64,000 nt of DNA from Nostoc sp. FACHB-152 (GTDB lineage Bacteria > Cyanobacteriota > Cyanobacteriia > Cyanobacteriales > Nostocaceae): positions 1 through 64,000 of the forward strand of contig NZ_JACJRV010000034.1 in assembly GCF_014697475.1 (NCBI RefSeq), in the 5' to 3' direction. Below the pieces are notes generated by a model that worked only from the letters and a program-made list of their open reading frames with translations, did no database searches and was not told where the DNA came from. Position numbers and translations under genes: made by a program. Below, piece by piece: positions 1-64,000 of the stretch; position 1 is the stretch's first letter, and each line of letters opens with the position of its first letter.

Positions 1-2
1 TA

Positions 3-80
3 TTGACATTAAGTCCTAATAAGCGTCCTTTCTACCAACAAGGTCAAAGAGCTATGAGACTTATTCTGTCTGCATTCTAG
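3..80 (+). CDS. possible C-terminal end of a gene cut by the window edge
   Basis: Reading frame 3 is open from the left edge and ends at a TAG at 78-80, giving about 25 residues ending in RAMRLILSAF. The other two forward frames hit stops almost at once. It may be the tail of a gene starting outside the window. It is too short to identify, and chance is a real alternative. Confidence 0.25.
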   Translation: MTLSPNKRPFYQQGQRAMRLILSAF

Positions 81-126
81 CCCTTTTTGTAGCCCCTTAA
101 GGGTTCTTAATATCGCCGAACTCACG

Positions 127-474
127 TTATATTAAACCAAGAATAGTACTTAAAGCTATTGCTAAGTTATCTAAATATTCTTTATCTAAATGACCAATTA
201 TTCTAATAATTCTTGATTGATCCACAACCCGAATTTGCTCACAAAGCACGACAGAATCTTGGCTTAACCCACCAACACCAGCAGGTACAAACACATGAGA
301 TGGTAAAATAGTACGTCTAATTTTTGATGTGAATGGTGCAATAATTGTATGAGGGCTAACAGCATTTGCTCGATCAATTTGCACTACAACCACAGGTCTA
401 ATTCCCGCTTGTTCTGTGCCTACAACAGGATTTAAATCGCACAACACTACATCTCCTCGTGCGATATCTACCAC
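127..474 (-). CDS. MazF/PemK-family toxin (putative endoribonuclease)
   Basis: A 115-residue protein with the PemK/MazF layout. An N-terminal RGDVVLCDLNP segment is followed by GTEQ and RPVVVV (R26 is the candidate catalytic Arg), then APFTS (T49), then SVVLCEQIRVVDQSRI near the C-terminus. Family members cleave single-stranded mRNA and are neutralised by a partner encoded just upstream. The start is a GTG at 474 that overlaps the last 7 bases of the antitoxin gene, so the two are translationally coupled. The gene ends close to the window edge. Family assignment is firm; cleavage specificity cannot be read from the sequence. Confidence 0.88.
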   Translation of the reverse strand: MVDIARGDVVLCDLNPVVGTEQAGIRPVVVVQIDRANAVSPHTIIAPFTSKIRRTILPSHVFVPAGVGGLSQDSVVLCEQIRVVDQSRIIRIIGHLDKEYLDNLAIALSTILGLI

Positions 475-698
475 TGAACTTCACCTTGTGCTAAACGCTC
501 TTCGTAATCTTCTAAATTAGATAAATATTCGGAAAAATCTGATTCAGCCATGTTTAGTGATTCGCTAAACTGAAGCCACAACTCCCAATTATTACCATTG
601 TGCTTCATTAATAAGAAGTCTATATAATCATTCACTTCCTGAACTAAAGAGTCTGGCATTAGCCTAATTTTAGCAATTGTTTTCTCTTGTATATCCAT
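468..698 (-). CDS. MazE/DUF2281-like antitoxin
   Basis: A 76-residue acidic protein partnering the MazF gene it overlaps. The N-terminus (MDIQEKTIAKIRLMPDSLVQ) and a following helix with FLLMK resemble small cyanobacterial antitoxins. The C-terminus ending YEERLAQGEVQW is typical of the toxin-binding tail in such pairs. The frame extends upstream to 791, but that stretch crosses the asnS terminator hairpin at 756-781, so the ATG at 698 is preferred. Antitoxin function is inferred mainly from context; these families usually autoregulate their operon. Confidence 0.72.
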   Translation of the reverse strand: MDIQEKTIAKIRLMPDSLVQEVNDYIDFLLMKHNGNNWELWLQFSESLNMAESDFSEYLSNLEDYEERLAQGEVQW

Positions 699-755
699 GA
701 TTGATTTAATGTATTTCTCTTTATCTAGGATAATCTCTGCTGCTTGTACTAAACA

Positions 756-781
756 GCAAAACCCGCTAGTGCGGGTTTTGC
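756..781 (-). terminator. terminator of asnS
   Basis: A perfect 11-bp inverted repeat (GCAAAACCCGC, loop TAGT, GCGGGTTTTGC) lies 27 bp past the asnS stop. The T-rich right arm on the minus strand is consistent with intrinsic termination. It also argues against the long start of the antitoxin frame. Confidence 0.7.
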
Positions 782-807
782 TTGTGTTCACTTACATGAT
801 ACTGCTA

Positions 808-2199
808 CTAAAACTCAGCATTCTGCGGTGTACGTGGGAAGGGAATCACATCACGAATATTACCCATACCCGTCATAAATTGCACGAGTCTTTCAAAACC
901 CAAACCAAAGCCAGCGTGAGGCACAGTACCAAAACGACGCAAGTCTAAATACCACCACAAATCTTCAGGTTTCATACCTTGCGCTATTACCCGACGTTCT
1001 AGAACATCTAAACGTTCTTCTCTTTGAGAACCACCGATGATTTCACCAATTTTTGGTGCAAGAATATCCATTGCCCGGACTGTGTTTTCATCATCGTTCA
1101 ACCGCATATAAAATGCTTTAATTTGCGCTGGGTAATCTGTGACAATTACAGGCTTTTTAAACAGTTGTTCTGCAAGATAGCGTTCGTGTTCTGATTGTAA
1201 ATCTAAGCCCCAACTTACAGGATATTCAAACTTAACATCAGCTTTCTCTAGCAGTTTGATAGCATCGGTATAAGTAAGGCGTTCAAATTGATTGTTAATA
1301 ATATTCTCGGCTGTGGCTAAAACCGTATTATCAATGCGCTGGTTGAAAAACTCCATATCTTCAGGGCATTTTTCTAACACATAATTAAAAATATGTTTCA
1401 AAAACGCCTCGGCTAAATCCATATCACCGTCTAAATCGCAAAATGCCATTTCTGGTTCAACCATCCAAAATTCTGCGAGGTGGCGGGAGGTGTTAGAATT
1501 TTCTGCGCGGAATGTCGGGCCAAAGGTGTAGACGTTAGAAAATGCCATCGCCATAACTTCTGCTTCCAACTGGCCGCTAACGGTTAAATATGTGGGTTTA
1601 GCAAAAAAGTCTTGGCTATAATCTACAGCTTGGTTGTCAGTTCGCGGAACATTCTTGAGATCTAAACTAGTGACACTAAATAGTTCACCCGCGCCTTCGC
1701 AATCGCTAGCGGTGATAATTGGGGTGTGTACCCACAAAAAGTCGCGTTCTTGAAAGAATTGGTGAATTGCTGTAGAACAAGCGTTTCGGACGCGGAAAAC
1801 TGCACCGAAAGAGTTAGTGCGCGATCGCAAATGTCCAATCGTGCGTAAAAATTCAAATGAGTGGCGTTTCTTTTGCAAAGGATATGTTTCGGGATCAGCC
1901 TCACCGTAGACTTTCACCGCCTCGGCTTGCAACTCAATGCGCTGTCCCTTACCTTGAGAAGCCACCAGTACGCCGTTAACTTCAACAGACGCACCTGTAT
2001 TCAGTTTTTTCAAAATCGCCTCGAAGTCTGGCAAATCCTGATTGATGACAACTTGCAAATTAGCTAGTGATGAACCGTCATTGACTTCAATAAAAGCAAA
2101 CCCTTTCAAGTCACGTTTTGTTCTTACCCAGCCTTGAACTACAAGAGACTCATCAGGTTGACCACTTCGCAATATTTCTGCAATTCGTCTATTTACCAT
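808..2199 (-). CDS. asnS: asparaginyl-tRNA synthetase
   Basis: Class IIb aminoacyl-tRNA synthetase that charges tRNA-Asn in the cytosol. The 463-residue product has an N-terminal OB-fold anticodon-binding domain ([20 protein letters not shown]). The catalytic domain follows, with motif 1 near [11 protein letters not shown], motif 2 in [15 protein letters not shown], and motif 3 in [12 protein letters not shown] close to the C-terminus. Length matches bacterial AsnRS. The frame runs to 2295, but the ATG at 2199 ([13 protein letters not shown]) gives the normal N-terminus. The upstream coiled-coil gene ends only 2 bp before this ATG, so the two are probably co-transcribed. Confidence 0.96.
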
Positions 2200-2201
2200 A
2201 T

Positions 2202-2570
2202 TTACCCAGCACAGGATTTTAATATCCAGCCTATGATAACGCCCATTCCACCAAAGCGGACGGCTTGCCAGAAAGGTTTTTTCAGGCTTCGCCACGAAAA
2301 TAGCTGGCTTTCTAAATTAATTTCTAGCACTTCCAACTGCTTTTGGATTTGCTTTAACTCGACTTTAATTTCTGCTGTCTGAGGCTGATTATCTTTTAAT
2401 TCCTGCTGGCGTTGTTGCCATTGTGCCTTTTGCTGTTGATCGCAGATTACTTGGTGATACCTTTCTTTTAAGGATAGAAGCGATCGCTCTACTTGGGCTA
2501 ACTCTTGCTCAAAATCCGGTTCTTGATTTTCTTGGTTGGAAGAATTCTGTGATTTTCTAGGCGGCTTCAT
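2202..2570 (-). CDS. small coiled-coil protein with C-terminal membrane segment
   Basis: A 122-residue protein of no recognised function. Residues about 18-95 are rich in Q, E, K and L with heptad character, indicating a coiled coil. Residues about 100-118 ([17 protein letters not shown]) form a short hydrophobic, glycine-rich segment that could be a tail anchor. It ends 2 bp before the asnS start in the same orientation, suggesting one transcript. The HIP1 octamer lies within it. Probably a lineage-specific cyanobacterial membrane-associated protein. Confidence 0.6.
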
Positions 2571-2623
2571 TGACTGGTAGTAAATTAAGATTAATGTAAT
2601 GCCAACAGTTCACAGGCACCGAC

Positions 2624-2935
2624 ATGGAATCTCTCAGCACCCAGCAATCAGAAATTAATCTTTTGCCTAAAACCAGTCAACTAAATGAAATTAGCACACT
2701 GGAACTAGCGCAAGCCCTCATGGAAAGACTCACCATCTCCCCTAACGATTGGCATCGCCTCAAGTCTAACCGCAATTCTCGCGCTAGTGAGCAAGCTGCT
2801 GCCGCTCTCGTATTTCTCCTCAAAAATCAACCCCAAGAAGCCCTCGCCCGCTTAGAACAAGCTACAGGTTGGTTAGATAAGTCAATTTCTGCTCCACCCT
2901 GTCCCACACATGGGGATAAGAACTCTAAAGCATAA
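2624..2935 (+). CDS. small conserved-looking protein of unknown function
   Basis: A 103-residue soluble protein, transcribed divergently from the coiled-coil gene. The central region (LAQALMERLTISPNDWHRLK, then EQAAAALVFLLKNQPQEALARLEQA) reads as three amphipathic helices with no membrane segment or known catalytic motif. Codon use matches its neighbours and the hydrophobic pattern is regular, so it is likely a real gene. I do not recognise a family with confidence. Confidence 0.55.
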   Translation: MESLSTQQSEINLLPKTSQLNEISTLELAQALMERLTISPNDWHRLKSNRNSRASEQAAAALVFLLKNQPQEALARLEQATGWLDKSISAPPCPTHGDKNSKA

Positions 2936-2997
2936 AAGACTTCTTGCTCTGTTACCTGTCACCTATTCCCTATCCCCTGCTATAGGTATATGCCAAG

Positions 2998-4116
2998 TTA
3001 ATCAAGCTTTGAAGTTGAGCGCAGAATTTCGCTGTTGATGGGTAGGGTAACAGTGAATGTTGTGCCAACATTGATTTCACTGTTTACCATAATCGTTCCG
3101 CCTTGTTGCTCAACTAGCTGTTTAACAATCGTCAGCCCCAATCCGGTTCCCGGAATTTTACTTACGTTACTAGCACGATAAAAGGATTCAAATAAACGTT
3201 CTTGGTCTGCTGGAGCAATGCCGATGCCTTGATCCTGCACTTGAAATATCACAGTTTCAGATTGACATTGCAATCTCAGTTGAACAGTGCTATCAGGTGC
3301 GGAGTATTTAATCGCATTAGACAAGAGATTGGTTAAAATGTGCCGCACTAAAGCTTCGTCCATGTAAACTGTGACACATTCATCCACGTAATTAAAATCA
3401 ATGATGTGATTAGTGCCTGTACTGAGTTTGATTTCTTCAATTAGCTTGCGACAGAAAGGCTCAATTACTATCTCAGTAGGATTAGATGTTAGACTATTCG
3501 CTTCAGATTTTCCCAGGATCAAAACGTCATCCAGCAAGGCAACCATGCGGGTAACGGCAGTTTGGATGCGTTGAAAAAAGTCATTTTGCTGTTCTTTATT
3601 GAAGTCGCGCTGTTGTAGCAAACGAACAAAACCATTAATAATATTTAACGGGTTGCGAAATTCATGAGAAACCATTGAGACAAAGCGCGATTTTTGTTCT
3701 TTAAGTTCGCGTTCTTGCTTTAGCGCAGTCTGAAGTTGTAATGAGAGTTGCCGCGATCGCAGCAGCATTTCCACTCGTGCTTGCAACTCTAGCTTTTCGA
3801 GCGGTTTTGTAATTAGCTCATCGATAGTTTGCCACAAATGCCTTGTCAATAGATTGACATCAGAGCGCGCTGTTATTAACAAAAAGGGCAAAAAAACTGG
3901 TTGCTCTTTGTATTTTCTGGCTTGCACCCATTCCCAGAGATGATCTAGTGCTGGGCCATCAAGAATGCATAAATCAAAAGGCTCATCTAAGAGCGGTAAG
4001 GTTTTGCCTGCTTGTACAACTGAATCGGCGATCGTCACCTCGTAATATCTTTTCAGCCACTCTGCTAACAAGCGACGATTCTCAGATTGCTTTATAACTA
4101 TTAAAATTCGACTCAT
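2998..4116 (-). CDS. receiver-histidine kinase hybrid (signal transduction)
   Basis: A 372-residue cytosolic protein with no membrane segment. Residues 3-117 form a receiver-like domain with phospho-acceptor candidate D53. The usual acidic pair after the first strand is replaced (IVIKQSENR, K9-Q10-S11), so Mg-dependent phosphorylation of this receiver is doubtful. A short coiled linker leads to a HisKA domain with H151 in SMVSHEFRNPL. The HATPase domain follows, with N box LLSNAIKYS, then DQGIGI and GTGLGLTIV. It lies 73 bp downstream of a KaiC-like gene in the same orientation, suggesting a shared pathway. The partner response regulator is unknown. Confidence 0.85.
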   Translation of the reverse strand: MSRILIVIKQSENRRLLAEWLKRYYEVTIADSVVQAGKTLPLLDEPFDLCILDGPALDHLWEWVQARKYKEQPVFLPFLLITARSDVNLLTRHLWQTIDELITKPLEKLELQARVEMLLRSRQLSLQLQTALKQERELKEQKSRFVSMVSHEFRNPLNIINGFVRLLQQRDFNKEQQNDFFQRIQTAVTRMVALLDDVLILGKSEANSLTSNPTEIVIEPFCRKLIEEIKLSTGTNHIIDFNYVDECVTVYMDEALVRHILTNLLSNAIKYSAPDSTVQLRLQCQSETVIFQVQDQGIGIAPADQERLFESFYRASNVSKIPGTGLGLTIVKQLVEQQGGTIMVNSEINVGTTFTVTLPINSEILRSTSKLD

Positions 4117-4189
4117 CGCTGTTTTTTGTTAACTGGCAATACTGTCGCCAAAGTTTTTTATTGATGGCTAAATCAACATAGGTACATTA

Positions 4190-5632
4190 TCAAAATTCAT
4201 CCCCAAGCATTTCCGGCACTCCAGTCAACACGCCTCGCAGCTGTGTGAGTGGCTTGCCGACCTTGATTCCATAGCGACTAATTTCAAATTCACGCAAGGT
4301 TTTTTCAAAGTCTGTCATCCGCTTCTTGAGAACGCCAATTGCTCGCCGCAGTTCGCCTTGCATTTCTAAATAGCGCAAAAATATGATTGTGTCTGCTAGA
4401 TAGCTAATTCCAATTTCTGTAACGCGGAATTCTCCTGTAATTGTTTCAATCTCATTAATTAGCAGCACAGCAACACCCATATTTTGCAAATACTTACATA
4501 GCCGATGAAGGTGACTTATCAAGTCTTCGCCGCGCAACGAAAGCCGATACCCAGATACACTATCAATCATCACAATCCGCGCCTGTTTTTGCTCTATTTC
4601 CTGACGCACGAGGTTAGCAAATTCATCAGGTGTATAATATAGCGGCTCTACTTGTACGACTGAAAGTGTCCCCTTATCCTGCATCGCACCAACGGCAATG
4701 TTAATCCCTTTAGCACGGCGCAGCAACGTTTCTTTTCTTTCCTCAAAGATGTAGATCACCGAACGTTCGCCCCGTCCGGCGGCCTCTTTCATAAACTGAA
4801 GTCCCAACGTGCTTTTACCCACGCCACTAGGGCCGCTAACAATAGTAATCGTGCTGCGCTCAATCCCACCGTGCAGCAACTCGTCGATTTCGGGGATGCC
4901 AGAGGAAACTAATTCAGTATTAAAATCTCGTGCGGAATCTTGAAGAACTAATCGGGGAAAGATTTGCATTCCCGTGCGGGTTAAGCGAATTGCATGATCG
5001 CCATCTTGAAAATCACTACCCCGAAACTTAGAGATACACAGTGTGCGCTCATTGTTGCTAAAGTTCAGATTGATTACGCCATCACTCATGAACTGTAAAT
5101 CATCGTCGGGTGCTTCTTGACTGCTCTCTGAGGTGAATAAAACAGTTGCACCTTGCTCTACCAAAAATCTTAGAAATGACAGTACTTGCTTGCGAAACTG
5201 AAAGGGATCGCTTGCCAGGTAGCGAAACTGCGTCATCGAATCAATAAAAATACGCTGCGGCTTAAGAGTTTCCAACTGTTCTGTAATTCGGTTGGTTGTG
5301 GGTTCGCGTTCTACCTCAGCTGGTGAGAAAATATCATAAGTCTGAATTTGGGTAAAAAATTCGGGCGTGGGGCTAAGGTCAAGAAAGGAGACACCTTCTA
5401 GGTCAAATTCTAGTCCTTCGGCAGTTCGCTTCAATTGTGTGACGGTTTCTGCTAGCGTGATGAACAAAACCCGTTCGCCGTTTATTGCCCCTGCTGTTAA
5501 GAAATGCATTCCTAGTGTTGTTTTACCAACCCCTGGGCCACCCCGGATTAAGTAGGCACGATGTGGTACATAACCGCCACAAAGAACTTCGTCTAAACCC
5601 GAAATTCCCGAAGACAAACGATTTTCGGACAT
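4190..5632 (-). CDS. KaiC-like double RecA-type ATPase (KaiC paralogue)
   Basis: A 480-residue tandem-ATPase protein of the KaiC superfamily. Walker A of the first domain is GGPGVGKTT (K37) and of the second GPSGVGKST (K273). The second domain has the EE pair in YIFEER, while the first has only AE in ITLAE. In canonical KaiC the phosphosites are adjacent Ser431 and Thr432. Here the matching place reads GISYLADT (S410, Y411), so the Thr is lost. It is therefore a KaiC paralogue rather than the core clock KaiC, and no kaiA or kaiB is nearby. A receiver-kinase gene lies 73 bp downstream. Confidence 0.85.
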   Translation of the reverse strand: MSENRLSSGISGLDEVLCGGYVPHRAYLIRGGPGVGKTTLGMHFLTAGAINGERVLFITLAETVTQLKRTAEGLEFDLEGVSFLDLSPTPEFFTQIQTYDIFSPAEVEREPTTNRITEQLETLKPQRIFIDSMTQFRYLASDPFQFRKQVLSFLRFLVEQGATVLFTSESSQEAPDDDLQFMSDGVINLNFSNNERTLCISKFRGSDFQDGDHAIRLTRTGMQIFPRLVLQDSARDFNTELVSSGIPEIDELLHGGIERSTITIVSGPSGVGKSTLGLQFMKEAAGRGERSVIYIFEERKETLLRRAKGINIAVGAMQDKGTLSVVQVEPLYYTPDEFANLVRQEIEQKQARIVMIDSVSGYRLSLRGEDLISHLHRLCKYLQNMGVAVLLINEIETITGEFRVTEIGISYLADTIIFLRYLEMQGELRRAIGVLKKRMTDFEKTLREFEISRYGIKVGKPLTQLRGVLTGVPEMLGDEF

Positions 5633-5912
5633 TTGCGAACAGTTTTCCTTTGTTTAATAACTCAAACGCAGCATAGCGTTGTCTTTCTACTGCATTGGTT
5701 TTAAGCACCGCTCAACAGCTAGGAAGTTCGCTTGCATTCACGAAAATCAGAATAACATCACATCACTATAAAAAACTCACTTCGTCCTGATAGTCATCAA
5801 AATTAAGTTCTAGCGATCACTCATCAATAAAACAATTGCTTGTTCTACAAAAATGTGGAGTCCGGGAAGCTACCCAAAGTCTAGATACTTCCTTCACACT
5901 TCATACTTCATT

Positions 5913-6365
5913 TCATCGCCTTAAAGACAAGCGGGGGCGATTTTCCATTTGTTTACACAGCCTTAATTCTGTACCTTTGCGGCCCCATTCTACTTGGTCA
6001 AAAATTTGATGCAGTAGACACAAACCCCGGCCGCTTTCTGACTCATCAGGTGGGAGATAATCAGTGGGATCATCTTCATCAAGCGTAGGTGCTGGAGTAA
6101 AGCCTTTACCTTGATCGGAGATCACCCACCAATACTGATTATCTATTAACGAAAAACGCACTACAACGCGTTTACTAGGATCAAGATTATTGCCATGTTT
6201 TGCGGCATTTACTAAGGCTTCTTGAAGACCTAGCCGCAGTTCTGCTTGTAATTTTGCTGGAATCTCTGCCAACAATAAATCTAATATAGGACAAAGATAG
6301 AGTGTTGAGGCAAAACTAAGTGTACCCCAATAGCGTCCAACTGGACGAAGCGAAATACTAATCAC
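5913..6365 (-). CDS. anti-sigma-factor-type ATP-binding protein (HATPase_c_2)
   Basis: A GHKL-fold protein similar to SpoIIAB/RsbW serine kinases. The N box is LQEALVNAAKHGNN, the G1 region SDQGKGF, and the G2 region SGRGLCLLHQIFDQVEW. No HisKA domain is present. Such proteins bind or phosphorylate anti-sigma-antagonist partners; none is encoded nearby. The start is uncertain. GTG at 6365 gives MISISLRPVG and 150 residues; the frame stays open to a TTG at 6428. An upstream ATG at 6444 with a GAAGG motif lies in another frame and stops after 14 codons. Confidence 0.72.
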   Translation of the reverse strand: MISISLRPVGRYWGTLSFASTLYLCPILDLLLAEIPAKLQAELRLGLQEALVNAAKHGNNLDPSKRVVVRFSLIDNQYWWVISDQGKGFTPAPTLDEDDPTDYLPPDESESGRGLCLLHQIFDQVEWGRKGTELRLCKQMENRPRLSLRR

Positions 6366-6444
6366 AAGAGAAACCCCGTAGCTTTCAGTTAGCCAGACAT
6401 CAGTTTGCTTGGAAACGCACCCTGACAATATTTGAGGTGGTCAT

Positions 6445-6787
6445 GCTGCCTTCAAACTTGCGTCTTTTATACTACGTTTTGAAAATGCTAGGGAGCATCG
6501 ACTCTATTTATGAAGTTCAATTGCTGATACATAAAACGGCTCTTAAAAATCTAAGATTTGAATCAGCATCTTTTAAGTTGCTGATAGTTTGGAGAAACAT
6601 TAGGATGACTTTTGTATTGCCGATACTTACTTCAAACAATCTTATTCATAAGTTGAGTATTGAGAGTCTATGCAACTTTAATGATTTTAACAAAATTGTT
6701 TCTATGTTTAAGTTAATTCGATTTTAGCATTTTTCTGATGCACTAGACTACAAATTTGAAATTTGAGTTTTTTATGAAGACTCAGTA
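6445..6787. other. gene-free stretch between divergent-tail genes
   Basis: An AT-rich 343-bp stretch. A plus-strand open frame (6437-6727) has codon use unlike the neighbours and no recognisable domain, so it is not called. No clear terminator, repeat or RNA gene was seen. Confidence 0.5.
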
Positions 6788-8161
6788 TTACTTATCTAAA
6801 TGTGATAACACAAGAAAGGCAGCAGCTTCCACATGAGATGTTTGGGGAAAAAAATCAGCAGGTTGTATACGTGAAAGTGCGTAGATTCCTCCTTCACATA
6901 ATAATTTGAGGTCGCGGGCGAGAGTAGCTACTTTACAGCTGACGTAAACGATGCGAGCAGGTTTCGATTGCCGTAATGAATCGATGACAGTGCGATCGCA
7001 ACCTTTACGTGGCGGATCTAGTATTACTACTTCTGGTATTATTCCCATTTGTGGCAGTAAATTCTCTACCGCACCGACTTGGAATGTAACGTTATTTATA
7101 CTGTTGTGTTCGGCATTCAAAATTGCCTGTTCTACGGCTTCGGCTTGCACTTCCAGTCCCACAGCTTGACGCACTTGCTTGGCTAAAGGCAGAGTTAAAG
7201 TTCCAATCCCACAATAAGCGTCAACTAACACCTCATGCCCTTGTAGCTTGATTTCTGACTGAATTACCTCTAACAGTGCTTCGGCTGTTTCCGTTGAAAC
7301 CTGGAAAAAAGTATCTGGGCGGACTTGAAATTCTAATCCCGCAAATTTTTCTTTGAGATAAGGAACACCTGCAATAGGGCGAGTTTCTGCACCGAAGATG
7401 GCATTTGTCCGTTCAGCGTTACGATTTAGAGAAACTCCCACTAATTGAGGATATCGCTGCAACCATTCCTCGGCTTGTTCAGTAATTCCTGCTAACTTCC
7501 AGTCAGTAACTACCAAAGTCAACAAAATTTCCCCAGTCCGGCGACCGATACGTAAACCTAAATGACGAATTTGACCTTTGTGTCGTTGCTCATCGTAAAT
7601 CTTCCAGCCGCGCTTTTGAATATCTTGCTTAACCTCAGCCAGCATGGGGTTTAATCGAGAATCTTGTACAGGACATTGATTTAAGTTCACTAAATGGTGA
7701 CTTCCTTTTTGGTAGTACCCCGCCTGTACTTGTCCAGTAGCAGAAATACTGAAAGGATAAGTCGCTTTGTTGCGGTATCCCAAAGGTGAGACAGATGTCA
7801 ATACAGGATCTACGGGTGGTGCAGTAAAACCACCGATGCGCTGTAAAGCTTGGATAACTTGATTGCGTTTAGCTTCTAGCTGATATTGGTAGTCAATATG
7901 CTGCCACTGACAACCACCGCACTTATCAGCCACAATACAACTTGGTCGTATGCGGTGCGGTGATGGATGTAATAGCTGCACGAGTTTGCCATGAGCATAT
8001 TTCGGCTTAACGTGTAATAAGCGTACCTGGATGCGATCGCCTGGTACAGTATCCGGTACAAATACCACACGCTCCTCATAACGACCGACACCATCACCAG
8101 TATCGCTGAGGTCAGCGATCGCTACTTCAATTAATTCACCCTGTTTCCAAATATTAGTCAT
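6788..8161 (-). CDS. rlmD: 23S rRNA (uracil-C5)-methyltransferase, RlmD/RumA type
   Basis: SAM-dependent enzyme that makes 5-methyluridine in 23S rRNA. The 457-residue protein has an N-terminal TRAM RNA-binding domain (about 1-60). A [4Fe-4S] cysteine set follows, with C in RPSCIVAD, CGGC and NQCPVQD. The methyltransferase core has the SAM loop VDAYCGIGTLTLPLA, then DPPRKGCD, and the nucleophilic Cys in VYVSCKVATLARD. Order and spacing fit RlmD/RlmCD; the exact target base cannot be told from sequence. It is divergent from apcD. Confidence 0.92.
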   Translation of the reverse strand: MTNIWKQGELIEVAIADLSDTGDGVGRYEERVVFVPDTVPGDRIQVRLLHVKPKYAHGKLVQLLHPSPHRIRPSCIVADKCGGCQWQHIDYQYQLEAKRNQVIQALQRIGGFTAPPVDPVLTSVSPLGYRNKATYPFSISATGQVQAGYYQKGSHHLVNLNQCPVQDSRLNPMLAEVKQDIQKRGWKIYDEQRHKGQIRHLGLRIGRRTGEILLTLVVTDWKLAGITEQAEEWLQRYPQLVGVSLNRNAERTNAIFGAETRPIAGVPYLKEKFAGLEFQVRPDTFFQVSTETAEALLEVIQSEIKLQGHEVLVDAYCGIGTLTLPLAKQVRQAVGLEVQAEAVEQAILNAEHNSINNVTFQVGAVENLLPQMGIIPEVVILDPPRKGCDRTVIDSLRQSKPARIVYVSCKVATLARDLKLLCEGGIYALSRIQPADFFPQTSHVEAAAFLVLSHLDK

Positions 8162-8319
8162 TTGTTGTTAGTCAATGGTCATTTGTCAAGAGATTGAAGT
8201 TTAATTTCACACTTCATCCTTTTTTCCCCCATTCCCCACTCCCTATTCCCTACTCCCTTCCCCTGTGTACCTCCAACTCGTTAAACTAGCAAATAATATT
8301 TCTCGTGATTACAATAATC

Positions 8320-8805
8320 ATGACTGTAATTAGCCAAGTTATTCTCAAAGCCGACGACGAACTGCGTTATCCCAGCAGTGGCGAACTCAAAAGTATCAAA
8401 GAATTTTTGCAAACTGGCGAGCAAAGGACGCGCATTGCTGCGACCTTTGCTGAAAATGAAAAAAAGATAGTTCAGGAAGCCACCAAGCAACTTTGGCAAA
8501 AGCGACCTGATTTTATCGCACCTGGGGGTAACGCCTACGGTGAACGCCAACGCGCTCTGTGCATCCGTGACTTTGGCTGGTACCTACGTCTAATTACCTA
8601 TGGCGTACTTGCTGGTGACAAAGAGCCAATTGAAAAAATTGGTATAATTGGTGTACGGGAAATGTACAACTCTCTTGGTGTTCCCGTCCCTGGAATGGTG
8701 GAAGCTATCAATTGTCTGAAAAAAGCTTCCCTTGATTTGTTAAGTGCAGAAGACACAGCAGCAGCAGCACCATACTTTGATTACATCATCCAAGCGATGT
8801 CTTAA
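8320..8805 (+). CDS. apcD: allophycocyanin-B alpha subunit
   Basis: A terminal energy emitter of the phycobilisome core that passes excitation to chlorophyll. The 161-residue globin-like phycobiliprotein reads [19 protein letters not shown] at the N-terminus. It carries the chromophore-binding Cys in [14 protein letters not shown] and ends [10 protein letters not shown], matching ApcD rather than ApcA or ApcF. The frame opens at a GTG at 8305, but the ATG at 8320 gives the normal 161-residue form. It stands alone, as apcD usually does, and is followed by a hairpin at 8906-8964. Confidence 0.93.
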
Positions 8806-8905
8806 TCCCAGTAAGTTGTACTTGTTGAGCTACGGCTTTCGCTCTAATAAAGTGAGTGCAGAGTGTTAGCACTCTCAAGATAAGATCTCTAATTTGATCA
8901 TACCT

Positions 8906-8971
8906 CCCCACAATTGGTAGTGGCTGTGGCAGTCTCAGTGTCAAGCTATCAACCAACTGTGGGGAAATTTT
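8906..8971 (+). terminator. terminator-like hairpin after apcD
   Basis: CCCCACA (8906-8912) pairs with TGTGGGG (8958-8964). After one mismatch the stem continues with TTGG/CCAA, and AAATTTTG follows. The loop is long, so it could instead be part of a structured 3' UTR. Confidence 0.45.
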
Positions 8972-9040
8972 GTTTATTGGTCATTGGTCATTAGTTATTC
9001 TTTCCCTACACCTTCACACACTCCCCACTCCCCTAGATAC

Positions 9041-9074
9041 AAAAAGCCGACAGTCTTTCATTTAAGCTGTCGGC
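9041..9074 (-). terminator. hairpin with T tract on the minus strand
   Basis: GCCGACAG (9046-9053) and CTGTCGGC (9067-9074) form an 8-bp stem that can extend inward with CTT/AAG. On the minus strand the stem is followed directly by TTTTT. No minus-strand gene lies upstream of it, so it may end an unannotated small RNA. Confidence 0.4.
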
Positions 9075-9326
9075 GATTAGTGTGTTCCCTATTAATGACT
9101 CGGCTAGAGTTCAGTTATCTGTAATTATGCCAATGGAGCAATTGAAGTGGGACGATCTCAATCATGGATTTATGTGATTGTCGTCACTTAGGTGTTAATA
9201 TCGAGCGGAATCTACTTAAGTAAGTGATTACAGATATCGAAAAGCAGAAAAACAAAGCTCAAATGACCAATGACAAACGACTATTGACTATAAAATAGTC
9301 TTCTGTCCACTTGGTGCATTACTCCC

Positions 9327-11687
9327 ATGACCACCACCCCTAAAGATCCGTTTTCTCCCCAAGAAATTGCCTCCGAAGGTCTGAAGCCAGAAGAATACGC
9401 AGAAATTGTGCGACGTTTAGGTCGTCATCCTAACAAAGCAGAACTGGGAATGTTTGGGGTGATGTGGTCAGAACATTGCTGCTACAAAAATTCCCGACCC
9501 TTACTTAAACAGTTTCCCACTACAGGGCCACGTATTCTTGTCGGCCCTGGTGAAAATGCTGGAGTTGTTGACCTCGGTGAAGGATTACAACTGGCATTTA
9601 AGATTGAATCTCATAACCATCCCTCCGCCGTCGAACCCTTCCAAGGAGCCGCTACAGGTGTCGGTGGTATCCTCAGAGATATTTTTACAATGGGTGCGCG
9701 TCCCATTGCTTTATTAAACTCCCTGCGTTTTGGTTCTCTAGATGACCCTAAAACTCAAAGGCTATTCAATGGTGTAGTGGCTGGGATCAGCCATTATGGT
9801 AACTGTGTTGGCGTACCCACCATTGGCGGTGAAGTTTACTTTGACCCTGCTTATGCCGGAAATCCCTTAGTTAACGTGATGGCGTTGGGATTGATGGAAA
9901 CGTCAGAAATCGTTAAATCTGGGGCATCCGGTTTAGGTAATCCTGTGTTGTATGTCGGTTCGACCACAGGACGTGATGGGATGGGTGGCGCAAGCTTTGC
10001 CAGTGCAGAATTAAGTGATGCGTCAATGGATGACCGTCCGGCGGTGCAAGTCGGCGACCCATTTTTAGAAAAGTCATTGATTGAAGCTTGTCTAGAAGCG
10101 TTTAAAACAGGTGCAGTTGTCGCCGCCCAAGATATGGGTGCAGCAGGTATCACCTGTTCCACCTCAGAAATGGCAGCTAAAGGCGGTGTCGGGATCGAAC
10201 TAGATTTAGATAAGATTCCGGTGCGAGAAACAGGGATGGTTCCCTATGAATATTTGCTATCGGAATCTCAAGAACGGATGCTGTTTGTTGCCTACAAAGG
10301 TCGGGAACAGGAATTAATCGATATTTTCCACCGTTGGGGACTTCATGCTGTGGTGGCTGGTACAGTAATTGCTGAACCCATCGTCAGAATTTTATTCCGG
10401 GGTAAAATTGCTGCCGAAATTCCGGCTGATGCTTTGGCAGAAAATACGCCACTTTACGAGCGTGAGTTATTAGCCGAACCACCAGAATATGCCCGTCAAG
10501 CTTGGTCATGGACAGCCGATGCTTTGCCTGCTTGCACAACAGAGGGTATCGGTAGCCACAGTTGGAATGATATTTTATTGACTTTACTCTATACACCAAC
10601 GATCGCCTCTAAAAATTGGGTATACCGTCAGTACGATCATCAGGTACAAAATAATACTGTCGTTCTTCCAGGCGGTGCAGATGCGGCTGTAGTCCGTTTG
10701 CGTCCGCTAGAAGGGCAAGGGAGCAGGGGAGCAGGGGAGCAGGGGAAGACTTATAAATCGGCTGTGGCGGCTACAGTAGATTGCAATCCCCGTTATGTTT
10801 ACCTTGATCCCTATGAAGGTGCTAAGGCGGTAGTTGCAGAAGCAGCACGCAATCTTAGCTGTGTGGGTGCAGAACCTTTAGCTGTCACTGATAACCTGAA
10901 TTTTGGCAGTCCCGAAAAACCCATTGGCTACTGGCAATTAGCCGAAGCTTGTCGAGGTTTAGCAGCAGGTTGTCAAGAATTATCTACACCAGTCACAGGC
11001 GGTAATGTCTCTCTCTACAACGAAACTCTCGATTCCCAAGGCAACCCCCAACCAATTTATCCCACCCCTGTGGTGGGAATGGTCGGTTTAATTCCTGATT
11101 TCACCAAAATTTGTGGTCAAGCTTGGCAAGCAAGTGGCGATGTAATTTATTTATTAGGGTTAACCGTACAATCCAAAGTTGAATTAGGAGCATCAGAATA
11201 TTTAGCCACTATCCACAACACTGTGGCTGGCAAACCACCCCGCGTTAACTATGACTTAGAACGCCGTGTGCAACAGGTTTGCCGTGAAGGGATTCGCGCG
11301 GGTTGGGTACGTTCAGCCCACGATTGTGCAGAGGGCGGATTGGCTGTAGCTTTGGCAGAATCTTCGATAGCTGGCAATTTGGGTGCAGAGGTGAAATTAG
11401 AAATCTCTCCAAACCAATTACAACGTCTTGATGAAGTGCTGTTTGGCGAGGCTGGGGCAAGAATTATAGTTTCTGTGAGTTCAGAACACCAAGAAATTTG
11501 GGAATCCTACTTACAAGAACATCTTGGTCAAGAATGGCAAACACTAGGCATGGTTAATAATTTCGATGCAGGGTTGACGGTTTTAACTACTGATAACCAA
11601 ACCTTAATCGCAGTTAGTATTGAAGATATGAAGGGTCGCTACAATAATGCGATCGCTAACCGTCTAGCAGCATATACCACAACCTAA
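9327..11687 (+). CDS. purL: phosphoribosylformylglycinamidine synthase subunit PurL
   Basis: Purine synthesis step 4: FGAR, glutamine-derived ammonia and ATP give FGAM, together with PurQ and PurS encoded elsewhere. The 786-residue small-type PurL has [15 protein letters not shown] and [20 protein letters not shown] (ATP and metal site) in the first half. A second AIRS-type half contains [10 protein letters not shown] and [14 protein letters not shown]. Residues 465-474 ([10 protein letters not shown]) are encoded by three direct copies of an 8-bp repeat plus a partial copy. That looks like intergenic repeat DNA inserted in frame between the two halves. purF follows 169 bp downstream. Confidence 0.96.
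10719..10748 (+). repeat. tandem octamer GGGAGCAG x3 inside purL
   Basis: GGGAGCAG occurs at 10719-10726, 10727-10734 and 10735-10742, followed by GGGAAG. Three 8-bp units make 24 bp, so the reading frame is kept. The same octamer occurs twice in the non-coding stretch at 50117-50132. Confidence 0.85.
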
Positions 11688-11856
11688 AAAAGTCTGAAGT
11701 CTGGAGGCTGAAGTCTAAAATTTCACACTTCACCCTTCATACTTCCTACTTCTTACGGTACTGTTTTAATAAGTGGTTAAAGATTTGTTAAGAATAGATA
11801 ACCACCCACAAATATAATCCCAGTGACTTGACACCCCAACCAGGAGCAAAGCCAGC

Positions 11857-13353
11857 ATGATTCCCATCCATTCCGTCACTTCGGATGAATACCCCGAACA
11901 AATTCACAACTCTACCAATAGTCAAGAGCGTCCTGATAAGCCAGAAGAAGCTTGCGGTGTCTTTGGTATCTATGCACCAGGAGAAGATGTTGCTAAACTA
12001 ACCTACTTTGGATTGTATGCCCTCCAGCATCGGGGTCAAGAATCAGCTGGGATTGCCACTTTTGAGGGGACAAAAGTCCATCTACACAAAGATATGGGCT
12101 TGGTGTCTCAAGTATTCAACGAGTCTGTTTTAGCAGAGTTGCCAGGGAATCTAGCCGTCGGTCACACCCGTTATTCCACTACTGGTTCTAGTCGCAAAGT
12201 TAACGCCCAGCCTGCTGTGGTTGAAACTCGTTTAGGTTCCGTTGCTTTAGCACATAACGGCAATCTTGTCAATACAACACAGCTGCGGGAAGAATTAATC
12301 CAGAGCAATTTTAACTTAGTCACTACCACCGACTCAGAAATGATTGCCTTTGCGATCGCCGAAGCAATCAACGCTGGTGCAGACTGGTTAGAAGGTGCAA
12401 CTAAAGCTTTTCATCGTTGTCAAGGAGCCTTTAGTTTAGTCATTGGTACACCAATTGGGGTGATGGGAACCCGCGACACCAACGGTATTCGTCCTTTGGT
12501 GATTGGAACTGTAGGTACTAATCCAGTTCGTTATGTATTATCTTCGGAAACTTGCGGCTTAGACATTATTGGTGCTGAATATCTCCGAGATGTAGAACCA
12601 GGTGAATTAGTCTGGATTACTGACGAAGGTTTAGCTTCTTTCCACTGGAGTCAAAAACCGCAACGTAAACTGTGCATATTTGAGATGATTTACTTTGCGC
12701 GTCCCGATAGCGTTATGCATAACGAAAGTTTATATAGCTATCGAATGCGCTTAGGACGGCAACTCGCTGCTGAATCTGCTGTCGAAGCCGATATTGTTTT
12801 TGGTGTACCTGATTCTGGTATACCTGCTGCGATTGGTTTTTCTCAAGCTTCAGGTGTGGCCTATGGTGAGGGACTGATTAAAAATCGCTACGTAGGGCGA
12901 ACCTTTATTCAGCCAACCCAAACTATGCGCGAGTCAGGTATCCGTATGAAACTCAACCCCCTCAAAGATGTACTGGCGGGTAAACGAGTAGTAATTGTAG
13001 ATGATTCGATTGTGCGGGGAACTACCAGCCGAAAATTAGTCAAAGCTTTACGTGACGCAGGTGCAGCCGAAGTTCATATGCGAATTTCTTCACCGCCTGT
13101 AACTCACCCTTGCTTTTACGGCATTGATACCGATACGCAAGATCAACTAATTGCTGCTACCAAGTCTGTTGAAGAAATTGCCCAACAGTTAGAAGTAGAT
13201 ACCCTCGCCTATCTCAGTTGGAAAGGAATGCTTGCAGCAACGGGAGAAGATCCTAATAGTTTTTGTTCTGCCTGCTTTACTGGGGATTACCCAGTGGGTA
13301 TTCCCGAACAAGTTAAGCGTTCTAAGTTAGTTTTAGAGCGAGTAGTTGTCTAG
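11857..13353 (+). CDS. purF: amidophosphoribosyltransferase
   Basis: First committed step of purine synthesis: PRPP plus glutamine gives phosphoribosylamine. The 498-residue protein has a 32-residue propeptide ahead of the N-terminal nucleophile C33 (EEACGVFGIYAP), typical of the processed Fe-S type. The Ntn-hydrolase glutaminase half contains LQHRGQESAGIA and GHTRYSTTG. The phosphoribosyltransferase half contains the PRPP loop VVIVDDSIVRGTTSR. Candidate Fe-S ligands include CIFEMIYFARPDS and FCSACFTG. It follows purL, and its terminator is at 13381-13427. Confidence 0.96.
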   Translation: MIPIHSVTSDEYPEQIHNSTNSQERPDKPEEACGVFGIYAPGEDVAKLTYFGLYALQHRGQESAGIATFEGTKVHLHKDMGLVSQVFNESVLAELPGNLAVGHTRYSTTGSSRKVNAQPAVVETRLGSVALAHNGNLVNTTQLREELIQSNFNLVTTTDSEMIAFAIAEAINAGADWLEGATKAFHRCQGAFSLVIGTPIGVMGTRDTNGIRPLVIGTVGTNPVRYVLSSETCGLDIIGAEYLRDVEPGELVWITDEGLASFHWSQKPQRKLCIFEMIYFARPDSVMHNESLYSYRMRLGRQLAAESAVEADIVFGVPDSGIPAAIGFSQASGVAYGEGLIKNRYVGRTFIQPTQTMRESGIRMKLNPLKDVLAGKRVVIVDDSIVRGTTSRKLVKALRDAGAAEVHMRISSPPVTHPCFYGIDTDTQDQLIAATKSVEEIAQQLEVDTLAYLSWKGMLAATGEDPNSFCSACFTGDYPVGIPEQVKRSKLVLERVVV

Positions 13354-13680
13354 TGCTGTAATTTTAAAATTTACCTAATGAAATATCCGGCTATTAAAGT
13401 AACAATTGCTTTAGTAGTCGGATATTTTCAATAGGAATAAGTTATATCAAATAAAAGGAATTCTCATACATTATCCCCTGCACCTTGAAAATGGCGATCG
13501 CTACTCTATCTGCTACAAATCTTAATTTGGTTGACTTTTAATTTTATCCGATTATATTGAAATTCTAGACTGTGCCACTTGATAGGGCGGAATGTAGACT
13601 GATGAACAAATAACCAAATAGTGGTAGCAGTATAGCAATTTCGTTCAAAAACCTTAAATCTACCAAAACTCTACTTTGAC
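13354..13680. other. gene-free stretch after purF
   Basis: 327 bp with the purF terminator hairpin at 13381-13427 and one GCGATCGC near 13495. The rest is AT-rich upstream DNA of the receiver-kinase gene; no other feature was seen. Confidence 0.5.
13381..13427 (+). terminator. terminator of purF
   Basis: AAATATCCG (13381-13389) pairs with CGGATATTT (13419-13427). An inner stem CTATTAAAG/CTTTAGTAG has one mismatch. It begins 28 bp after the purF stop. Confidence 0.65.
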
Positions 13681-14796
13681 ATGAGTTCATTATCTCCTCA
13701 TCCTGACAAAATTCTAGTTGTTGATGATTCGCCAGATAACGTTTTTTTAATCAAAACGATCCTGGAAGAAGAAGGTTATGCAGTTATGACCGCAGAGAAC
13801 GGGATTGTCGCATTACAACAATTAGAAGCATCTCCTTGCGATTTGGTCTTGCTGGATCTGATGATGCCAGGAATGGATGGTTATGAAGTTACCAAGCGCA
13901 TCCGTGGTGAGATGAACTTACAGCAATATATTCCTATTTTGCTGATTACGGCTCATGATGCACCCAACGTTGCACATGGACTAGATTTAGGCGCGGATGA
14001 TTTTATTCGTAAACCTGTGACGGTAGATGAATTACTCGCCAGAGTGCGATCGCTTTTGCGGCTGAAGCACAGCATGGATGAACGTGATGAAATTGCCCGT
14101 CAGCGCGAAGATTTTGTTTCGCGCCTCACCCATGATTTACGGACTCCTTTAGTCGCAGCTGATCGGATGTTAATGCTATTTGAACAAGGTGCTTTGGGGA
14201 ACCTATCACCACAAATGCAAGAAGCACTAACAATTATGGCGCGTAGTAATACTAACTTGCTGTCAATGGTGAATACCTTGTTAGAAGTTTATCGGTTTGA
14301 GGCTGGGCGTAAAACTTTAGCATTTCAACCAGTAGAATTAAAGCAATTAGTAGAAGAAGTTGTTGGCGAACTAACACCCTTAGCCCAAGCGAAAGGGTTG
14401 GCTATCAAGTTGGAATATGCTGAGGACTTAACTAACAGTAAAATTATGGGCGATCGCTTAGAACTGCATCGTTTGTTAACTAATCTGGTAGGTAATGCGA
14501 TCAAATTTACAGAGTCCGGTTATGTAGCGATTCGCCTCTCCCCTGAAATCTCCTCATCTCACCCGAATGGTGATTCTATTAAGATTGTGGTAGCTGATAC
14601 TGGTTCTGGTATTCCATCTGAAGAACAAAGCACTTTGTTTCAAAGATTTCGCCAAGGCAGCCATAAAAGTGCAGGCAGTGGCTTAGGCTTATATCTTTCT
14701 CGTCGTATTGTCGAGGCACATCAAGGACAGATTTCGGTCGATTCTACATTAGGTAAAGGTAGTGAATTTATAGTCACTTTACCATTCAAAAACTAA
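13681..14796 (+). CDS. receiver-histidine kinase hybrid
   Basis: A 371-residue soluble protein. Receiver residues 9-130 are intact: acidic pair D15-D16 in ILVVDDSPDN, phospho-acceptor D59 in LVLLDLMMPGMDG, and a later Lys in IRKPVTVDE. The HisKA H151 lies in RLTHDLRTPL. The HATPase has N box LVGNAIKFTESG, then DTGSGI and GSGLGLYLSRRIVE. Such N-terminal receiver kinases usually act mid-phosphorelay. No partner gene is adjacent, so its input and output are unknown. Confidence 0.87.
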   Translation: MSSLSPHPDKILVVDDSPDNVFLIKTILEEEGYAVMTAENGIVALQQLEASPCDLVLLDLMMPGMDGYEVTKRIRGEMNLQQYIPILLITAHDAPNVAHGLDLGADDFIRKPVTVDELLARVRSLLRLKHSMDERDEIARQREDFVSRLTHDLRTPLVAADRMLMLFEQGALGNLSPQMQEALTIMARSNTNLLSMVNTLLEVYRFEAGRKTLAFQPVELKQLVEEVVGELTPLAQAKGLAIKLEYAEDLTNSKIMGDRLELHRLLTNLVGNAIKFTESGYVAIRLSPEISSSHPNGDSIKIVVADTGSGIPSEEQSTLFQRFRQGSHKSAGSGLGLYLSRRIVEAHQGQISVDSTLGKGSEFIVTLPFKN

Positions 14797-14930
14797 AAAA
14801 AATACTTAAAGTTAAATTATGAGTTATGTAGCGGTTTGATTGATTAACTCATAATTTATTATTGCAATTTATAAAGAATTTTAATTTTTTAAGGCTATTT
14901 AAATAGAATAATAGTTAATTTCAAGAAACA

Positions 14931-16313
14931 ATGATTACTGCTGAATTATCTAACATCAATGAACTGATTCAGAAACAACGCAAATTTTTCCAACTAGGAA
15001 AAACTAAAGATATTGCTTTTCGCTTAGAAAAACTTAAAACTCTCAAACAAGCAATAGTTGATAATGAAACAGCTATTGTTCAGGCATTGCAAGCAGACTT
15101 AAATAAACCAGAATTTGAAACTTACGCCACAGAAATTAGCATTATCAAAGAAATAGATTATGCAATAAAGCATCTTCACTTATGGACTAAGCCTAAAAAA
15201 GCAGAAGTTCCTTTAGATTTTTTCAATTACTCAGCTAAAATTTATCCTGAACCCTTGGGAGTCGTCCTAATTATCGGTGCTTGGAATTATCCTTTTAGTT
15301 TAATTATTGCACCTTTAATCGGTGCGATCGCCGCAGGTAATTGTTCAATTCTCAAGCCTTCCGAAATGGCTCCCCATACGTCTCGTTTATTAGCCGAGAT
15401 GATGGGTAAATATTTCGAGCCAGAGTATATTGCTGTAGTCGAAGGTGGTGTAGAAGTTAGTCAAAAGCTGCTTGCCCAAAAGTTTGACCATATCTTTTTT
15501 ACGGGTGGTACAGCCATCGGTAAAATTGTCATGGAAGCAGCAGCAAAACATCTAACACCAGTAACATTAGAACTAGGCGGAAAAAGCCCTTGTATTGTCG
15601 ATGAAAATATAAATCTTGACCATACAGCCAGACGCATCACTTGGGGAAAATTTATTAATGCTGGACAAACTTGTATTGCACCTGACTATCTTTTAGTTGA
15701 TAAAAAGATCAAGCAAGATTTACTAGATAGCTTAAAAAAATGTATCAAAGAATTTTATGGTGATAATCCCGTAAATAGCCCTGACTTTGCCAGAATTATC
15801 AGTCAAAAACATTGTCAGCGTTTGTCCAACCTGCTGAAAAATGGGGAAATTATTATTGGTGGAGAAACTAAATTAGACGAACTTTACATTGCTCCCACCA
15901 TCATTGATCAAGTCTCGTTAACAGACCCAGTAATGCAGGAAGAAATTTTTGGCCCGATTCTACCTGTCATTGAGTATACAGATATTGCAGAAGCGATCGC
16001 CTTAATTAATTCCAAACCAAAACCTTTAGCTCTATATCTATTCACACAAAATAAAGATTTGCAACAGCGAGTTTTACAAGAAATATCTTGTGGCGGTGTT
16101 TGTATTAACGACACAATGATGCACTATGCTATTTCATCTTTACCTTTTGGTGGCGTAGGTGATAGCGGTATTGGTAACTATCATGGCAAAGCTAGTTTTG
16201 ATATCTTCTCGCACCATAAAAGTGTACTGCAAAACTCTTTCTGGTTAGATTTAAAATGGCGTTACGCTCCGTATCAAGGTAAATTAGCCTTTTTGAAGCG
16301 ATTAATTAAGTGA
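14931..16313 (+). CDS. aldehyde dehydrogenase, fatty/apocarotenal type (ALDH3-like)
   Basis: NAD(P)-dependent oxidation of an aldehyde to an acid. The 460-residue protein has the cofactor region GAWNYPFSLIIAPL and LKPSEMAPHTS. General base E214 lies in LELGGKSPC and nucleophile C248 in NAGQTCIAPDY. The end PFGGVGDSGIGNYHGKASF is typical of class 3 ALDHs that take long-chain aldehydes. A basic, hydrophobic C-terminal tail (AFLKRLIK) may aid membrane contact. Related cyanobacterial enzymes act on fatty aldehydes or apocarotenals; the substrate here is inferred. A palindrome at 16320-16344 follows. Confidence 0.9.
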   Translation: MITAELSNINELIQKQRKFFQLGKTKDIAFRLEKLKTLKQAIVDNETAIVQALQADLNKPEFETYATEISIIKEIDYAIKHLHLWTKPKKAEVPLDFFNYSAKIYPEPLGVVLIIGAWNYPFSLIIAPLIGAIAAGNCSILKPSEMAPHTSRLLAEMMGKYFEPEYIAVVEGGVEVSQKLLAQKFDHIFFTGGTAIGKIVMEAAAKHLTPVTLELGGKSPCIVDENINLDHTARRITWGKFINAGQTCIAPDYLLVDKKIKQDLLDSLKKCIKEFYGDNPVNSPDFARIISQKHCQRLSNLLKNGEIIIGGETKLDELYIAPTIIDQVSLTDPVMQEEIFGPILPVIEYTDIAEAIALINSKPKPLALYLFTQNKDLQQRVLQEISCGGVCINDTMMHYAISSLPFGGVGDSGIGNYHGKASFDIFSHHKSVLQNSFWLDLKWRYAPYQGKLAFLKRLIK

Positions 16314-16319
16314 TTGTGC

Positions 16320-16344
16320 AGAGACGTTGCATCGCAACGTCTCT
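16320..16344. repeat. interspersed palindrome, probable bidirectional terminator
   Basis: AGAGACGTTGC (16320-16330), loop ATC, GCAACGTCTCT (16334-16344), then ACAAAAAAA. It sits between convergent genes and resembles the palindrome at 57332-57370, which shares the AGAGACGT and ACGTCTCT ends. Confidence 0.6.
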
Positions 16345-16355
16345 ACAAAAAAAGA

Positions 16356-16961
16356 CTAAAACCCAAAAGCACCACTGTAACGTTCTTCCGCCCAAGGTTC
16401 ACCTCGATGGTGGTAGCCATTACGCTCCCAAAAACCTAGTTCTTCTTGATTAAGAAACTCCAAACCATTAATCCACTTAGAACTTTTCCAAGCGTAGAGG
16501 TGTGGTACAACTAACCGCATCGGCCCACCATGTTCTGCGGGTAACGGTTCACCAAATAATTGAAAGGCAAAGAAATTTTCTTCTCGTACAAAGTCTTCCA
16601 TTGCAATATTAGTAGTGTAGCCACCATAGCAATGTTCCATCACATGAACTGCTTCTGGTTCTACCTCTAGCAAATTCATGAAATCTGTCACCTTGATGCC
16701 CGTCCATTTGACATCTAGTTTTGACCAGCGCGTCACACAGTGGAAATCTGCTGTAAATTCATGCTGTGGCAGTGCCATAAAATCTGACCAACTGAAGACA
16801 GCAGGTTTGACCAAACCCCAAACTCGAAATTCCCATTCTTCTATACTGACTTGGGGTGTTGCACCGTAGGTCAACACAGGAAAGCCTTTAGCTAAGTGTT
16901 GTCCTGGAGGGACACGTTCTCCCTGTTCTTTATCTGGTTTCTGAAAAAATTTTCCTAACAT
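16356..16961 (-). CDS. molybdopterin-dependent oxidoreductase, sulfite-oxidase fold
   Basis: A 201-residue protein with the oxidoreductase molybdopterin-binding domain only. The conserved Mo-ligand Cys is C75 in TADFHCVTRWS. Other family marks are the pocket sequence EHGGPMRLVVPHLYAWKSSKW and GFWERNGYHHRGEPW. There is no signal peptide, haem domain or dimerisation domain, so it is a minimal cytosolic member. The physiological substrate is unknown. It is convergent with the aldehyde dehydrogenase. Confidence 0.88.
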   Translation of the reverse strand: MLGKFFQKPDKEQGERVPPGQHLAKGFPVLTYGATPQVSIEEWEFRVWGLVKPAVFSWSDFMALPQHEFTADFHCVTRWSKLDVKWTGIKVTDFMNLLEVEPEAVHVMEHCYGGYTTNIAMEDFVREENFFAFQLFGEPLPAEHGGPMRLVVPHLYAWKSSKWINGLEFLNQEELGFWERNGYHHRGEPWAEERYSGAFGF

Positions 16962-17629
16962 ACTCTCAGCAGAGATACTGGGCTATTTTGGGATAACTAT
17001 CTCAACCGTATCTTAACGCTGTTAGGACTTATGCAGTGAGAGGAAAAATTTAGAGTATAGACAATGGGGGTAGGGGTGTGAGCAAAAATTTTACCCTGAC
17101 ACTCTCATCTAAATATTAATTTTGCTGAACACCTAATCTTTAAGAGAACTAGATACTTTACTGTTAATTATAATTATTTGATCATCAGTCATGGGTAAGA
17201 GGTAATGGGTAATGGCTTTTCCTGGTTACTCATTACCAATTTTTTATTTAGCTGCTGAGTTTTGGCAAACTACATTGGATTTTTAACTTATATAGCAATA
17301 GCCAAGATTGTTAGGACATTGGTAATGACACAACTGAGACAGCAAAAGACTTTTAACCCTGTCACCCTTCGGGTGACGCTCCTGCGTCGCTAACGCTGCG
17401 CTAACGCCACTTGACGGCAGTTGCTACAAGTCGGCAAAGCCGCCCAACGCACTGCCTCCTTTATGCCGGGAAACCCGGCCACCGCAGTGGTCTCACCTGT
17501 CACCTTTTACCTGTTCTCTGTCATATCAAGCAAAATAAGAAAAGCTTTTGCTCAAATGCCGAAAAGCCTGAGCGGTGACTTTTACCGCTCAAATCTTCGG
17601 TGATGCTAATACTTTTCCTTAACCGGAAA
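16962..17629. other. gene-free stretch rich in palindromic repeats
   Basis: 668 bp between divergent-tail genes. From about 17354 to 17490 are short GC-rich palindromes (CACCCTTCGGGTG, GCCGGGAAACCCGGC) of the type scattered through Nostocales genomes. The 60-residue plus-strand frame over them is a repeat artefact. The rpmF terminator is at 17559-17600. The left half is AT-rich and shows nothing further. Confidence 0.6.
17559..17600 (-). terminator. terminator-like nested hairpin after rpmF
   Basis: The outer stem is CCGAA/TTCGG (17559-17563 with 17596-17600). The inner stem is GAGCGGT/ACCGCTC (17570-17576 with 17584-17590). It starts 29 bp past the rpmF stop. Confidence 0.55.
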
Positions 17630-17803
17630 TTATGATTCTTCTTCCTCTTCTTCAACAGCAGGATATACAAATGTAGAACGTCCAGTCAGAATTGACTTGC
17701 CAAGGGAGAGAGCTTTTTGTGCTTCAACAGCAGCTTTGCGTCTCCAGGTAGCACGACGTTTATCTCGTTTAGATTTGGATGTTTTCTTCTTAGGAACAGC
17801 CAT
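17630..17803 (-). CDS. rpmF: 50S ribosomal protein L32
   Basis: A 57-residue basic ribosomal protein beginning [20 protein letters not shown], the typical L32 N-terminus, and ending in an acidic EEEEEES tail. The zinc-binding cysteines of some L32 proteins are absent, as in other C-minus cyanobacterial forms. The frame extends nine codons upstream to 17830, but MAVPKKK is the conserved start. Confidence 0.95.
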
Positions 17804-18102
17804 AGTAGCGGATATCGCATTTTTTGACAACCTTTTTATTCTAAGCCATCTATTGGCATCTGTAATGGTATTCCCCTGGGCAATATTCAGAACGCATACA
17901 GACAGAGAAAATTATTGTGGTATGGGAATCTGGTAGAGGTTAGAATGATTGCACTTTTGTCAAGAGGGTGCAGTAAAAGGCGATAAATCCATCTTTGAGA
18001 CTGGCTTTCGGAGATATTTAACCACGCCTAAGCCGTTGCTGCCAATCTAATTGATCGCACACTTTTAAGCGCGAATGCATTTCTGGGCAAATAAAGTGCT
18101 GA

Positions 18103-18609
18103 CTAGGCAAAGATAAAGTTGGATAAACTGACATTCGTAGTGTCTTGAACGACAGCAATCAAGTCACTGCCATAGTAAATTCCTGTGTCTAGAGCAAAAC
18201 CGCCACTCAAGTTTGCATACCCGAAAGAGTATAGATTAGAGTAACCCCCAGCTTGAATGAGATCAAAAGAGGGGTTCCAGTCAGCAATAGTAGTGTAACC
18301 AAGACCTTGGTATTCAACACCCCAGGAACCGCCAATAACGAAAGTATCAAAACCAGCACCACCAACCAGAGTGTCGTATTCTTCTGCACCAGTGTTTCTA
18401 GAGCCGATCAATGTATCGTTACCATCTCCGCCGTAAATGATGTCATTCTGATTGCCGCCATACAATATATCGTTGCCACCAAAGCCATACAAAGCATCGT
18501 AGCCGTCGTAATCAAAGAAACCAGAGCCATAGGAATAGCCAGTGATAAAGTCGTTCCCGTTGGTGCCATTGAGTATATCGTTGTATAAACTGCCATAAAT
18601 AATAGCCAT
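18103..18609 (-). CDS. RTX-type (hemolysin-like) calcium-binding repeat protein
   Basis: A 168-residue protein with glycine-aspartate nonapeptide repeats. These run through the first half, for example GGNDILYGG, NQNDIIYGG and DGNDTLIGS, which form a calcium-bound parallel beta roll. The second half (FDTFVIGG, then a Tyr/Gly-rich region ending SLSNFIFA) is the usual C-terminal cap. The hydrophobic end resembles a type I secretion signal. No transporter genes or toxin domain are adjacent, so it is probably a small secreted or surface protein of unknown role. Confidence 0.8.
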   Translation of the reverse strand: MAIIYGSLYNDILNGTNGNDFITGYSYGSGFFDYDGYDALYGFGGNDILYGGNQNDIIYGGDGNDTLIGSRNTGAEEYDTLVGGAGFDTFVIGGSWGVEYQGLGYTTIADWNPSFDLIQAGGYSNLYSFGYANLSGGFALDTGIYYGSDLIAVVQDTTNVSLSNFIFA

Positions 18610-19773
18610 TTGAGCTTCTCCTTAGAATTTATGTTTTTGATTTGTTATTAGAGCAGTTATTGCTTATGCGTAAAAGGCAATTTCCTCTGCCCCAAAGCGT
18701 TGGCTGTCCTCACAATTCTTTGGGCATCAAGTCCTTCATCCTGCCCAAAAGTTAAAGTTTTTCCAACTATGGCACTCAGAGGAGGTCTGAAAACTAAAAT
18801 CTTCCGACGTAACCCGATCTCAATTGAGTGATATAACTTCAAGACAACTTGCTATCCTGTTGATTGAATTATTCTTTGATACCCAAAAAACGTTTATAGA
18901 TTGAGTCTGTCCTTTTTCCCCATTTAACTCAACCGAAGTTGACGAACTTAAGAACATACTTAAAGACTTCTTAAACTCGATTTTCCCAAGCTAGACACAA
19001 GAATTATTTCAGCCTCTGCTAAACTTAATTCTCCACTCCCTCTTCTTCCTTAAGTTCGGCAAAACTAACTTAATTTCAGCATCAATAATTACAAAACTTC
19101 ATATTAAGTTGTCCGAAAAATACAATTAAAGTTGTAGCAAACACAAGAATAGCGATCGCTTTCTAGGGAATTTGTAGATAGGGGTTGCAGATATAGGAAT
19201 TTTTTAATTGCCTCTCCCCAAATTTCGATCGCCTTCACAACAGCTAAAATATTTTCTGTGTTCTGTGGAAACGCCTCAAGTTTCGATATCAGCGATCGCT
19301 CTATAGAACTGAAGAAAAAGGCGATCGCATCTGGTAATTTGACAATAGTTTACTCTGGGTTCAAGCAGCCTGACCCTTGCAACTGCTATAAAACTGAGCA
19401 ATTCGCGCTCGCGGTTTTAATAACCAACTGTAAAATTACTTAATGTCTGTACAACCACAAAGCAAGTAACATAAATATAGCTGGAGAAATTGGCTTAATT
19501 CAATCTTTTCTTTTAACTTTTAGCTGATTGAAATTCGCAATAGTGCATTACATCTGTGTTCCCTAGCATAATTATTTAACAAATCTTTTAAATGAGTTCA
19601 GGTTTGACAATCAAGGTTTGATTGAAATGTAGATAACTTTGTAGCTTTCGCAGCTTAAGTTATTTACTGCTGAATTGTGCCGTTTATTTTCTGTTTGCTG
19701 CTACATCTTAAAGATGTGCTACAGACGATCATGCCGATCCATAAAAATACATTTATAACTTCTGATTTTCTTA
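18610..19773. other. long gene-free stretch
   Basis: 1,164 bp with no credible gene on either strand. The short frames (18657-18842 and 19258-19443) have no recognisable motif, and the second is built around HIP1 octamers (near 19153, 19292 and 19320). The stretch separates the RTX gene from the STAND NTPase gene and may hold promoters for both. No RNA gene or repeat array was recognised. Confidence 0.55.
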
Positions 19774-21195
19774 ATGAAATCACAACACAGGAGCCGTAGA
19801 CGTGGCGTAATCCTCACGCCCCAGGGATTGCAGAAACTCCAAGATGCAAAATCTAAATCAGAACATTATGACAATTTCGATAAACATTATACTCGTGAAG
19901 TCTTAAGCTTTCGCATGGGGTTAGACTCCGATACAGTGACAAAGGTATTTGCCTGTGAAATGGGGGTAGATCGGCAAACTCTGAAATACTGTTTTCAAGC
20001 ATTCAACCTACAACTAGAACCTCATGACTATCAGTTTTCCAATCAGGATATTAACTTACAGGAAAACACAAAAATTCAAAATCAAATTGATTGGGGAGAA
20101 GCACCAGATGTATCCCTTTTTTGCGGACGCACGGACGAACTGGCAACCCTGAAACACTGGATTTTACCTGAGTCTCCTACCAATGAGCTAATACCCTGTC
20201 GTCTGATTACAATATTGGGCATGAGTGGGATCGGCAAAACCTGGCTATCCGTGAAACTAGCTCAACAACTTCAGGATCGGTTTGAATTCGTGATTTGGCG
20301 ATCGCTTCTCCCTAACCCTCCAGTTAACGACCTCCTAGCAGACCTGATTGCCGTCCTATCCAATGGAAAAGAAATCGATCTGCCAAAACCATTCAATCAC
20401 AAAATTTCACAGTTGATTCATTATTTGCAACGTCATCGTTGTTTACTGGTTTTAGACGGTGCTGACAGAGTTCTCCAAGAATGTGCCGCCCCAAAGATCG
20501 CCTGTCGAGACTGTATCTGGCTTCAGCACACAACCATCGGCGAGTACTGCGAGTTGTTTAGGAGAGTGGGAGAAGTTACCCATCAAAGTTGTTTAATCTT
20601 GACTAGTCGTGTCCAATTCCATGAGATCGCCTCGCTTGAAGGAAAGACACGACCTATGCGAGTATTATGTCTCCAAGGATTACAGGTTACAGACATACAA
20701 GAACTTTTCAAAACAAAAGCAATCTTTAGAGGAACACCAGAGAACTGGAATCGATTAATCGAATCTTATGGAGGTAATCCCTATGTGCTAAACTGCATTG
20801 CCACAACGATTCAACAGTTATTTGATGGCAGCATCACTGAATTTTTCAAACAAAAAGTTACAGTTTTTGGTACAGTTCTTAACAGTTTAGACCAAGAATT
20901 TGAACGCTTGTCGGACACGGCTAAATTAACGATTCAATGCCTAGCAATCAATCGCCAACCCATTTCTTTTTCACAGCTACGAGCAAAGATGCCATCCTCT
21001 GTTTCATCCCAAGAACTCTTGGAAATCTTGGAACTACTGCAAGCGCGATCGTGGATTGATGCTAAATCAGGTCTGTTCTCTCTCCAAACGATGATTATTG
21101 AATATATCAAATCTTTTATTCTTGACGAGAAGCTCGCCAAATTTCAGCCGAGTGCATTTTTGGATCGAGAACATCAACATCAGGTAGCAAGCTAA
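19774..21195 (+). CDS. STAND-family NTPase (NB-ARC-like) without C-terminal sensor repeats
   Basis: A 473-residue signal-transduction NTPase. Residues 1-90 form a basic, HTH-like cyanobacterial N-terminal module (RGVILTPQGLQKLQDAK, then YTREVLSFRMGLDSDTV). The ATPase core has a pre-core motif DVSLFCGRTDEL, P-loop GMSGIGKT (149-156), Walker B LLVLDGADR (D228), and sensor-like LILTSR. A winged-helix region follows to about 450. Full-length relatives continue into WD40 or TPR sensor repeats; this one stops after the NTPase region. It may be a truncated or adaptor form. Confidence 0.82.
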   Translation: MKSQHRSRRRGVILTPQGLQKLQDAKSKSEHYDNFDKHYTREVLSFRMGLDSDTVTKVFACEMGVDRQTLKYCFQAFNLQLEPHDYQFSNQDINLQENTKIQNQIDWGEAPDVSLFCGRTDELATLKHWILPESPTNELIPCRLITILGMSGIGKTWLSVKLAQQLQDRFEFVIWRSLLPNPPVNDLLADLIAVLSNGKEIDLPKPFNHKISQLIHYLQRHRCLLVLDGADRVLQECAAPKIACRDCIWLQHTTIGEYCELFRRVGEVTHQSCLILTSRVQFHEIASLEGKTRPMRVLCLQGLQVTDIQELFKTKAIFRGTPENWNRLIESYGGNPYVLNCIATTIQQLFDGSITEFFKQKVTVFGTVLNSLDQEFERLSDTAKLTIQCLAINRQPISFSQLRAKMPSSVSSQELLEILELLQARSWIDAKSGLFSLQTMIIEYIKSFILDEKLAKFQPSAFLDREHQHQVAS

Positions 21196-21460
21196 AACTG
21201 CCAGGGGAACTTTTGTCTAAAACTATGTTTATTTGAGTTCATTACCAAAACACATAACAATAGCAATAAGCTTTCGTGTGTCTAAATTGTACTTTTTGGA
21301 GGCTGAAAATTTCGCTGTAAGATTTTCAGCTTGAAAAATTAAATCCATCTCAGCTTTATCTACACAATTCGGCGTTTAGCTGCATCTGCTTCTTGAATCT
21401 ACCCCTGGCAAAATTTTAAGCACTATTACTTATTGACAAATTGTTTATGACCTTAAATTG

Positions 21461-21991
21461 TCAAGGATTTGGTATGGGTGTAGGTGTAGCAGCTGGTGGC
21501 GCAACAGTATTAATAGGAGCAATGGGAACAGGATTTGTTGGCGTTTTTTCAAAGAATAGTAATGAGCGCGCTGTTTTAAAGTAAGTAGCCCAACGTTGAG
21601 TATCGGGACGAGAACGCCATTGTGGACGGCTAACTTCTAAAGACAAAATGGGCGCGATCGCACCGTAACTCTGTACGGAAACAATGATAGAAACATCTGT
21701 AGCTAATATATCCTGGTCGAAACTGCGTTGAGCGGCGGCTCTAGCGGTGGCTTCGGCTCGGCGTAGTGTAGTTTCATAGTTTTCATCTGGTAATCTGTCG
21801 ATAATTAGGTCAACTCTAGCCGTGTAAGCTCTTACCATTTGTGGTGTCACAATTTCTGCCACAACCCATACAGGTACAGCAGAGAACAGCAAAAATATTA
21901 ATGGAAATATCCGGATTTTCTTGGCAACTTGGCTAATAGATAAATAGGAAATGATCGATGATAGTTGGTAAGCAACATTCCTGGTCATCAC
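21461..21991 (-). CDS. membrane-anchored or secreted protein of unknown function
   Basis: A 176-residue protein. Residues about 26-46 (RIFPLIFLLFSAVPVWVVA) form a membrane anchor or uncleaved signal. The soluble part has a basic helix (TLRRAEATARAAAQRSF) and a segment of beta character (DVSIIVSVQSYGAIAPILSLEVSRPQW). The tail is rich in Pro, Ala and Thr. No catalytic motif is visible. It is divergent from the caspase-like gene, with 195 bp between them. I do not recognise a named family. Confidence 0.6.
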   Translation of the reverse strand: MMTRNVAYQLSSIISYLSISQVAKKIRIFPLIFLLFSAVPVWVVAEIVTPQMVRAYTARVDLIIDRLPDENYETTLRRAEATARAAAQRSFDQDILATDVSIIVSVQSYGAIAPILSLEVSRPQWRSRPDTQRWATYFKTARSLLFFEKTPTNPVPIAPINTVAPPAATPTPIPNP

Positions 21992-22186
21992 CTTAAAGCT
22001 CCTTACTAATAATGGCCTGTAATTGAAATTGTCTGAGAATTTTTACTGAAATTAATGGCAATAAAAGTTACATAGTTTTGAGGGTTCGATAATAAGCCCT
22101 AAGACTATAAGACATAGGTTAGCTTTGTTTTTTCAGCAAAGCCAACCGCAATTTTAGGCAAGTCAACCACAACCTACAAAGAGCGG

Positions 22187-24115
22187 ATGGCAAATTACTG
22201 GGCGATCGCAATCGGCATCAATCAATATCAATTCTTTCAACCTTTACGTTGCGCGCAAGCCGATGCCGAGGCGTTAAAAAACTTTTTGGTTGAAGAAGCA
22301 GGTATTACACCCCAACGCTGTCTTTTAATGACAGACACTTCGCCACCAATTGGGGATAGATCCACATATCCAACAAAAGAAAATATTCTGTTTTTGCTGG
22401 AAGATTTAGCGGCAGCTTGTTGGCAGCCAGGCGACCATGTATGGTTTTTCTTTAGCGGTTATGGTGTTAACCACGCTGGTCAAGATTACTTAATGCCAGT
22501 AGAGGGAAATCCTGAATTGCTTCAGGAAACTGCCATCGAAGTGCGATCGCTGCTACAAAGCCTACAATTAGCCCAAGTCAATGTTTTGGTATTGCTAGAT
22601 ATTAACCGTGCTTCCAGTACCCAAGCAGATGCGATCATTGGGCAAGAAACCATCGAACTAGCCAAAGAATTACAACTGGCGACGATTATTTCTTGCGAAC
22701 CAGAGCAATTTTCCCGTGAAAGTAGTGAGCTAGGTTACGGCTTCTTCACCGCAGCATTGTTAGCGGCTTTGCGTTCTGGTCATGGCAGTAGTTTAAAAGA
22801 TTTAGATAGTTATTTAAGTGTTTTCACTCCTGAATTATGTCAACACTATTGGCGACCTACACAAAACCCCGTTGCGATTATTCCTTCTAACCCGCCAGCT
22901 ATCTTACCGCATCAAGAAGTTAAGCATTCTAATGTAGTCATCCCAAGTACATTAGAACCAAGTGAAACACCACCCCAAGAATTACAGCTAAACGAAGAAG
23001 CCAGTATTTTTCCAGAAGAAAACTTTGCTGTAGCTTTAGCGGCTCCCCCCTTAGCCCCAACGTCTTCTACAAATGCAGCTAAACCACCAATAATTGGTAA
23101 TTGGGGCGAATTAGAATCAGCTGTTGGCTCAAAATATCCAAATTTTGCCCTAGAGACAGAAAAATTCTCAAAATCTCCAGACTTAGCAGTTAAAGAACAG
23201 TATTTCAACCAACAATCACAATTAATTCCTCCCTCCCCAGAAGCAACTAAGAGGTTCATCCCAGATATTCCTCAACCATACATATCTCGTTTACCTGGGA
23301 AAAAGACAAAAACCTCATGGTGGCAGCAATTTGTGTTTTGGGGAGGAGGTACGATGTTAGCGATCGCTGTAATAACAGTAGTGTTTCTTCGCAATCAGAC
23401 GAAACTGGTTGCAGGGGGAAAAATTTTATCAGCTTCATCGAATGAGCAGTCTGCAAGATCTGCCTTAAATCCCCCGAAAAATCAGTCAAATGCTCAATTA
23501 GTTGCTAATTCCGAAGAGTCACAAAAGCGGAATCAAGCGGTATTAGACTTAGCGAAAATGTCTCTTAGACAAACTCAAGCTAGTGACCTCAGTTTAGCGA
23601 TCGCTACAGCTCGTAAAATACCAGCAGGTGAGCCACTTTACGAACAAGCGCAAGAAAATATCAAAATTTGGAGCAATATGATCCTCAATTTAGCTGAGGG
23701 TCGTGCCAAGCAAAGACAGTATGCTAATGCCATTGCGGCGGCGCAATTAATCAGTAAAGATGAATTATTATATCCTCAAGCGCAAGCCTCAATTAACCAG
23801 TGGCGACAAGAAGCCAAGCAATACCTCGCTAACAAAACTTTACTAGATGCAGCTAATGCCTTAATCAAGCCAGGGCAAGCATCTACTTATAATCGTGCCA
23901 TTGAAGTCGCCAAGCGAGTACCCCAAGGTCAACCAGGATTTGATTTGGCACAGAAATCAATCAATAGATGGAGCGAAAAAATCTTAGATTTGGCGAAAGA
24001 CCGCGCTGCTGAAGGTAATCTTAAGGCTGCCATTGATACCGCCCACTTAGTCCCAGAAGTCACAGCAGTTTATGAAGATGCTCAAGAAGCAATCCAAAAA
24101 TGGCAGAAAAAATAG
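22187..24115 (+). CDS. membrane-anchored caspase-fold (C14) protein with replaced catalytic dyad
   Basis: A 642-residue protein. Residues 1-240 have the p20-like caspase/orthocaspase fold: YWAIAIGINQYQ, the ADAEAL helix, and FFFSGYG where FSGHG is expected. The catalytic His position is therefore Tyr92. The Cys position in LLDINRAS is Asn140. A proline-rich linker follows, then one membrane segment (about 378-400). The C-terminal 200 residues are helical repeats with a recurring LAxxxAxxxxYxxAIxxAxxI pattern. Cyanobacterial orthocaspases with non-His/Cys dyads are known and presumed inactive as proteases. The role is probably scaffolding or signalling. Confidence 0.82.
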   Translation: MANYWAIAIGINQYQFFQPLRCAQADAEALKNFLVEEAGITPQRCLLMTDTSPPIGDRSTYPTKENILFLLEDLAAACWQPGDHVWFFFSGYGVNHAGQDYLMPVEGNPELLQETAIEVRSLLQSLQLAQVNVLVLLDINRASSTQADAIIGQETIELAKELQLATIISCEPEQFSRESSELGYGFFTAALLAALRSGHGSSLKDLDSYLSVFTPELCQHYWRPTQNPVAIIPSNPPAILPHQEVKHSNVVIPSTLEPSETPPQELQLNEEASIFPEENFAVALAAPPLAPTSSTNAAKPPIIGNWGELESAVGSKYPNFALETEKFSKSPDLAVKEQYFNQQSQLIPPSPEATKRFIPDIPQPYISRLPGKKTKTSWWQQFVFWGGGTMLAIAVITVVFLRNQTKLVAGGKILSASSNEQSARSALNPPKNQSNAQLVANSEESQKRNQAVLDLAKMSLRQTQASDLSLAIATARKIPAGEPLYEQAQENIKIWSNMILNLAEGRAKQRQYANAIAAAQLISKDELLYPQAQASINQWRQEAKQYLANKTLLDAANALIKPGQASTYNRAIEVAKRVPQGQPGFDLAQKSINRWSEKILDLAKDRAAEGNLKAAIDTAHLVPEVTAVYEDAQEAIQKWQKK

Positions 24116-24280
24116 TTATTAGTCAAAAGTCAATAGTCCATAGTCAAAGTTAATTACTCTTGACTATGGACTATTTATTGTTAATTTCTTGTATAGCCAA
24201 TAGATTAGCAGTTGTAAGAGCGGGAATCTCAGGAATAGTAATAGTATTATCACCTCCTGCCTTCTGCCTCCTGCCTTCAG

Positions 24281-24658
24281 CTAACAGTACTGAGAAACAT
24301 CCTCGCCGCATTCATCAGCTAAATAGCACAGGGCGCGGAAACGCAAACTCACTACTTCTTCGTATAAGGGGTTGAGTTTACACATTGGCGGAATGTGTAA
24401 TATTGTTTTCCCAAATAATTTAACATCACGCTCAAAAGGACATTGAGCCGGAATCATTTTGCATAAACGATGAGCTAATTGGCGATCGCTCACTTGAATA
24501 TTATCTAATTGCCGCCGTAGAGGTTGAAGAATATCAAAGCCAGACTGGGAATTTGGATTATGCAGCTGGGATACATGAGTGTTGCTAACTTCTGCCGAAT
24601 TTAATGAAACCCAGCTTGCCAAAAAAATCTTTTTTGTGGTATTATCGAATACCTTCAT
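24281..24658 (-). CDS. Mo-dependent nitrogenase C-terminal-domain family protein
   Basis: A 125-residue cyanobacterial protein matching the family named after the C-terminal domain of Mo-dependent nitrogenase. The run LRRQLDNIQVSDRQLAHRL, then IPAQCPFERDVKLFG, IPPMCKLNPLYE and RALCYLADECGEDVSQYC is distinctive and holds five conserved-looking cysteines. Despite the family name it is not a nitrogenase subunit, and no nif genes are nearby. Function is unknown. It suggests a diazotrophic cyanobacterial background, though the family also occurs outside diazotrophs. Confidence 0.82.
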   Translation of the reverse strand: MKVFDNTTKKIFLASWVSLNSAEVSNTHVSQLHNPNSQSGFDILQPLRRQLDNIQVSDRQLAHRLCKMIPAQCPFERDVKLFGKTILHIPPMCKLNPLYEEVVSLRFRALCYLADECGEDVSQYC

Positions 24659-25070
24659 GGTTCAGCCTCTGTATTATTGAGGTTATTCACCTTTCTGATG
24701 AATATATACAATGTGACAACGACATTTACCGGAAAAATCTTGTTCTGACTGAGTACAATAAGAAATTACAGTAACTACTTGTGTCAGAACTCATTTCTTT
24801 CTACGTTAAGTAAATCCCAATTTTTTCGGAAACGGTAGTGTAAAAATCTGATCTTGTTGATAACTTGACACAGTTTAAATTTTAATGAAGACATCTACCA
24901 TTGGGTGGATTTTTGCAAAATCTTTACAAACTTTAATATAACCATAATTGCCTGTAATTTCCACAAGCTCAAGCGTTAGCTAGACAGCGAAATGTGCAGA
25001 CAAAGGCATTCTGGTATGGCAAAACATCTGATAATTAGATATTCCTGGGATAAATGGCTAAATCAATAAA
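24659..25070. other. gene-free stretch between divergent genes
   Basis: 412 bp holding the promoters of the nitrogenase-family gene (minus) and the permease gene (plus). I looked for an NtcA box (GTA-N8-TAC) and did not find one with correct spacing. No other feature was recognised. Confidence 0.45.
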
Positions 25071-26267
25071 GTGATTGTCAAGCAACTTGCAATTTATGCT
25101 TTGTTAGGGCTGACGTATTTGGGTTTAGCCTTGGGCTATATTCCTGGCTTACGGATGAACCGCGCCACTATTGCCTTAGTTGGTTCTAGTTTTTTAATTG
25201 CTTTAGGCGTGTTGAACTTACAGGAAGCATGGCAAGCAATTGATGCCAATACCATCGTGTTTTTGTTGAGCATGATGGTAGTGAATGCCAACCTATCCTA
25301 TGCTGGATTTTTCGGGCGATCGCTGTCACTATTATTAAGCATTACGCGCAGTCCACTGGGCTTGTTAATTGCGCTTACCTTTGGCAGTGGAATTCTTTCA
25401 GCATTTTTTCTTAATGACACTTTAGCGTTAGTTTTTACGCCCCTAACTCTCAGCCTGACTGCAAGTTTAGGTTTAAATCCTCTACCTTATTTACTAGCGA
25501 TCGCAGGTGCAACTAATATCGGTTCTGTTGCTACCTTGAGCGGTAATCCGCAAAATATCCTCATTGGTTCATTTTCCGGGATTCCTTACCTAGATTTTTT
25601 GTGTGTATTAGCACCTGTCGCCTTGATAGGCTTAGTAATTCAGATAGTATGGCTATGGCTTCTTTATCCCGATGTGCGTTCCATCCGGCCTTGCACAAAC
25701 TCGCTTACCAGCAATCAAAGAATATTTAAACCCTTATTCAATAAAACATTAGTTATCACTAGCGGGTTACTCGTAGCCTTTGCGCTAGGTTTACCTTTAG
25801 GAGAATCTGCTTTAGTTGCAGCTAGTTTATTGCTAATCACACGCCGCATCAAACCCCAACGCATTCTCAAACACGTCGATTGGAATTTGCTAGTGATGTT
25901 TTCAGGGTTATTCATCCTGACAAAAGCTACGCAAAAATTGAACTTATTACAGCCGTTTACCCAAGCAATCAACTCGGCTGCGAGTTTACTGGGTGTGACG
26001 GTTATTTTGTCTAATTTAATTTCTAACGTTCCTGCCGTGCTGCTATTGCATCCTTTGATTCCTAAAGATGATACTCAAGCGTGGCTATTGTTAGCAGCAG
26101 GTTCAACTTTGGCAGGTAATTTAACTTTATTTGGTTCAGTTGCTAATCTTATAGTTGCAGAAGCGGCTAATGATTTAGGGTATAAGCTCACTTTTTTGGA
26201 ACATCTGCGCTTTGGGTTACCGTTAACTTTGTGTACTTTAGTGTTAGTTTATTTGTTTATTCACTAG
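25071..26267 (+). CDS. anion permease, ArsB/CitMHS (SLC13-like) superfamily
   Basis: A 398-residue inner-membrane protein with about ten to eleven hydrophobic segments. Features of the ion-transporter superfamily are the re-entrant FLNDTLALVFTPL and GATNIGSVATLSGNPQN motifs, and a repeated pair near the end (SNLISNVPAVLLLHP and AAGSTLAGNLTLFGSVANL). Substrates in the superfamily include arsenite, citrate, sulfate and dicarboxylates; none is indicated by the neighbours. The start is a GTG at 25071; a nearby ATG upstream is out of frame. Confidence 0.82.
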   Translation: MIVKQLAIYALLGLTYLGLALGYIPGLRMNRATIALVGSSFLIALGVLNLQEAWQAIDANTIVFLLSMMVVNANLSYAGFFGRSLSLLLSITRSPLGLLIALTFGSGILSAFFLNDTLALVFTPLTLSLTASLGLNPLPYLLAIAGATNIGSVATLSGNPQNILIGSFSGIPYLDFLCVLAPVALIGLVIQIVWLWLLYPDVRSIRPCTNSLTSNQRIFKPLFNKTLVITSGLLVAFALGLPLGESALVAASLLLITRRIKPQRILKHVDWNLLVMFSGLFILTKATQKLNLLQPFTQAINSAASLLGVTVILSNLISNVPAVLLLHPLIPKDDTQAWLLLAAGSTLAGNLTLFGSVANLIVAEAANDLGYKLTFLEHLRFGLPLTLCTLVLVYLFIH

Positions 26268-26346
26268 AATTTTAAGTCTCACGCATAGACGCAGTAGCAG
26301 CTACTCTTCGAGAACGCCTAACGGCGAACCCGCAGGGTAGGCGCAA

Positions 26347-26379
26347 AGGCGCAAAGTATTTCTTCACATCTTTGCGCCT
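26347..26379. terminator. bidirectional terminator between convergent genes
   Basis: AGGCGCAAAG (26347-26356) and CTTTGCGCCT (26370-26379) form a perfect 10-bp stem between the permease gene and rnj, which converge here. The preceding 60 bp contain GC-rich interspersed repeat sequence. Confidence 0.6.
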
Positions 26380-26396
26380 GACCTACTTTACAGTTT

Positions 26397-28166
26397 TTAT
26401 GATGCGACTTGAGCAGCTGTGCGAGTGCGTCGCCTTCTACCATCGGCAACTTTCACAGGTGGTTCATCAGGAATTTGCATTAACAAAGTGACAGTTGGTT
26501 GACATTGCAATTCCCGTCGAATTGAACGGGCTAGTTCCCGCTCTAAGGTTCCTTGCAATCCACCCCAGTCTATTTCAGGTTGTTCTCCTTCCAAAGATGC
26601 AAATTCTGACCAACGCACGTTGAGAACTTCTTCGATGCGCTGCTGTACCCATTTTTGGATCAGCGATCGCTCTACACTAGTAACCACACCCCGTAGGTGA
26701 ATTTCTGGCTTGGCTAGGAGTTTACCAGCCCAATCAATCGCTGCGGCAATAGTGACAATTCCTTCTTCCGCCATGCGTTGCCGTTCTTGCAGAACTTTGG
26801 CACTGACCATACCCGAACTAGAGGTATCCACCAGTTCGATACCAGACTGCACTTTACCACCGACACCGATAGAATTTTCTGTTAGTTCTATAACATCGCC
26901 ATTCTGGATAATCACCATATTTTCGGCGGGGATACCCATACTTTGGGCGGTTTCGGAATGTTTGACTAACATCCGATGTTCACCGTGAACTGGCACGAAG
27001 AACTTGGGACGAGTTAAAGCAATCATCAGTTTTTGGTCTTCTTGGCAGCCGTGGCCGGAAACGTGAATTCCTTTATCGCGTCCATAGACCACTTTCGCCC
27101 CTTGCAGCATCAACTTATCGATGGTGTTGACTACTGCGATCGTATTTCCTGGAATTGGGTTAGCGGAGAATACAACAGTGTCGCCTTCACGGATTTTGAT
27201 GTGCGGGTGTTCTTTATTAGCAATGCGAGTCATCGCTGCCATTGTCTCACCTTGAGAACCTGTGGTGAGAATCAACACGTTGTCATCTGGAAGACTGCGA
27301 ACCATGTGCAGTGGTTGCAGTAGGTTATCTTCACATTTGACATAACCCAAGTTGCGGGCATGGGCAATCAAATTCAGCATCGAACGTCCGACAACTGTCA
27401 CCACGCGGTTGTGTTTCCGCGCCAGTTGCAAAATCATGTTGATGCGATGCACAGAGGAGGCAAAGGTGGTGACAAACAATCGTCCAGTGGCTTGACTAAA
27501 TACCCGATCCAAATTTGGATATACAGAACGTTCGGAAGGAGTGAAGCCGGGAACTTCTGAGTTCGTGGAGTCACTCAACAGGCAAAGCACGCCTTTTTCA
27601 CCATGTTCTGCCAAGCGTTGCAAGTCAAATTTTTCCCCATCGACTGGGGTATGGTCGAATTTAAAATCCCCTGTGTGAATCACGACACCCAGGGGAGTAT
27701 GAATAGCGACGGTAAAACTATCAGCGATTGAATGGGTATTGCGGATGTACTCGACAAAGAAATGTTTGCCAATTCTAACTACATCACGCGGCATCACTGA
27801 ACGCAACTCTGTGCGATCGCGGACTCCTGCTTCTTCTAATTTCCCTTCCAGCATGGCCATTGCTAGTCTTGGCCCGTGAATTACCGGAATTTCAAATTGC
27901 TTGAGGTGAAAAGCAATACCACCGATATGGTCTTCATGACCGTGGGTGACGATCATGCCTTTAATTTTGTGACGATTTTCTCGTAGATATGTCGTATCAG
28001 GGAGGACAATATTCACCCCATGCATTGCTTCTGTAGGAAAAGCTAATCCTGCATCTAATAAGATAATTTCGTCATCATATTCAAAAACACAGGTATTTTT
28101 GCCAATTTCATGTAAACCGCCCAAAGGAATAATTTTTAGGGCGGAGTTAGCTTCGTTTTTAGCCAT
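26397..28166 (-). CDS. rnj: ribonuclease J
   Basis: Metallo-beta-lactamase/beta-CASP ribonuclease for mRNA decay and rRNA maturation, with endo- and 5'-exonuclease activity in the family. The 589-residue protein has the zinc motif HGHEDH at 75-80 (H75, H77, D79, H80), GDFKFDHTP, the beta-CASP region (SDSTNSEVPG, TTGSQGE) and HGEHRML. A C-terminal domain precedes a basic tail. It is downstream of dapA and asd on the same strand but 250 bp away, so it may have its own promoter. Confidence 0.94.
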   Translation of the reverse strand: MAKNEANSALKIIPLGGLHEIGKNTCVFEYDDEIILLDAGLAFPTEAMHGVNIVLPDTTYLRENRHKIKGMIVTHGHEDHIGGIAFHLKQFEIPVIHGPRLAMAMLEGKLEEAGVRDRTELRSVMPRDVVRIGKHFFVEYIRNTHSIADSFTVAIHTPLGVVIHTGDFKFDHTPVDGEKFDLQRLAEHGEKGVLCLLSDSTNSEVPGFTPSERSVYPNLDRVFSQATGRLFVTTFASSVHRINMILQLARKHNRVVTVVGRSMLNLIAHARNLGYVKCEDNLLQPLHMVRSLPDDNVLILTTGSQGETMAAMTRIANKEHPHIKIREGDTVVFSANPIPGNTIAVVNTIDKLMLQGAKVVYGRDKGIHVSGHGCQEDQKLMIALTRPKFFVPVHGEHRMLVKHSETAQSMGIPAENMVIIQNGDVIELTENSIGVGGKVQSGIELVDTSSSGMVSAKVLQERQRMAEEGIVTIAAAIDWAGKLLAKPEIHLRGVVTSVERSLIQKWVQQRIEEVLNVRWSEFASLEGEQPEIDWGGLQGTLERELARSIRRELQCQPTVTLLMQIPDEPPVKVADGRRRRTRTAAQVAS

Positions 28167-28416
28167 TTGCTCCTTAGGTTAGATTGTTGTTTAGTGTTAA
28201 TAAATTGAAGGTTAGGAAGCTTGTATTAAAGACAACACTGGCTTTCTATCGGAAAGCAGTTAAATTTCACGCTTATTTTTAACTGTTTGTTCAATAAAAT
28301 CGAATTATTGTCAATATTTTCAGCATTAGTAGCAAACCTTGAGAAATTCCATCCTCAAAATCTGCCAATTATTCATATTTCATAAACGTTTGCAGCAAAT
28401 TGCCAATCATGCATAC

Positions 28417-29301
28417 CTAAATTAAATTTAGTTTCTGAAGTACCACCTCTAATTTTTGGCTAACCTCTGAGTCAGCTTCACATAGCGGCAGACGTGTTGA
28501 ACCAACCTCCCAACCTTGAAGTTTGAGTGCTTTTTTAATGGGAATGGGATTTGTTGTTATAAATAAAGCTTTAAACAACGGGAAGAGTTGAAGATGAATG
28601 TCTCTAGCTTCTGCAATTTTTCCCGCACTAAAAGCTTGAATCATCTGCTGTAGTTGGTTGCCTACCAGATGAGAAGCCACGCTGACTACTCCTGTTGCCC
28701 CTAGTGCTAACAAGGACAAGGTGAGGGAGTCATCTCCAGCGTAAATCTGAAATTCTTGTGATGTCAAGCGGCGGATTTCACTTGCCTGATCTAAATTACC
28801 ACTGGCTTCTTTGATTCCAACAATATTATCAATTTCAGCTAGTTTGGCAACTGTTTCTGCACTGAGATTTTGACCGGTACGACTGGGAACGTTATATAAC
28901 AACAGTGGTGTATCAGGGCAAGCTTGGGCAATTGCCTGAAAGTGTTGATATAGACCAGCTTGTGGCGGTTTATTGTAATAGGGTACAACTTGTAATGTAC
29001 CATGTACTCCTATTTTAGCCGCTTTTTGGGTAGCCGCGATCGCTTCTTTGGTGGAATTGGAACCACATCCCGCTATCACCTTGGCTTTGCCGGACACGGC
29101 CTGCAATACTTCCAAAAATAGCTGGTATTCCTCCTCCCAAGTTAGGGTGGGGGATTCTCCTGTTGTACCGCATACCACCAATGTATCCGTGCCGTTGTTA
29201 GCTAGATGTGCTGCTAGTTCTGCCGCTACACCATAGTTAACACTACCGTCTGCTTTGAACGGCGTGATCATAGCGGTTAAAACTCTGCCAAAATCTCCCA
29301 C
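28417..29301 (-). CDS. dapA: 4-hydroxy-tetrahydrodipicolinate synthase
   Basis: First step of the diaminopimelate/lysine branch: pyruvate plus aspartate semialdehyde. A 294-residue TIM barrel with [13 protein letters not shown], catalytic Tyr in [11 protein letters not shown] and Schiff-base Lys in [10 protein letters not shown]. The frame is open to 29379, but a GTG at 29301 gives the usual N-terminus ([14 protein letters not shown]) and has an AGGAGT ribosome site 9 nt upstream. The 26 extra upstream codons are lysine-rich and unlike the family. asd lies 141 bp upstream and supplies the substrate. Confidence 0.93.
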
Positions 29302-29310
29302 CCTTTTTTT

Positions 29311-29316
29311 ACTCCT
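29311..29316 (-). promoter_or_regulatory. ribosome binding site deciding the dapA start
   Basis: AGGAGT on the minus strand, 9 nt before the GTG at 29301. It lies inside the longer frame that starts at 29379, and therefore favours the shorter protein. Confidence 0.7.
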
Positions 29317-29442
29317 AATTACCTGCTTGGTTTTTTTTTGCTTTGGTGGTTTTCTATAATGTAATAGCTTATTCGCCAATTACTTTCAAGAGAGATGCTC
29401 TTGTTTGTCATTTATCATTGATTTCTCGCTAATGACTCATAA

Positions 29443-30486
29443 CTACTGAGCAACATATGCTGCGGCAGACTTAAGTAGATTTTTTTCTACTAATAATTCG
29501 GCAATTTGTACTGCATTCAAAGCCGCACCTTTACGGATTTGATCGCCACATAGCCATAATTCTAAACCGCACGGATGAGATATATCCTGACGAATTCGAC
29601 CCACTAAAACTTCATCTTTACCTGTTGCTTCTATGGGCATTGGGAAATGATTTGCCCGCCAATCTTCTACCAATTTTACCCCAGGAGAGCGACTTAAAAT
29701 TTCTCTAGCTGTATCTGGATTAAATGGAGTTTCAAACTCTAGATTAATCGACTCTGAATGGGCGCGTAGTACGGGAACCCGCACACACGTGGCCGTAATT
29801 CTAATTTGCTGTGTGTCGAAAATTTTTCTGGTTTCATTAACCATTTTCATTTCTTCCTCACAGTACCCTAAATCGTTGATTGGGGTGTTGTGTGGAAATA
29901 AGTTAAATGCCAATGGGTATGGTAATACTTCTGCAATTGGTTCTTGTCCTTGCAAAATAGCACTAGCTTGGGTTTTTACCTCTTCCATTGCTTTCGCACC
30001 AGCACCACTAGCTGATTGATATGTAGCTGCAACAATCCGTTGGATTGGTTTAACTTGATGTAATGGCCAAATTGCCACTGTCATCAAAATTGTGGTGCAG
30101 TTGGGATTGGCAATAATCCCTTGGTGATTAGCTGCGGCTTGGGGATTTACCTCTGGCACAACCAAGGGAACTTCTGGGTTCATTCGGAAGGCACTGGAGT
30201 TATCAATAACTACTGCACCTTTTTCGACTGCAATTGGCGCCCATTTTTTAGATGTGGAACCACCTGCACTAGCTAATACTAAATCGACATTTTCAAAGGC
30301 GCGATCGCTAACTGCTTGTACAGGTATATTCTCACCTTTAAAAGTTAGCGTTCTGCCTGCACTGCGCTCTGATGCTAGTAATATTAATTCCGAAATTGGA
30401 AAATTTCGACTTTCTAGTAATTCCAGCAACTCTGTGCCGACAGCACCAGTTGCCCCCAAAATAGCTACACGATATGTTTTAGACAA
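29443..30486 (-). CDS. asd: aspartate-semialdehyde dehydrogenase
   Basis: Reduces aspartyl phosphate to aspartate semialdehyde for lysine, threonine and methionine synthesis. The 347-residue protein has the NADP-binding loop ILGATGAVGTELLELL, the catalytic Cys in ANPNCTTILM, SGAGAKAMEE, and the RVPVLRAHSE substrate region. It is upstream of dapA on the same strand and likely shares its transcript. The start ATG at 30486 gives the expected N-terminus. Confidence 0.95.
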   Translation of the reverse strand: MSKTYRVAILGATGAVGTELLELLESRNFPISELILLASERSAGRTLTFKGENIPVQAVSDRAFENVDLVLASAGGSTSKKWAPIAVEKGAVVIDNSSAFRMNPEVPLVVPEVNPQAAANHQGIIANPNCTTILMTVAIWPLHQVKPIQRIVAATYQSASGAGAKAMEEVKTQASAILQGQEPIAEVLPYPLAFNLFPHNTPINDLGYCEEEMKMVNETRKIFDTQQIRITATCVRVPVLRAHSESINLEFETPFNPDTAREILSRSPGVKLVEDWRANHFPMPIEATGKDEVLVGRIRQDISHPCGLELWLCGDQIRKGAALNAVQIAELLVEKNLLKSAAAYVAQ

Positions 30487-31274
30487 ATGAATTTCCTCCT
30501 TTACGAGGTGAGCAGTAATGTTTGAGAATTTTATTTAAATAGCAGTAGCAGATTTTGAATATATTTTTATGATTTTATTCAAGCTTGTTGATAGCGGTAG
30601 ATTGATTTTTTATTTACATAACTTCATAATTATTAGAAAAATTTACAATAATTATAAATATCAAGCAAATCTACCACCAATTTTAAAAAAGTATATATTA
30701 TTGTACAACAAATTGCTGTTGGAGAAATAACTAGCAGCAATTGGCTCTCAGCCATACTCGCATTCGGCATTTTCTACTCAATGAAGATTGTGCCTTGATT
30801 GTGATTTGGACTGACATAGGTGATCAATGTACTATGATCCGAAATGGATTAAAACCAGTACAATAAACCACCGAGCTAGGCGGTAAGCAGATAGTAAAGC
30901 TGACCTTACACAACTTAGGATGAAGTGCTGCTGGTTGACTAGGATATCACGGTGTCCGCCTTCAGATATAAAAGTCTATCTCCAGTAGTAGGTGATCAAG
31001 AAGAAATTCTCAACAGCATAAGATTAGCTGGATGTCATATCACCCGTAATTTTTACAAATGTGAGGTCGTATGTCTATGCTCAGTTTAAAGGGTGCGTGG
31101 GTAAAGTTATTGCGCTAAAGCGACAAGTCCTTTGCCAATGGCAGTAAACTGGATATCTACTGAAGGAACCTGCCTTGTGGGTGCCTCCCATCCCAAACTA
31201 GCAATATCAACGCACAACAGCGTGAAATCGCAGCTTGTGTACTTGGAGTTACAAATACCAAATAGAGACGAAGC
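30487..31274. other. long gene-free stretch between asd and tig
   Basis: 788 bp between divergent genes. The asd-proximal part is very AT-rich. From about 30830 to 31270 base composition becomes more even, and short inverted repeats occur (ACCG/CGGT, GGATA/TGTCC, GGTGAT/ATCACC, TGCC/GGCA). This suggests a structured RNA or a long tig leader. No tRNA, tmRNA or known riboswitch core was recognised. Confidence 0.5.
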
Positions 31275-32717
31275 ATGAAAGTTACCCAGGAGAAACTTCC
31301 CGCTAGCCAAATAGGGCTAGAAATAGAGATTACACCAGAAATCACTAAGCAAACCTACGAACAAGTTATTAAAAACTTATCCAGTACTGTAAATATTCCT
31401 GGGTTTCGTAAAGGTAAAGTGCCTCGGCAAATATTGCTACAACGCCTAGGTATAACTCGCATCAAGGCAACAGCCCTAGAAGAATTAATTCAAGATGGGA
31501 TACAGCAAGCAGTCAAGCAAGAAGATATCCAGGCAATTGGTCAACCACAATTGCGTTCTTCGTTTGATGACTTGATCAATAATTATGAACCAGGAAAACC
31601 TCTGACCTTCTCTGCTGCCGTTGATGTCGAGCCAGAAATCAATCTCACACAGTACACTGGTTTGCAAGCTCAAGCTGAGGAAGTTAAATATGACCCAGCA
31701 CAGGTAGATAGCGTTCTCGAAAAAGAACGCCAAGAAATGGCAACCTTGATTCCTGTAGAAGGACGGGCAGCCCAAATCGGAGATGTGGCTGTTGTAGATT
31801 TTAAAGGGGTAATAGCTAAAGCAGAAGGGGATGACCCTGACGCAGAACCAACACCAATTCCTGGTGGTGAAGCTTCTGATTTCCAAGTTGAGTTACAGGA
31901 AGATAAATTTATCCCTGGTTTTGTTACAGGCATAATAGGGATGAATCCTGGCGAAACCAAAGAAATTTCGGCACAGTTCCCAGATCCTTACGTAAATCAA
32001 GAGTTGGCAGGCAAGCCAGCAATTTTTACCGTCACCCTCAAGGAACTCAAGGAAAAAGAACTACCAGAATTGGATGATGACTTCGCCCAAGATGTCAGCG
32101 ACTTTGAAACCTTAGAGGAACTGCGAAAATCTCTAGAGGAAAGGTATCAAAAAGAAGCTGAAGACAAAACTAAAATCAACAAACAAGAAGCTTTGCTGGC
32201 AGAACTAGTCAAGCACGTAGAAATTGACTTGCCAGGAACTTTAATTGACCAAGAAGTAGACGCGATGCTGACACAAACAGCCATGCGCCTTTCGCAACAA
32301 GGGCTGGATGTGAAAAAGCTGTTTACTCAAGATATTATTCCACAGTTGCGGGAGCGATCGCGCCCTGAGGCAATTGAACGCCTAAAACGTTCTCTAGCCT
32401 TGCGAGAAATCGGCAAACGCGAATCTATCACAGTCACACCTGAAGAACTGCAAGCCAGAATTACAGAACTTTTGCAGCAGTATGCAGAAGAAGATATTGA
32501 CGAAGATAGACTGCGTTCGATGGTTGAAAACGAAATGCTAACCGAAAAAATCATCGATTGGATTTTAGAAAAATCATCCGTAGAACTAGTGCCAGAAGGG
32601 ACTTTAAGTGCCAAAGCAGAAGAAACTGAAGACGCAGACCTCGAAGTAGAGGCAACTGCATCTGAGGCTGAGGAAACAGTCAGCGAAGTTACGGCAGAAG
32701 CAGAAACAGAAGCTTAA
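31275..32717 (+). CDS. tig: trigger factor (ribosome-associated chaperone, peptidyl-prolyl isomerase)
   Basis: Binds nascent chains at the ribosome exit tunnel. The 480-residue protein has the ribosome-binding domain with signature PGFRKGKVPRQILLQ. A FKBP-type PPIase domain follows (GDVAVVDFKG, then FIPGFVTGIIGMNPGETKEI), then the long helical C-terminal arms. The last 35 residues are a Glu/Ala/Thr-rich acidic tail, longer than in E. coli. It is followed by clpP and clpX, the usual bacterial order, but a 405-bp gap with a hairpin separates them. Confidence 0.95.
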   Translation: MKVTQEKLPASQIGLEIEITPEITKQTYEQVIKNLSSTVNIPGFRKGKVPRQILLQRLGITRIKATALEELIQDGIQQAVKQEDIQAIGQPQLRSSFDDLINNYEPGKPLTFSAAVDVEPEINLTQYTGLQAQAEEVKYDPAQVDSVLEKERQEMATLIPVEGRAAQIGDVAVVDFKGVIAKAEGDDPDAEPTPIPGGEASDFQVELQEDKFIPGFVTGIIGMNPGETKEISAQFPDPYVNQELAGKPAIFTVTLKELKEKELPELDDDFAQDVSDFETLEELRKSLEERYQKEAEDKTKINKQEALLAELVKHVEIDLPGTLIDQEVDAMLTQTAMRLSQQGLDVKKLFTQDIIPQLRERSRPEAIERLKRSLALREIGKRESITVTPEELQARITELLQQYAEEDIDEDRLRSMVENEMLTEKIIDWILEKSSVELVPEGTLSAKAEETEDADLEVEATASEAEETVSEVTAEAETEA

Positions 32718-33122
32718 GGGTAGAAGAGTGCAAGGGTGTAGGGAAACAAAAAGGAAGACGAAAAGAACAATTTTCCCCCCTGCCCCCCGCACCCTGCCCC
32801 GTTTCCTCTACCCTTCGGCTATCTCTACTTTTGGGCGATCGCAATCTGGCTGATCGTAGATTAGGCTAGTAGTGTAATAGCTGTATTGTTTGAGTAGGAA
32901 CACATGATCACTCAGTCCTTAATATTTAATGGAGGCTTAATATTCCTGAAATATTAATTAAAACCCTATATATATAACAGCCTGAGCTTGATACTGTGTT
33001 ACACGAGAAGAATCTGGATGAGGCATAATGGTTAACACATAGCTTAAATAAAAATCTCATCCGTTAAAAAAGCAGCGATCGCTGCCTTAAACTAAGTCCT
33101 ATTAACTTTCAGAAGTTCTCCT
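32718..33122. other. gene-free stretch between tig and clpP
   Basis: 405 bp. The first 95 bp (32718-32812) form a long imperfect inverted repeat: GGGTAGA/TCTACCC, GCAAGGGTG/CACCCTGC and GGAAAC/GTTTCC. It probably terminates tig. Near 33070 is the palindrome GCAGCGATCGCTGC around a HIP1 site. The clpP promoter should lie in the right half; no clear box was chosen. Confidence 0.5.
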
Positions 33123-33821
33123 ATGCTTTTATCGCAGTCGGGAAATTACCCCATCATCAGTTCTAGTCATCTAGCTATTAACTCCCATATGCATGGCCCC
33201 AACAGCATTGTGCCAACTGTGGTTGAGCAGTCTGGTATGGGAGAAAGAGCTTTTGACATCTACTCCCGCCTGCTGCGTGAGCGGATTATATTTTTGGGAA
33301 CTGCAATAGATGACACCGTTGCCAATTCTATTGTCGCCCAGTTGCTATTCTTAGATGCTGAAGACTCTGAAAAAGACATACAACTGTACATTAACTCTCC
33401 TGGCGGCTCCGTCTACGCAGGAATGGCAATTTATGATACAATCCAACAAATCCGTCCCGATGTTGTGACTATCTGTTTTGGGTTAGCCGCAAGCATGGGG
33501 GCATTTTTGTTAGCCGCCGGAACCGCAGGTAAGCGTATGTCTCTACCTGACTCACGCATTATGATCCACCAACCACTAGGTGGCGCTCAGGGGCAAGCCA
33601 TTGACATAGAAATCCAAGCAAGAGAGATTCTATATATCAAAGGTCAGTTGAATCAGTTATTGGCTCATCATACTGGTCAACCCCTAGAAAGGTTAGAAAC
33701 AGATACAGACCGAGACTTTTTCATGTCGGCAGAAGAAGCTAAAAACTACGGTTTGATCGATCAGGTCATCTCCCGACAAAATCTTCCCACAGCTGGGGAA
33801 AACGTCACCATTGTGAATTAA
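33123..33821 (+). CDS. clpP: ATP-dependent Clp protease proteolytic subunit
   Basis: Serine protease ring subunit partnered by ClpX. The 232-residue protein has nucleophile S124 in [11 protein letters not shown] and H149 in [12 protein letters not shown]. The likely Asp is in [12 protein letters not shown]. It is 9 bp upstream of clpX, the arrangement of clpP2-clpX in other cyanobacteria, which carry several clpP paralogues. The N-terminus is about 30 residues longer than the mature form. A second Met at 33189 (MHGPNSIVP) is an alternative start. Confidence 0.94.
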
Positions 33822-33830
33822 GAGGCTGGT

Positions 33831-35171
33831 ATGTCTAAGTACGACTCCCATTTAAAATGTTCGTTTTGTGGCAAGTCTCAAGAGCAGGTGCGTAAGTTAA
33901 TCGCAGGGCCGGGAGTTTACATCTGCGATGAATGCGTTGACTTGTGTAATGAAATACTAGATGAGGAGTTACTGGACACCAACGGTGTAGCGTCGCAACC
34001 AGCACCAAAGTCTGAAGCCCCTCAAAAACGTCGCAATCGTTCTGCTAATCTCTCCTTTAATCAAATACCTAAGCCTAGAGAGATTAAAAAGTATCTGGAC
34101 GAACACGTTATTGGCCAAGACGAAGCCAAAAAAGTGTTATCAGTTGCAGTTTACAATCATTACAAGCGGCTAGCAATTTTACAATCTAAAAATAGTGGCA
34201 AAAATGGGGCAGATGACGCTGTAGAACTGCAAAAGTCTAATATTTTGCTAATTGGCCCGACTGGTTGCGGCAAAACGCTTTTAGCGCAAACCCTAGCTAA
34301 AATTTTGGATGTACCCTTTGCTGTTGCTGACGCTACTACATTAACAGAAGCAGGGTATGTCGGTGAAGATGTAGAAAATATTTTGTTGCGGCTGTTGCAA
34401 GTGGCTGATTTAGACGTAGAAGAGGCGCAACGAGGCATTATCTACATCGACGAGATTGACAAAATTGCGCGTAAGAGTGAAAACCCATCAATTACCCGCG
34501 ATGTCTCTGGTGAAGGCGTGCAGCAAGCTCTCTTGAAAATGCTAGAAGGGACGATCGCTAACGTACCACCCCAAGGCGGACGCAAGCATCCGTATCAAGA
34601 TTGCATCCAAATTGACACTAGCAATATTTTATTTATTTGTGGCGGAGCCTTCGTTGGGCTAGAGAAGGTAGTAGAGCAGAGAGGCGGTAAAAAGTCCATA
34701 GGTTTTGTCCAACCTGGTGAAGGTCAATCGAAAGAGAAACGCGCTGCTAACACCCTGCGTCATTTGGAACCCGACGACTTAGTGAAATTTGGGATGATTC
34801 CCGAATTCATTGGGCGGATGCCAATGGTAGCAGTGGTAGATCCGCTAGATGAAGAAGCTTTGATGGCGATTCTGACCCAACCACGCAGTGCTTTGGTGAA
34901 ACAGTACCAAAAACTGCTGAAGATGGATAATGTACAGTTAGATTTTAAATCAGATGCTTTACGGGCGATCGCTCAAGAAGCCTATCGTCGTAAAACTGGT
35001 GCTAGAGCATTACGCGGCATCGTAGAGGAACTGATGTTAGATGTGATGTATGAGTTACCATCGCGGAAGGATGTGACACGCTGCACAGTTACACGGGAAA
35101 TGGTTGAGAAACGCTCTACAGCCGAACTGATAGTTCATCCATCTTCATTACCTAAACCAGAATCAGCATAA
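33831..35171 (+). CDS. clpX: ATP-dependent Clp protease ATP-binding subunit ClpX
   Basis: AAA+ unfoldase that feeds substrates to ClpP. The 446-residue protein has a four-Cys N-terminal zinc finger (CSFCGKSQ, later CDECVDLC). Walker A is [12 protein letters not shown] and Walker [14 protein letters not shown]. The substrate pore loop region [18 protein letters not shown] and [14 protein letters not shown] follow. It starts 9 bp after clpP and is almost certainly translated from the same mRNA. Confidence 0.97.
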
Positions 35172-35248
35172 TAGTCATTAGTTAAGAGTCAATAGTCTAT
35201 AGACTGTTGACTTTTGACTATGGACTTTTGACTATGGACTTTTAACAA

Positions 35249-36169
35249 ATGCCTTACATCAATGTTCGTGGCGTTGAACATTACTACGAGTGGGTGAAAA
35301 AACCATCTACTTCCTTAACAAAGCCCGTGATGGTGTTCGTTCACGGTTGGGCAGGTTCAGCTAGGTACTGGAAAAGCACTGCGGAGGCTTTAGCTGACAA
35401 GTTTGATTGCTTACTCTATGATATGCGCGGATTTGGGCGATCGCAGGGTAAACCAACTATCATCCAAGCTAGCGAGTCTGTTGTTGAGTCTGAAACCAGT
35501 CAAGAAAAATTAGCAGCAATTCAAGAGTTAACTTATGAGTTGGAAGAATACGCTGATGATTTGGCAATTTTGTTAGATGAGTTGCATCTTGGGCGTGTTT
35601 ACATCCAAGCTCATTCAATGGGCGCGTCTGTTGCGACTTTATTTTTCAACCGCTATCCCCAACGTGTAGAACGAGGGATTTTGACTTGTAGCGGAATTTT
35701 TGAGTACGACGAGAAAGCCTTTACAGCCTTTCATAAATTTGGTGGCTATGTAGTTAAATTCCGTCCCAAGTGGTTAGCAAAAATCCCATTTGTTGACCGA
35801 ATGTTTATGGCAAGATTTTTGCATCGCTCCATTCCAAAATCTGAACGCCAAGCATTTTTACAAGATTTTCTAGATGCAGATTATGATGCTGCTATAGGCA
35901 CAATTTTTACTTCTGTTAGTAAGGCGCAGTCGGAATTAATGCCACAAGAGTTTGCCAAGCTAACTGTCCCAACTCTGCTAGTGGCTGGAGAATATGACCA
36001 AATTATTCCGGCGGCGATGGGACGACAAGCTGCAGCATTGAATGACAAAGTTGAGTTTGCGTTTATGGCTGATACGGCGCATTTCCCGATGTTGGAAGAT
36101 CCCCAGACTTATTTGCAACGGGTGCAAGAGTTTTTGCAAGTTGCTGTATCAGAGGCGCAACTGGGTTAG
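35249..36169 (+). CDS. alpha/beta hydrolase
   Basis: A 306-residue hydrolase of the alpha/beta fold. The oxyanion segment is VFVHGWAGSARYW, nucleophile elbow QAHSMGAS, the acid in AGEYDQIIP and the His in DTAHFPMLE. A short helical lid lies between. No signal peptide is present. It follows clpX by 77 bp, across short direct repeats (TTGACTATGGACTT type), and may be read through from clpX. The substrate cannot be predicted. Confidence 0.82.
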   Translation: MPYINVRGVEHYYEWVKKPSTSLTKPVMVFVHGWAGSARYWKSTAEALADKFDCLLYDMRGFGRSQGKPTIIQASESVVESETSQEKLAAIQELTYELEEYADDLAILLDELHLGRVYIQAHSMGASVATLFFNRYPQRVERGILTCSGIFEYDEKAFTAFHKFGGYVVKFRPKWLAKIPFVDRMFMARFLHRSIPKSERQAFLQDFLDADYDAAIGTIFTSVSKAQSELMPQEFAKLTVPTLLVAGEYDQIIPAAMGRQAAALNDKVEFAFMADTAHFPMLEDPQTYLQRVQEFLQVAVSEAQLG

Positions 36170-36280
36170 GTGGAAGTTTTTCTTTGGTAGGGTGGGTTAT
36201 AGACAAAGCACCGGAAATCTTGGATGGTGCGTTGCGCTACGCGACAACACACCCTACTAAACTAAACCTAGCCTCTGAGT

Positions 36281-37441
36281 TCAAAGCTTGATTAACGGTA
36301 GCGTGACAATAAATGTAGTACCAACTCCAACTTCGCTGTTTACCATAATCTCTCCCCCATAAGCATCAACACACTTTTTCACAATTGCTAAACCTAAGCC
36401 AGTACCAGGAATTCTGCCAACATTTTCTGCACGCTGGAAAGGCTGAAACATTCGCTTTTGGTCTTCTTTGGGAATGCCAATTCCCCAGTCTTGAAATCGA
36501 AAGATGACAGAATTTTCGTGGCCAATTAGTTCAAATTGAATTTTGCCATCGGGAAGCGAATATTTAATTGCATTGCCAAGTAAATTACCTAAAATGTGAC
36601 GCAGTAATGTTTCATCCCAGAATGCTTCACTTAATTCTCCATAACTAGCAAAACTCAAACTTAGATTTTTATCTTTGAGAGTAAGTTGTGCTTCTTCAAC
36701 TAGTTGACGGCAAAATATTTCTAAATTTAGTCGCTCAAGGTCGCATTGAAATTTACCAGAATCAGCCTTATCAATTAGTGACACTTCATCTAACATTTGT
36801 GCCATATTTTTGATTGCTAGGCGGATCATTTGTAAATGATTGCGTTTTTTTTCTTGAGTTAATTTATCTTCGTTATTTTGTAGTAATCCAGCTGCTAAAA
36901 GAATTGTATTTAAGGGTTGGCGGATATCATGAGAAAGCATAGAAACTAATTCTGATCTGAACTGGTTGATTTCGTTAGCTTTAACCAGTTCGGCGGTGCG
37001 TTCGTCAACTCGAACTTGTAATGTCTGATTAACTTGACGTAATGTTTCTAAAAGTTGTTTACGCTCGATCGCATAACATATAGAACGAACCAAGCCATTA
37101 ACGTTGACATGACGTTTGACTAAATAATCTTGCGCTCCTTCTCTGACTGCTTCAATTGCCAGTTCTTCGTCGTTAGTATTGGTTAGCACCACAATTGGCA
37201 CACTAGGCGCACAATTAATTAGTACTGGCAGAGATGACAATCCTTGACTGTCTGGCAGGGTAAGGTCTAACAAAATAATGTCGTAGTTACTGCGACTAAG
37301 TTCATTGAGTCCTTCTTGCAATCGCTTGACATGAACTAGGACAAATTCTTTAGCATCGGCTTGCTGCAAAAACTCTTGCAATAACCTAGCTTCTGCCAGA
37401 TTGTCTTCAATTAACAAGATTTTTACTAAGCTTTCAGCCAT
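36281..37441 (-). CDS. receiver-histidine kinase hybrid near the phytochrome genes
   Basis: A 386-residue soluble protein. The receiver (about 6-125) is intact with acidic pair E12-D13 and D59 in IILLDLTLPDSQG. A coiled-coil linker follows, then HisKA with H171 in SMLSHDIRQPL. The HATPase has GNLLGNAIKYS, DWGIGI and GTGLGLAIVKK. It lies 130 bp downstream of the phytochrome response-regulator gene on the same strand; a heptamer repeat fills the gap. It may take part in the same light response, but this is inferred from position only. Confidence 0.85.
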   Translation of the reverse strand: MAESLVKILLIEDNLAEARLLQEFLQQADAKEFVLVHVKRLQEGLNELSRSNYDIILLDLTLPDSQGLSSLPVLINCAPSVPIVVLTNTNDEELAIEAVREGAQDYLVKRHVNVNGLVRSICYAIERKQLLETLRQVNQTLQVRVDERTAELVKANEINQFRSELVSMLSHDIRQPLNTILLAAGLLQNNEDKLTQEKKRNHLQMIRLAIKNMAQMLDEVSLIDKADSGKFQCDLERLNLEIFCRQLVEEAQLTLKDKNLSLSFASYGELSEAFWDETLLRHILGNLLGNAIKYSLPDGKIQFELIGHENSVIFRFQDWGIGIPKEDQKRMFQPFQRAENVGRIPGTGLGLAIVKKCVDAYGGEIMVNSEVGVGTTFIVTLPLIKL

Positions 37442-37477
37442 AGTTTTCTGGTTTTAAGCCCTGGGAAGTGTTTAGAA

Positions 37478-37505
37478 GGCAGGAGGCAGGAGGCAAGAGG
37501 CAGGA
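37478..37505 (-). repeat. heptamer tandem repeat (STRR), GGCAGGA x4
   Basis: Four direct 7-bp units, GGCAGGA, GGCAGGA, GGCAAGA, GGCAGGA, in the gap between two signalling genes. The same motif recurs less perfectly near 54416-54440. Confidence 0.8.
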
Positions 37506-37571
37506 GGTAGAAAATTATAGTAATATTACTCCCCTAAACTCCTGCACCCTTGCACCCTGACACTCATATCC

Positions 37572-38018
37572 TTACTCTGACGGTAAGGTGACGGTAGACA
37601 GCCAAAAATCTTCGATACCTTTAACAATTTGAAATAGTTGGCTGAGATTACGGGATTTAGTAATGTAGCAGTTTACGTGCAAGTCGTAGCTGTGAAAGAT
37701 ATCATCCTCGTTTTTAGAGGTTGTCAGCACTACGACAGGGATACGTTTGAGTAGGGGATCATTTTTAATTTCTGCTAATACTTCCCGGCCATCTTTCCTT
37801 GGTAAGTTCAAATCTAGCAGAATCAGGTCAGGGCGGGGAGCATCGGCGTACTCACCTTCTTGGCGTAAAAATGCCATAGCATCCACGCCATCCCTAACCG
37901 TCACTACTTGGTGCGGCACTGAGCTATTTTTCAATGCTTCTTGGATTAAACGGACATCGGCTTTATTATCCTCGACCAAAAAGATGGTTTTGAGCTTGTC
38001 TTCCGTTTCTACGCTCAC
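37572..38018 (-). CDS. phytochrome-associated response regulator (Rcp1 type)
   Basis: A 148-residue single-domain receiver that takes phosphate from the cyanobacterial phytochrome. [12 protein letters not shown] gives the acidic pair, D69 lies in [17 protein letters not shown], and [11 protein letters not shown] is followed by the late Lys in YITKSRNL, all as in Rcp1. The frame opens at an ATG at 38069. A GTG at 38018 with GGAGG 8 nt upstream gives a length close to Rcp1. Either way the gene begins inside the end of the phytochrome gene, with a 53-bp overlap for the GTG start, indicating translational coupling. Confidence 0.9.
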
Positions 38019-40269
38019 GCTCGCGTCCTCCAACTGGAATTGTAAAGTAGAAGGTAGCTCCTTCACCAAGTTGTGATTCTACCCAAATGCGACCACGATG
38101 ACATTCGGCAATCTTTTTACAGATAGCTAAACCCATACCTGTACCAGCATACTCATCCCGCGTATGTAGGCGTTGAAAAATCACAAAAATGCGATCGCTA
38201 AATCGGGGGTCGATGCCAATACCATTATCGCGTACCCAGAACAACCATTCATCTTCTAACCTCTCGGCTCCCACATGAATTTGTGGGGGTTGGTCACTCC
38301 GGAATTTGATAGCGTTAGCAATCAAATTCTGAAATAGTTGCATCAGCTGGGTGCTACCAGCCATCACCGTTGGTAAGGGGTCATGTGTAATTATAGTTCC
38401 GGTTTCGGCGATGCGCTGCCTGAGATTACCTAAAGCTCGTTCTAAGGCTGTTTCGACCTCAATTAGTTGAAATGCGATCGCTTGTGTATCTACTTTGGAA
38501 TATGCTAATACGTCATCAATTAACGTCTGCATCAGGCTGACTCCCTGAACTGCAAAGCTAATAAACTCTTTCGCATCTTCGTCTAGTTCTTCGTTATAGC
38601 GCATCTCTAAAAGTTGCACGTAATTCGCCACTTGATTTAGTGGTTCTTGCAAGTCATGAGAAGCGACATAAGCAAACTTTTTCAATTCAGCGTTAGAACG
38701 TTCTAAATCTTGTGCTAATTGAGCCAGTTCATCAGCTTGGCGCAATACAATATTGACAATGGCTTTCCGTAATTCCAGCGCGGCTTTAATTTCGACAAAT
38801 TGCCAAGGTAAAGATGTCAGCCTAACTGTTTCTTTCCACAATTCAAAGGATTTCCGGGGACACAGCCGAACATTTCCATCTGTCTGGCTAACCTCAAACG
38901 CCTTATTAGGATCACCACCCCAATTAACAGTTTGAATTACTTCTGGTCGAAACCAGAGTACATAATTCCGCTTGGAAATAGGAATTGCTAACAAACCACT
39001 GGCAACGTTTTTAAATCTTTCCGCATCTGGATAAACCTGTGCCAAAGAATTCGTATAGAAAACTTCTTCATTGACATTATTTTTTAACCACTGCACTAAA
39101 AAAGTCAGGTCTTCTTCTGCGGGAGTTTCGCCAATTAATGTACAATGATCGCCAAAACAAACAGCCGCACCTTGGGCGCTAGTTAAATCTAAAAGATTCG
39201 GCTGATGTTTGATTAAACCATCGATAAAATTTTCTTCTTGGGACATATATTCAACCAACAGCGATTGAATATGTGTCAAATTCATGCGATAGTCGTAATC
39301 TTCTGTTTCTTCTCTGGCTGAGATTTCTGCAAATATGACCCGGCCTAAAAATTCGCAGGCTTTCCGCAATTCATAAGATACAAATTTGGGTGTTTGATGA
39401 TGACAAGCAATCAATCCCCAGAGTTTTTGGTCTTTAATTAAAGAGATAGTCAAAGAAGCACCCACACCCATATTGTGCAAGTACTCAAGATGACAAGCAG
39501 CAGGACTGCGAAGTATTGAGTTAGTTAAATCTAATGAACGCTGACTGACTGGATTAGTGGCCGGAACTAGTTGTACTGGCTCTGCCTTCGCATCCGGTAT
39601 GATTCTAATAGAATTAGATGCAAATAATTTTCTGGCTGGTTTAGGAATATCTGACTCAGGATAATGTAACCCTAAATAAGGCTCTAGAGTATCTAGCTTT
39701 TCTTCGGCAATGACTGAACCATGTCCATCATGATCAAATTTATATAGCATTACCCGGTCGAAACCAGTTACTTTCCGTACTTCTTGGACAATTATCTGAC
39801 AAAAGTCCCGCAGATTTGATGTTTTTTCTAACTGATTAATCGAAGTTTTTGCTAGATGATAAAAACTTAAAAATGGGATATTTTCTTGCGAAAATGCTGG
39901 CTCTAGTTCTAGGATTAACAACCCTTCTGGATTCCGGTGAAAAACTGCGTCAAAAACTACGTATTCATCACCTTTCTTTCTGAACCAAATTTTTGTTGGA
40001 TTGATGAATTCTAGATTATCTTCTGCTAACCCTGCTTTAATTCTTTCTAGTTGATACGAGTCGAGTAAATCTTCTAGTTTTTTTTGCAACATTTTTTCGG
40101 GTTCTATGCCGAAAACACTCCAAGTATTATTACTAACTTGCAAAATTTCTAATTCTGGTTCCGCCAACACCAATAGCACACCGTGGGGCTGTATTTGCCT
40201 AGAAGTATGAATTGGAGCTTCTTTCAAACTAGTAACATTAATGCTGGGAAGCTGTAAGTTTAATTCCAT
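37966..40269 (-). CDS. cphA: bacteriophytochrome/cyanobacterial phytochrome histidine kinase (CphA/Cph1 type)
   Basis: Red/far-red photoreceptor kinase of 767 residues. Order: PAS (about 15-120, [10 protein letters not shown]), GAF, PHY and kinase. The GAF has chromophore-binding C259 in [12 protein letters not shown], at the same number as in Cph1, so it should bind phycocyanobilin rather than use the N-terminal Cys of biliverdin phytochromes. The PHY tongue carries [10 protein letters not shown]. HisKA has H538 in [10 protein letters not shown], again as in Cph1. The HATPase has [16 protein letters not shown] and [11 protein letters not shown]. The overlapping downstream gene encodes its regulator. 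Confidence 0.95.
38027..38031 (-). promoter_or_regulatory. ribosome binding site for the rcp GTG start, inside cphA
   Basis: GGAGG on the minus strand, 8 nt before the GTG at 38018. It lies within the last codons of the phytochrome gene. Confidence 0.7.
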
Positions 40270-40682
40270 TAAGATTCTCCTCTATGGATAGAAAGCATCA
40301 AAAGTAGAGCCTATATATGTTCTATAGGATGCATAACTTTATGACGCTTCCTAATATGTAAGCTTGGATAATTTTTATTCTAGAAATTAACTAATTGCTA
40401 TGTTTAGTTATTACTAATAAAAAACAGAATGATGAACTCTGAAAAATTTCTTCATTTTCCTTCATCAATTCTGGTTATTTGCGATGCCTAAATGTTGATA
40501 CCTCTGTTGCGTTTTGTAGCTTTTATCCATCATGCTTGCGTTTTCAGTCTAACAGGCAGACTCTCTAAATACCGATAAGAAATGTAAAAAATGGCTGATT
40601 GTTTACACTGCATATATGTAGCAGTATGAAGCATTAATAGGTGATAGGTTACAGGTGACAGTTATTTTAATAAGAAATTGCA
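40270..40682. other. gene-free stretch upstream of cphA
   Basis: 413 bp holding the cphA promoter region and the end side of the PMT gene's neighbour strand. It is AT-rich, with no terminator or repeat that I could define. Note that the PMT gene is read toward this stretch. Confidence 0.4.
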
Positions 40683-42149
40683 TCAAATCCAAGAGTTAAA
40701 CCACATCCGGAGTTTATAGCCTTCGGATGAAAGAGGTAAACCTAAATAAATGGGCAACCAAAACATAAAAGCCACTAAAATAATCAAAGATAGGGTGCTA
40801 CCCATAACCTGCAATGGACGATAATAGCTACGAAGACATTGATCAACAAACCAAGCGATCGCTAAAAATGCAAATACCACAGCCGTCATATAGTGGTAAA
40901 TAAAAGCGCACCGTGTTACCTTCATCCAAGGTACTAAGTTCGCGGCATAATTTACCACTATATATAAAGCAATCCATGTATCGACAGTAAAAGTTTTAGG
41001 TAAAATAAAACGTTTTTGCGTCTTAAAAAAACTTACCATTGAAAAAATTAGCATCCCCATCAAAAATAAAATGGCAGCAATACCGAACCACCATAAAAAA
41101 GGATTGCCCATTGCATGAACATCATAAATAATTTTCCCGGCACCAGCAGGTAAATTAGGCCCTAATACAGGTAATGGGTCAGTAGCATTTTGGGCTGTTT
41201 GATAATAATATGCCATTGGTCGAGTCAACAACGGCCATTTATACCAAGCAGCACAGTAGGGATGTACTTGAGCATTATTACCACCTAGACGTTCATGAAA
41301 AGCCAAAATTTGCTTGTGGACTTCGATAAATCTATATTTTGTATCTAGTCGTAAATGGGGAATCCAAATTAGGCTATATACAGTAAGTGGAAGAACTCCC
41401 AAAAACAGTAAAACTTGCCAACCATACAATTGTGTTAGCTTTTGTAGGGGTGAAGATGTTTGTTTATTTAATTCTTCATAACTATGAGATAAATTATTAA
41501 TTTCTATTTTTTTGACTAATATTTGCCATATCCAAGCAAATATCCACAAGAAATAAATACCTGCGAGAAAAAATAAACCGTTCCATTTGGTAGCTACTGA
41601 ACAACCAAAAGCAATACCAGCAATGGCTAAAAATAATTTGCGTTTATGTCTGTGGTTGTTTAACGCTAAAAGAAACAACCACTGACCTAACAAACCAAAT
41701 AAAACTATATATATATTGATTAGTGCATAGCGAGATTCAACGATAAATATGCCATCAACAGCAGTAAATAACCCAGCAATTAAGGCAAAACTACGGCGAG
41801 AACTTAATTGATAAGCAATCCCAGCAATTAATAATGGGATAAAGGAACCTAAAAAAGCATTTATCCACCGATAATCCCAAGGCGATCGCAGTGAACCTGT
41901 CAATCCATTCACGGTATCATGCCAAAATGGTACATGACTGCCCAGCCAGATACCTAGCGCAATTATCAGTTTCCCTAAGGGTGGATGACCATCAAAAAAG
42001 GGAACATGGGTGAGATAGTTATTACCAAACTTAGCGTAGTAAACTTCATCAAAGACTAAGGTGTTAAACCTATCTAGTCCCCAAAACCTCAAAGCGAGTG
42101 AGAGTAGAAATATACTCACTAACCCAATGCGGAACCAAGTTTTAGTCAT
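40683..42149 (-). CDS. PMT-family (GT39) protein mannosyltransferase-like membrane glycosyltransferase
   Basis: A 488-residue integral membrane enzyme with about ten hydrophobic segments. The GT39 first-loop motif NTLVFDEVYYAKFGNNYL and FDGHPPLGKLIIALG contain the catalytic Asp-Glu pair. The family transfers a sugar from a polyprenyl-phosphate donor to protein Ser/Thr or to other acceptors. The large periplasmic loop around RLGGNNAQVHPYCAAWYKWP fits. No signal of a glycan cluster is seen next to it, so donor and acceptor are unknown. Confidence 0.88.
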   Translation of the reverse strand: MTKTWFRIGLVSIFLLSLALRFWGLDRFNTLVFDEVYYAKFGNNYLTHVPFFDGHPPLGKLIIALGIWLGSHVPFWHDTVNGLTGSLRSPWDYRWINAFLGSFIPLLIAGIAYQLSSRRSFALIAGLFTAVDGIFIVESRYALINIYIVLFGLLGQWLFLLALNNHRHKRKLFLAIAGIAFGCSVATKWNGLFFLAGIYFLWIFAWIWQILVKKIEINNLSHSYEELNKQTSSPLQKLTQLYGWQVLLFLGVLPLTVYSLIWIPHLRLDTKYRFIEVHKQILAFHERLGGNNAQVHPYCAAWYKWPLLTRPMAYYYQTAQNATDPLPVLGPNLPAGAGKIIYDVHAMGNPFLWWFGIAAILFLMGMLIFSMVSFFKTQKRFILPKTFTVDTWIALYIVVNYAANLVPWMKVTRCAFIYHYMTAVVFAFLAIAWFVDQCLRSYYRPLQVMGSTLSLIILVAFMFWLPIYLGLPLSSEGYKLRMWFNSWI

Positions 42150-42254
42150 TAGTCAATGGTCATTAGTCAATAGTCTTTTGTTATTCTCCCCTTTGTCTTG
42201 CTTTCTTAAAAAATTTTTTAGGGTGAGCATTGCCCACCCTCATAGTAATGAATA

Positions 42255-42614
42255 TTAGGCGATCGCAAATTCTGAATCTTTTCTCAGTTCCTCAGACCGA
42301 AATCCCAACACAATCTGATTTTTTGGTACACCAGCACTGACGAGTTCTGTTGCAATTCCCTCTTCCGTACCATCACGCTGAATCCAAATCTTACCATCGA
42401 TAATATCAACGTGAATCAGACAACCGTGAACACGACGAGTCACGGTAGGAGAAAAATCATACGCAGGTTCTCGTCCCAAAATCATCACAAGGTAACGATC
42501 TTGTTCTCTATCAAAAACTGTTTCAAATTGAATATCGCCAGTGCTGAAGGGAATTTTTGTATGTTCAATTAAAATATTTCGTATTAACTGCTTATATTGC
42601 TCCAGGGTATCCAT
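42255..42614 (-). CDS. xisI: XisI-like protein
   Basis: A 119-residue protein of the XisI family, first known as a factor controlling excision of the fdxN element in Anabaena heterocysts. Marks are FETVFDREQDRYLVM, RRVHGCLIHVDI, GKIWIQRDGTEEGIA and the end GVPKNQIVLGFRSEELRK. It overlaps xisH by 31 bp, so the two are co-translated. No fdxN element or XisF recombinase is in the window, and copies of this pair are scattered widely in cyanobacteria. An excision role here is therefore not supported. Confidence 0.9.
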   Translation of the reverse strand: MDTLEQYKQLIRNILIEHTKIPFSTGDIQFETVFDREQDRYLVMILGREPAYDFSPTVTRRVHGCLIHVDIIDGKIWIQRDGTEEGIATELVSAGVPKNQIVLGFRSEELRKDSEFAIA

Positions 42615-43018
42615 CGGAAAATAACCTCTTGTTCTAGGTTAAAGACAACGATATTAACTTTGTAATCCTCTACCAAAAGTTTAGCAATTGGCTCATCAAA
42701 GACATCGGCGTATACTTGGTCACGAACAGCAAGATAAAGGATGCGTTCAGGATTTGTTCTAGTCATGACAGAGCGATAGGATAGGTACTGCCCCAATGTA
42801 TGTTCGAGGTCTGTCATATCTGATACGCTGCGAAATGTTTTAATCTCAACTGCTATTAGTTGTCCTTCCTTTTCAGCAGCAATTAGTTTTTCTGCACCCA
42901 AATCAACATACATATCCCTTTTTCCCCATTTCAAATGAAAGGGATCATCTGTAATTGTCCAGCCATCTTTAATTAGGGCGTTCTTGACGTTCTCATGGTA
43001 GCGGTCTCTAACTGGCAT
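42584..43018 (-). CDS. xisH: XisH-like protein (PD-(D/E)XK nuclease fold)
   Basis: A 144-residue protein starting MPVRDRYHENVKNALIKDGW, the conserved XisH N-terminus. The central KRDMYVDLGAEKLIAAEK and the following VEIKTF form a PD-(D/E)XK-like nuclease core, so nuclease activity is plausible. FRSVSDMTDLEHTLGQYLSYR is also conserved in the family. It is the first gene of an overlapping xisH-xisI pair. It lies between the PMT gene and a TIR-FGE gene, all on the minus strand. Confidence 0.9.
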   Translation of the reverse strand: MPVRDRYHENVKNALIKDGWTITDDPFHLKWGKRDMYVDLGAEKLIAAEKEGQLIAVEIKTFRSVSDMTDLEHTLGQYLSYRSVMTRTNPERILYLAVRDQVYADVFDEPIAKLLVEDYKVNIVVFNLEQEVIFRWIPWSNISS

Positions 43019-43180
43019 ACATGGCTTAAGCTATTGATTGTCATGATTGTAATACCAGAACGTTAAAGGCTTACTAGTATTGCAGTACAGTATTTGCTGC
43101 AAAAAATCGATTCGCCATGAGGCGACAAAGGAAGAGAAAAAAAACAAGTGTAAAGTGTAAAAGGGTAAAAGTATAAAGGG

Positions 43181-44509
43181 CTACCGGAAAATCCTCCCAG
43201 CAGCGCACACAACACGATAACCAAAAGGGTCATCGAAGTTGACGCGCCCCGCCCTAACGTAGTTGAAGCGGAACGCAGAACGGCAGTATCTAGGATAGTA
43301 GATCCAGGAACCGCCCCGCAGCACGGCGTTTCCTGACTTTTGAAAAATATTGTCATTATCATTAAACCAAGGACTGCCATCTGTTGGCGCAGCTTCATAG
43401 TTAGCGTGCCAATCATCCAGACACCATTCCCACACGTTGCCGTGCATATCGTATAGTCCTAAATAATTGGGTGGAAAGCTGCCTACTGACGTTGTTTGTT
43501 TTCTATACTTTCCCTTAGGGGCTGCACCGTAAATGTAGTTACCATCATAATTAGCGACTTCAGTTGTGATTGTCTCACCAAAATGAAACGGAGTTGTCGT
43601 ACCAGCGCGACAGGCATATTCCCATTCCGCTTCACTTGGTAAGCGATAATTACGACCTGTTTTTTGAGAAAGCCTGTGACAAAATTCTACAGCCTCATAC
43701 CAAGAAACACGTTCTACAGGCAGATGATCATCTCCCTTGAAACGAGACGGTGTTGGATCTAAATCTCGATTGATTTTAGGACAAGAAGCAACAACTCTTG
43801 CCCATTGTTCTTGAGTGACGGCATATTTCCCCATAAAGAAAGTTGGAACGGTAACGTGATGGGTGGGGCGTTCATTATCTCTGCTTTCTGCTTCACTTTC
43901 AAAAGCACCCATTAAAAATGTGCCACCAGGAATCTCTACCATTTCTAACTTTACGCCAAACCCCAAATCTTCTAAAAAATATCTAGCTTGGCTGGTGCGA
44001 GTAAATTTTTTCGTTCCAGATTGGAATTTCACCGTTTCAAATTCAAATTCTTTTAAGAAAGTATTTTCTTGGGGTTGAGAAATCACCACACCTGCTTTAC
44101 TAAGTGCTGCAACAATTTCATTAACAACTTGCGGAATGCCTTTAGAAGTATTAGCCGCTAATTTGTCAGCTAAAGTGGGAGAAAAATCAAGAACTTGTTG
44201 ATATGAAACTTTGTGCCATATCGGCAGTATTGTTTTTCCAGATTGTAATTCTTTCTGTACTAGTCCTTGTAACTCGCGCTGTGTCCAAGATTTTTTGATG
44301 AAATCAGAGCTAATAACAATTATGCCAAACCTAGATTCTTTCAGTCCTTTATCAATTGAGCTACTTAAGCTATCTCCTACTGTCAAAGAAAATTCATCAT
44401 ACCAAACGCGATAACCTTTATCTCGCAACTTTTGCGCTAGAGGTCTGACAAATTCATCTTTATCTTCACTTGCATGACTGATAAATATGTCATGTTGATA
44501 GTTCATCAT
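43181..44509 (-). CDS. TIR domain fused to a formylglycine-generating-enzyme (C-type-lectin fold) domain
   Basis: A 442-residue fusion. Residues 4-135 form a TIR domain (HDIFISHASEDKDEF, VWYDEFSLTVGDSL) with the candidate NADase Glu E79 in SWTQRELQGL. Residues about 185-442 form an FGE-sulfatase domain (VEIPGGTFLMGAFE, RLPSEAEWEYACRAG, LYDMHGNVWEWCLDDW, LRGGSW, CRSAF, YRVVCAAGR). The segment 398-439 has 14 variable-type codons, all ending in C or T, as in DGR variable regions. TIR effectors act in signalling and anti-phage defence; the lectin-like end would be the recognition part. True FGE activity is unlikely. Confidence 0.88.
   Translation of the reverse strand: MMNYQHDIFISHASEDKDEFVRPLAQKLRDKGYRVWYDEFSLTVGDSLSSSIDKGLKESRFGIIVISSDFIKKSWTQRELQGLVQKELQSGKTILPIWHKVSYQQVLDFSPTLADKLAANTSKGIPQVVNEIVAALSKAGVVISQPQENTFLKEFEFETVKFQSGTKKFTRTSQARYFLEDLGFGVKLEMVEIPGGTFLMGAFESEAESRDNERPTHHVTVPTFFMGKYAVTQEQWARVVASCPKINRDLDPTPSRFKGDDHLPVERVSWYEAVEFCHRLSQKTGRNYRLPSEAEWEYACRAGTTTPFHFGETITTEVANYDGNYIYGAAPKGKYRKQTTSVGSFPPNYLGLYDMHGNVWEWCLDDWHANYEAAPTDGSPWFNDNDNIFQKSGNAVLRGGSWIYYPRYCRSAFRFNYVRAGRVNFDDPFGYRVVCAAGRIFR
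43193..43318 (-). other. candidate DGR variable region at the 3' end of the TIR-FGE gene
   Basis: Codons 398-439 run from RGGSW to VVCAAGR, the usual span of variable regions in FGE-type DGR targets. Positions 403, 404, 405, 408, 413, 415-418 and 423-427 carry ATC, TAC, TAT, TTC, GTT, GTC, GAT, GAC or AAC. Each of these can derive from AAC or AAT by changing only adenines. The invariant positions between them lack such codons. No template repeat or reverse transcriptase gene was found in the window. Confidence 0.6.
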
Positions 44510-44655
44510 TTCTTAGTTATATATAGTAGCGTAACTTATCAAAGCTTTGTGCGGTGCGTTACAGCTTCCGCCTAACACACCTTACATATAATTTATAAAT
44601 GGTCTCATAATCAACCGGACATAACATAGCAGTCATAAATCATTCGTGAACAAGA

Positions 44656-44688
44656 AGCTCCCCGACTTCTTAAAGAAGTCGGGGAGCT
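44656..44688. terminator. strong palindrome downstream of ppsA
   Basis: A perfect 15-bp stem (AGCTCCCCGACTTCT / AGAAGTCGGGGAGCT) with loop TAA, 33 bp past the ppsA stop. It probably ends ppsA transcription. It may belong to a dispersed cyanobacterial palindrome family. Confidence 0.65.
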
Positions 44689-44720
44689 GAGTCTCTACAA
44701 TCTGAACTTTATCGCTTCAC

Positions 44721-47237
44721 TTAAGACTCAGCACTTTCCACCTTTGCAACTTCTAGCATTGTCTTTAATACAGAATCGGGATTTAAACTGATGGAATCAA
44801 TTCCCTGTTCTACTAAGAATTGGGCAAATTCTGGGTAGTCACTGGGTGCTTGTCCACAAATGCCAATTTTGCGCTGACGTTTTTTAGCAGCTTCAATGGC
44901 CATTTTCACCATTTGCTTGACGGCGGGATTGCGTTCATCAAATAATCGGGCTACTAAAGCGGAATCTCTATCTAAACCCAGTGTTAGCTGAGTCAAATCA
45001 TTGGAACCGATGGAAAAGCCATCAAATACCTCTGCAAATTCTTCTGCCAAAATCACGTTACTTGGTAACTCGCACATTACATAAACTTGCAAGTTATTAA
45101 CGCCTTGCTTCAAACCATTTTTTGCCATCTCTGCTAATACTAAACGCCCCTCATCAGGAGTGCGACAGAAGGGAATCATGGGGATGACATTTATTAAACC
45201 CATCTCATCCCGAACTCGCTTGATAGCTTGACATTCCAAGGCAAAAGCGGCTTTATAACCAGGATCGTAATAACGTGCTGCACCTCGCCAACCTAGCATC
45301 GGGTTTTCTTCGCTAGGTTCAAATTGTTTACCACCTAATAAATTGGCATATTCATTACTCTTAAAATCTGACATCCGCACAATCACAGGTTTGGGATAGA
45401 ATGCTGCGGCAATTCTGGCGATACCTTGGGCTAATTTATTAACAAAATACTGTGGCTTATCATCATAAAGTGAAGTGATTTCTGCAATTTCTGCTTTCAC
45501 TTTTTCATCTTGCAATTGGTCGTAATTAAGCAACGCCATTGGATGAATTTGAATTTGATTCGCAATAATAAATTCTGTCCGCGCTAAACCTACGCCATCG
45601 TTGGGAAGCGCAGATAAACTAAAAGCTTCCTGAGGATTACCGACATTCATTAAAATTTGCGTGCGCGTGCGGGGTAAGTTTTCTAGGGGGACTTCTTTGA
45701 CTTCAAATGGTAATAGTCCGGGATAAACTTTGCCGTCTTCGCCTTCAGCACAGGAAATTGTGACTTCTTGACCATCTTTTAAAACTTGTGTGGCATTGCC
45801 GCAACCAACGATCGCCGGGACACCCAATTCTCGTGCAATAATCGCTGCATGGCAGGTACGTCCACCAGCATTGGTAATAATTGCACTGGCGCGTTTCATA
45901 ATTGGTTCCCAGTCGGGGTCTGTTCTCTCTGTAACTATTACATCCCCAGGTTTAAATTTGTCGATGTTGTGGACATCTAAAATTACGCATACTTTGCCTT
46001 GGCTGATGGCTTCGCCAATTGCACGTCCTGTTACTAGAGGTGTTGGCGCAGATTCTTTACCTGTTTTCAAACGGTAGCTACGCAAGACATTTTCATTCTT
46101 CTGTGACTGCACAGTTTCCGGACGCGCTTGCACAATAAATAATTGATTGGTGATGCCATCTTTTGCCCACTCAATATCCATTGGGGTGTAATTACCGTTA
46201 ACTTGGGAGTAGTGGTCTTCAATTACACAAGCCCAACGCCCTAGCTGTAAGATTTCTGCGTCATCAAGGGCAAATTTGGTGCGATCGCTTTCCGGCACAG
46301 GTACATTTCTTGTTAATTTACAGTTATCGTCCCCTTGAACTGTTAATGTATGCGCCTTATCCGTAGCACAAGCAATTAAATCTATTTCTGAAGTCGGAAC
46401 ATATACCATTTTGATTTCTTTGCTGCCCAATTTCTTATCAAGAATTGGGCGGAAACCGGTTTTTAATGTTGGCTTAAATACAATATACTCATCGGGATTT
46501 ACTGCACCTTGAACAACGTTTTCTCCTAAACCGTAGGCGGCGGTAATTAAGGCTGCATCCTTAAACCCGGTTTCTGTATCAATAGAAAACATGACTCCAG
46601 AAGTTGCTAAATCAGAACGCACCATTTTTTGTACACCAACTGATAAAGCCACATCAAAGTGATCAAATCCTTTCGTATGGCGATAGGAAATAGCGCGGTC
46701 AGTAAATATAGAAGCAAAACATTTATGGCAAGCGGTGATTACTTCGTCAACACCAACAATATTTAAATAAGTTTCTTGCTGTCCAGCAAAACTAGCATCT
46801 GGCAGGTCTTCAGCCGTTGCACTAGAACGAACTGCGACATCTGTTTGGGATTGGTATTGATCAGATAAACTTTGATAGGCTTTAGCAATTGCCTCACGCA
46901 ACTCTTCAGGAAACGGTGTGTGCAATAATAGCGATCGCGCTTTCTCTCCCCTTTCCCGTAAATTGTTAACATCCTCAATATTTAAGTCGGAGAAAAGTTG
47001 GCGTAACTTCGCTTCTAAACCTGCTGATTGGATGAAATAACGATAAGCATAAGCAGTGGTTGCAAACCCCATTGGCACATTTACACCTTTGGGGGTTAAT
47101 TGTTGAATCATCTCTCCCAAGGAGGCATTTTTTCCACCTACTAGGTGTATATCTTTAATGCCTACTTCATCAAACCAAAGAATGAGCGATCGCTCTTTAG
47201 AAAATGAAGTCAACGTTTGATGAGATACTGTAACCAT
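44721..47237 (-). CDS. ppsA: phosphoenolpyruvate synthase
   Basis: Makes PEP from pyruvate and ATP for gluconeogenesis. The 838-residue protein has an N-terminal ATP-grasp domain (LVGGKNASLGEMI, SSATAEDLPDASFAGQQETYL). The swivelling phosphohistidine domain contains the catalytic His in GGRTCHAAIIARELGVPAI. A PEP-binding TIM barrel follows (ARTEFIIANQI, GSNDLTQLTLGLDRDS) and ends with the catalytic Cys in GICGQAPSDYPEF. Length and order fit PpsA rather than PPDK. It is a single gene with a palindrome behind it. Confidence 0.96.
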   Translation of the reverse strand: MVTVSHQTLTSFSKERSLILWFDEVGIKDIHLVGGKNASLGEMIQQLTPKGVNVPMGFATTAYAYRYFIQSAGLEAKLRQLFSDLNIEDVNNLRERGEKARSLLLHTPFPEELREAIAKAYQSLSDQYQSQTDVAVRSSATAEDLPDASFAGQQETYLNIVGVDEVITACHKCFASIFTDRAISYRHTKGFDHFDVALSVGVQKMVRSDLATSGVMFSIDTETGFKDAALITAAYGLGENVVQGAVNPDEYIVFKPTLKTGFRPILDKKLGSKEIKMVYVPTSEIDLIACATDKAHTLTVQGDDNCKLTRNVPVPESDRTKFALDDAEILQLGRWACVIEDHYSQVNGNYTPMDIEWAKDGITNQLFIVQARPETVQSQKNENVLRSYRLKTGKESAPTPLVTGRAIGEAISQGKVCVILDVHNIDKFKPGDVIVTERTDPDWEPIMKRASAIITNAGGRTCHAAIIARELGVPAIVGCGNATQVLKDGQEVTISCAEGEDGKVYPGLLPFEVKEVPLENLPRTRTQILMNVGNPQEAFSLSALPNDGVGLARTEFIIANQIQIHPMALLNYDQLQDEKVKAEIAEITSLYDDKPQYFVNKLAQGIARIAAAFYPKPVIVRMSDFKSNEYANLLGGKQFEPSEENPMLGWRGAARYYDPGYKAAFALECQAIKRVRDEMGLINVIPMIPFCRTPDEGRLVLAEMAKNGLKQGVNNLQVYVMCELPSNVILAEEFAEVFDGFSIGSNDLTQLTLGLDRDSALVARLFDERNPAVKQMVKMAIEAAKKRQRKIGICGQAPSDYPEFAQFLVEQGIDSISLNPDSVLKTMLEVAKVESAES

Positions 47238-47469
47238 AAATGTTATCTCCCAAATATATACTCTGCCTAATGAGCTTTAAATTTATTGAATAACTTTGAT
47301 CCCTAGCACCTAGCAGGCATTTTGACGCTTGTTCAGCATCCAGACTCTCTTATTGGTGCTTAATGTTTCCTTTGGGTTAACGATAACAAATAAATTTAGA
47401 TTTTGGGGGGAAGACGCAGCATTCCTTAAAATAGTACATTTAAGGTCTACAATTTATTCATCCTTAGTT

Positions 47470-48210
47470 CTAACTAGAAAAAGGTTTGCGTGCCACAAAA
47501 GCTACAATTCCTTTTGGTAAATGATAGCTGCCATAACTACGGGTTATTTGAACTCGAAACCCTAAATTACGAAGGTCTGTAGAGATTTGTGTAGATCTGT
47601 ATAATTTCACCCGATGAATTTCGTCATCTCGTCTATAGTTTTCTCCTACTTTGCGGAAGGTAATTATCCGACGAGTTAAAGTAGCTTGTGAAGGATTTTC
47701 TTCTTTTTCAACTAATACAATCCAGTCTTTGCCCTCAGTAAATTTCTGAGTTGTCTTGCCTGGACTAACCTGTCCTGCTTGTGCAATATCGAATATCAGA
47801 ACTCCACCAGGATTTAATGCTTGATATATGCGTCCAAAAAGCTGAATTAATGTCTGGCGATTATTATCAGGATCAAACAAGTAGCTAAAGCATTCACCAA
47901 TAGAAATAACAGCATTACATGGAGGGATATCAGTCTTGAATAACGAACTAACTCGAAACTCAGCTTTGGGAACTCTTGTTTGGGCGATCGCAATCAATGA
48001 CTCAGAAATATCAACGCCCAATACCTGATAATTAGCTTGAGAGAGTTTTTCTGCCAATAATCCACTACCACAACCCAAATCAACTACTAAACCTGAGTTT
48101 ATTTGGTTTTCTGCGAGGATGTTCAGAATACCTGGGGCAGATTTGAGAGCAAAATCACGAAAACCGTCATCATGAATAAAAGCTAGATCTTGTTTATACC
48201 ACTTATTCAT
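47470..48210 (-). CDS. SAM-dependent class I methyltransferase
   Basis: A 246-residue methyltransferase. Motif I is LVVDLGCGSGLLAEKL, the acidic end of strand 2 is LGVDISESLI, and motif IV is AVISIGECFSYLF. The C-terminal half (RRIITFRKVGENYRRDDEIH) is typical of small-molecule methyltransferases of the ubiE/Methyltransf_25 group. The substrate is unknown and the neighbours give no pathway clue. It is divergent from the DUF29 gene. Confidence 0.82.
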   Translation of the reverse strand: MNKWYKQDLAFIHDDGFRDFALKSAPGILNILAENQINSGLVVDLGCGSGLLAEKLSQANYQVLGVDISESLIAIAQTRVPKAEFRVSSLFKTDIPPCNAVISIGECFSYLFDPDNNRQTLIQLFGRIYQALNPGGVLIFDIAQAGQVSPGKTTQKFTEGKDWIVLVEKEENPSQATLTRRIITFRKVGENYRRDDEIHRVKLYRSTQISTDLRNLGFRVQITRSYGSYHLPKGIVAFVARKPFSS

Positions 48211-48368
48211 ATTCAGATTTAAGCGTTGGTTATTTAATATTAAAACGAGATAATTTTTTTAGGGATGCGTAGACGCGTACTGCTTCGCAGAACCCGCAGG
48301 CTAGCGGCTTGTCGTCAGACATCGCTTTTAGGTTTCGTAAAATTTAAACTCATCACTACTGAATTAAG

Positions 48369-48833
48369 ATGTACACATCTTCTCTCTATGAAACCGATTT
48401 TTATGCTTGGACTCAAGAACAAGTAAGTTTGCTAAAAGCGCAGCAGTGGGAGCAACTAGACACAACTAATATTATTGAAGAAATTGAAACTTTGGGTAGA
48501 AAAGAACGCCAAGAATTGCGAAATCGTCTAGGAGTGTTGTTAGGGCATTTGTTGAAATGGCAGTATCAATCTCAAAAGCGTACTAGCAGTTGGTTGAGTA
48601 CAATTCGAGAACAACGTGTCCAGATAAAATTGCTTCTAGAGGATAGCCCAAGTTTAAAATCATATCTTCATGACATTTTTCTAACTGCTTATGAACTTGG
48701 TTTAGCTTTAGCAATCAGAGAAACTCAGTTAGGTGAACAAGTTTTTCCCGAAGAATGTCCTTATAACCCAGAACAAATTATGAACCCAAAATTTTTACCA
48801 GAACCGGACGGGCTTGAGGTTCAATCAGAGTAA
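48369..48833 (+). CDS. DUF29 family protein
   Basis: A 154-residue cyanobacterial DUF29 protein. Recognisable parts are LYETDFYAWTQEQVSLL at the start, NIIEEIETLGRKERQELRNRL, LLGHLLKWQYQ and the end FPEECPYNPEQIMNPKFLPE. It is helical, cytosolic and of unknown function; the family is expanded in Nostocales. The preceding 130 bp contain GC-rich interspersed repeat sequence (about 48262-48320). A hairpin at 48902-48930 follows. Confidence 0.88.
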   Translation: MYTSSLYETDFYAWTQEQVSLLKAQQWEQLDTTNIIEEIETLGRKERQELRNRLGVLLGHLLKWQYQSQKRTSSWLSTIREQRVQIKLLLEDSPSLKSYLHDIFLTAYELGLALAIRETQLGEQVFPEECPYNPEQIMNPKFLPEPDGLEVQSE

Positions 48834-48901
48834 TCTAGCAATACTATTTCATTTATAAACGACTCGTAAAGGCATTCACGAATTTTTCAATAAATAAAAA
48901 A

Positions 48902-48930
48902 TTGTAGAGTGTAATATTCTCACTCTACAA
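48902..48930. terminator. bidirectional terminator
   Basis: TTGTAGAGTG (48902-48911) and CACTCTACAA (48921-48930) form a perfect 10-bp stem with a 9-nt loop between the convergent DUF29 and CAAD genes. A-rich DNA precedes it. Confidence 0.65.
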
Positions 48931-48982
48931 AATTCAACTATGACAATTCTTAGATAGCATGACTGTGTGATATTCAGCCCAT

Positions 48983-49426
48983 TTATAAATCTTCCTTTCC
49001 TAAAATTTGCGCTCTTAAAGAGTCAATCTCTGCTGCCAATTCTTGACGAGTTGAGGCACTGAGCAGATAGCGAAACACAAACCAGGTTGAGTAGACAATT
49101 CCAATCAACTCTAAAGTTGGTTCTAACAAGGGAATATCATTAATTACATCCAGTAATGTTAGTACAACTTTTAGAGTAATAATTGCTGCTAAAACTAAAC
49201 CAAAATTAATTACAGGTAGTTTATACGCTGCCCAAAACTTATTGAAATAGTAAGGCGATTGATCTAAAAATTGAGATATTTTATCAATTATTTGCTGCCA
49301 TTGGTTTTCGGGTTGGCTAGCAGGTGGTAGCTTTGGCAAATTTTCAGTATCCACACCTGTTAGAGCAGTTGTACCCGTTGAAGGTGTGACATTCTCAGAT
49401 TCTAATTTTTGTTGTTCGAGTGCCAT
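48983..49426 (-). CDS. CAAD-domain (CURT1-like) thylakoid membrane protein
   Basis: A 147-residue membrane protein. A polar, Pro/Thr-rich N-terminal 40 residues are followed by an amphipathic helix (about 50-75). Two membrane segments (PVINFGLVLAAIITLKVVL and ELIGIVYSTWFVFRYLL) and an ending helix with RQELAAEIDSLRAQI complete it. This is the CAAD domain, also found appended to some cyanobacterial aminoacyl-tRNA synthetases and related to plant CURT1 proteins that bend thylakoid membranes. Here it stands alone, so a membrane-curvature role is likely. Confidence 0.85.
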   Translation of the reverse strand: MALEQQKLESENVTPSTGTTALTGVDTENLPKLPPASQPENQWQQIIDKISQFLDQSPYYFNKFWAAYKLPVINFGLVLAAIITLKVVLTLLDVINDIPLLEPTLELIGIVYSTWFVFRYLLSASTRQELAAEIDSLRAQILGKEDL

Positions 49427-49579
49427 ACTTCTATAATTTTAATAATCACAAAAATTTTACTAATTACGGAATAAATCAGTAGCTAGTTTAACTTTATTTT
49501 AATACTAGCTACTGACTATCATACCGCGTTTTAAGTAAATTTATGTCCGCCTATTAATTTATATTTGTTGTTAGCCTTT

Positions 49580-50041
49580 TTATTGCTTTGCTGGGGCAAC
49601 AACTGCTTTGTTAACTACGTTTTTCACGCCTTTAATTTCTTTGGCTAAAGGCTGAATTTTGTTGTACTGATCCTGATTATTCACAGTACCATTTACAGTA
49701 ACTGTGCCTTTATCATCAGCCGCAACTGTTAGTTGACCATCAGGAATATTTGCTTCTAACTTAGAGCGAACTTCAGTAGCTAAATCGCCTTTATCTCTGT
49801 CGGTATCACCGCCAGTAACATTATTGCGCTGTTCATTGGCGCGAATATCTTGATTAAGTTGTCTTCTGCGGACTTCGCTTTGAGCGTCTTGTTTTGCTTC
49901 TTGAGTGGTTTCAGCAGCTGGTGATGCTGGATTTTGATTAACATTATCTGGTGCTGACTGAGCGGTTTTAGAAGCATCGTTACAAGCAGCAGCACCAACT
50001 AGTAGTAAGCAACTAATAAAGAAGGGAGCTAGTTTTTTCAT
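49580..50041 (-). CDS. BON-domain lipoprotein
   Basis: A 153-residue exported protein. Residues 1-19 are a signal with lipobox-like LLVGAAAC, so Cys19 is probably lipidated. A Gln/Ala/Asn-rich low-complexity linker leads to a BON domain at about 85-150 (TEVRSKLEANIPDGQLTV, GTVTVNGTVNNQDQ, KGVKNVVNKAVV). BON domains bind membranes or lipids and are common in osmotic-stress proteins. The frame extends 15 codons upstream to 50086, but the ATG at 50041 gives a normal signal peptide. It is downstream of a stress-protein-like gene on the same strand. Confidence 0.85.
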   Translation of the reverse strand: MKKLAPFFISCLLLVGAAACNDASKTAQSAPDNVNQNPASPAAETTQEAKQDAQSEVRRRQLNQDIRANEQRNNVTGGDTDRDKGDLATEVRSKLEANIPDGQLTVAADDKGTVTVNGTVNNQDQYNKIQPLAKEIKGVKNVVNKAVVAPAKQ

Positions 50042-50116
50042 TTTAGTTAATGATAGATAAATGGGAGATGTGGATTGTTTACTCAAAAGAGTAGGGAGAG
50101 AAGAGGCAAGGGGGAA

Positions 50117-50132
50117 GGGAGCAGGGGAGCAG
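50117..50132 (-). repeat. octamer GGGAGCAG x2
   Basis: Two direct copies on the plus strand, in G-rich intergenic DNA (50101-50150). It is the same unit that occurs three times inside purL. Confidence 0.75.
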
Positions 50133-50190
50133 GGGGAGAAGAGGCAGTGTGAATTAATTGGCGAAAGTAGCGATCGCCTTTTAACTTTGG

Positions 50191-51405
50191 TTAAACTGTT
50201 TCATCACGACGGTCGATGATGGTTACAGCAGGATCGTGATTGCTACCTACTGGATAGTTGCGACCGCTTTCGATCACGGGAGTTTCTTCATGTCTGTTCC
50301 AGTCGCCTCTATTAACATCAGTAGCGTCAAAGATGCCAAAGTCTTCAATACCACGACGTTTGAGGATGGTTTCTGCGTGTTGGATTTCCGCTTCTGTGCC
50401 GTCAACCATGACTAAGTAATGACCACGTTGGAAGCGATCGTTATAGACTCTAGCGCGGTCTTCAGGAATACCTAAACCGACTAATGCACCAACTAAGCCA
50501 CCTGCGGCTGCACCAATAGCACCACCTGCCAAAGTTGTGGCGATAGCTGTCGCTACTGCACCACCAGCAATCACAGGGCCAATTCCCGGAAGTGCCAAAG
50601 CACCAAGACCGACTAATAAACCACCTAAACCGCCTAAAGCACCGCCTGTAGCGGCTCCGGCTTTAGCACCGTCATCAGCTTTATTGCCAACACCAGCTAC
50701 ACCATGACCATCTGTGTCTTTAGCGATGAGTGAGACTCGATTTAGAGGAAAGCCAGCATCGCGCAGTTCATTCAGTGCGGCTTCTGCATCTCGACGATGG
50801 GAAAATACACCAATAGCACGGCGGTTGGTGTGGATGGGTGCAGTACCATGATTCCCATGAGCATCGGGATGGTTGTAAATCCCATACTCTTCAATTCCAC
50901 GGCGTTGCAGGATGGCTTCTGCTCTGGAGATTTCATCATCAGTGCCATCAACGATAATTAAATAGCCGCCTCTTTCTACTCGTTCGTTATAAACTCTGGC
51001 ACGTTCTTCTGGAATGCCTAAACCAATCAATGCACCCAGTAAACTACCAGCAACCGCACCAATACCAGCACCAGCCAGAGTTGTTGCTATGGCGGTAGCT
51101 GTTGCCCCTGCCAACATAATCGGCCCGATACCAGGAATTGCGAGAGTGCCAAGACCGACTAATAAGCCAGTTAAACCACCTAAAGCACCACCTGTAATTG
51201 CACCAGTTTTGGCACCTTCGTCAGATTTATCTCCAACTCTATCGCTGACTTGGGTACCAGCAATGTCATCACTATTTGAATTTCTGGCAATTACAGAAAC
51301 TCTATCCATTGGGAAGCCAGAATTTTTCAATTCATGTAGTGCTTCTTCGGCATCCCTACGATTAGAAAATACACCTACAGAACGTCTACGTATACCAGTA
51401 ACCAT
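50191..51405 (-). CDS. tandem-duplicated general-stress-type protein (GSP17M/YflT-like)
   Basis: A 404-residue protein made of two similar halves (about 1-185 and 190-375). Each starts with a beta-alpha module (SVGVFSNRRDAEEALHELK and AIGVFSHRRDAEAALNELR). A long Gly/Ala-rich hydrophobic stretch follows (GGALGGLTGLLVGLGTLAIPG and its copy) that may insert in membranes. Each half ends with a ferredoxin-like strand and helix (GYLIIVDGTDDEI and HYLVMVDGTEAEI). The small N-terminal module resembles general-stress protein 17M. Induction by stress and a shared operon with the BON protein are inferred. Confidence 0.75.
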   Translation of the reverse strand: MVTGIRRRSVGVFSNRRDAEEALHELKNSGFPMDRVSVIARNSNSDDIAGTQVSDRVGDKSDEGAKTGAITGGALGGLTGLLVGLGTLAIPGIGPIMLAGATATAIATTLAGAGIGAVAGSLLGALIGLGIPEERARVYNERVERGGYLIIVDGTDDEISRAEAILQRRGIEEYGIYNHPDAHGNHGTAPIHTNRRAIGVFSHRRDAEAALNELRDAGFPLNRVSLIAKDTDGHGVAGVGNKADDGAKAGAATGGALGGLGGLLVGLGALALPGIGPVIAGGAVATAIATTLAGGAIGAAAGGLVGALVGLGIPEDRARVYNDRFQRGHYLVMVDGTEAEIQHAETILKRRGIEDFGIFDATDVNRGDWNRHEETPVIESGRNYPVGSNHDPAVTIIDRRDETV

Positions 51406-51805
51406 CCTAACTTCTCCTATAAGTTAAAATTTCTGTTGCACAAATTTATTGAATTCAATAATCCTATTCGTAGCGTTTTTTGATTAGTTTTACATCAATC
51501 TGTCGGAATAAGTGCCTAATCTGTCAACAGATATAGGTGTCTGCAAAATAATACGAAGAAATAATTTAAATTAGATAAATATAATCAGATACAGGTTGCA
51601 TAAGTACTGCTCGCAAAACATTAATATTATTGGTATTCACGCTTTTACACTGTGCTAATTGATATGCTTTTTGCTGTATATTAGTTTGGTTTAATAGATA
51701 TAATTATCTTATTGAAATTAAATAAATCTATAAAAATAAAAAGACGCAGAGTTAGAAAAACCTCTACGCCAGCCTAGAAATTATATGTTTAAATATCGAA
51801 TAGTT
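51406..51805. other. gene-free AT-rich stretch
   Basis: 400 bp upstream of the stress-protein gene and downstream of the WD40 gene. A short hairpin-free T/A-rich region near 51720-51790 may end the WD40 transcript. No gene or RNA was recognised. Confidence 0.4.
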
Positions 51806-54163
51806 TTAGCTAGTAACTACTTGCCAAATTTTGATTTTTTTGTCAGAGCTAGCACTAACAAGAAACTTCCCATCAGGACTAAGAGCCAGAGAGCTTATTG
51901 TACCTGAATGACCCGTGAGTGTATATAGTATTTCATTTGTAGAAATACGCCAAATATTAATTGTGCGATCGCCACTACCACTAAACAGTAGTTCTCCATT
52001 CGGACTAATCGCAATTGATTTCACTGCATCTGAGTGGCCGTTAAGAGTATGCAAGAGTTTGCCTGTGATCAAATGCCAAATTTTAATAGTTGTATCGGCA
52101 CTACCGCTAAACAGAAGTTGTCCATCAGGACTAATGGCAATTGATTGTACCTCGCCTGTATGACCTGCAAGTGTGCAGATTGGATCACCGTTGCGCGGGT
52201 TCCACAGTCTGATTTTGCTATCGGAACTACCACTGGCTAGAATGCTACCATCGGGGCTGATGGCCACAGCATGAACAGCAGCTGAATGCCAAAGTGTACA
52301 AATGCGATCGCCTTTATGCAAGTTCCAAATTTTAATTTTATTACTGCCAGTAGCGAGAATCTGCCCATCAGGACTAATATTTACAACATTGACTGGTTTT
52401 TGATGTCCTAAAAGTGTGTGAATTAATTGACCAGTTTTTAAACTCCAAACTGTAACATTACTTCTTGGATGTTGGCAGCTACCAACAGCTAAAAAATTAC
52501 CATCGGGACTAATAGCTACTGATGAAACTTCACCTAAGTTACTTGTAAGGGTGCGGATATGTTTTCCGCTTGGCAAATTCCAAATATTAATAGTTTGGTC
52601 AGCACAGCCACTAACTAAAATCTCACTATTAGGACTAATCGCTACAGATGTAACTTTGCCGGAATGACCAGTTAAGGTATGAATGAGTTCAGGAGATTCT
52701 AGAGTGCGTTTGTGTTTCAGATTTGCAATGGCTGCTAAAAGTTGGTCTACAGCTGCACTATTTTGGCGATCGCCTACTGCTGTAAAATATTCTTTTAACT
52801 TATAGATATACTCCTGATCTTCGATTTTGATTGCAGATTGCATTGCCTGTAATGGATGTAAAAATTCCCCAGTGGTAACTTGGCGCAACTCCAACCATGT
52901 CGTGATTGAATAGTCTACCTGTTCCTGCGCCCAAGTGCGATCGCTCAGATGGGTTAAACTTTGTGCTAATTGTAAAGCCAACTCTGGCACCCAATAACGC
53001 CGCTCCTTTTCCAGAGCCTGATAAACTTGTTGGTAACCTGTAGCATATACCCTGAGTAAGTTGTCATCAGCCATTGTCTGTGTATCTGACAATCGGGTAT
53101 CTTTCAGCAAACTAGGCAGCAATTGGGGTAACAAAGGCTGTACATCATGATGAACTAGGTGATAAGCATCTACTACCCAAGCAGCAACTAAGCAGTGGCA
53201 GGTAATTAAAACTTGGCTAAATTTAGCGATATCCTGATGATTAATTTGGTATTTTAACGACAATTTACTAGTATCAATACCTTTAGATTGCCATTTTTCT
53301 AACTTTTCTAAAATTGCCAAATTCTGAATATTATCACCACCTAGCTGATTAATTTCTTCTATGTCTTCTCCTATAGTTACTAGTTCATCTCTAGTTTTTT
53401 TCCACTCTAAGGCACGACTTTTAGCAAACTCCTGAATAATATCTTTATAAGCTAGGCGAGAAATTGTCTTATAAAAATAATTTTCTTGTCCTAAACCCCA
53501 ATAAGCAATGCGAAAATTTAAATAATCACCATCATGCTCTGACTCTAATACTAAAATCGGCTCTGTTTTTAACATACTAAACAAAGCCTTAATGCTAGAT
53601 TCACTATGAAAACGTTTACTATCCCAAGCTCCTGCTAAGAATTCTGTTGGTCGGAGAGGATCATGCAAAGAGTAATTTGTATTAATAAACTCACGCAAAC
53701 CCTCAGCTAAAGTTCTCTCTATTTCGGAAACTTCTTCATGATTAGACTCAAACTGGTCAAACTTAATTTGCGGAGGAGCCAGAAAAATTTTTAGTGGCGT
53801 ATGTTTGTGATGATGATTTCCTAAAATTTGGGAAGGGTATAACCTTAAAGGCCAGCTATCAAGAACTTTATTCATCTCTGGTAATTGAAGAGATGTATCT
53901 CTCTGTTGCTGTGCTACTTGTAATTGCGTTTCTCGGTGGTAAACAGCTAATTGCTTTTGGAGATTTTTTTCTTGTTGAAATTCTTCTTCAGCATTTTTAT
54001 TATTAGTTGTAATGCTGACGAATTCAAGCACCTCTTCGATGACTTTCGGAAATTGATAAGTAGTTGTAGCCAGCCCTTCTTCTGTTCTCTTTTGTACTAA
54101 ATTTACAACCACAGGTGCAAACTCTAGCACTAGTTGAATTAGTAATCTTAACCCTTGTTCCAT
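51806..54163 (-). CDS. WD40 repeat protein with an unfamiliar N-terminal half
   Basis: A 785-residue protein. Residues about 500-785 are seven WD40 blades, each with a GH dipeptide or variant, a VxSxAISPDGxxL core and an IKIW-type end, enough for a closed propeller. Residues 1-490 match no domain I know. They start with a hydrophobic helix (LLIQLVLEFAPVVVNLV), pass through a Gln-rich coiled region (about 65-95), and continue as a mostly helical part with conserved-looking WGLGQENYFYKTISRL and ITCHCLVAAWVVDAYH. No kinase or NTPase motif is seen. The propeller is probably a binding platform. Confidence 0.8.
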   Translation of the reverse strand: MEQGLRLLIQLVLEFAPVVVNLVQKRTEEGLATTTYQFPKVIEEVLEFVSITTNNKNAEEEFQQEKNLQKQLAVYHRETQLQVAQQQRDTSLQLPEMNKVLDSWPLRLYPSQILGNHHHKHTPLKIFLAPPQIKFDQFESNHEEVSEIERTLAEGLREFINTNYSLHDPLRPTEFLAGAWDSKRFHSESSIKALFSMLKTEPILVLESEHDGDYLNFRIAYWGLGQENYFYKTISRLAYKDIIQEFAKSRALEWKKTRDELVTIGEDIEEINQLGGDNIQNLAILEKLEKWQSKGIDTSKLSLKYQINHQDIAKFSQVLITCHCLVAAWVVDAYHLVHHDVQPLLPQLLPSLLKDTRLSDTQTMADDNLLRVYATGYQQVYQALEKERRYWVPELALQLAQSLTHLSDRTWAQEQVDYSITTWLELRQVTTGEFLHPLQAMQSAIKIEDQEYIYKLKEYFTAVGDRQNSAAVDQLLAAIANLKHKRTLESPELIHTLTGHSGKVTSVAISPNSEILVSGCADQTINIWNLPSGKHIRTLTSNLGEVSSVAISPDGNFLAVGSCQHPRSNVTVWSLKTGQLIHTLLGHQKPVNVVNISPDGQILATGSNKIKIWNLHKGDRICTLWHSAAVHAVAISPDGSILASGSSDSKIRLWNPRNGDPICTLAGHTGEVQSIAISPDGQLLFSGSADTTIKIWHLITGKLLHTLNGHSDAVKSIAISPNGELLFSGSGDRTINIWRISTNEILYTLTGHSGTISSLALSPDGKFLVSASSDKKIKIWQVVTS

Positions 54164-54738
54164 AAAGGGATTCCTGTTAGATAATTAACCTTAAGTTTTT
54201 GTAGCAAACAAATTTGTGTAGCAGCTTGTCATTAAATAAAATGAGATTCATCAGAGAAATTAATCACTATAATTTATAGTACTACTTACCGGACTCATCT
54301 TTGCCAATAACTCTAAATTCAATGTTTATGGCGGTTATTAAGCAATAATAACCATGCTCAAATAGCAGAGAGAGAATCATAAGTAGAGGGACATAAATAA
54401 TTGTAATTAGGAAAAGGCAGGAGGCAGAGGGCAGGAGGGAAGAGGTTTTTAGCTATTTTGCCCAAGACTTATCTAGTTAAGTTTATTTGTGCCTTCCTCC
54501 TACTTAATATAATCCTATAAAAAAATTATGAGCGTTTTATCTAGCGATCGCAACTGTGATTTCAGTCTAAGATAGCAGCAAAATTAAGGAAACCAATTTT
54601 TTAGTAAAAATTTAAAAGCCTGCATAATTGAAAATTTTGCAGTTAAACGAAACTTATTTCCATAATCAACAAGTAAATTAGAATTAGATGCACCGCATCA
54701 ACCTCTGCTAACTGATAACTGTTAACTGATAACTGCTT
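54164..54738. other. gene-free stretch with repeats
   Basis: 575 bp between divergent genes. It has imperfect GGCAGGA heptamers at about 54416-54440, one HIP1 site near 54544, and a 25-bp copy (one mismatch) of the start of the following gene at 54684-54708. TAACTGATAACTGTTAACTG-type short repeats fill 54709-54735. No gene was recognised. Confidence 0.55.
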
Positions 54739-54778
54739 ATGCGTGCAATGCTTTTAGATGCACCCCATCAACCTCTGC
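54684..54778 (+). repeat. 25-bp direct repeat spanning the start of the alcohol dehydrogenase gene
   Basis: 54684-54708 and 54754-54778 are identical except for one base (CACCGCATC against CACCCCATC) and exactly 70 bp apart. The second copy encodes residues 6-14 of the dehydrogenase; the first is upstream and non-coding. Confidence 0.85.
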
Positions 54779-55725
54779 ACCTAGTTGAGTTACCGATACC
54801 GCAACCTCAGCCTGAACAAGTCTTGATTCGTGTTCATGCTTGTGCTGTGTGCCGTACAGATTTGCATATAGTTGATGGAGAATTGACTCATCCAAAATTA
54901 CCTTTAGTACCTGGACATCAAATTGTCGGTACTATTGAGTCTATGGGAACCAGCGTTGATAAATTTTATGTAGGTCAACGAGTTGGAGTACCTTGGTTAG
55001 GGCATACTTGCGATCGCTGCCGTTACTGTCTCTCCGGTCGTGAAAATCTGTGCGATTTTGCCCAGTTTACTGGCTATAACCTAGATGGCGGCTATGCAGA
55101 ATATACTGTCGCTGACCACCGCTTTTGCTTTGCCTTAGATCCTAGCTTTCCTGATTTGCAAGCTGCACCTTTGTTGTGTGGTGGCTTAATTGGTTATCGT
55201 GCCTACAGCATGACAGGCGATGCAGACAAAATTGGTTTTTATGGTTTTGGTTCTGCTGCTCACATTTTAATTCAACTGGCTCACTATCAAGGTCGTCAAG
55301 TTTTTGCTTTTACCCGTTCAGGAGATATTGCCGGACAGAAATTCGCCCGTCAACTTGGTGCAACTTGGGCAGGTGACTCAGAAATTTTACCACCAGAACC
55401 TTTAGATGCAGCGATAATTTTTGCACCTGTAGGTAAGTTAGTTCCAACCGCCTTACGTGCAGTTAGTAAAGGTGGAACCGTCGTTTGTGCAGGTATTCAC
55501 ATGAGCGATATTCCGTCCTTTCCTTATGAAATTCTTTGGCAAGAAAGGATGTTGCGGTCTGTGGCTAACTTAACTCGCAAAGATGGGGAGGAATTTCTCG
55601 CCTTAGCACCTAAAGTTCCTATCCGTACTGCGGTGACTGCTTTCCCTTTAACCCAAGCAAATCAAGCTTTGAATGCGCTTCGCAGTGGTCAAATTGAAGG
55701 TTCCGCAGTTTTAATAATTGATTAA
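54739..55725 (+). CDS. zinc-dependent alcohol dehydrogenase (MDR family)
   Basis: A 328-residue medium-chain dehydrogenase. Catalytic zinc ligands are in CAVCRTDLHIVDGEL and GHQIVG. The structural zinc cysteines are in CDRCRYCLSGRENLC. The Rossmann part reads GFYGFGSAAHILIQLA, with an incomplete GxGxxG. The C-terminus has RSGQIEGSAVLII. It resembles the AdhA-like broad-range enzymes of cyanobacteria. The preferred alcohol and cofactor are not decided by sequence. The ATG at 54739 is the first in frame. Confidence 0.9.
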   Translation: MRAMLLDAPHQPLHLVELPIPQPQPEQVLIRVHACAVCRTDLHIVDGELTHPKLPLVPGHQIVGTIESMGTSVDKFYVGQRVGVPWLGHTCDRCRYCLSGRENLCDFAQFTGYNLDGGYAEYTVADHRFCFALDPSFPDLQAAPLLCGGLIGYRAYSMTGDADKIGFYGFGSAAHILIQLAHYQGRQVFAFTRSGDIAGQKFARQLGATWAGDSEILPPEPLDAAIIFAPVGKLVPTALRAVSKGGTVVCAGIHMSDIPSFPYEILWQERMLRSVANLTRKDGEEFLALAPKVPIRTAVTAFPLTQANQALNALRSGQIEGSAVLIID

Positions 55726-56122
55726 AAACAATAGACTTGTACTTTTTTCTCAGGCTGAAATTTAACTAATCAAATAAAAATCCTTTCAGTAAAGCTGAGA
55801 TAAAATTTATAATAAATTTCAGTAAAGTTATCGGTTTTAATAGACCTCAGAACACAGCTAAATATATATTTATTTTTGATTTTAATTATCAATAATGCTT
55901 CTTTGACTTGTTCTGTGTTTAAGAATTAGGCACAAAAAGGCTGTTAGACATAATAGCTTAAATAATGCTTACAAAATATTGATCTTTATTTTGTTTAGTG
56001 CTTTGGGAAATTGGCGCATTACTTAAATAGCAAAACCTGGTATTCACTTGATAAATCATGCATTGCGAAACCTAGATTAAGTTTCTGCTTCCATTAAAAT
56101 TTTTTTATTGCCATAAACAAAG
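55726..56122. other. gene-free AT-rich stretch
   Basis: 397 bp between two plus-strand genes. No convincing terminator, repeat or RNA was recognised; it presumably holds the acyltransferase promoter. Confidence 0.4.
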
Positions 56123-57319
56123 ATGTTAGTAGAAAAAACTCAGCCTATCTACAGTATTCCTTCAATTAGAAATTATCGATGGTCAGTTCATCTAGACTTG
56201 TTAAGAGGATTAGCGGCTATACTAGTTCTCCTTGACCATATGAGATTTTTATTATTTGTAGATTATTCAGAAATTACCAATCCTACTTTTTTCAATAAAA
56301 GGTTCTATTTCTTTACAGGATTAGGACATCAATCTGTGATGATTTTTTTTGTTCTCAGTGGTTTTTTTATCTCTGCTAGCGTCATCAGAACAATTAAGCA
56401 AAAACAATGGTCATGGGTTAACTATTTAATAACTCGCTTAACCCGTTTATATATTGTTTTAATTCCGGCTTTATTTTTAACTGCGTTTTGGGACTTGCTT
56501 GGGATAAAAATTTTTGGTACTGGTCAAGATAGCTTTTATGGAGAAAAGTTCCATAATAATTTTTTAGCAACATATAAAATTTGGGAAAGTTTAACTTGGC
56601 AAAATTTCTTAGGAACCATTGGGTTTGTTCAAAAAATATTTGTAAACGAATTTGGTTCCGATAAAGCAGTTTGGAGTTTAGCTTATGAATTTTGGTACTA
56701 TATACTTTTTCCAGCAATTATTTTATGCGTTTGTGTTAAATCTCTAAAATTACGTGTTTTATATGGTGTTCTAAGTTCAGCCATATTATTAATGGTAGGT
56801 TCAGAGATTAGACTTTACTTTATTGTTTGGTTAATGGGTGCATTAGTTAGTATAGGTTCTACTTCTAGATATATTAGTAGAAAGATAATTTTGAATTTAC
56901 TGATTTTCTTTTCTACCCTTACCCTTGTAATTAGTTTAAAAATTGAGAATTTCGTAGCTAGTGAAAAAGTAGCAGACTTTATCATAGGTATTGCTACTGC
57001 TGTATTGATATATTTTCTAGCTAATGACCGTAGCCAAATCCAAAAAGTAGGATTATACGAAAAATTTGCTCAAGGTTTAGCAGGATGTTCATATACTCTT
57101 TATCTGGTTCATTTGCCTATACTTTGCTTTATTAGAGCCTGTATCATTGGCGATCGCCCTTGGGAACCAGATGTTTTTCACGTACTTTTAGCTCTGGGGA
57201 TAGTTGCATTTGTATTTTTGTATGCGGTTGTAATATATTATTTCACCGAGGCGAAAACAGACAAACTCAGAAAATTGATCATGTCTTGGGTAAAAAGTAG
57301 AAATTTAAATCAAGCCTAG
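56123..57319 (+). CDS. acyltransferase family 3 (OafA/YrhL-type) membrane protein
   Basis: A 398-residue integral membrane acyltransferase with about ten hydrophobic segments. The start HLDLLRGLAAILVLLDHMRF contains the family's conserved RGxA and catalytic-type His. VMIFFVLSGFFISASV and a YTLYLVHLPILCF segment near the end are also characteristic. Family members O-acetylate or acylate cell-surface sugars. No glycan gene cluster is next to it. The low GC content resembles the flanking DNA. Confidence 0.88.
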   Translation: MLVEKTQPIYSIPSIRNYRWSVHLDLLRGLAAILVLLDHMRFLLFVDYSEITNPTFFNKRFYFFTGLGHQSVMIFFVLSGFFISASVIRTIKQKQWSWVNYLITRLTRLYIVLIPALFLTAFWDLLGIKIFGTGQDSFYGEKFHNNFLATYKIWESLTWQNFLGTIGFVQKIFVNEFGSDKAVWSLAYEFWYYILFPAIILCVCVKSLKLRVLYGVLSSAILLMVGSEIRLYFIVWLMGALVSIGSTSRYISRKIILNLLIFFSTLTLVISLKIENFVASEKVADFIIGIATAVLIYFLANDRSQIQKVGLYEKFAQGLAGCSYTLYLVHLPILCFIRACIIGDRPWEPDVFHVLLALGIVAFVFLYAVVIYYFTEAKTDKLRKLIMSWVKSRNLNQA

Positions 57320-57331
57320 ATATTTCTCATG

Positions 57332-57370
57332 AAAAAGTAGAGACGTAGCAATGCTACGTCTCTACTTTTT
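57332..57370. repeat. interspersed palindrome, probable bidirectional terminator
   Basis: AAAAAGTAGAGACGTAGCA and TGCTACGTCTCTACTTTTT form a 19-bp inverted repeat around a single A. It lies between the acyltransferase gene and a convergent small gene and is related to the palindrome at 16320-16344. Confidence 0.65.
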
Positions 57371-57449
57371 TGATCTGATGATCATTATGTTAATATTTAA
57401 CGCCTTTAACTCAAGCTTGTTCTTCACTTCTAAATGAATGGGCTACTAT

Positions 57450-57602
57450 CTACCAATTATCGGCTGTATCTTTGTTATAAGGTTCGCCTGTAAAAGGCTG
57501 TACCCCAGTATTGGGATACTGATCATCAGTAGGGCCAAAAATTCGCATTGCGGCTTCAGAAATGTACTGGGTTACGCTTGCCAGGATTTTGGAAATATCC
57601 AT
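57450..57602 (-). CDS. 50-residue small protein of unknown function
   Basis: An ATG at 57602 opens a 50-codon frame ending TAG at 57450-57452. The product starts MDISKILASVTQYISEAAM, giving one amphipathic helix, and continues RIFGPTDDQYP, then GVQPFTGEPYNKD and ends DNW. AAGGAG lies 9 nt upstream. The site, helix and proline/aspartate-rich tail suggest a real gene. It is too short for ordinary ORF cut-offs. The terminator palindrome at 57332-57370 lies downstream. Function is unknown; the pattern recalls other small cyanobacterial proteins. Confidence 0.65.
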   Translation of the reverse strand: MDISKILASVTQYISEAAMRIFGPTDDQYPNTGVQPFTGEPYNKDTADNW

Positions 57603-57611
57603 AATCTGAGA

Positions 57612-57617
57612 CTCCTT
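57612..57617 (-). promoter_or_regulatory. ribosome binding site of the 50-residue gene
   Basis: AAGGAG on the minus strand, 9 nt before the ATG at 57602. It is the main evidence that this short frame is translated. Confidence 0.65.
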
Positions 57618-57936
57618 ATTTTTGAGTCCGTTTAATTGTTATGTTTCTACTGTAATTCTGATATTCTCACCTTGCTCATATTCTCAATATATTGACAACT
57701 TGTGCAACACTTTTTCAGATAGCTTCGCAATACTTTAGATTGCCAACAATTTGAACTTCTATCTTTAATTCTAATTATATCAAAACTCTTTGCTTTCACT
57801 CATTTATTTCACAAATAAGCCGAAGGATATTACTATAATAAACTATTAAAAAATATTAAATAATAGCATAATATATAATTATTTCCCTGCGTTCATCCCG
57901 ATTTATGGCAGGTTATTACTTAATTTTTTCGACCTA

Positions 57937-57968
57937 TTGACATTATTTATGGTAAAAATTACCATAAT
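57937..57968 (+). promoter_or_regulatory. pncB promoter with candidate NrtR operator
   Basis: TTGACA (57937-57942) is a good -35 box; TACCAT (57960-57965) at 17 bp is a fair -10. Between and over them lies TTATGGTAA-AAA-TTACCATAA (57947-57967), a perfect 9-bp inverted repeat with a 3-bp spacer. The position suits a repressor that blocks RNA polymerase. The NrtR-like gene in the same cluster is the obvious candidate regulator; this is inference. Confidence 0.6.
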
Positions 57969-58001
57969 ATGAAAGTAGCATTCTTGTAAGGACACTCTTA
58001 C

Positions 58002-59399
58002 ATGGCAACTATCCCAGACTTGGAAAGCTACCAGCACCAAGACCTGACACTCTCTGCGGCTGATTACAGCTTGCTTACAGACCTTTACCAGCTGACAATG
58101 ACAGCTTGTTATATCGGTGAAGGATTAGAACAAAAACGGGCTAGTTTTGAGTTATTTGTGAGGCGATCGCCAGAAAATTTTGGCTATCTAATTGCAATGG
58201 GTTTAGAGCAAGCTCTAGCATATTTAGAAAAGTTAAGTTTTAATCATGCTCAAATTGCGGCTTTACAAGCAACCGGAATTTTTGCTAAAGCAAGCGATCG
58301 CTTTTGGTCATTATTAGAGACAGGAAAATTTACAGGCGATGTCTGGGCAGTTCCCGAAGGCACAGCCGTATTTGCTAATGAGCCATTGTTGCGAATTGAA
58401 GCACCATTATGGCAAGCACAACTGGTAGAAACTTATCTATTAAATACCCTCAATTATCAAACTTTGATTGCCACCAGGGCAGCACGGTTACGTGATATTG
58501 CTGGAGAAAAAGCCACACTTTTAGAGTTTGGTACACGACGGGCATTCAGCCCCCAAGGTGCTTTGTGGGCAGCAAGGGCAGCCTTAGCCGGCGGATTAGA
58601 TGCCACCTCCAATGTGTTAGCAGCCCTACAGTTAGGGCAACAACCAAGTGGTACTATGGCTCACGCCTTAGTTATGGCGTTATCAGCAATGGAAGGCAGT
58701 GAAGCAGAAGCTTTTACGGCGTTTCATCGGTATTTTCCGGGTGCGCCATTATTAATTGACACATACGATACCATCGCGGCTGCTGAAAGGTTAGCGGCAA
58801 AAATCAATGCTGGAGAATTGGAATTATCGGGAGTCAGACTAGACTCTGGTGATTTGGTGAGTTTGTCAAAACAAGTGCGATCGCTTTTACCAAATGTGCC
58901 GATTTTAGCTAGTGGCGACTTAGATGAATGGGAAATTGCCAGACTCAAGGCGGCTGGGGCTGTAATTGATGGCTATGGTTTGGGGACACGACTGGTTACA
59001 GGTACGCCTGTTAACGGAGTTTACAAGCTTGTCGAAATGGATGGCATTCCAGTGATGAAGCAGTCTAGTGGTAAGGGGACTTACCCAGGACGCAAGCAGA
59101 TTTTTCGGTCGTTTGTCGGGGGTAAAGTACAAGCTGACAGGTTGGGGTTAGTTACAGAAACACCGCAATCAGAAACGCCTTTACTGCAATTGGTAATGAA
59201 AGAAGGTGAACGGGTGCAATTGCCAGAAACTTTGGCAGAAATTCGCCAACGAACTGCGATTTCGGTGGCGAGTTTACCAGAGGAGACACGGCGGTTGTCG
59301 AATCCTGTTGGTTTACAGGTGGAGATTTCTGCACAGTTGCAGGAGTTGACGGAGAAGACGAAGAGACTAACCGCAAAGGACACAAAGAGTGCGAAGTAA
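58002..59399 (+). CDS. pncB: nicotinate phosphoribosyltransferase
   Basis: Salvage step: nicotinate plus PRPP gives nicotinate mononucleotide. The 465-residue protein has LLTDLYQLTMTACYIGEG, LEFGTRRAFSPQGALWAARAA, the His region GTMAHALVMALSAMEGSEAEAF, and the PRPP-site RLDSGDLVSLSKQVR. It is the first gene of a cluster with nadD, an NrtR-like regulator and nadE. nadD starts 2 bp after its stop. The last 25 residues are a Lys/Thr-rich tail. Confidence 0.95.
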   Translation: MATIPDLESYQHQDLTLSAADYSLLTDLYQLTMTACYIGEGLEQKRASFELFVRRSPENFGYLIAMGLEQALAYLEKLSFNHAQIAALQATGIFAKASDRFWSLLETGKFTGDVWAVPEGTAVFANEPLLRIEAPLWQAQLVETYLLNTLNYQTLIATRAARLRDIAGEKATLLEFGTRRAFSPQGALWAARAALAGGLDATSNVLAALQLGQQPSGTMAHALVMALSAMEGSEAEAFTAFHRYFPGAPLLIDTYDTIAAAERLAAKINAGELELSGVRLDSGDLVSLSKQVRSLLPNVPILASGDLDEWEIARLKAAGAVIDGYGLGTRLVTGTPVNGVYKLVEMDGIPVMKQSSGKGTYPGRKQIFRSFVGGKVQADRLGLVTETPQSETPLLQLVMKEGERVQLPETLAEIRQRTAISVASLPEETRRLSNPVGLQVEISAQLQELTEKTKRLTAKDTKSAK

Positions 59400-59400
59400 G

Positions 59401-60003
59401 ATGATGAGAATTGCTTTATTTGGTACAAGTGCCGATCCGCCAACGGCTGGGCATCAAGAGATTTTAAGGTGGTTGTCGGAACGTTATGATTGGGTAGCGG
59501 TTTGGGCGGCGGATAATCCGTTTAAATCTCATCAAACGCCTTTAGAACATCGGGCGGCGATGCTGCGACTGTTAATTGCCGATATGGAAGCACCACGGCA
59601 CAATGTTGCAGTAGCACAAGATTTGAGTAGCTGGCGGACACTGGAAACAGTAGAAAAGGCGAAACAGCATTGGGGCGAAGAAGCTGAATACACCTTAGTA
59701 ATTGGTTCAGATTTAATCAATCAACTACCACGCTGGTATAAAATTGAAGATTTATTACAGCAAGTGCAACTTTTGATTGTGCCACGACCAGGATATGCGC
59801 TAGAAGAATCTACCTTAGAGGCAGTGCAGAAACTCGGAGGAAAAATTGCGATCGCCAGCCTTATGGGTCTAAATGTCTCCTCGACAGCCTATCGTGAACA
59901 TGGAGATACTGAAGCTCTCATAGCTCCCATTGTTGCCTATATTCATCAACAGCATTTGTACAAATGCCAGGACGCAACCACAAAAAGATTTCAACTCCGC
60001 TAG
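59401..60003 (+). CDS. nadD: nicotinate-nucleotide adenylyltransferase
   Basis: Converts nicotinate mononucleotide and ATP to deamido-NAD. A 200-residue nucleotidyltransferase with [17 protein letters not shown], in which the expected HxGH first His is Thr-Ala-Gly-His (TAGH), and the late ISSTxxR-type motif as [14 protein letters not shown]. Two adjacent ATGs (59401, 59404) are possible starts; an in-frame GTG at 59389 lies inside pncB. The next gene begins inside its 3' end (40-bp overlap). Confidence 0.88.
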
Positions 60004-60710
60004 ATCAACAACCTTTGGCTGATTTTAAAGTAGGTGTTGATAATGTAATTTTTTCTGTAGATACTACTCAAAATCGACTTTTGGTTCTCTTAGTCATGCG
60101 ACAGCAAGAACCATTTTTAAATCAGTGGAGTCTTCCTGGTACGTTAGTGCGTCAAGGCGAATCTTTAGAAGATGCTGCCTATCGCATCATGGCCGAGAAA
60201 ATCAGAGTCAACAATCTCTATTTAGAACAGTTGTATACCTTTGGCGGGCCAAATCGCGATCCGCGGGAAGCAACTGATAGTTATGGCGTGCGTTATTTAT
60301 CAGTTAGTTATTTTGCCCTCGTCAGATTTGAAGAAGCAGAATTAATTGCCGATAAAGTCTCTGGAATTGCTTGGTATCCAATTAAACAAGTGCCACAATT
60401 AGCCTTCGACCATAATGAAGTTTTAGCTTATGGTCACAGACGACTGCGAAATAAATTAGAGTACAGTCCGGTTGCATTTGAAGTTTTACCAGAAATGTTT
60501 ACCTTAAACGATTTGTATCAGTTGTACACCACAGTTTTAAGCGACAACTTTTCTGATTACTCTAATTTTCGGGCGCGTCTACTCAAATTAGGTTTTTTGT
60601 GCGATACCGGAGTAAAGGTATCACGGGGTGCTGGTCGCCCAGCTAGTTTATATAAATTCGATGCTGAAGCTTTTGCACCATTTAAAGATAAACCTTTGGT
60701 GTTTATTTAA
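59964..60710 (+). CDS. nrtR: NrtR-like Nudix-related transcriptional regulator
   Basis: A 248-residue protein with an N-terminal Nudix-fold domain (about 20-165) and a C-terminal winged helix (about 175-245, with [13 protein letters not shown] and GRPASLYKF). The Nudix box is degenerate: GTLVRQGES, then RIMAEKIRV in place of the REXXEEXG core, so hydrolase activity is unlikely. NrtR proteins repress NAD-synthesis genes and release DNA on binding ADP-ribose or similar ligands. Its place between nadD and nadE and the palindrome before pncB support this role. It overlaps nadD by 40 bp. Confidence 0.85.
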
Positions 60711-60713
60711 ACA

Positions 60714-60734
60714 GGCAATAGGCAATAGGCAATA
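60714..60734 (+). repeat. heptamer tandem repeat GGCAATA x3
   Basis: Three perfect units just after the nrtR stop. They are followed by TATTGACCAATGACAAATGAC-type short repeats up to the nadE start. Confidence 0.8.
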
Positions 60735-60786
60735 GTAATTTATTTTTGGCTATTGACCAATGACAAATGACTAATGACAAATAACT

Positions 60787-62508
60787 ATGAAAATTGCGAT
60801 CGCTCAACTTAATCCTACAATTGGTGACTTACCTGGCAACTCCCAAAAAATTCTCCAAGCAGCACAACAGGCGGTAAAGACAGGCGCACGTTTATTGTTA
60901 ACCCCAGAACTTTCTTTGTGTGGTTATCCACCAAGGGATTTATTACTCAATCCCAGTTTTGTGTCTTCTATGGAGATGACATTACAACAATTAGCCAGAG
61001 ACTTGCCACCCAAGTTAGCTGTTTTAGTAGGAACTGTTGACCACAATACTAAATCGCAGATCACTGGCGGTAAAAGTTTATTTAATAGTATGGCTTTGTT
61101 AGAAGAAGGCAAAGTCAAGCAAATGTTTCACAAGCGGCTTTTGCCTACTTATGATGTATTTGACGAACACCGCTATTTTGAACCTGGTTTACAAGCTAAT
61201 TATTTCACCTTAGATGGTGTCGATATCGGCGTAACCATTTGCGAAGATTTATGGAATGACGAAGAATTTTGGGGCAAACGTAGTTACGCAGCTAACCCGA
61301 TTGCAGACTTAGCAATTTTGGGTGTAGATTTAATTATCAATTTATCAGCTTCGCCTTATAGCGTCGGCAAACCGCAGTTTCGAGAAACTATGCTCAAGCA
61401 TAGCGCAGTGCGTTTTCAACAACCGATGATCTATGTTAATCAAGTAGGAAGTAATGATGATTTAATATTTGATGGTCATAGTTTCGCCTTGAATGACCAA
61501 GGTGAAATTATGTGTCGCGTTCGTGGTTTTGAGACTGACTTAGTAAATGTTGAATTTAACGAGACACAACGAGATTTACAGTTAAGTTCTTTAAACCCTG
61601 TATGCGAATCAGAAGAAGAGGAAGTTTGGCAAGCCTTAATCTTAGGTGTAAAAGACTATGCAAAGAAATGCTGCTTTTCTAAAGTCGTATTAGGATTAAG
61701 TGGCGGTGTAGATTCGGCATTAGTAGCAGCGATCGCAACTGCTGCACTCGGTAAAGAGAATGTCCTTGGTGTCCTCATGCCTTCTCCTTACAGTTCCGAA
61801 CACTCTGTAAATGATGCCTTAGCATTAGGAAAAAATCTCGGAATTGAAACTACTATCTTACCCATAGGCGAGTTAATGCAAGGCTTTGATCAAAGTCTCG
61901 CTGATTTGTTTGCTGGCACAGAATTTGGCATCGCCGAAGAGAATATTCAATCCCGGATTCGCGGTAACTTATTAATGGCGATCGCCAACAAATTTGGCTA
62001 TCTTTTATTATCCACAGGTAACAAGTCAGAAATGGCTGTTGGTTACTGTACCCTCTACGGCGACATGAACGGCGGGTTAGCTGTCATTGCTGATGTTCCG
62101 AAAACTCGCGTTTATAAAATTTGCCATTGGTTAAATCGTCATGGCGAAGTTATTCCCCAGAATGTCCTAACCAAAGCCCCCAGTGCGGAACTCAAACCTG
62201 GCCAAGTTGACCAAGACTCCTTACCCCCCTACGAAGTTTTAGACGATATCTTGCAACGTCTAATTCATGACCATCAATCAGCAGCCCAAATAGTTGCAGC
62301 TGGTCACGACTCAATCATTGTAGACCGAGTAATTCATATGGTTGCCCGTGCTGAATTTAAGCGGCGACAAGCACCCCCCGGATTGAAAATTACCGACCGC
62401 GCCTTTGGGACTGGCTGGCGAATGCCAATTGCTAGTAGCTGGGTAGCAATCAAAAATGCTTATCAAGCAAGATCTATGCCTACCTCTACCTTGGCATCTA
62501 AGGAATAA
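60787..62508 (+). CDS. nadE: glutamine-hydrolysing NAD+ synthase
   Basis: Last step of NAD synthesis: deamido-NAD plus ATP and glutamine-derived ammonia. The 573-residue protein has an N-terminal nitrilase-type glutaminase with a Glu-Lys-Cys triad (TPELSLCGYPP, HKRLLPTY, VTICEDLW). The C-terminal synthetase has the pyrophosphatase loop LGLSGGVDSALVAAI, and STGNKSEMAVGYCTLYGD. It follows nrtR by 76 bp and ends at the hairpin at 62529-62563. Confidence 0.96.
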   Translation: MKIAIAQLNPTIGDLPGNSQKILQAAQQAVKTGARLLLTPELSLCGYPPRDLLLNPSFVSSMEMTLQQLARDLPPKLAVLVGTVDHNTKSQITGGKSLFNSMALLEEGKVKQMFHKRLLPTYDVFDEHRYFEPGLQANYFTLDGVDIGVTICEDLWNDEEFWGKRSYAANPIADLAILGVDLIINLSASPYSVGKPQFRETMLKHSAVRFQQPMIYVNQVGSNDDLIFDGHSFALNDQGEIMCRVRGFETDLVNVEFNETQRDLQLSSLNPVCESEEEEVWQALILGVKDYAKKCCFSKVVLGLSGGVDSALVAAIATAALGKENVLGVLMPSPYSSEHSVNDALALGKNLGIETTILPIGELMQGFDQSLADLFAGTEFGIAEENIQSRIRGNLLMAIANKFGYLLLSTGNKSEMAVGYCTLYGDMNGGLAVIADVPKTRVYKICHWLNRHGEVIPQNVLTKAPSAELKPGQVDQDSLPPYEVLDDILQRLIHDHQSAAQIVAAGHDSIIVDRVIHMVARAEFKRRQAPPGLKITDRAFGTGWRMPIASSWVAIKNAYQARSMPTSTLASKE

Positions 62509-62528
62509 ACTTGATAAATCTGGACAAA

Positions 62529-62563
62529 GTGGGCATTGCTTTAATTTTTTAAAATATGCCCAC
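62529..62563 (+). terminator. terminator of nadE
   Basis: GTGGGCAT (62529-62536) pairs with ATGCCCAC (62556-62563) around a T/A-rich loop, 20 bp after the stop. Confidence 0.55.
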
Positions 62564-62676
62564 CCTACAAAGTCTATTAGAAATGTGTATTTTGTAACTG
62601 AGTGCGGTAGACATTGCCTTAATTTTTTAAAACATATTTCCAGACTTTGCCAAAGCAATGCATACCTAACTAATAC

Positions 62677-62704
62677 CAATTCGCAATTCGCAATTCGCAA
62701 TTCG
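62677..62704 (+). repeat. heptamer tandem repeat CAATTCG x4
   Basis: Four perfect 7-bp units followed by CAATTA, typical short tandem repeat (STRR) DNA of heterocystous cyanobacteria. Confidence 0.85.
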
Positions 62705-62933
62705 CAATTAAGAAAATCAGATATGGTATGGCTTTTGAGGTTTGAATGTGTTGCCTCATTTTTTTAGAGAATTGGGATAACTACTTTTACGGAATTCAAT
62801 TACCTAGAATTGGATCGTAAAGTAATACTAAAAATCTTGGCTGAAATTTGAAGCCGCGAGTATAGTTTCAGACAACATCTCTCAGAGAAATGATGTTTAT
62901 ATTTAATTTTGGGTAAGGGAATCAAGGTGCAAT

Positions 62934-63839
62934 ATGAAATTACAAGATTTTTTGGGTAAAGAAGAAAAATGGGGATTTGAAGCGATCGCCAAAGATGAAG
63001 ATTTAACTCGCCAGATTCAAATATTATTAATAGGCTTAGGTTTATTAGAACCCCCCGCAGATGGCAAATTTGGGCCAGTAACTGCTGCGGCTATCAAAAA
63101 ATTTCAAGAATTAAAAAAAATAAACGAACCAGACTATATCGGAGTAACTACTGCTAAAGAATTAATTGAAACCAAACCGGATGATTTACCTAAACCTCCA
63201 TTAAAACTTGGTAATGACATTGCCAGCAAAATCGTGAAGTATATGCTGGCACAAAATTATCAAGTATTCACTGGGTCTAAAGAATACAACATTGTTTATG
63301 TTGAGGGCATGGATGGAAACTGGAGCCTTAACAGTGATAGACCCAATGAATTTAACGATCGCCGGATTGTTATTGAGGTAGTAAATGGTGTTCCTAAAAT
63401 TGTAGATCACTGGCAAGCGACCACAGAACCAGGCCGGTATTACACTTTAAGCCCGATGAATCCTGAAGGCGCGGCCAGAATCAAGTTTGGCCAATACAAA
63501 GCTTGGGCTGTCGGTATGCATGGCAATGCAGAACGCCACGAAGCATTAGTACAAGTTGCACCAATTACAGTTCACCGCGACTTTAACAAAGACTTTATGC
63601 GGACTGGCGACAAACTAGATACAGGTCTTTTCTTTGTGAATCAACATTGGGGTTATGATGCACCCAGTAATGATATTAAAAATGCTAGTGCTGGCTGTCT
63701 GGTAGGACGGATGCGACAAGGCCATCGGGAATTTATGTCCATCATCAAACAAGACCGACGCTATGTAGCTAATAATGACTATATCTTTTATACAACCGTA
63801 ATTCCTGGCGATGATTTATTGAAGAAGTTTCCCGGATAA
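62934..63839 (+). CDS. peptidoglycan-binding protein with L,D-transpeptidase-like C-terminal domain
   Basis: A 301-residue protein. Residues about 20-85 form a peptidoglycan-binding type 1 repeat (QIQILLIGLGLLEPPADGKFGPVTAAAIKKFQ split over that region). The C-terminal domain ends with H238 in VNQHWGYD and C255 in ASAGCLVGR. The His, spacing and Gly-Cys resemble the YkuD active site, but the usual His of the SHGC motif is Ala253. No signal peptide is seen. Possible roles are cell-wall cross-linking or an inactive relative; the call rests on a short motif. Confidence 0.7.
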   Translation: MKLQDFLGKEEKWGFEAIAKDEDLTRQIQILLIGLGLLEPPADGKFGPVTAAAIKKFQELKKINEPDYIGVTTAKELIETKPDDLPKPPLKLGNDIASKIVKYMLAQNYQVFTGSKEYNIVYVEGMDGNWSLNSDRPNEFNDRRIVIEVVNGVPKIVDHWQATTEPGRYYTLSPMNPEGAARIKFGQYKAWAVGMHGNAERHEALVQVAPITVHRDFNKDFMRTGDKLDTGLFFVNQHWGYDAPSNDIKNASAGCLVGRMRQGHREFMSIIKQDRRYVANNDYIFYTTVIPGDDLLKKFPG

Positions 63840-63862
63840 AATTTAGCTCTTTAAACTTGCTC

Positions 63863-63894
63863 AGACCCTTGGCTTCTTAAAAAGTCAGGGGTCT
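63863..63894 (+). terminator. hairpin after the peptidoglycan-binding gene
   Basis: AGACCC (63863-63868) pairs with GGGTCT (63889-63894), and an inner TGGCTT/AAGTCA pairing has one mismatch. It lacks a clear T run, so termination is only probable. Confidence 0.4.
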
Positions 63895-64000
63895 TGTGGT
63901 TCAAGAAGCATTTAAGCCTTATAGATCAATACTGTTCGGTTAAAGGGGAAAGGGGAAGAAAAAACCTTCAATTAACTAAATTAAGCTTTAATTTAAATGG

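Follow-up and report, generated by a model that had tools for sequence, protein, structure and literature searches.

A TIR–FGE fusion gene of Nostoc sp. FACHB-152 is probably an orphan target of a diversity-generating retroelement

Was the 3′ end of a gene that joins a TIR domain to a C-type-lectin-like (FGE) domain in Nostoc sp. FACHB-152 written by a diversity-generating retroelement (DGR), and is the retroelement still there to rewrite it? The gene occupies 43181..44509 on the minus strand of the 64,000-nucleotide stretch analysed here (the window) and, according to the list of open reading frames (ORFs), encodes 442 residues, with its stop codon at 43181-43183. The original prediction, made from the letters alone, held that it is, or was, targeted by a DGR located elsewhere, with the TIR as its output.

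Pfam profiles identify TIR_2 at residues 8-101 (6e-23) and FGE-sulfatase at residues 189-421 (3e-57). The TIR domain, residues about 6-135 (44105..44494, minus strand), carries Glu79 within a W-x-x-x-E-L stretch. A phmmer search matched it to AbTIR (8g83) with an E-value of 5e-46, and the alignment places Glu79 where NAD-consuming TIRs have their conserved active-site glutamate, opposite an AbTIR glutamate that we take to be the catalytic residue. In the PADLOC defence library the domain matches PDC-S66 (1e-64) and ThsB (1e-35). The solved structures nearest in sequence are AbTIR and other bacterial TIRs for the TIR part, and PvdO and the Treponema denticola variable protein 1 (E 9e-23) for the FGE part. 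A fold search using the predicted model agrees, retrieving PvdO, the Treponema variable protein 1 and TIR structures; the AlphaFold model itself is middling, with a mean pLDDT of 74.5 that stands at about 58-67 in blocks around the variable region. From these comparisons it is plausible that the TIR, which is nearest to NADase TIRs, would serve as the output of the protein.

The next gene downstream encodes XisH (42584..43018, minus strand; Pfam XisH 5e-55) and overlaps a gene for XisI (42255..42614, minus strand; Pfam XisI 4e-38). An XisH/XisI pair also lies directly 3′ of a TIR-lectin gene in Okeania sp. SIO3B5 (L187, about 9300-10155), which may be chance. The window further contains genes for a WD40-repeat protein and a caspase-domain protein (51806-54163 and 22187-24115), as well as the NAD-supply genes for nicotinate phosphoribosyltransferase and NAD synthase (58002-62508), about 14 kb from the TIR gene and likely a coincidence.

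The 3′ end of the TIR–FGE gene is a DGR variable region (VR; 43193..43321, minus strand), homologous to the template repeats (TRs) of relatives and delimited by TR alignments and by a comparison of sister species. Its place, as in DGR targets, is the 3′ terminus of a gene with a C-type-lectin fold. Homology to the TR and VR of the congener G004 extends from about 43321 to 43193 and, judged by eye, the sequences diverge past GGGAGG, in agreement with the predicted end at 43193. Since no TR was found in the own genome, we compared the window VR with TRs of other species, and the pairing is one across species, with drift of either partner mixed in. The differences fall on template adenines, as in a DGR target: they affect 20/35 adenines and 10/99 other bases of the G004 TR (Fisher p = 7.5e-8), 22/35 and 16/99 of the G084 TR (p = 4.9e-7), and 18/34 and 10/103 of the G232 TR (p = 5e-7), which gave the best alignment score of all TRs. 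Sorted by codon position 1, 2 and 3, they number 11, 10 and 4 of 41 each against the G232 TR and 11, 11 and 5 against the G004 TR; this weighting toward the first two positions is opposite to what ordinary drift produces. As controls we used two FGE paralogues from the same genome that have neither the VR pattern nor a VR-type tail. Against the G004 TR, L004 differs at 6/12 adenines and 11/42 other bases (p = 0.11; short alignment) and L006, which is not VR-like, at 22/33 and 32/83 (p = 0.0055), whereas the window VR differs at 19/33 and 7/87 in the same comparison (p = 3.3e-8). These controls indicate that the loop varies in the FGE fold generally and that the low divergence at non-adenine bases is what is special to the window gene.

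The original prediction rested on 14 codons (403-405, 408, 413, 415-418 and 423-427) said to be reachable from AAC or AAT by changing adenines alone. The reading frame and the listed codons read as claimed, and all 14 end in C or T (14/14 NNY, versus 208/390, or 53%, in codons 1-390). Comparison with real TRs provides a check that is not post hoc. The adenine origin stands for 13 codons, which carry template adenines in both the G004 and G232 TRs and at which the window differs from the template in 11 (G004) or 10 (G232) cases; it falls for codon 413 (TTC), where these TRs read TCT/TCC. The evidence is weak at codon 403 (ATC), which is AAC in the G004 TR and already ATC in the G232 TR. Four adenine-changed codons were absent from the list, namely 407 (AAA>AGA), 421 (GAG>GGG), 428 (AAT>CCT) and 429 (ATT>TTT), and the third base differs too at codon 426 (AAC>GAT). 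With these corrections the observation holds, and the variable codons become 403-405, 407, 408, 415-418, 421 and 423-429.

The window species is represented by one strain, and the sister test was made on G014, G253 and G254, three species that all belong to a single other genus. Their proteins are identical pairwise at 117-118/127 TIR positions (92-93%) and 185-191/213 FGE positions. Within the VR, the framework is identical at 22/30, 27/30 and 24/32 residues in the three pairs, and the variable residues at 1/16, 5/16 and 2/17 (p = 1.2e-5, 7.7e-5 and 2.6e-5 versus the VR framework). Counted at codon positions 1, 2 and 3, the pairs differ by 13,7,4; 8,6,0; and 14,4,4 in the loop, by 6,2,12; 5,2,11; and 5,0,9 in the TIR part, and by 13,11,21; 12,11,20; and 20,14,19 in the FGE part, so that VR changes occur mostly at positions 1 and 2 and TIR-part changes mostly at position 3. 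Hypervariability confined to the VR among close relatives, as expected of a DGR target, is therefore found in three sister species of another genus. Shared residues at the variable positions of related orthologues, which the original prediction had named as evidence against itself, are clearly not what these pairs display. Between the window protein and those of G253, G014, G254 and G038, the variable residues are identical at 2/16, 4/17, 2/17 and 0/16 positions and the VR framework at 72-83%. The VR also varies in length among these orthologous genes (L267 of G253 and L090 of G038 versus L089 of G014), which is not expected from one constant template and leads us to infer templates of other types for G253 and G038. 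It counts against the reading favoured below that a pattern search found no RAER-type TR in G014, G253 or G254, the very species whose loops differ so strongly; G014 has full-length DGR reverse transcriptases (RTs) and at least one TR of a shorter type.

Genes with VRs in this group commonly have the same kind of ending: behind the stop codon comes a pyrimidine stretch of about 50 nt, then, some 55 nt past the stop, a short GC hairpin, and finally a T-run. The window gene has all three on the minus strand: a pyrimidine-rich tract directly behind the stop (43127..43180; 0.84 C/T in its first 50 bases), the small hairpin TCGCC-TCAT-GGCGA (43112..43125) and a T-run (43101..43106) of the kind seen in other tails too. 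The pyrimidine fraction reaches at least 0.7 after 74/91 VR-like ends and at most 0.6 after 33 TRs. Scoring as perfect a hairpin with a stem of at least 5, at least 4 GC and a loop of 3-5 in tails of at least 95 bases, we found one behind 31 of the 74 VR ends with a pyrimidine tract (the window gene and 30 of the other 73), against a mean of 0.67 and a maximum of 4 in 100 dinucleotide shuffles; the corresponding counts of 1/33 TRs and 1/17 other ends lie within the shuffle range. Stems vary among genomes (TCGCC in the window; TCCGCC, GTCGCC, TCGCGC and CTCGCC elsewhere) with pairing kept. The remaining 43 VR ends lack a perfect hairpin; an AGCG-repeat element is present in 27 of them, and 16 carry neither feature. 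An inverted repeat after the VR but not after the TR is what an acceptor should look like, whereas the GRNA loop and 7-10 bp stem of phage DGR acceptors are absent here (loop TCAT, stem 5 bp). In phage BPP-1 such a hairpin is described as needed for efficient retrohoming, its stem sequence being free (Guo et al. 2011, PMC3240598), and by this analogy the hairpin-bearing tail is likely an acceptor signal. The combination of hairpin and T-run could equally be an intrinsic terminator.

The own assembly (8,618,724 bases in 190 contigs; a draft with completeness listed as 100%) was searched for the machinery. A single RT exceeds the Pfam cut-off, a 601-aa ORF with PQGGTISP that on visual inspection resembles a group II intron maturase with an HNH terminus; a query with the G004 RT yielded one match (E 1.7e-10), presumably this same ORF. 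BLASTN at E <= 1 returned no second copy of the VR or a TR, and no TR was found by the framework pattern allowing 3 mismatches, by a general TR pattern or by the RAER-type pattern. The flank typical of TRs was not found either, the best hit being one 28-base match (E 0.13). A scan for adenine-compatible copies with <=22 mismatches across the window and L001-L016, including the regions of four-helix genes, recovered only the TIR–FGE gene itself. There are five such 23S_rRNA_IVP/Avd-like four-helix genes (L012, L013, L015 and L016), a class that may include Avd, and no TR-like stretch was seen in the fetched regions around them. The marks of an active DGR, a DGR-type RT and a VR-matching TR, are thus both missing from the 8.6-Mb assembly, in which the search proposed with the original prediction turned up neither a near-identical template nor a DGR RT. 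The missing RT and TR do not refute a DGR origin, since VRs for which no RT was found are common among the relatives too (below); this outcome, which the original prediction had counted against itself, bears on present activity. Of the phrase 'is, or was', the 'was' is upheld by the adenine-specific TR differences, the hypervariable sister orthologues and the VR-type tail, and the 'is' finds no TR, TR flank or DGR RT in the assembly. With RT and TR absent from it, the loop in its current form has probably become fixed.

We consider it probable that the TIR–FGE gene is DGR-made and now an orphan target, best read as frozen and perhaps imported. Its product would be a single-chain sensor-effector, in which a TIR akin to NAD-consuming ones precedes a C-type-lectin-like (FGE) domain whose binding loop would have been rewritten by a diversity-generating retroelement. 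A long 'RAER'-type TR, of a type found in a few relatives, would have served as template for a cDNA into which any base could enter where the template has adenine. This cDNA would then have taken the place of the gene's 3′ end, the hairpin tail behind the stop being the likely acceptor. The DGR would afterwards have been lost in the lineage, unless the gene arrived already diversified. The loop may bind a phage or neighbour antigen as its ligand, and on binding the TIR would cleave NAD, so that the cell is stopped or killed.

Arrival as a diversified cassette, never diversified in this lineage, is a special case of the orphan-target reading to which we give a little under an even chance. A search of 217 family genomes, 10 congeners among them, found full-length orthologues in G253, G014, G254 and G038 only, plus a 58% one in G067; in G056 and G166 the FGE part alone matches. 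This scarcity, the lack of a match at E <= 1e-130 in 10/10 congeners and a neighbourhood in G014 unlike that of the window (a shared neighbourhood was considered and rejected, as the two ORF lists do not match) speak for import. On the other hand, the identity of 70-72% to the nearest orthologues points to no recent donor, and the same picture would result had the congeners lost the gene.

An active target, served in trans by an RT and a TR on a plasmid, a phage or an unassembled contig, appears improbable to us. Diversification in trans has been described for Thiohalocapsa (PMC10907252), but RT, TR and TR flank all remain unfound in the 8.6-Mb assembly. The relatives bear on this question in both directions. 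The VR DNA was searched against 150 genomes, of which 83, the own genome included, match at E <= 0.001, and RTs were counted at loci L019-L047, which represent the 29 best-matching of the 82 non-own genomes. Among the matches listed, full-length DGR RTs occur in 8/29 relatives (G004, G011, G014, G025, G031, G043, G083 and G084) and RT fragments alone in 5/29 (G038, G039, G046, G080 and G088), and no DGR RT occurs among them in 16/29. These counts come from one query protein (the G004 RT) and mostly draft genomes, the RT status labels used in the comparisons below were assigned by hand from the same search, and the genome-wide RT search excluded G232, G253 and G254. RT-like ORFs of G006, G035, G070, G022 and G041 were considered as distant DGR RTs and not counted, as four read QGAVISP and one QGGVLSG; this RT motif distinguishes DGR-type from other RTs. 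Several relatives (L260, L261, L262 and L263) also have stand-alone RTs that read QGAVISP, measure about 320-350 aa and have no visible maturase part.

Re-tested against the best TR of any genome, at least one VR in each of 14 of the 16 relatives without an RT among the matches listed has an adenine bias of p <= 0.001 (G019 and G041 gave no row); for second VRs the bias came out at p = 0.02 in G003, 0.0008 in G035 and 0.0004 in G058. The congener G005, assembled as one contig and with no RT among the matches listed, differs at 18/34 adenines and 3/95 other bases, a point in favour of activity in trans; for comparison, the VR of the RT-bearing G084 differs from its own TR at 15/34 and 4/95, and the G004 VR at L019 from its own TR at 11/34 and 16/95 (p = 0.05). 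VRs without an RT among the matches listed also stand about as close to TRs at non-adenine bases (median difference 0.112, n=20) as those with one (0.126, n=9; Mann-Whitney p = 0.85). Against activity in trans, G005 and a second one-contig congener, G008, hold VR-like ends with no DGR RT among the matches listed, and perfect hairpins occur a little less often where no RT is among the matches listed (12/34 versus 18/33 with one, p = 0.14), a hint of decay but not proof; hairpin or AGCG element together occur in 26/34 versus 27/33 (p = 0.77).

That the loop is that of an ordinary FGE or lectin domain under positive selection, with NNY arising from the fold's codon habits and no DGR ever involved, is very improbable: FGE paralogues do vary in the loop, L006 even reaching significance against the TR, and the own genome yielded no DGR, but the framework DNA is near real TRs with its differences concentrated on template adenines, the loop of the sister orthologues has a codon-position pattern unlike that of the TIR and FGE parts, and the gene carries a VR-type tail, whereas L004 and L006 show neither pattern nor tail.

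TRs of the type that matches the window VR occur, among the 217 family genomes, in G004, G084, G184 and G232, and with one mismatch in G183; G200 has a truncated one adjoining an RT-like ORF. VR-like ends of the long type of the window gene occur in 20 genomes besides G093, among 62 with VR-like ends. TRs without a DGR RT among the matches listed are found in G019 (L137) and G090 (L135), and the G232 TR (L253) is followed by the flank typical behind TRs elsewhere, with no RT-like ORF within the 3-kb locus; these three are possible decay stages. G004 has two genes with VR-like ends, an RT (IGNLTSQ, YVDD) and a TR side by side. Within this DGR (G004:C21; L048 8500-8740 and 9690-9915), a small inverted-repeat insertion seems to part VR1 from its tail, and a frame before the RT, by eye only the end of an Avd-like protein, abuts the VR2 tail, on which grounds the G004 DGR may be damaged.

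Because long-type VR ends occur in 20 genomes besides G093 and a matching TR in 5/217, and because VRs without an RT among the matches listed lie no farther from TRs at non-adenine bases than the rest, we tentatively raise a broader and rather doubtful proposal, that VRs in this cyanobacterial family form a standing acceptor pool that outlives resident DGRs. RTs and templates would be gained and lost, or be brought in for a time by mobile DNA. By way of the hairpin tail that the receptors share, they would rewrite many remote ones, even from templates that differ in length, and the repertoires left after them would be frozen.

Few sources of programmed protein variation in bacteria are as strong as DGRs, and a TIR receptor with the imprint of a DGR but no machine suggests that the product can be kept after its generator has gone. 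The count among relatives turns this into a testable question, namely whether the repertoires are frozen or the generator is mobile. VRs without an RT imply that RT-first surveys miss targets, for which the VR tail offers a searchable mark.

TIR and lectin targets, remote VRs and VR hairpins are already published; our searches of the open PMC literature turned up no account of a genome that has VRs but no DGR RT at all. PMC7517822 (2020) describes cyanobacterial variable proteins with TIR-like domains whose VRs are remote from the RT, and the window protein resembles these in having a C-terminal CLec module with its VR close to the 3′ end, a signalling part at the N-terminus, which in some of them is likewise TIR-like, and a VR away from any RT. 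That paper proposes that cruciforms lie close to remote VRs and that the machinery is removed once selection has acted, citing all3226 of Nostoc PCC 7120; like the window gene, all3226 has remnant TR-VR homology and no RT nearby. PCC 7120, as described there, retains two DGRs, unlike the genome studied here, in which no DGR was found, and likewise unlike 16/29 of the best-matching relatives among the matches listed. Adenine mutation has been reported in Nostoc punctiforme (PMC12691664). DiGReF duplicates in which one RT was lost are similar in having distal targets, adjoining a strongly mutated RT gene, but they are described as keeping another RT in the genome (PMC3521204), unlike the case here. 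The tail resembles that of the BPP-1 VR as characterized in PMC3240598, with a GC-rich inverted repeat behind the VR and a stem sequence free to change; it differs in that the hairpin lies about 55 nt past the stop, behind a pyrimidine tract and ahead of a T-run, with stems of 5-7 bp and, in place of the GRNA loop, loops that measure 3-4 nt, TCAT, GTCA, GAA and TCT among them. By sequence the TIR domain is like that of AbTIR/ThsB-type proteins, but here it is fused to a lectin-type sensor, with no Thoeris partner shown. The DGR antigen sensors of multicellular bacteria, as presented by Dore et al. 2024 (PMC10907252), have STAND NTPase or MoxR-type partners; here the neighbours scanned were XisH/XisI and part of the window ORFs. 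Those systems are alike in joining TIR or peptidase effectors to diversified targets, and they also share diversification in trans and a reading in terms of defence.
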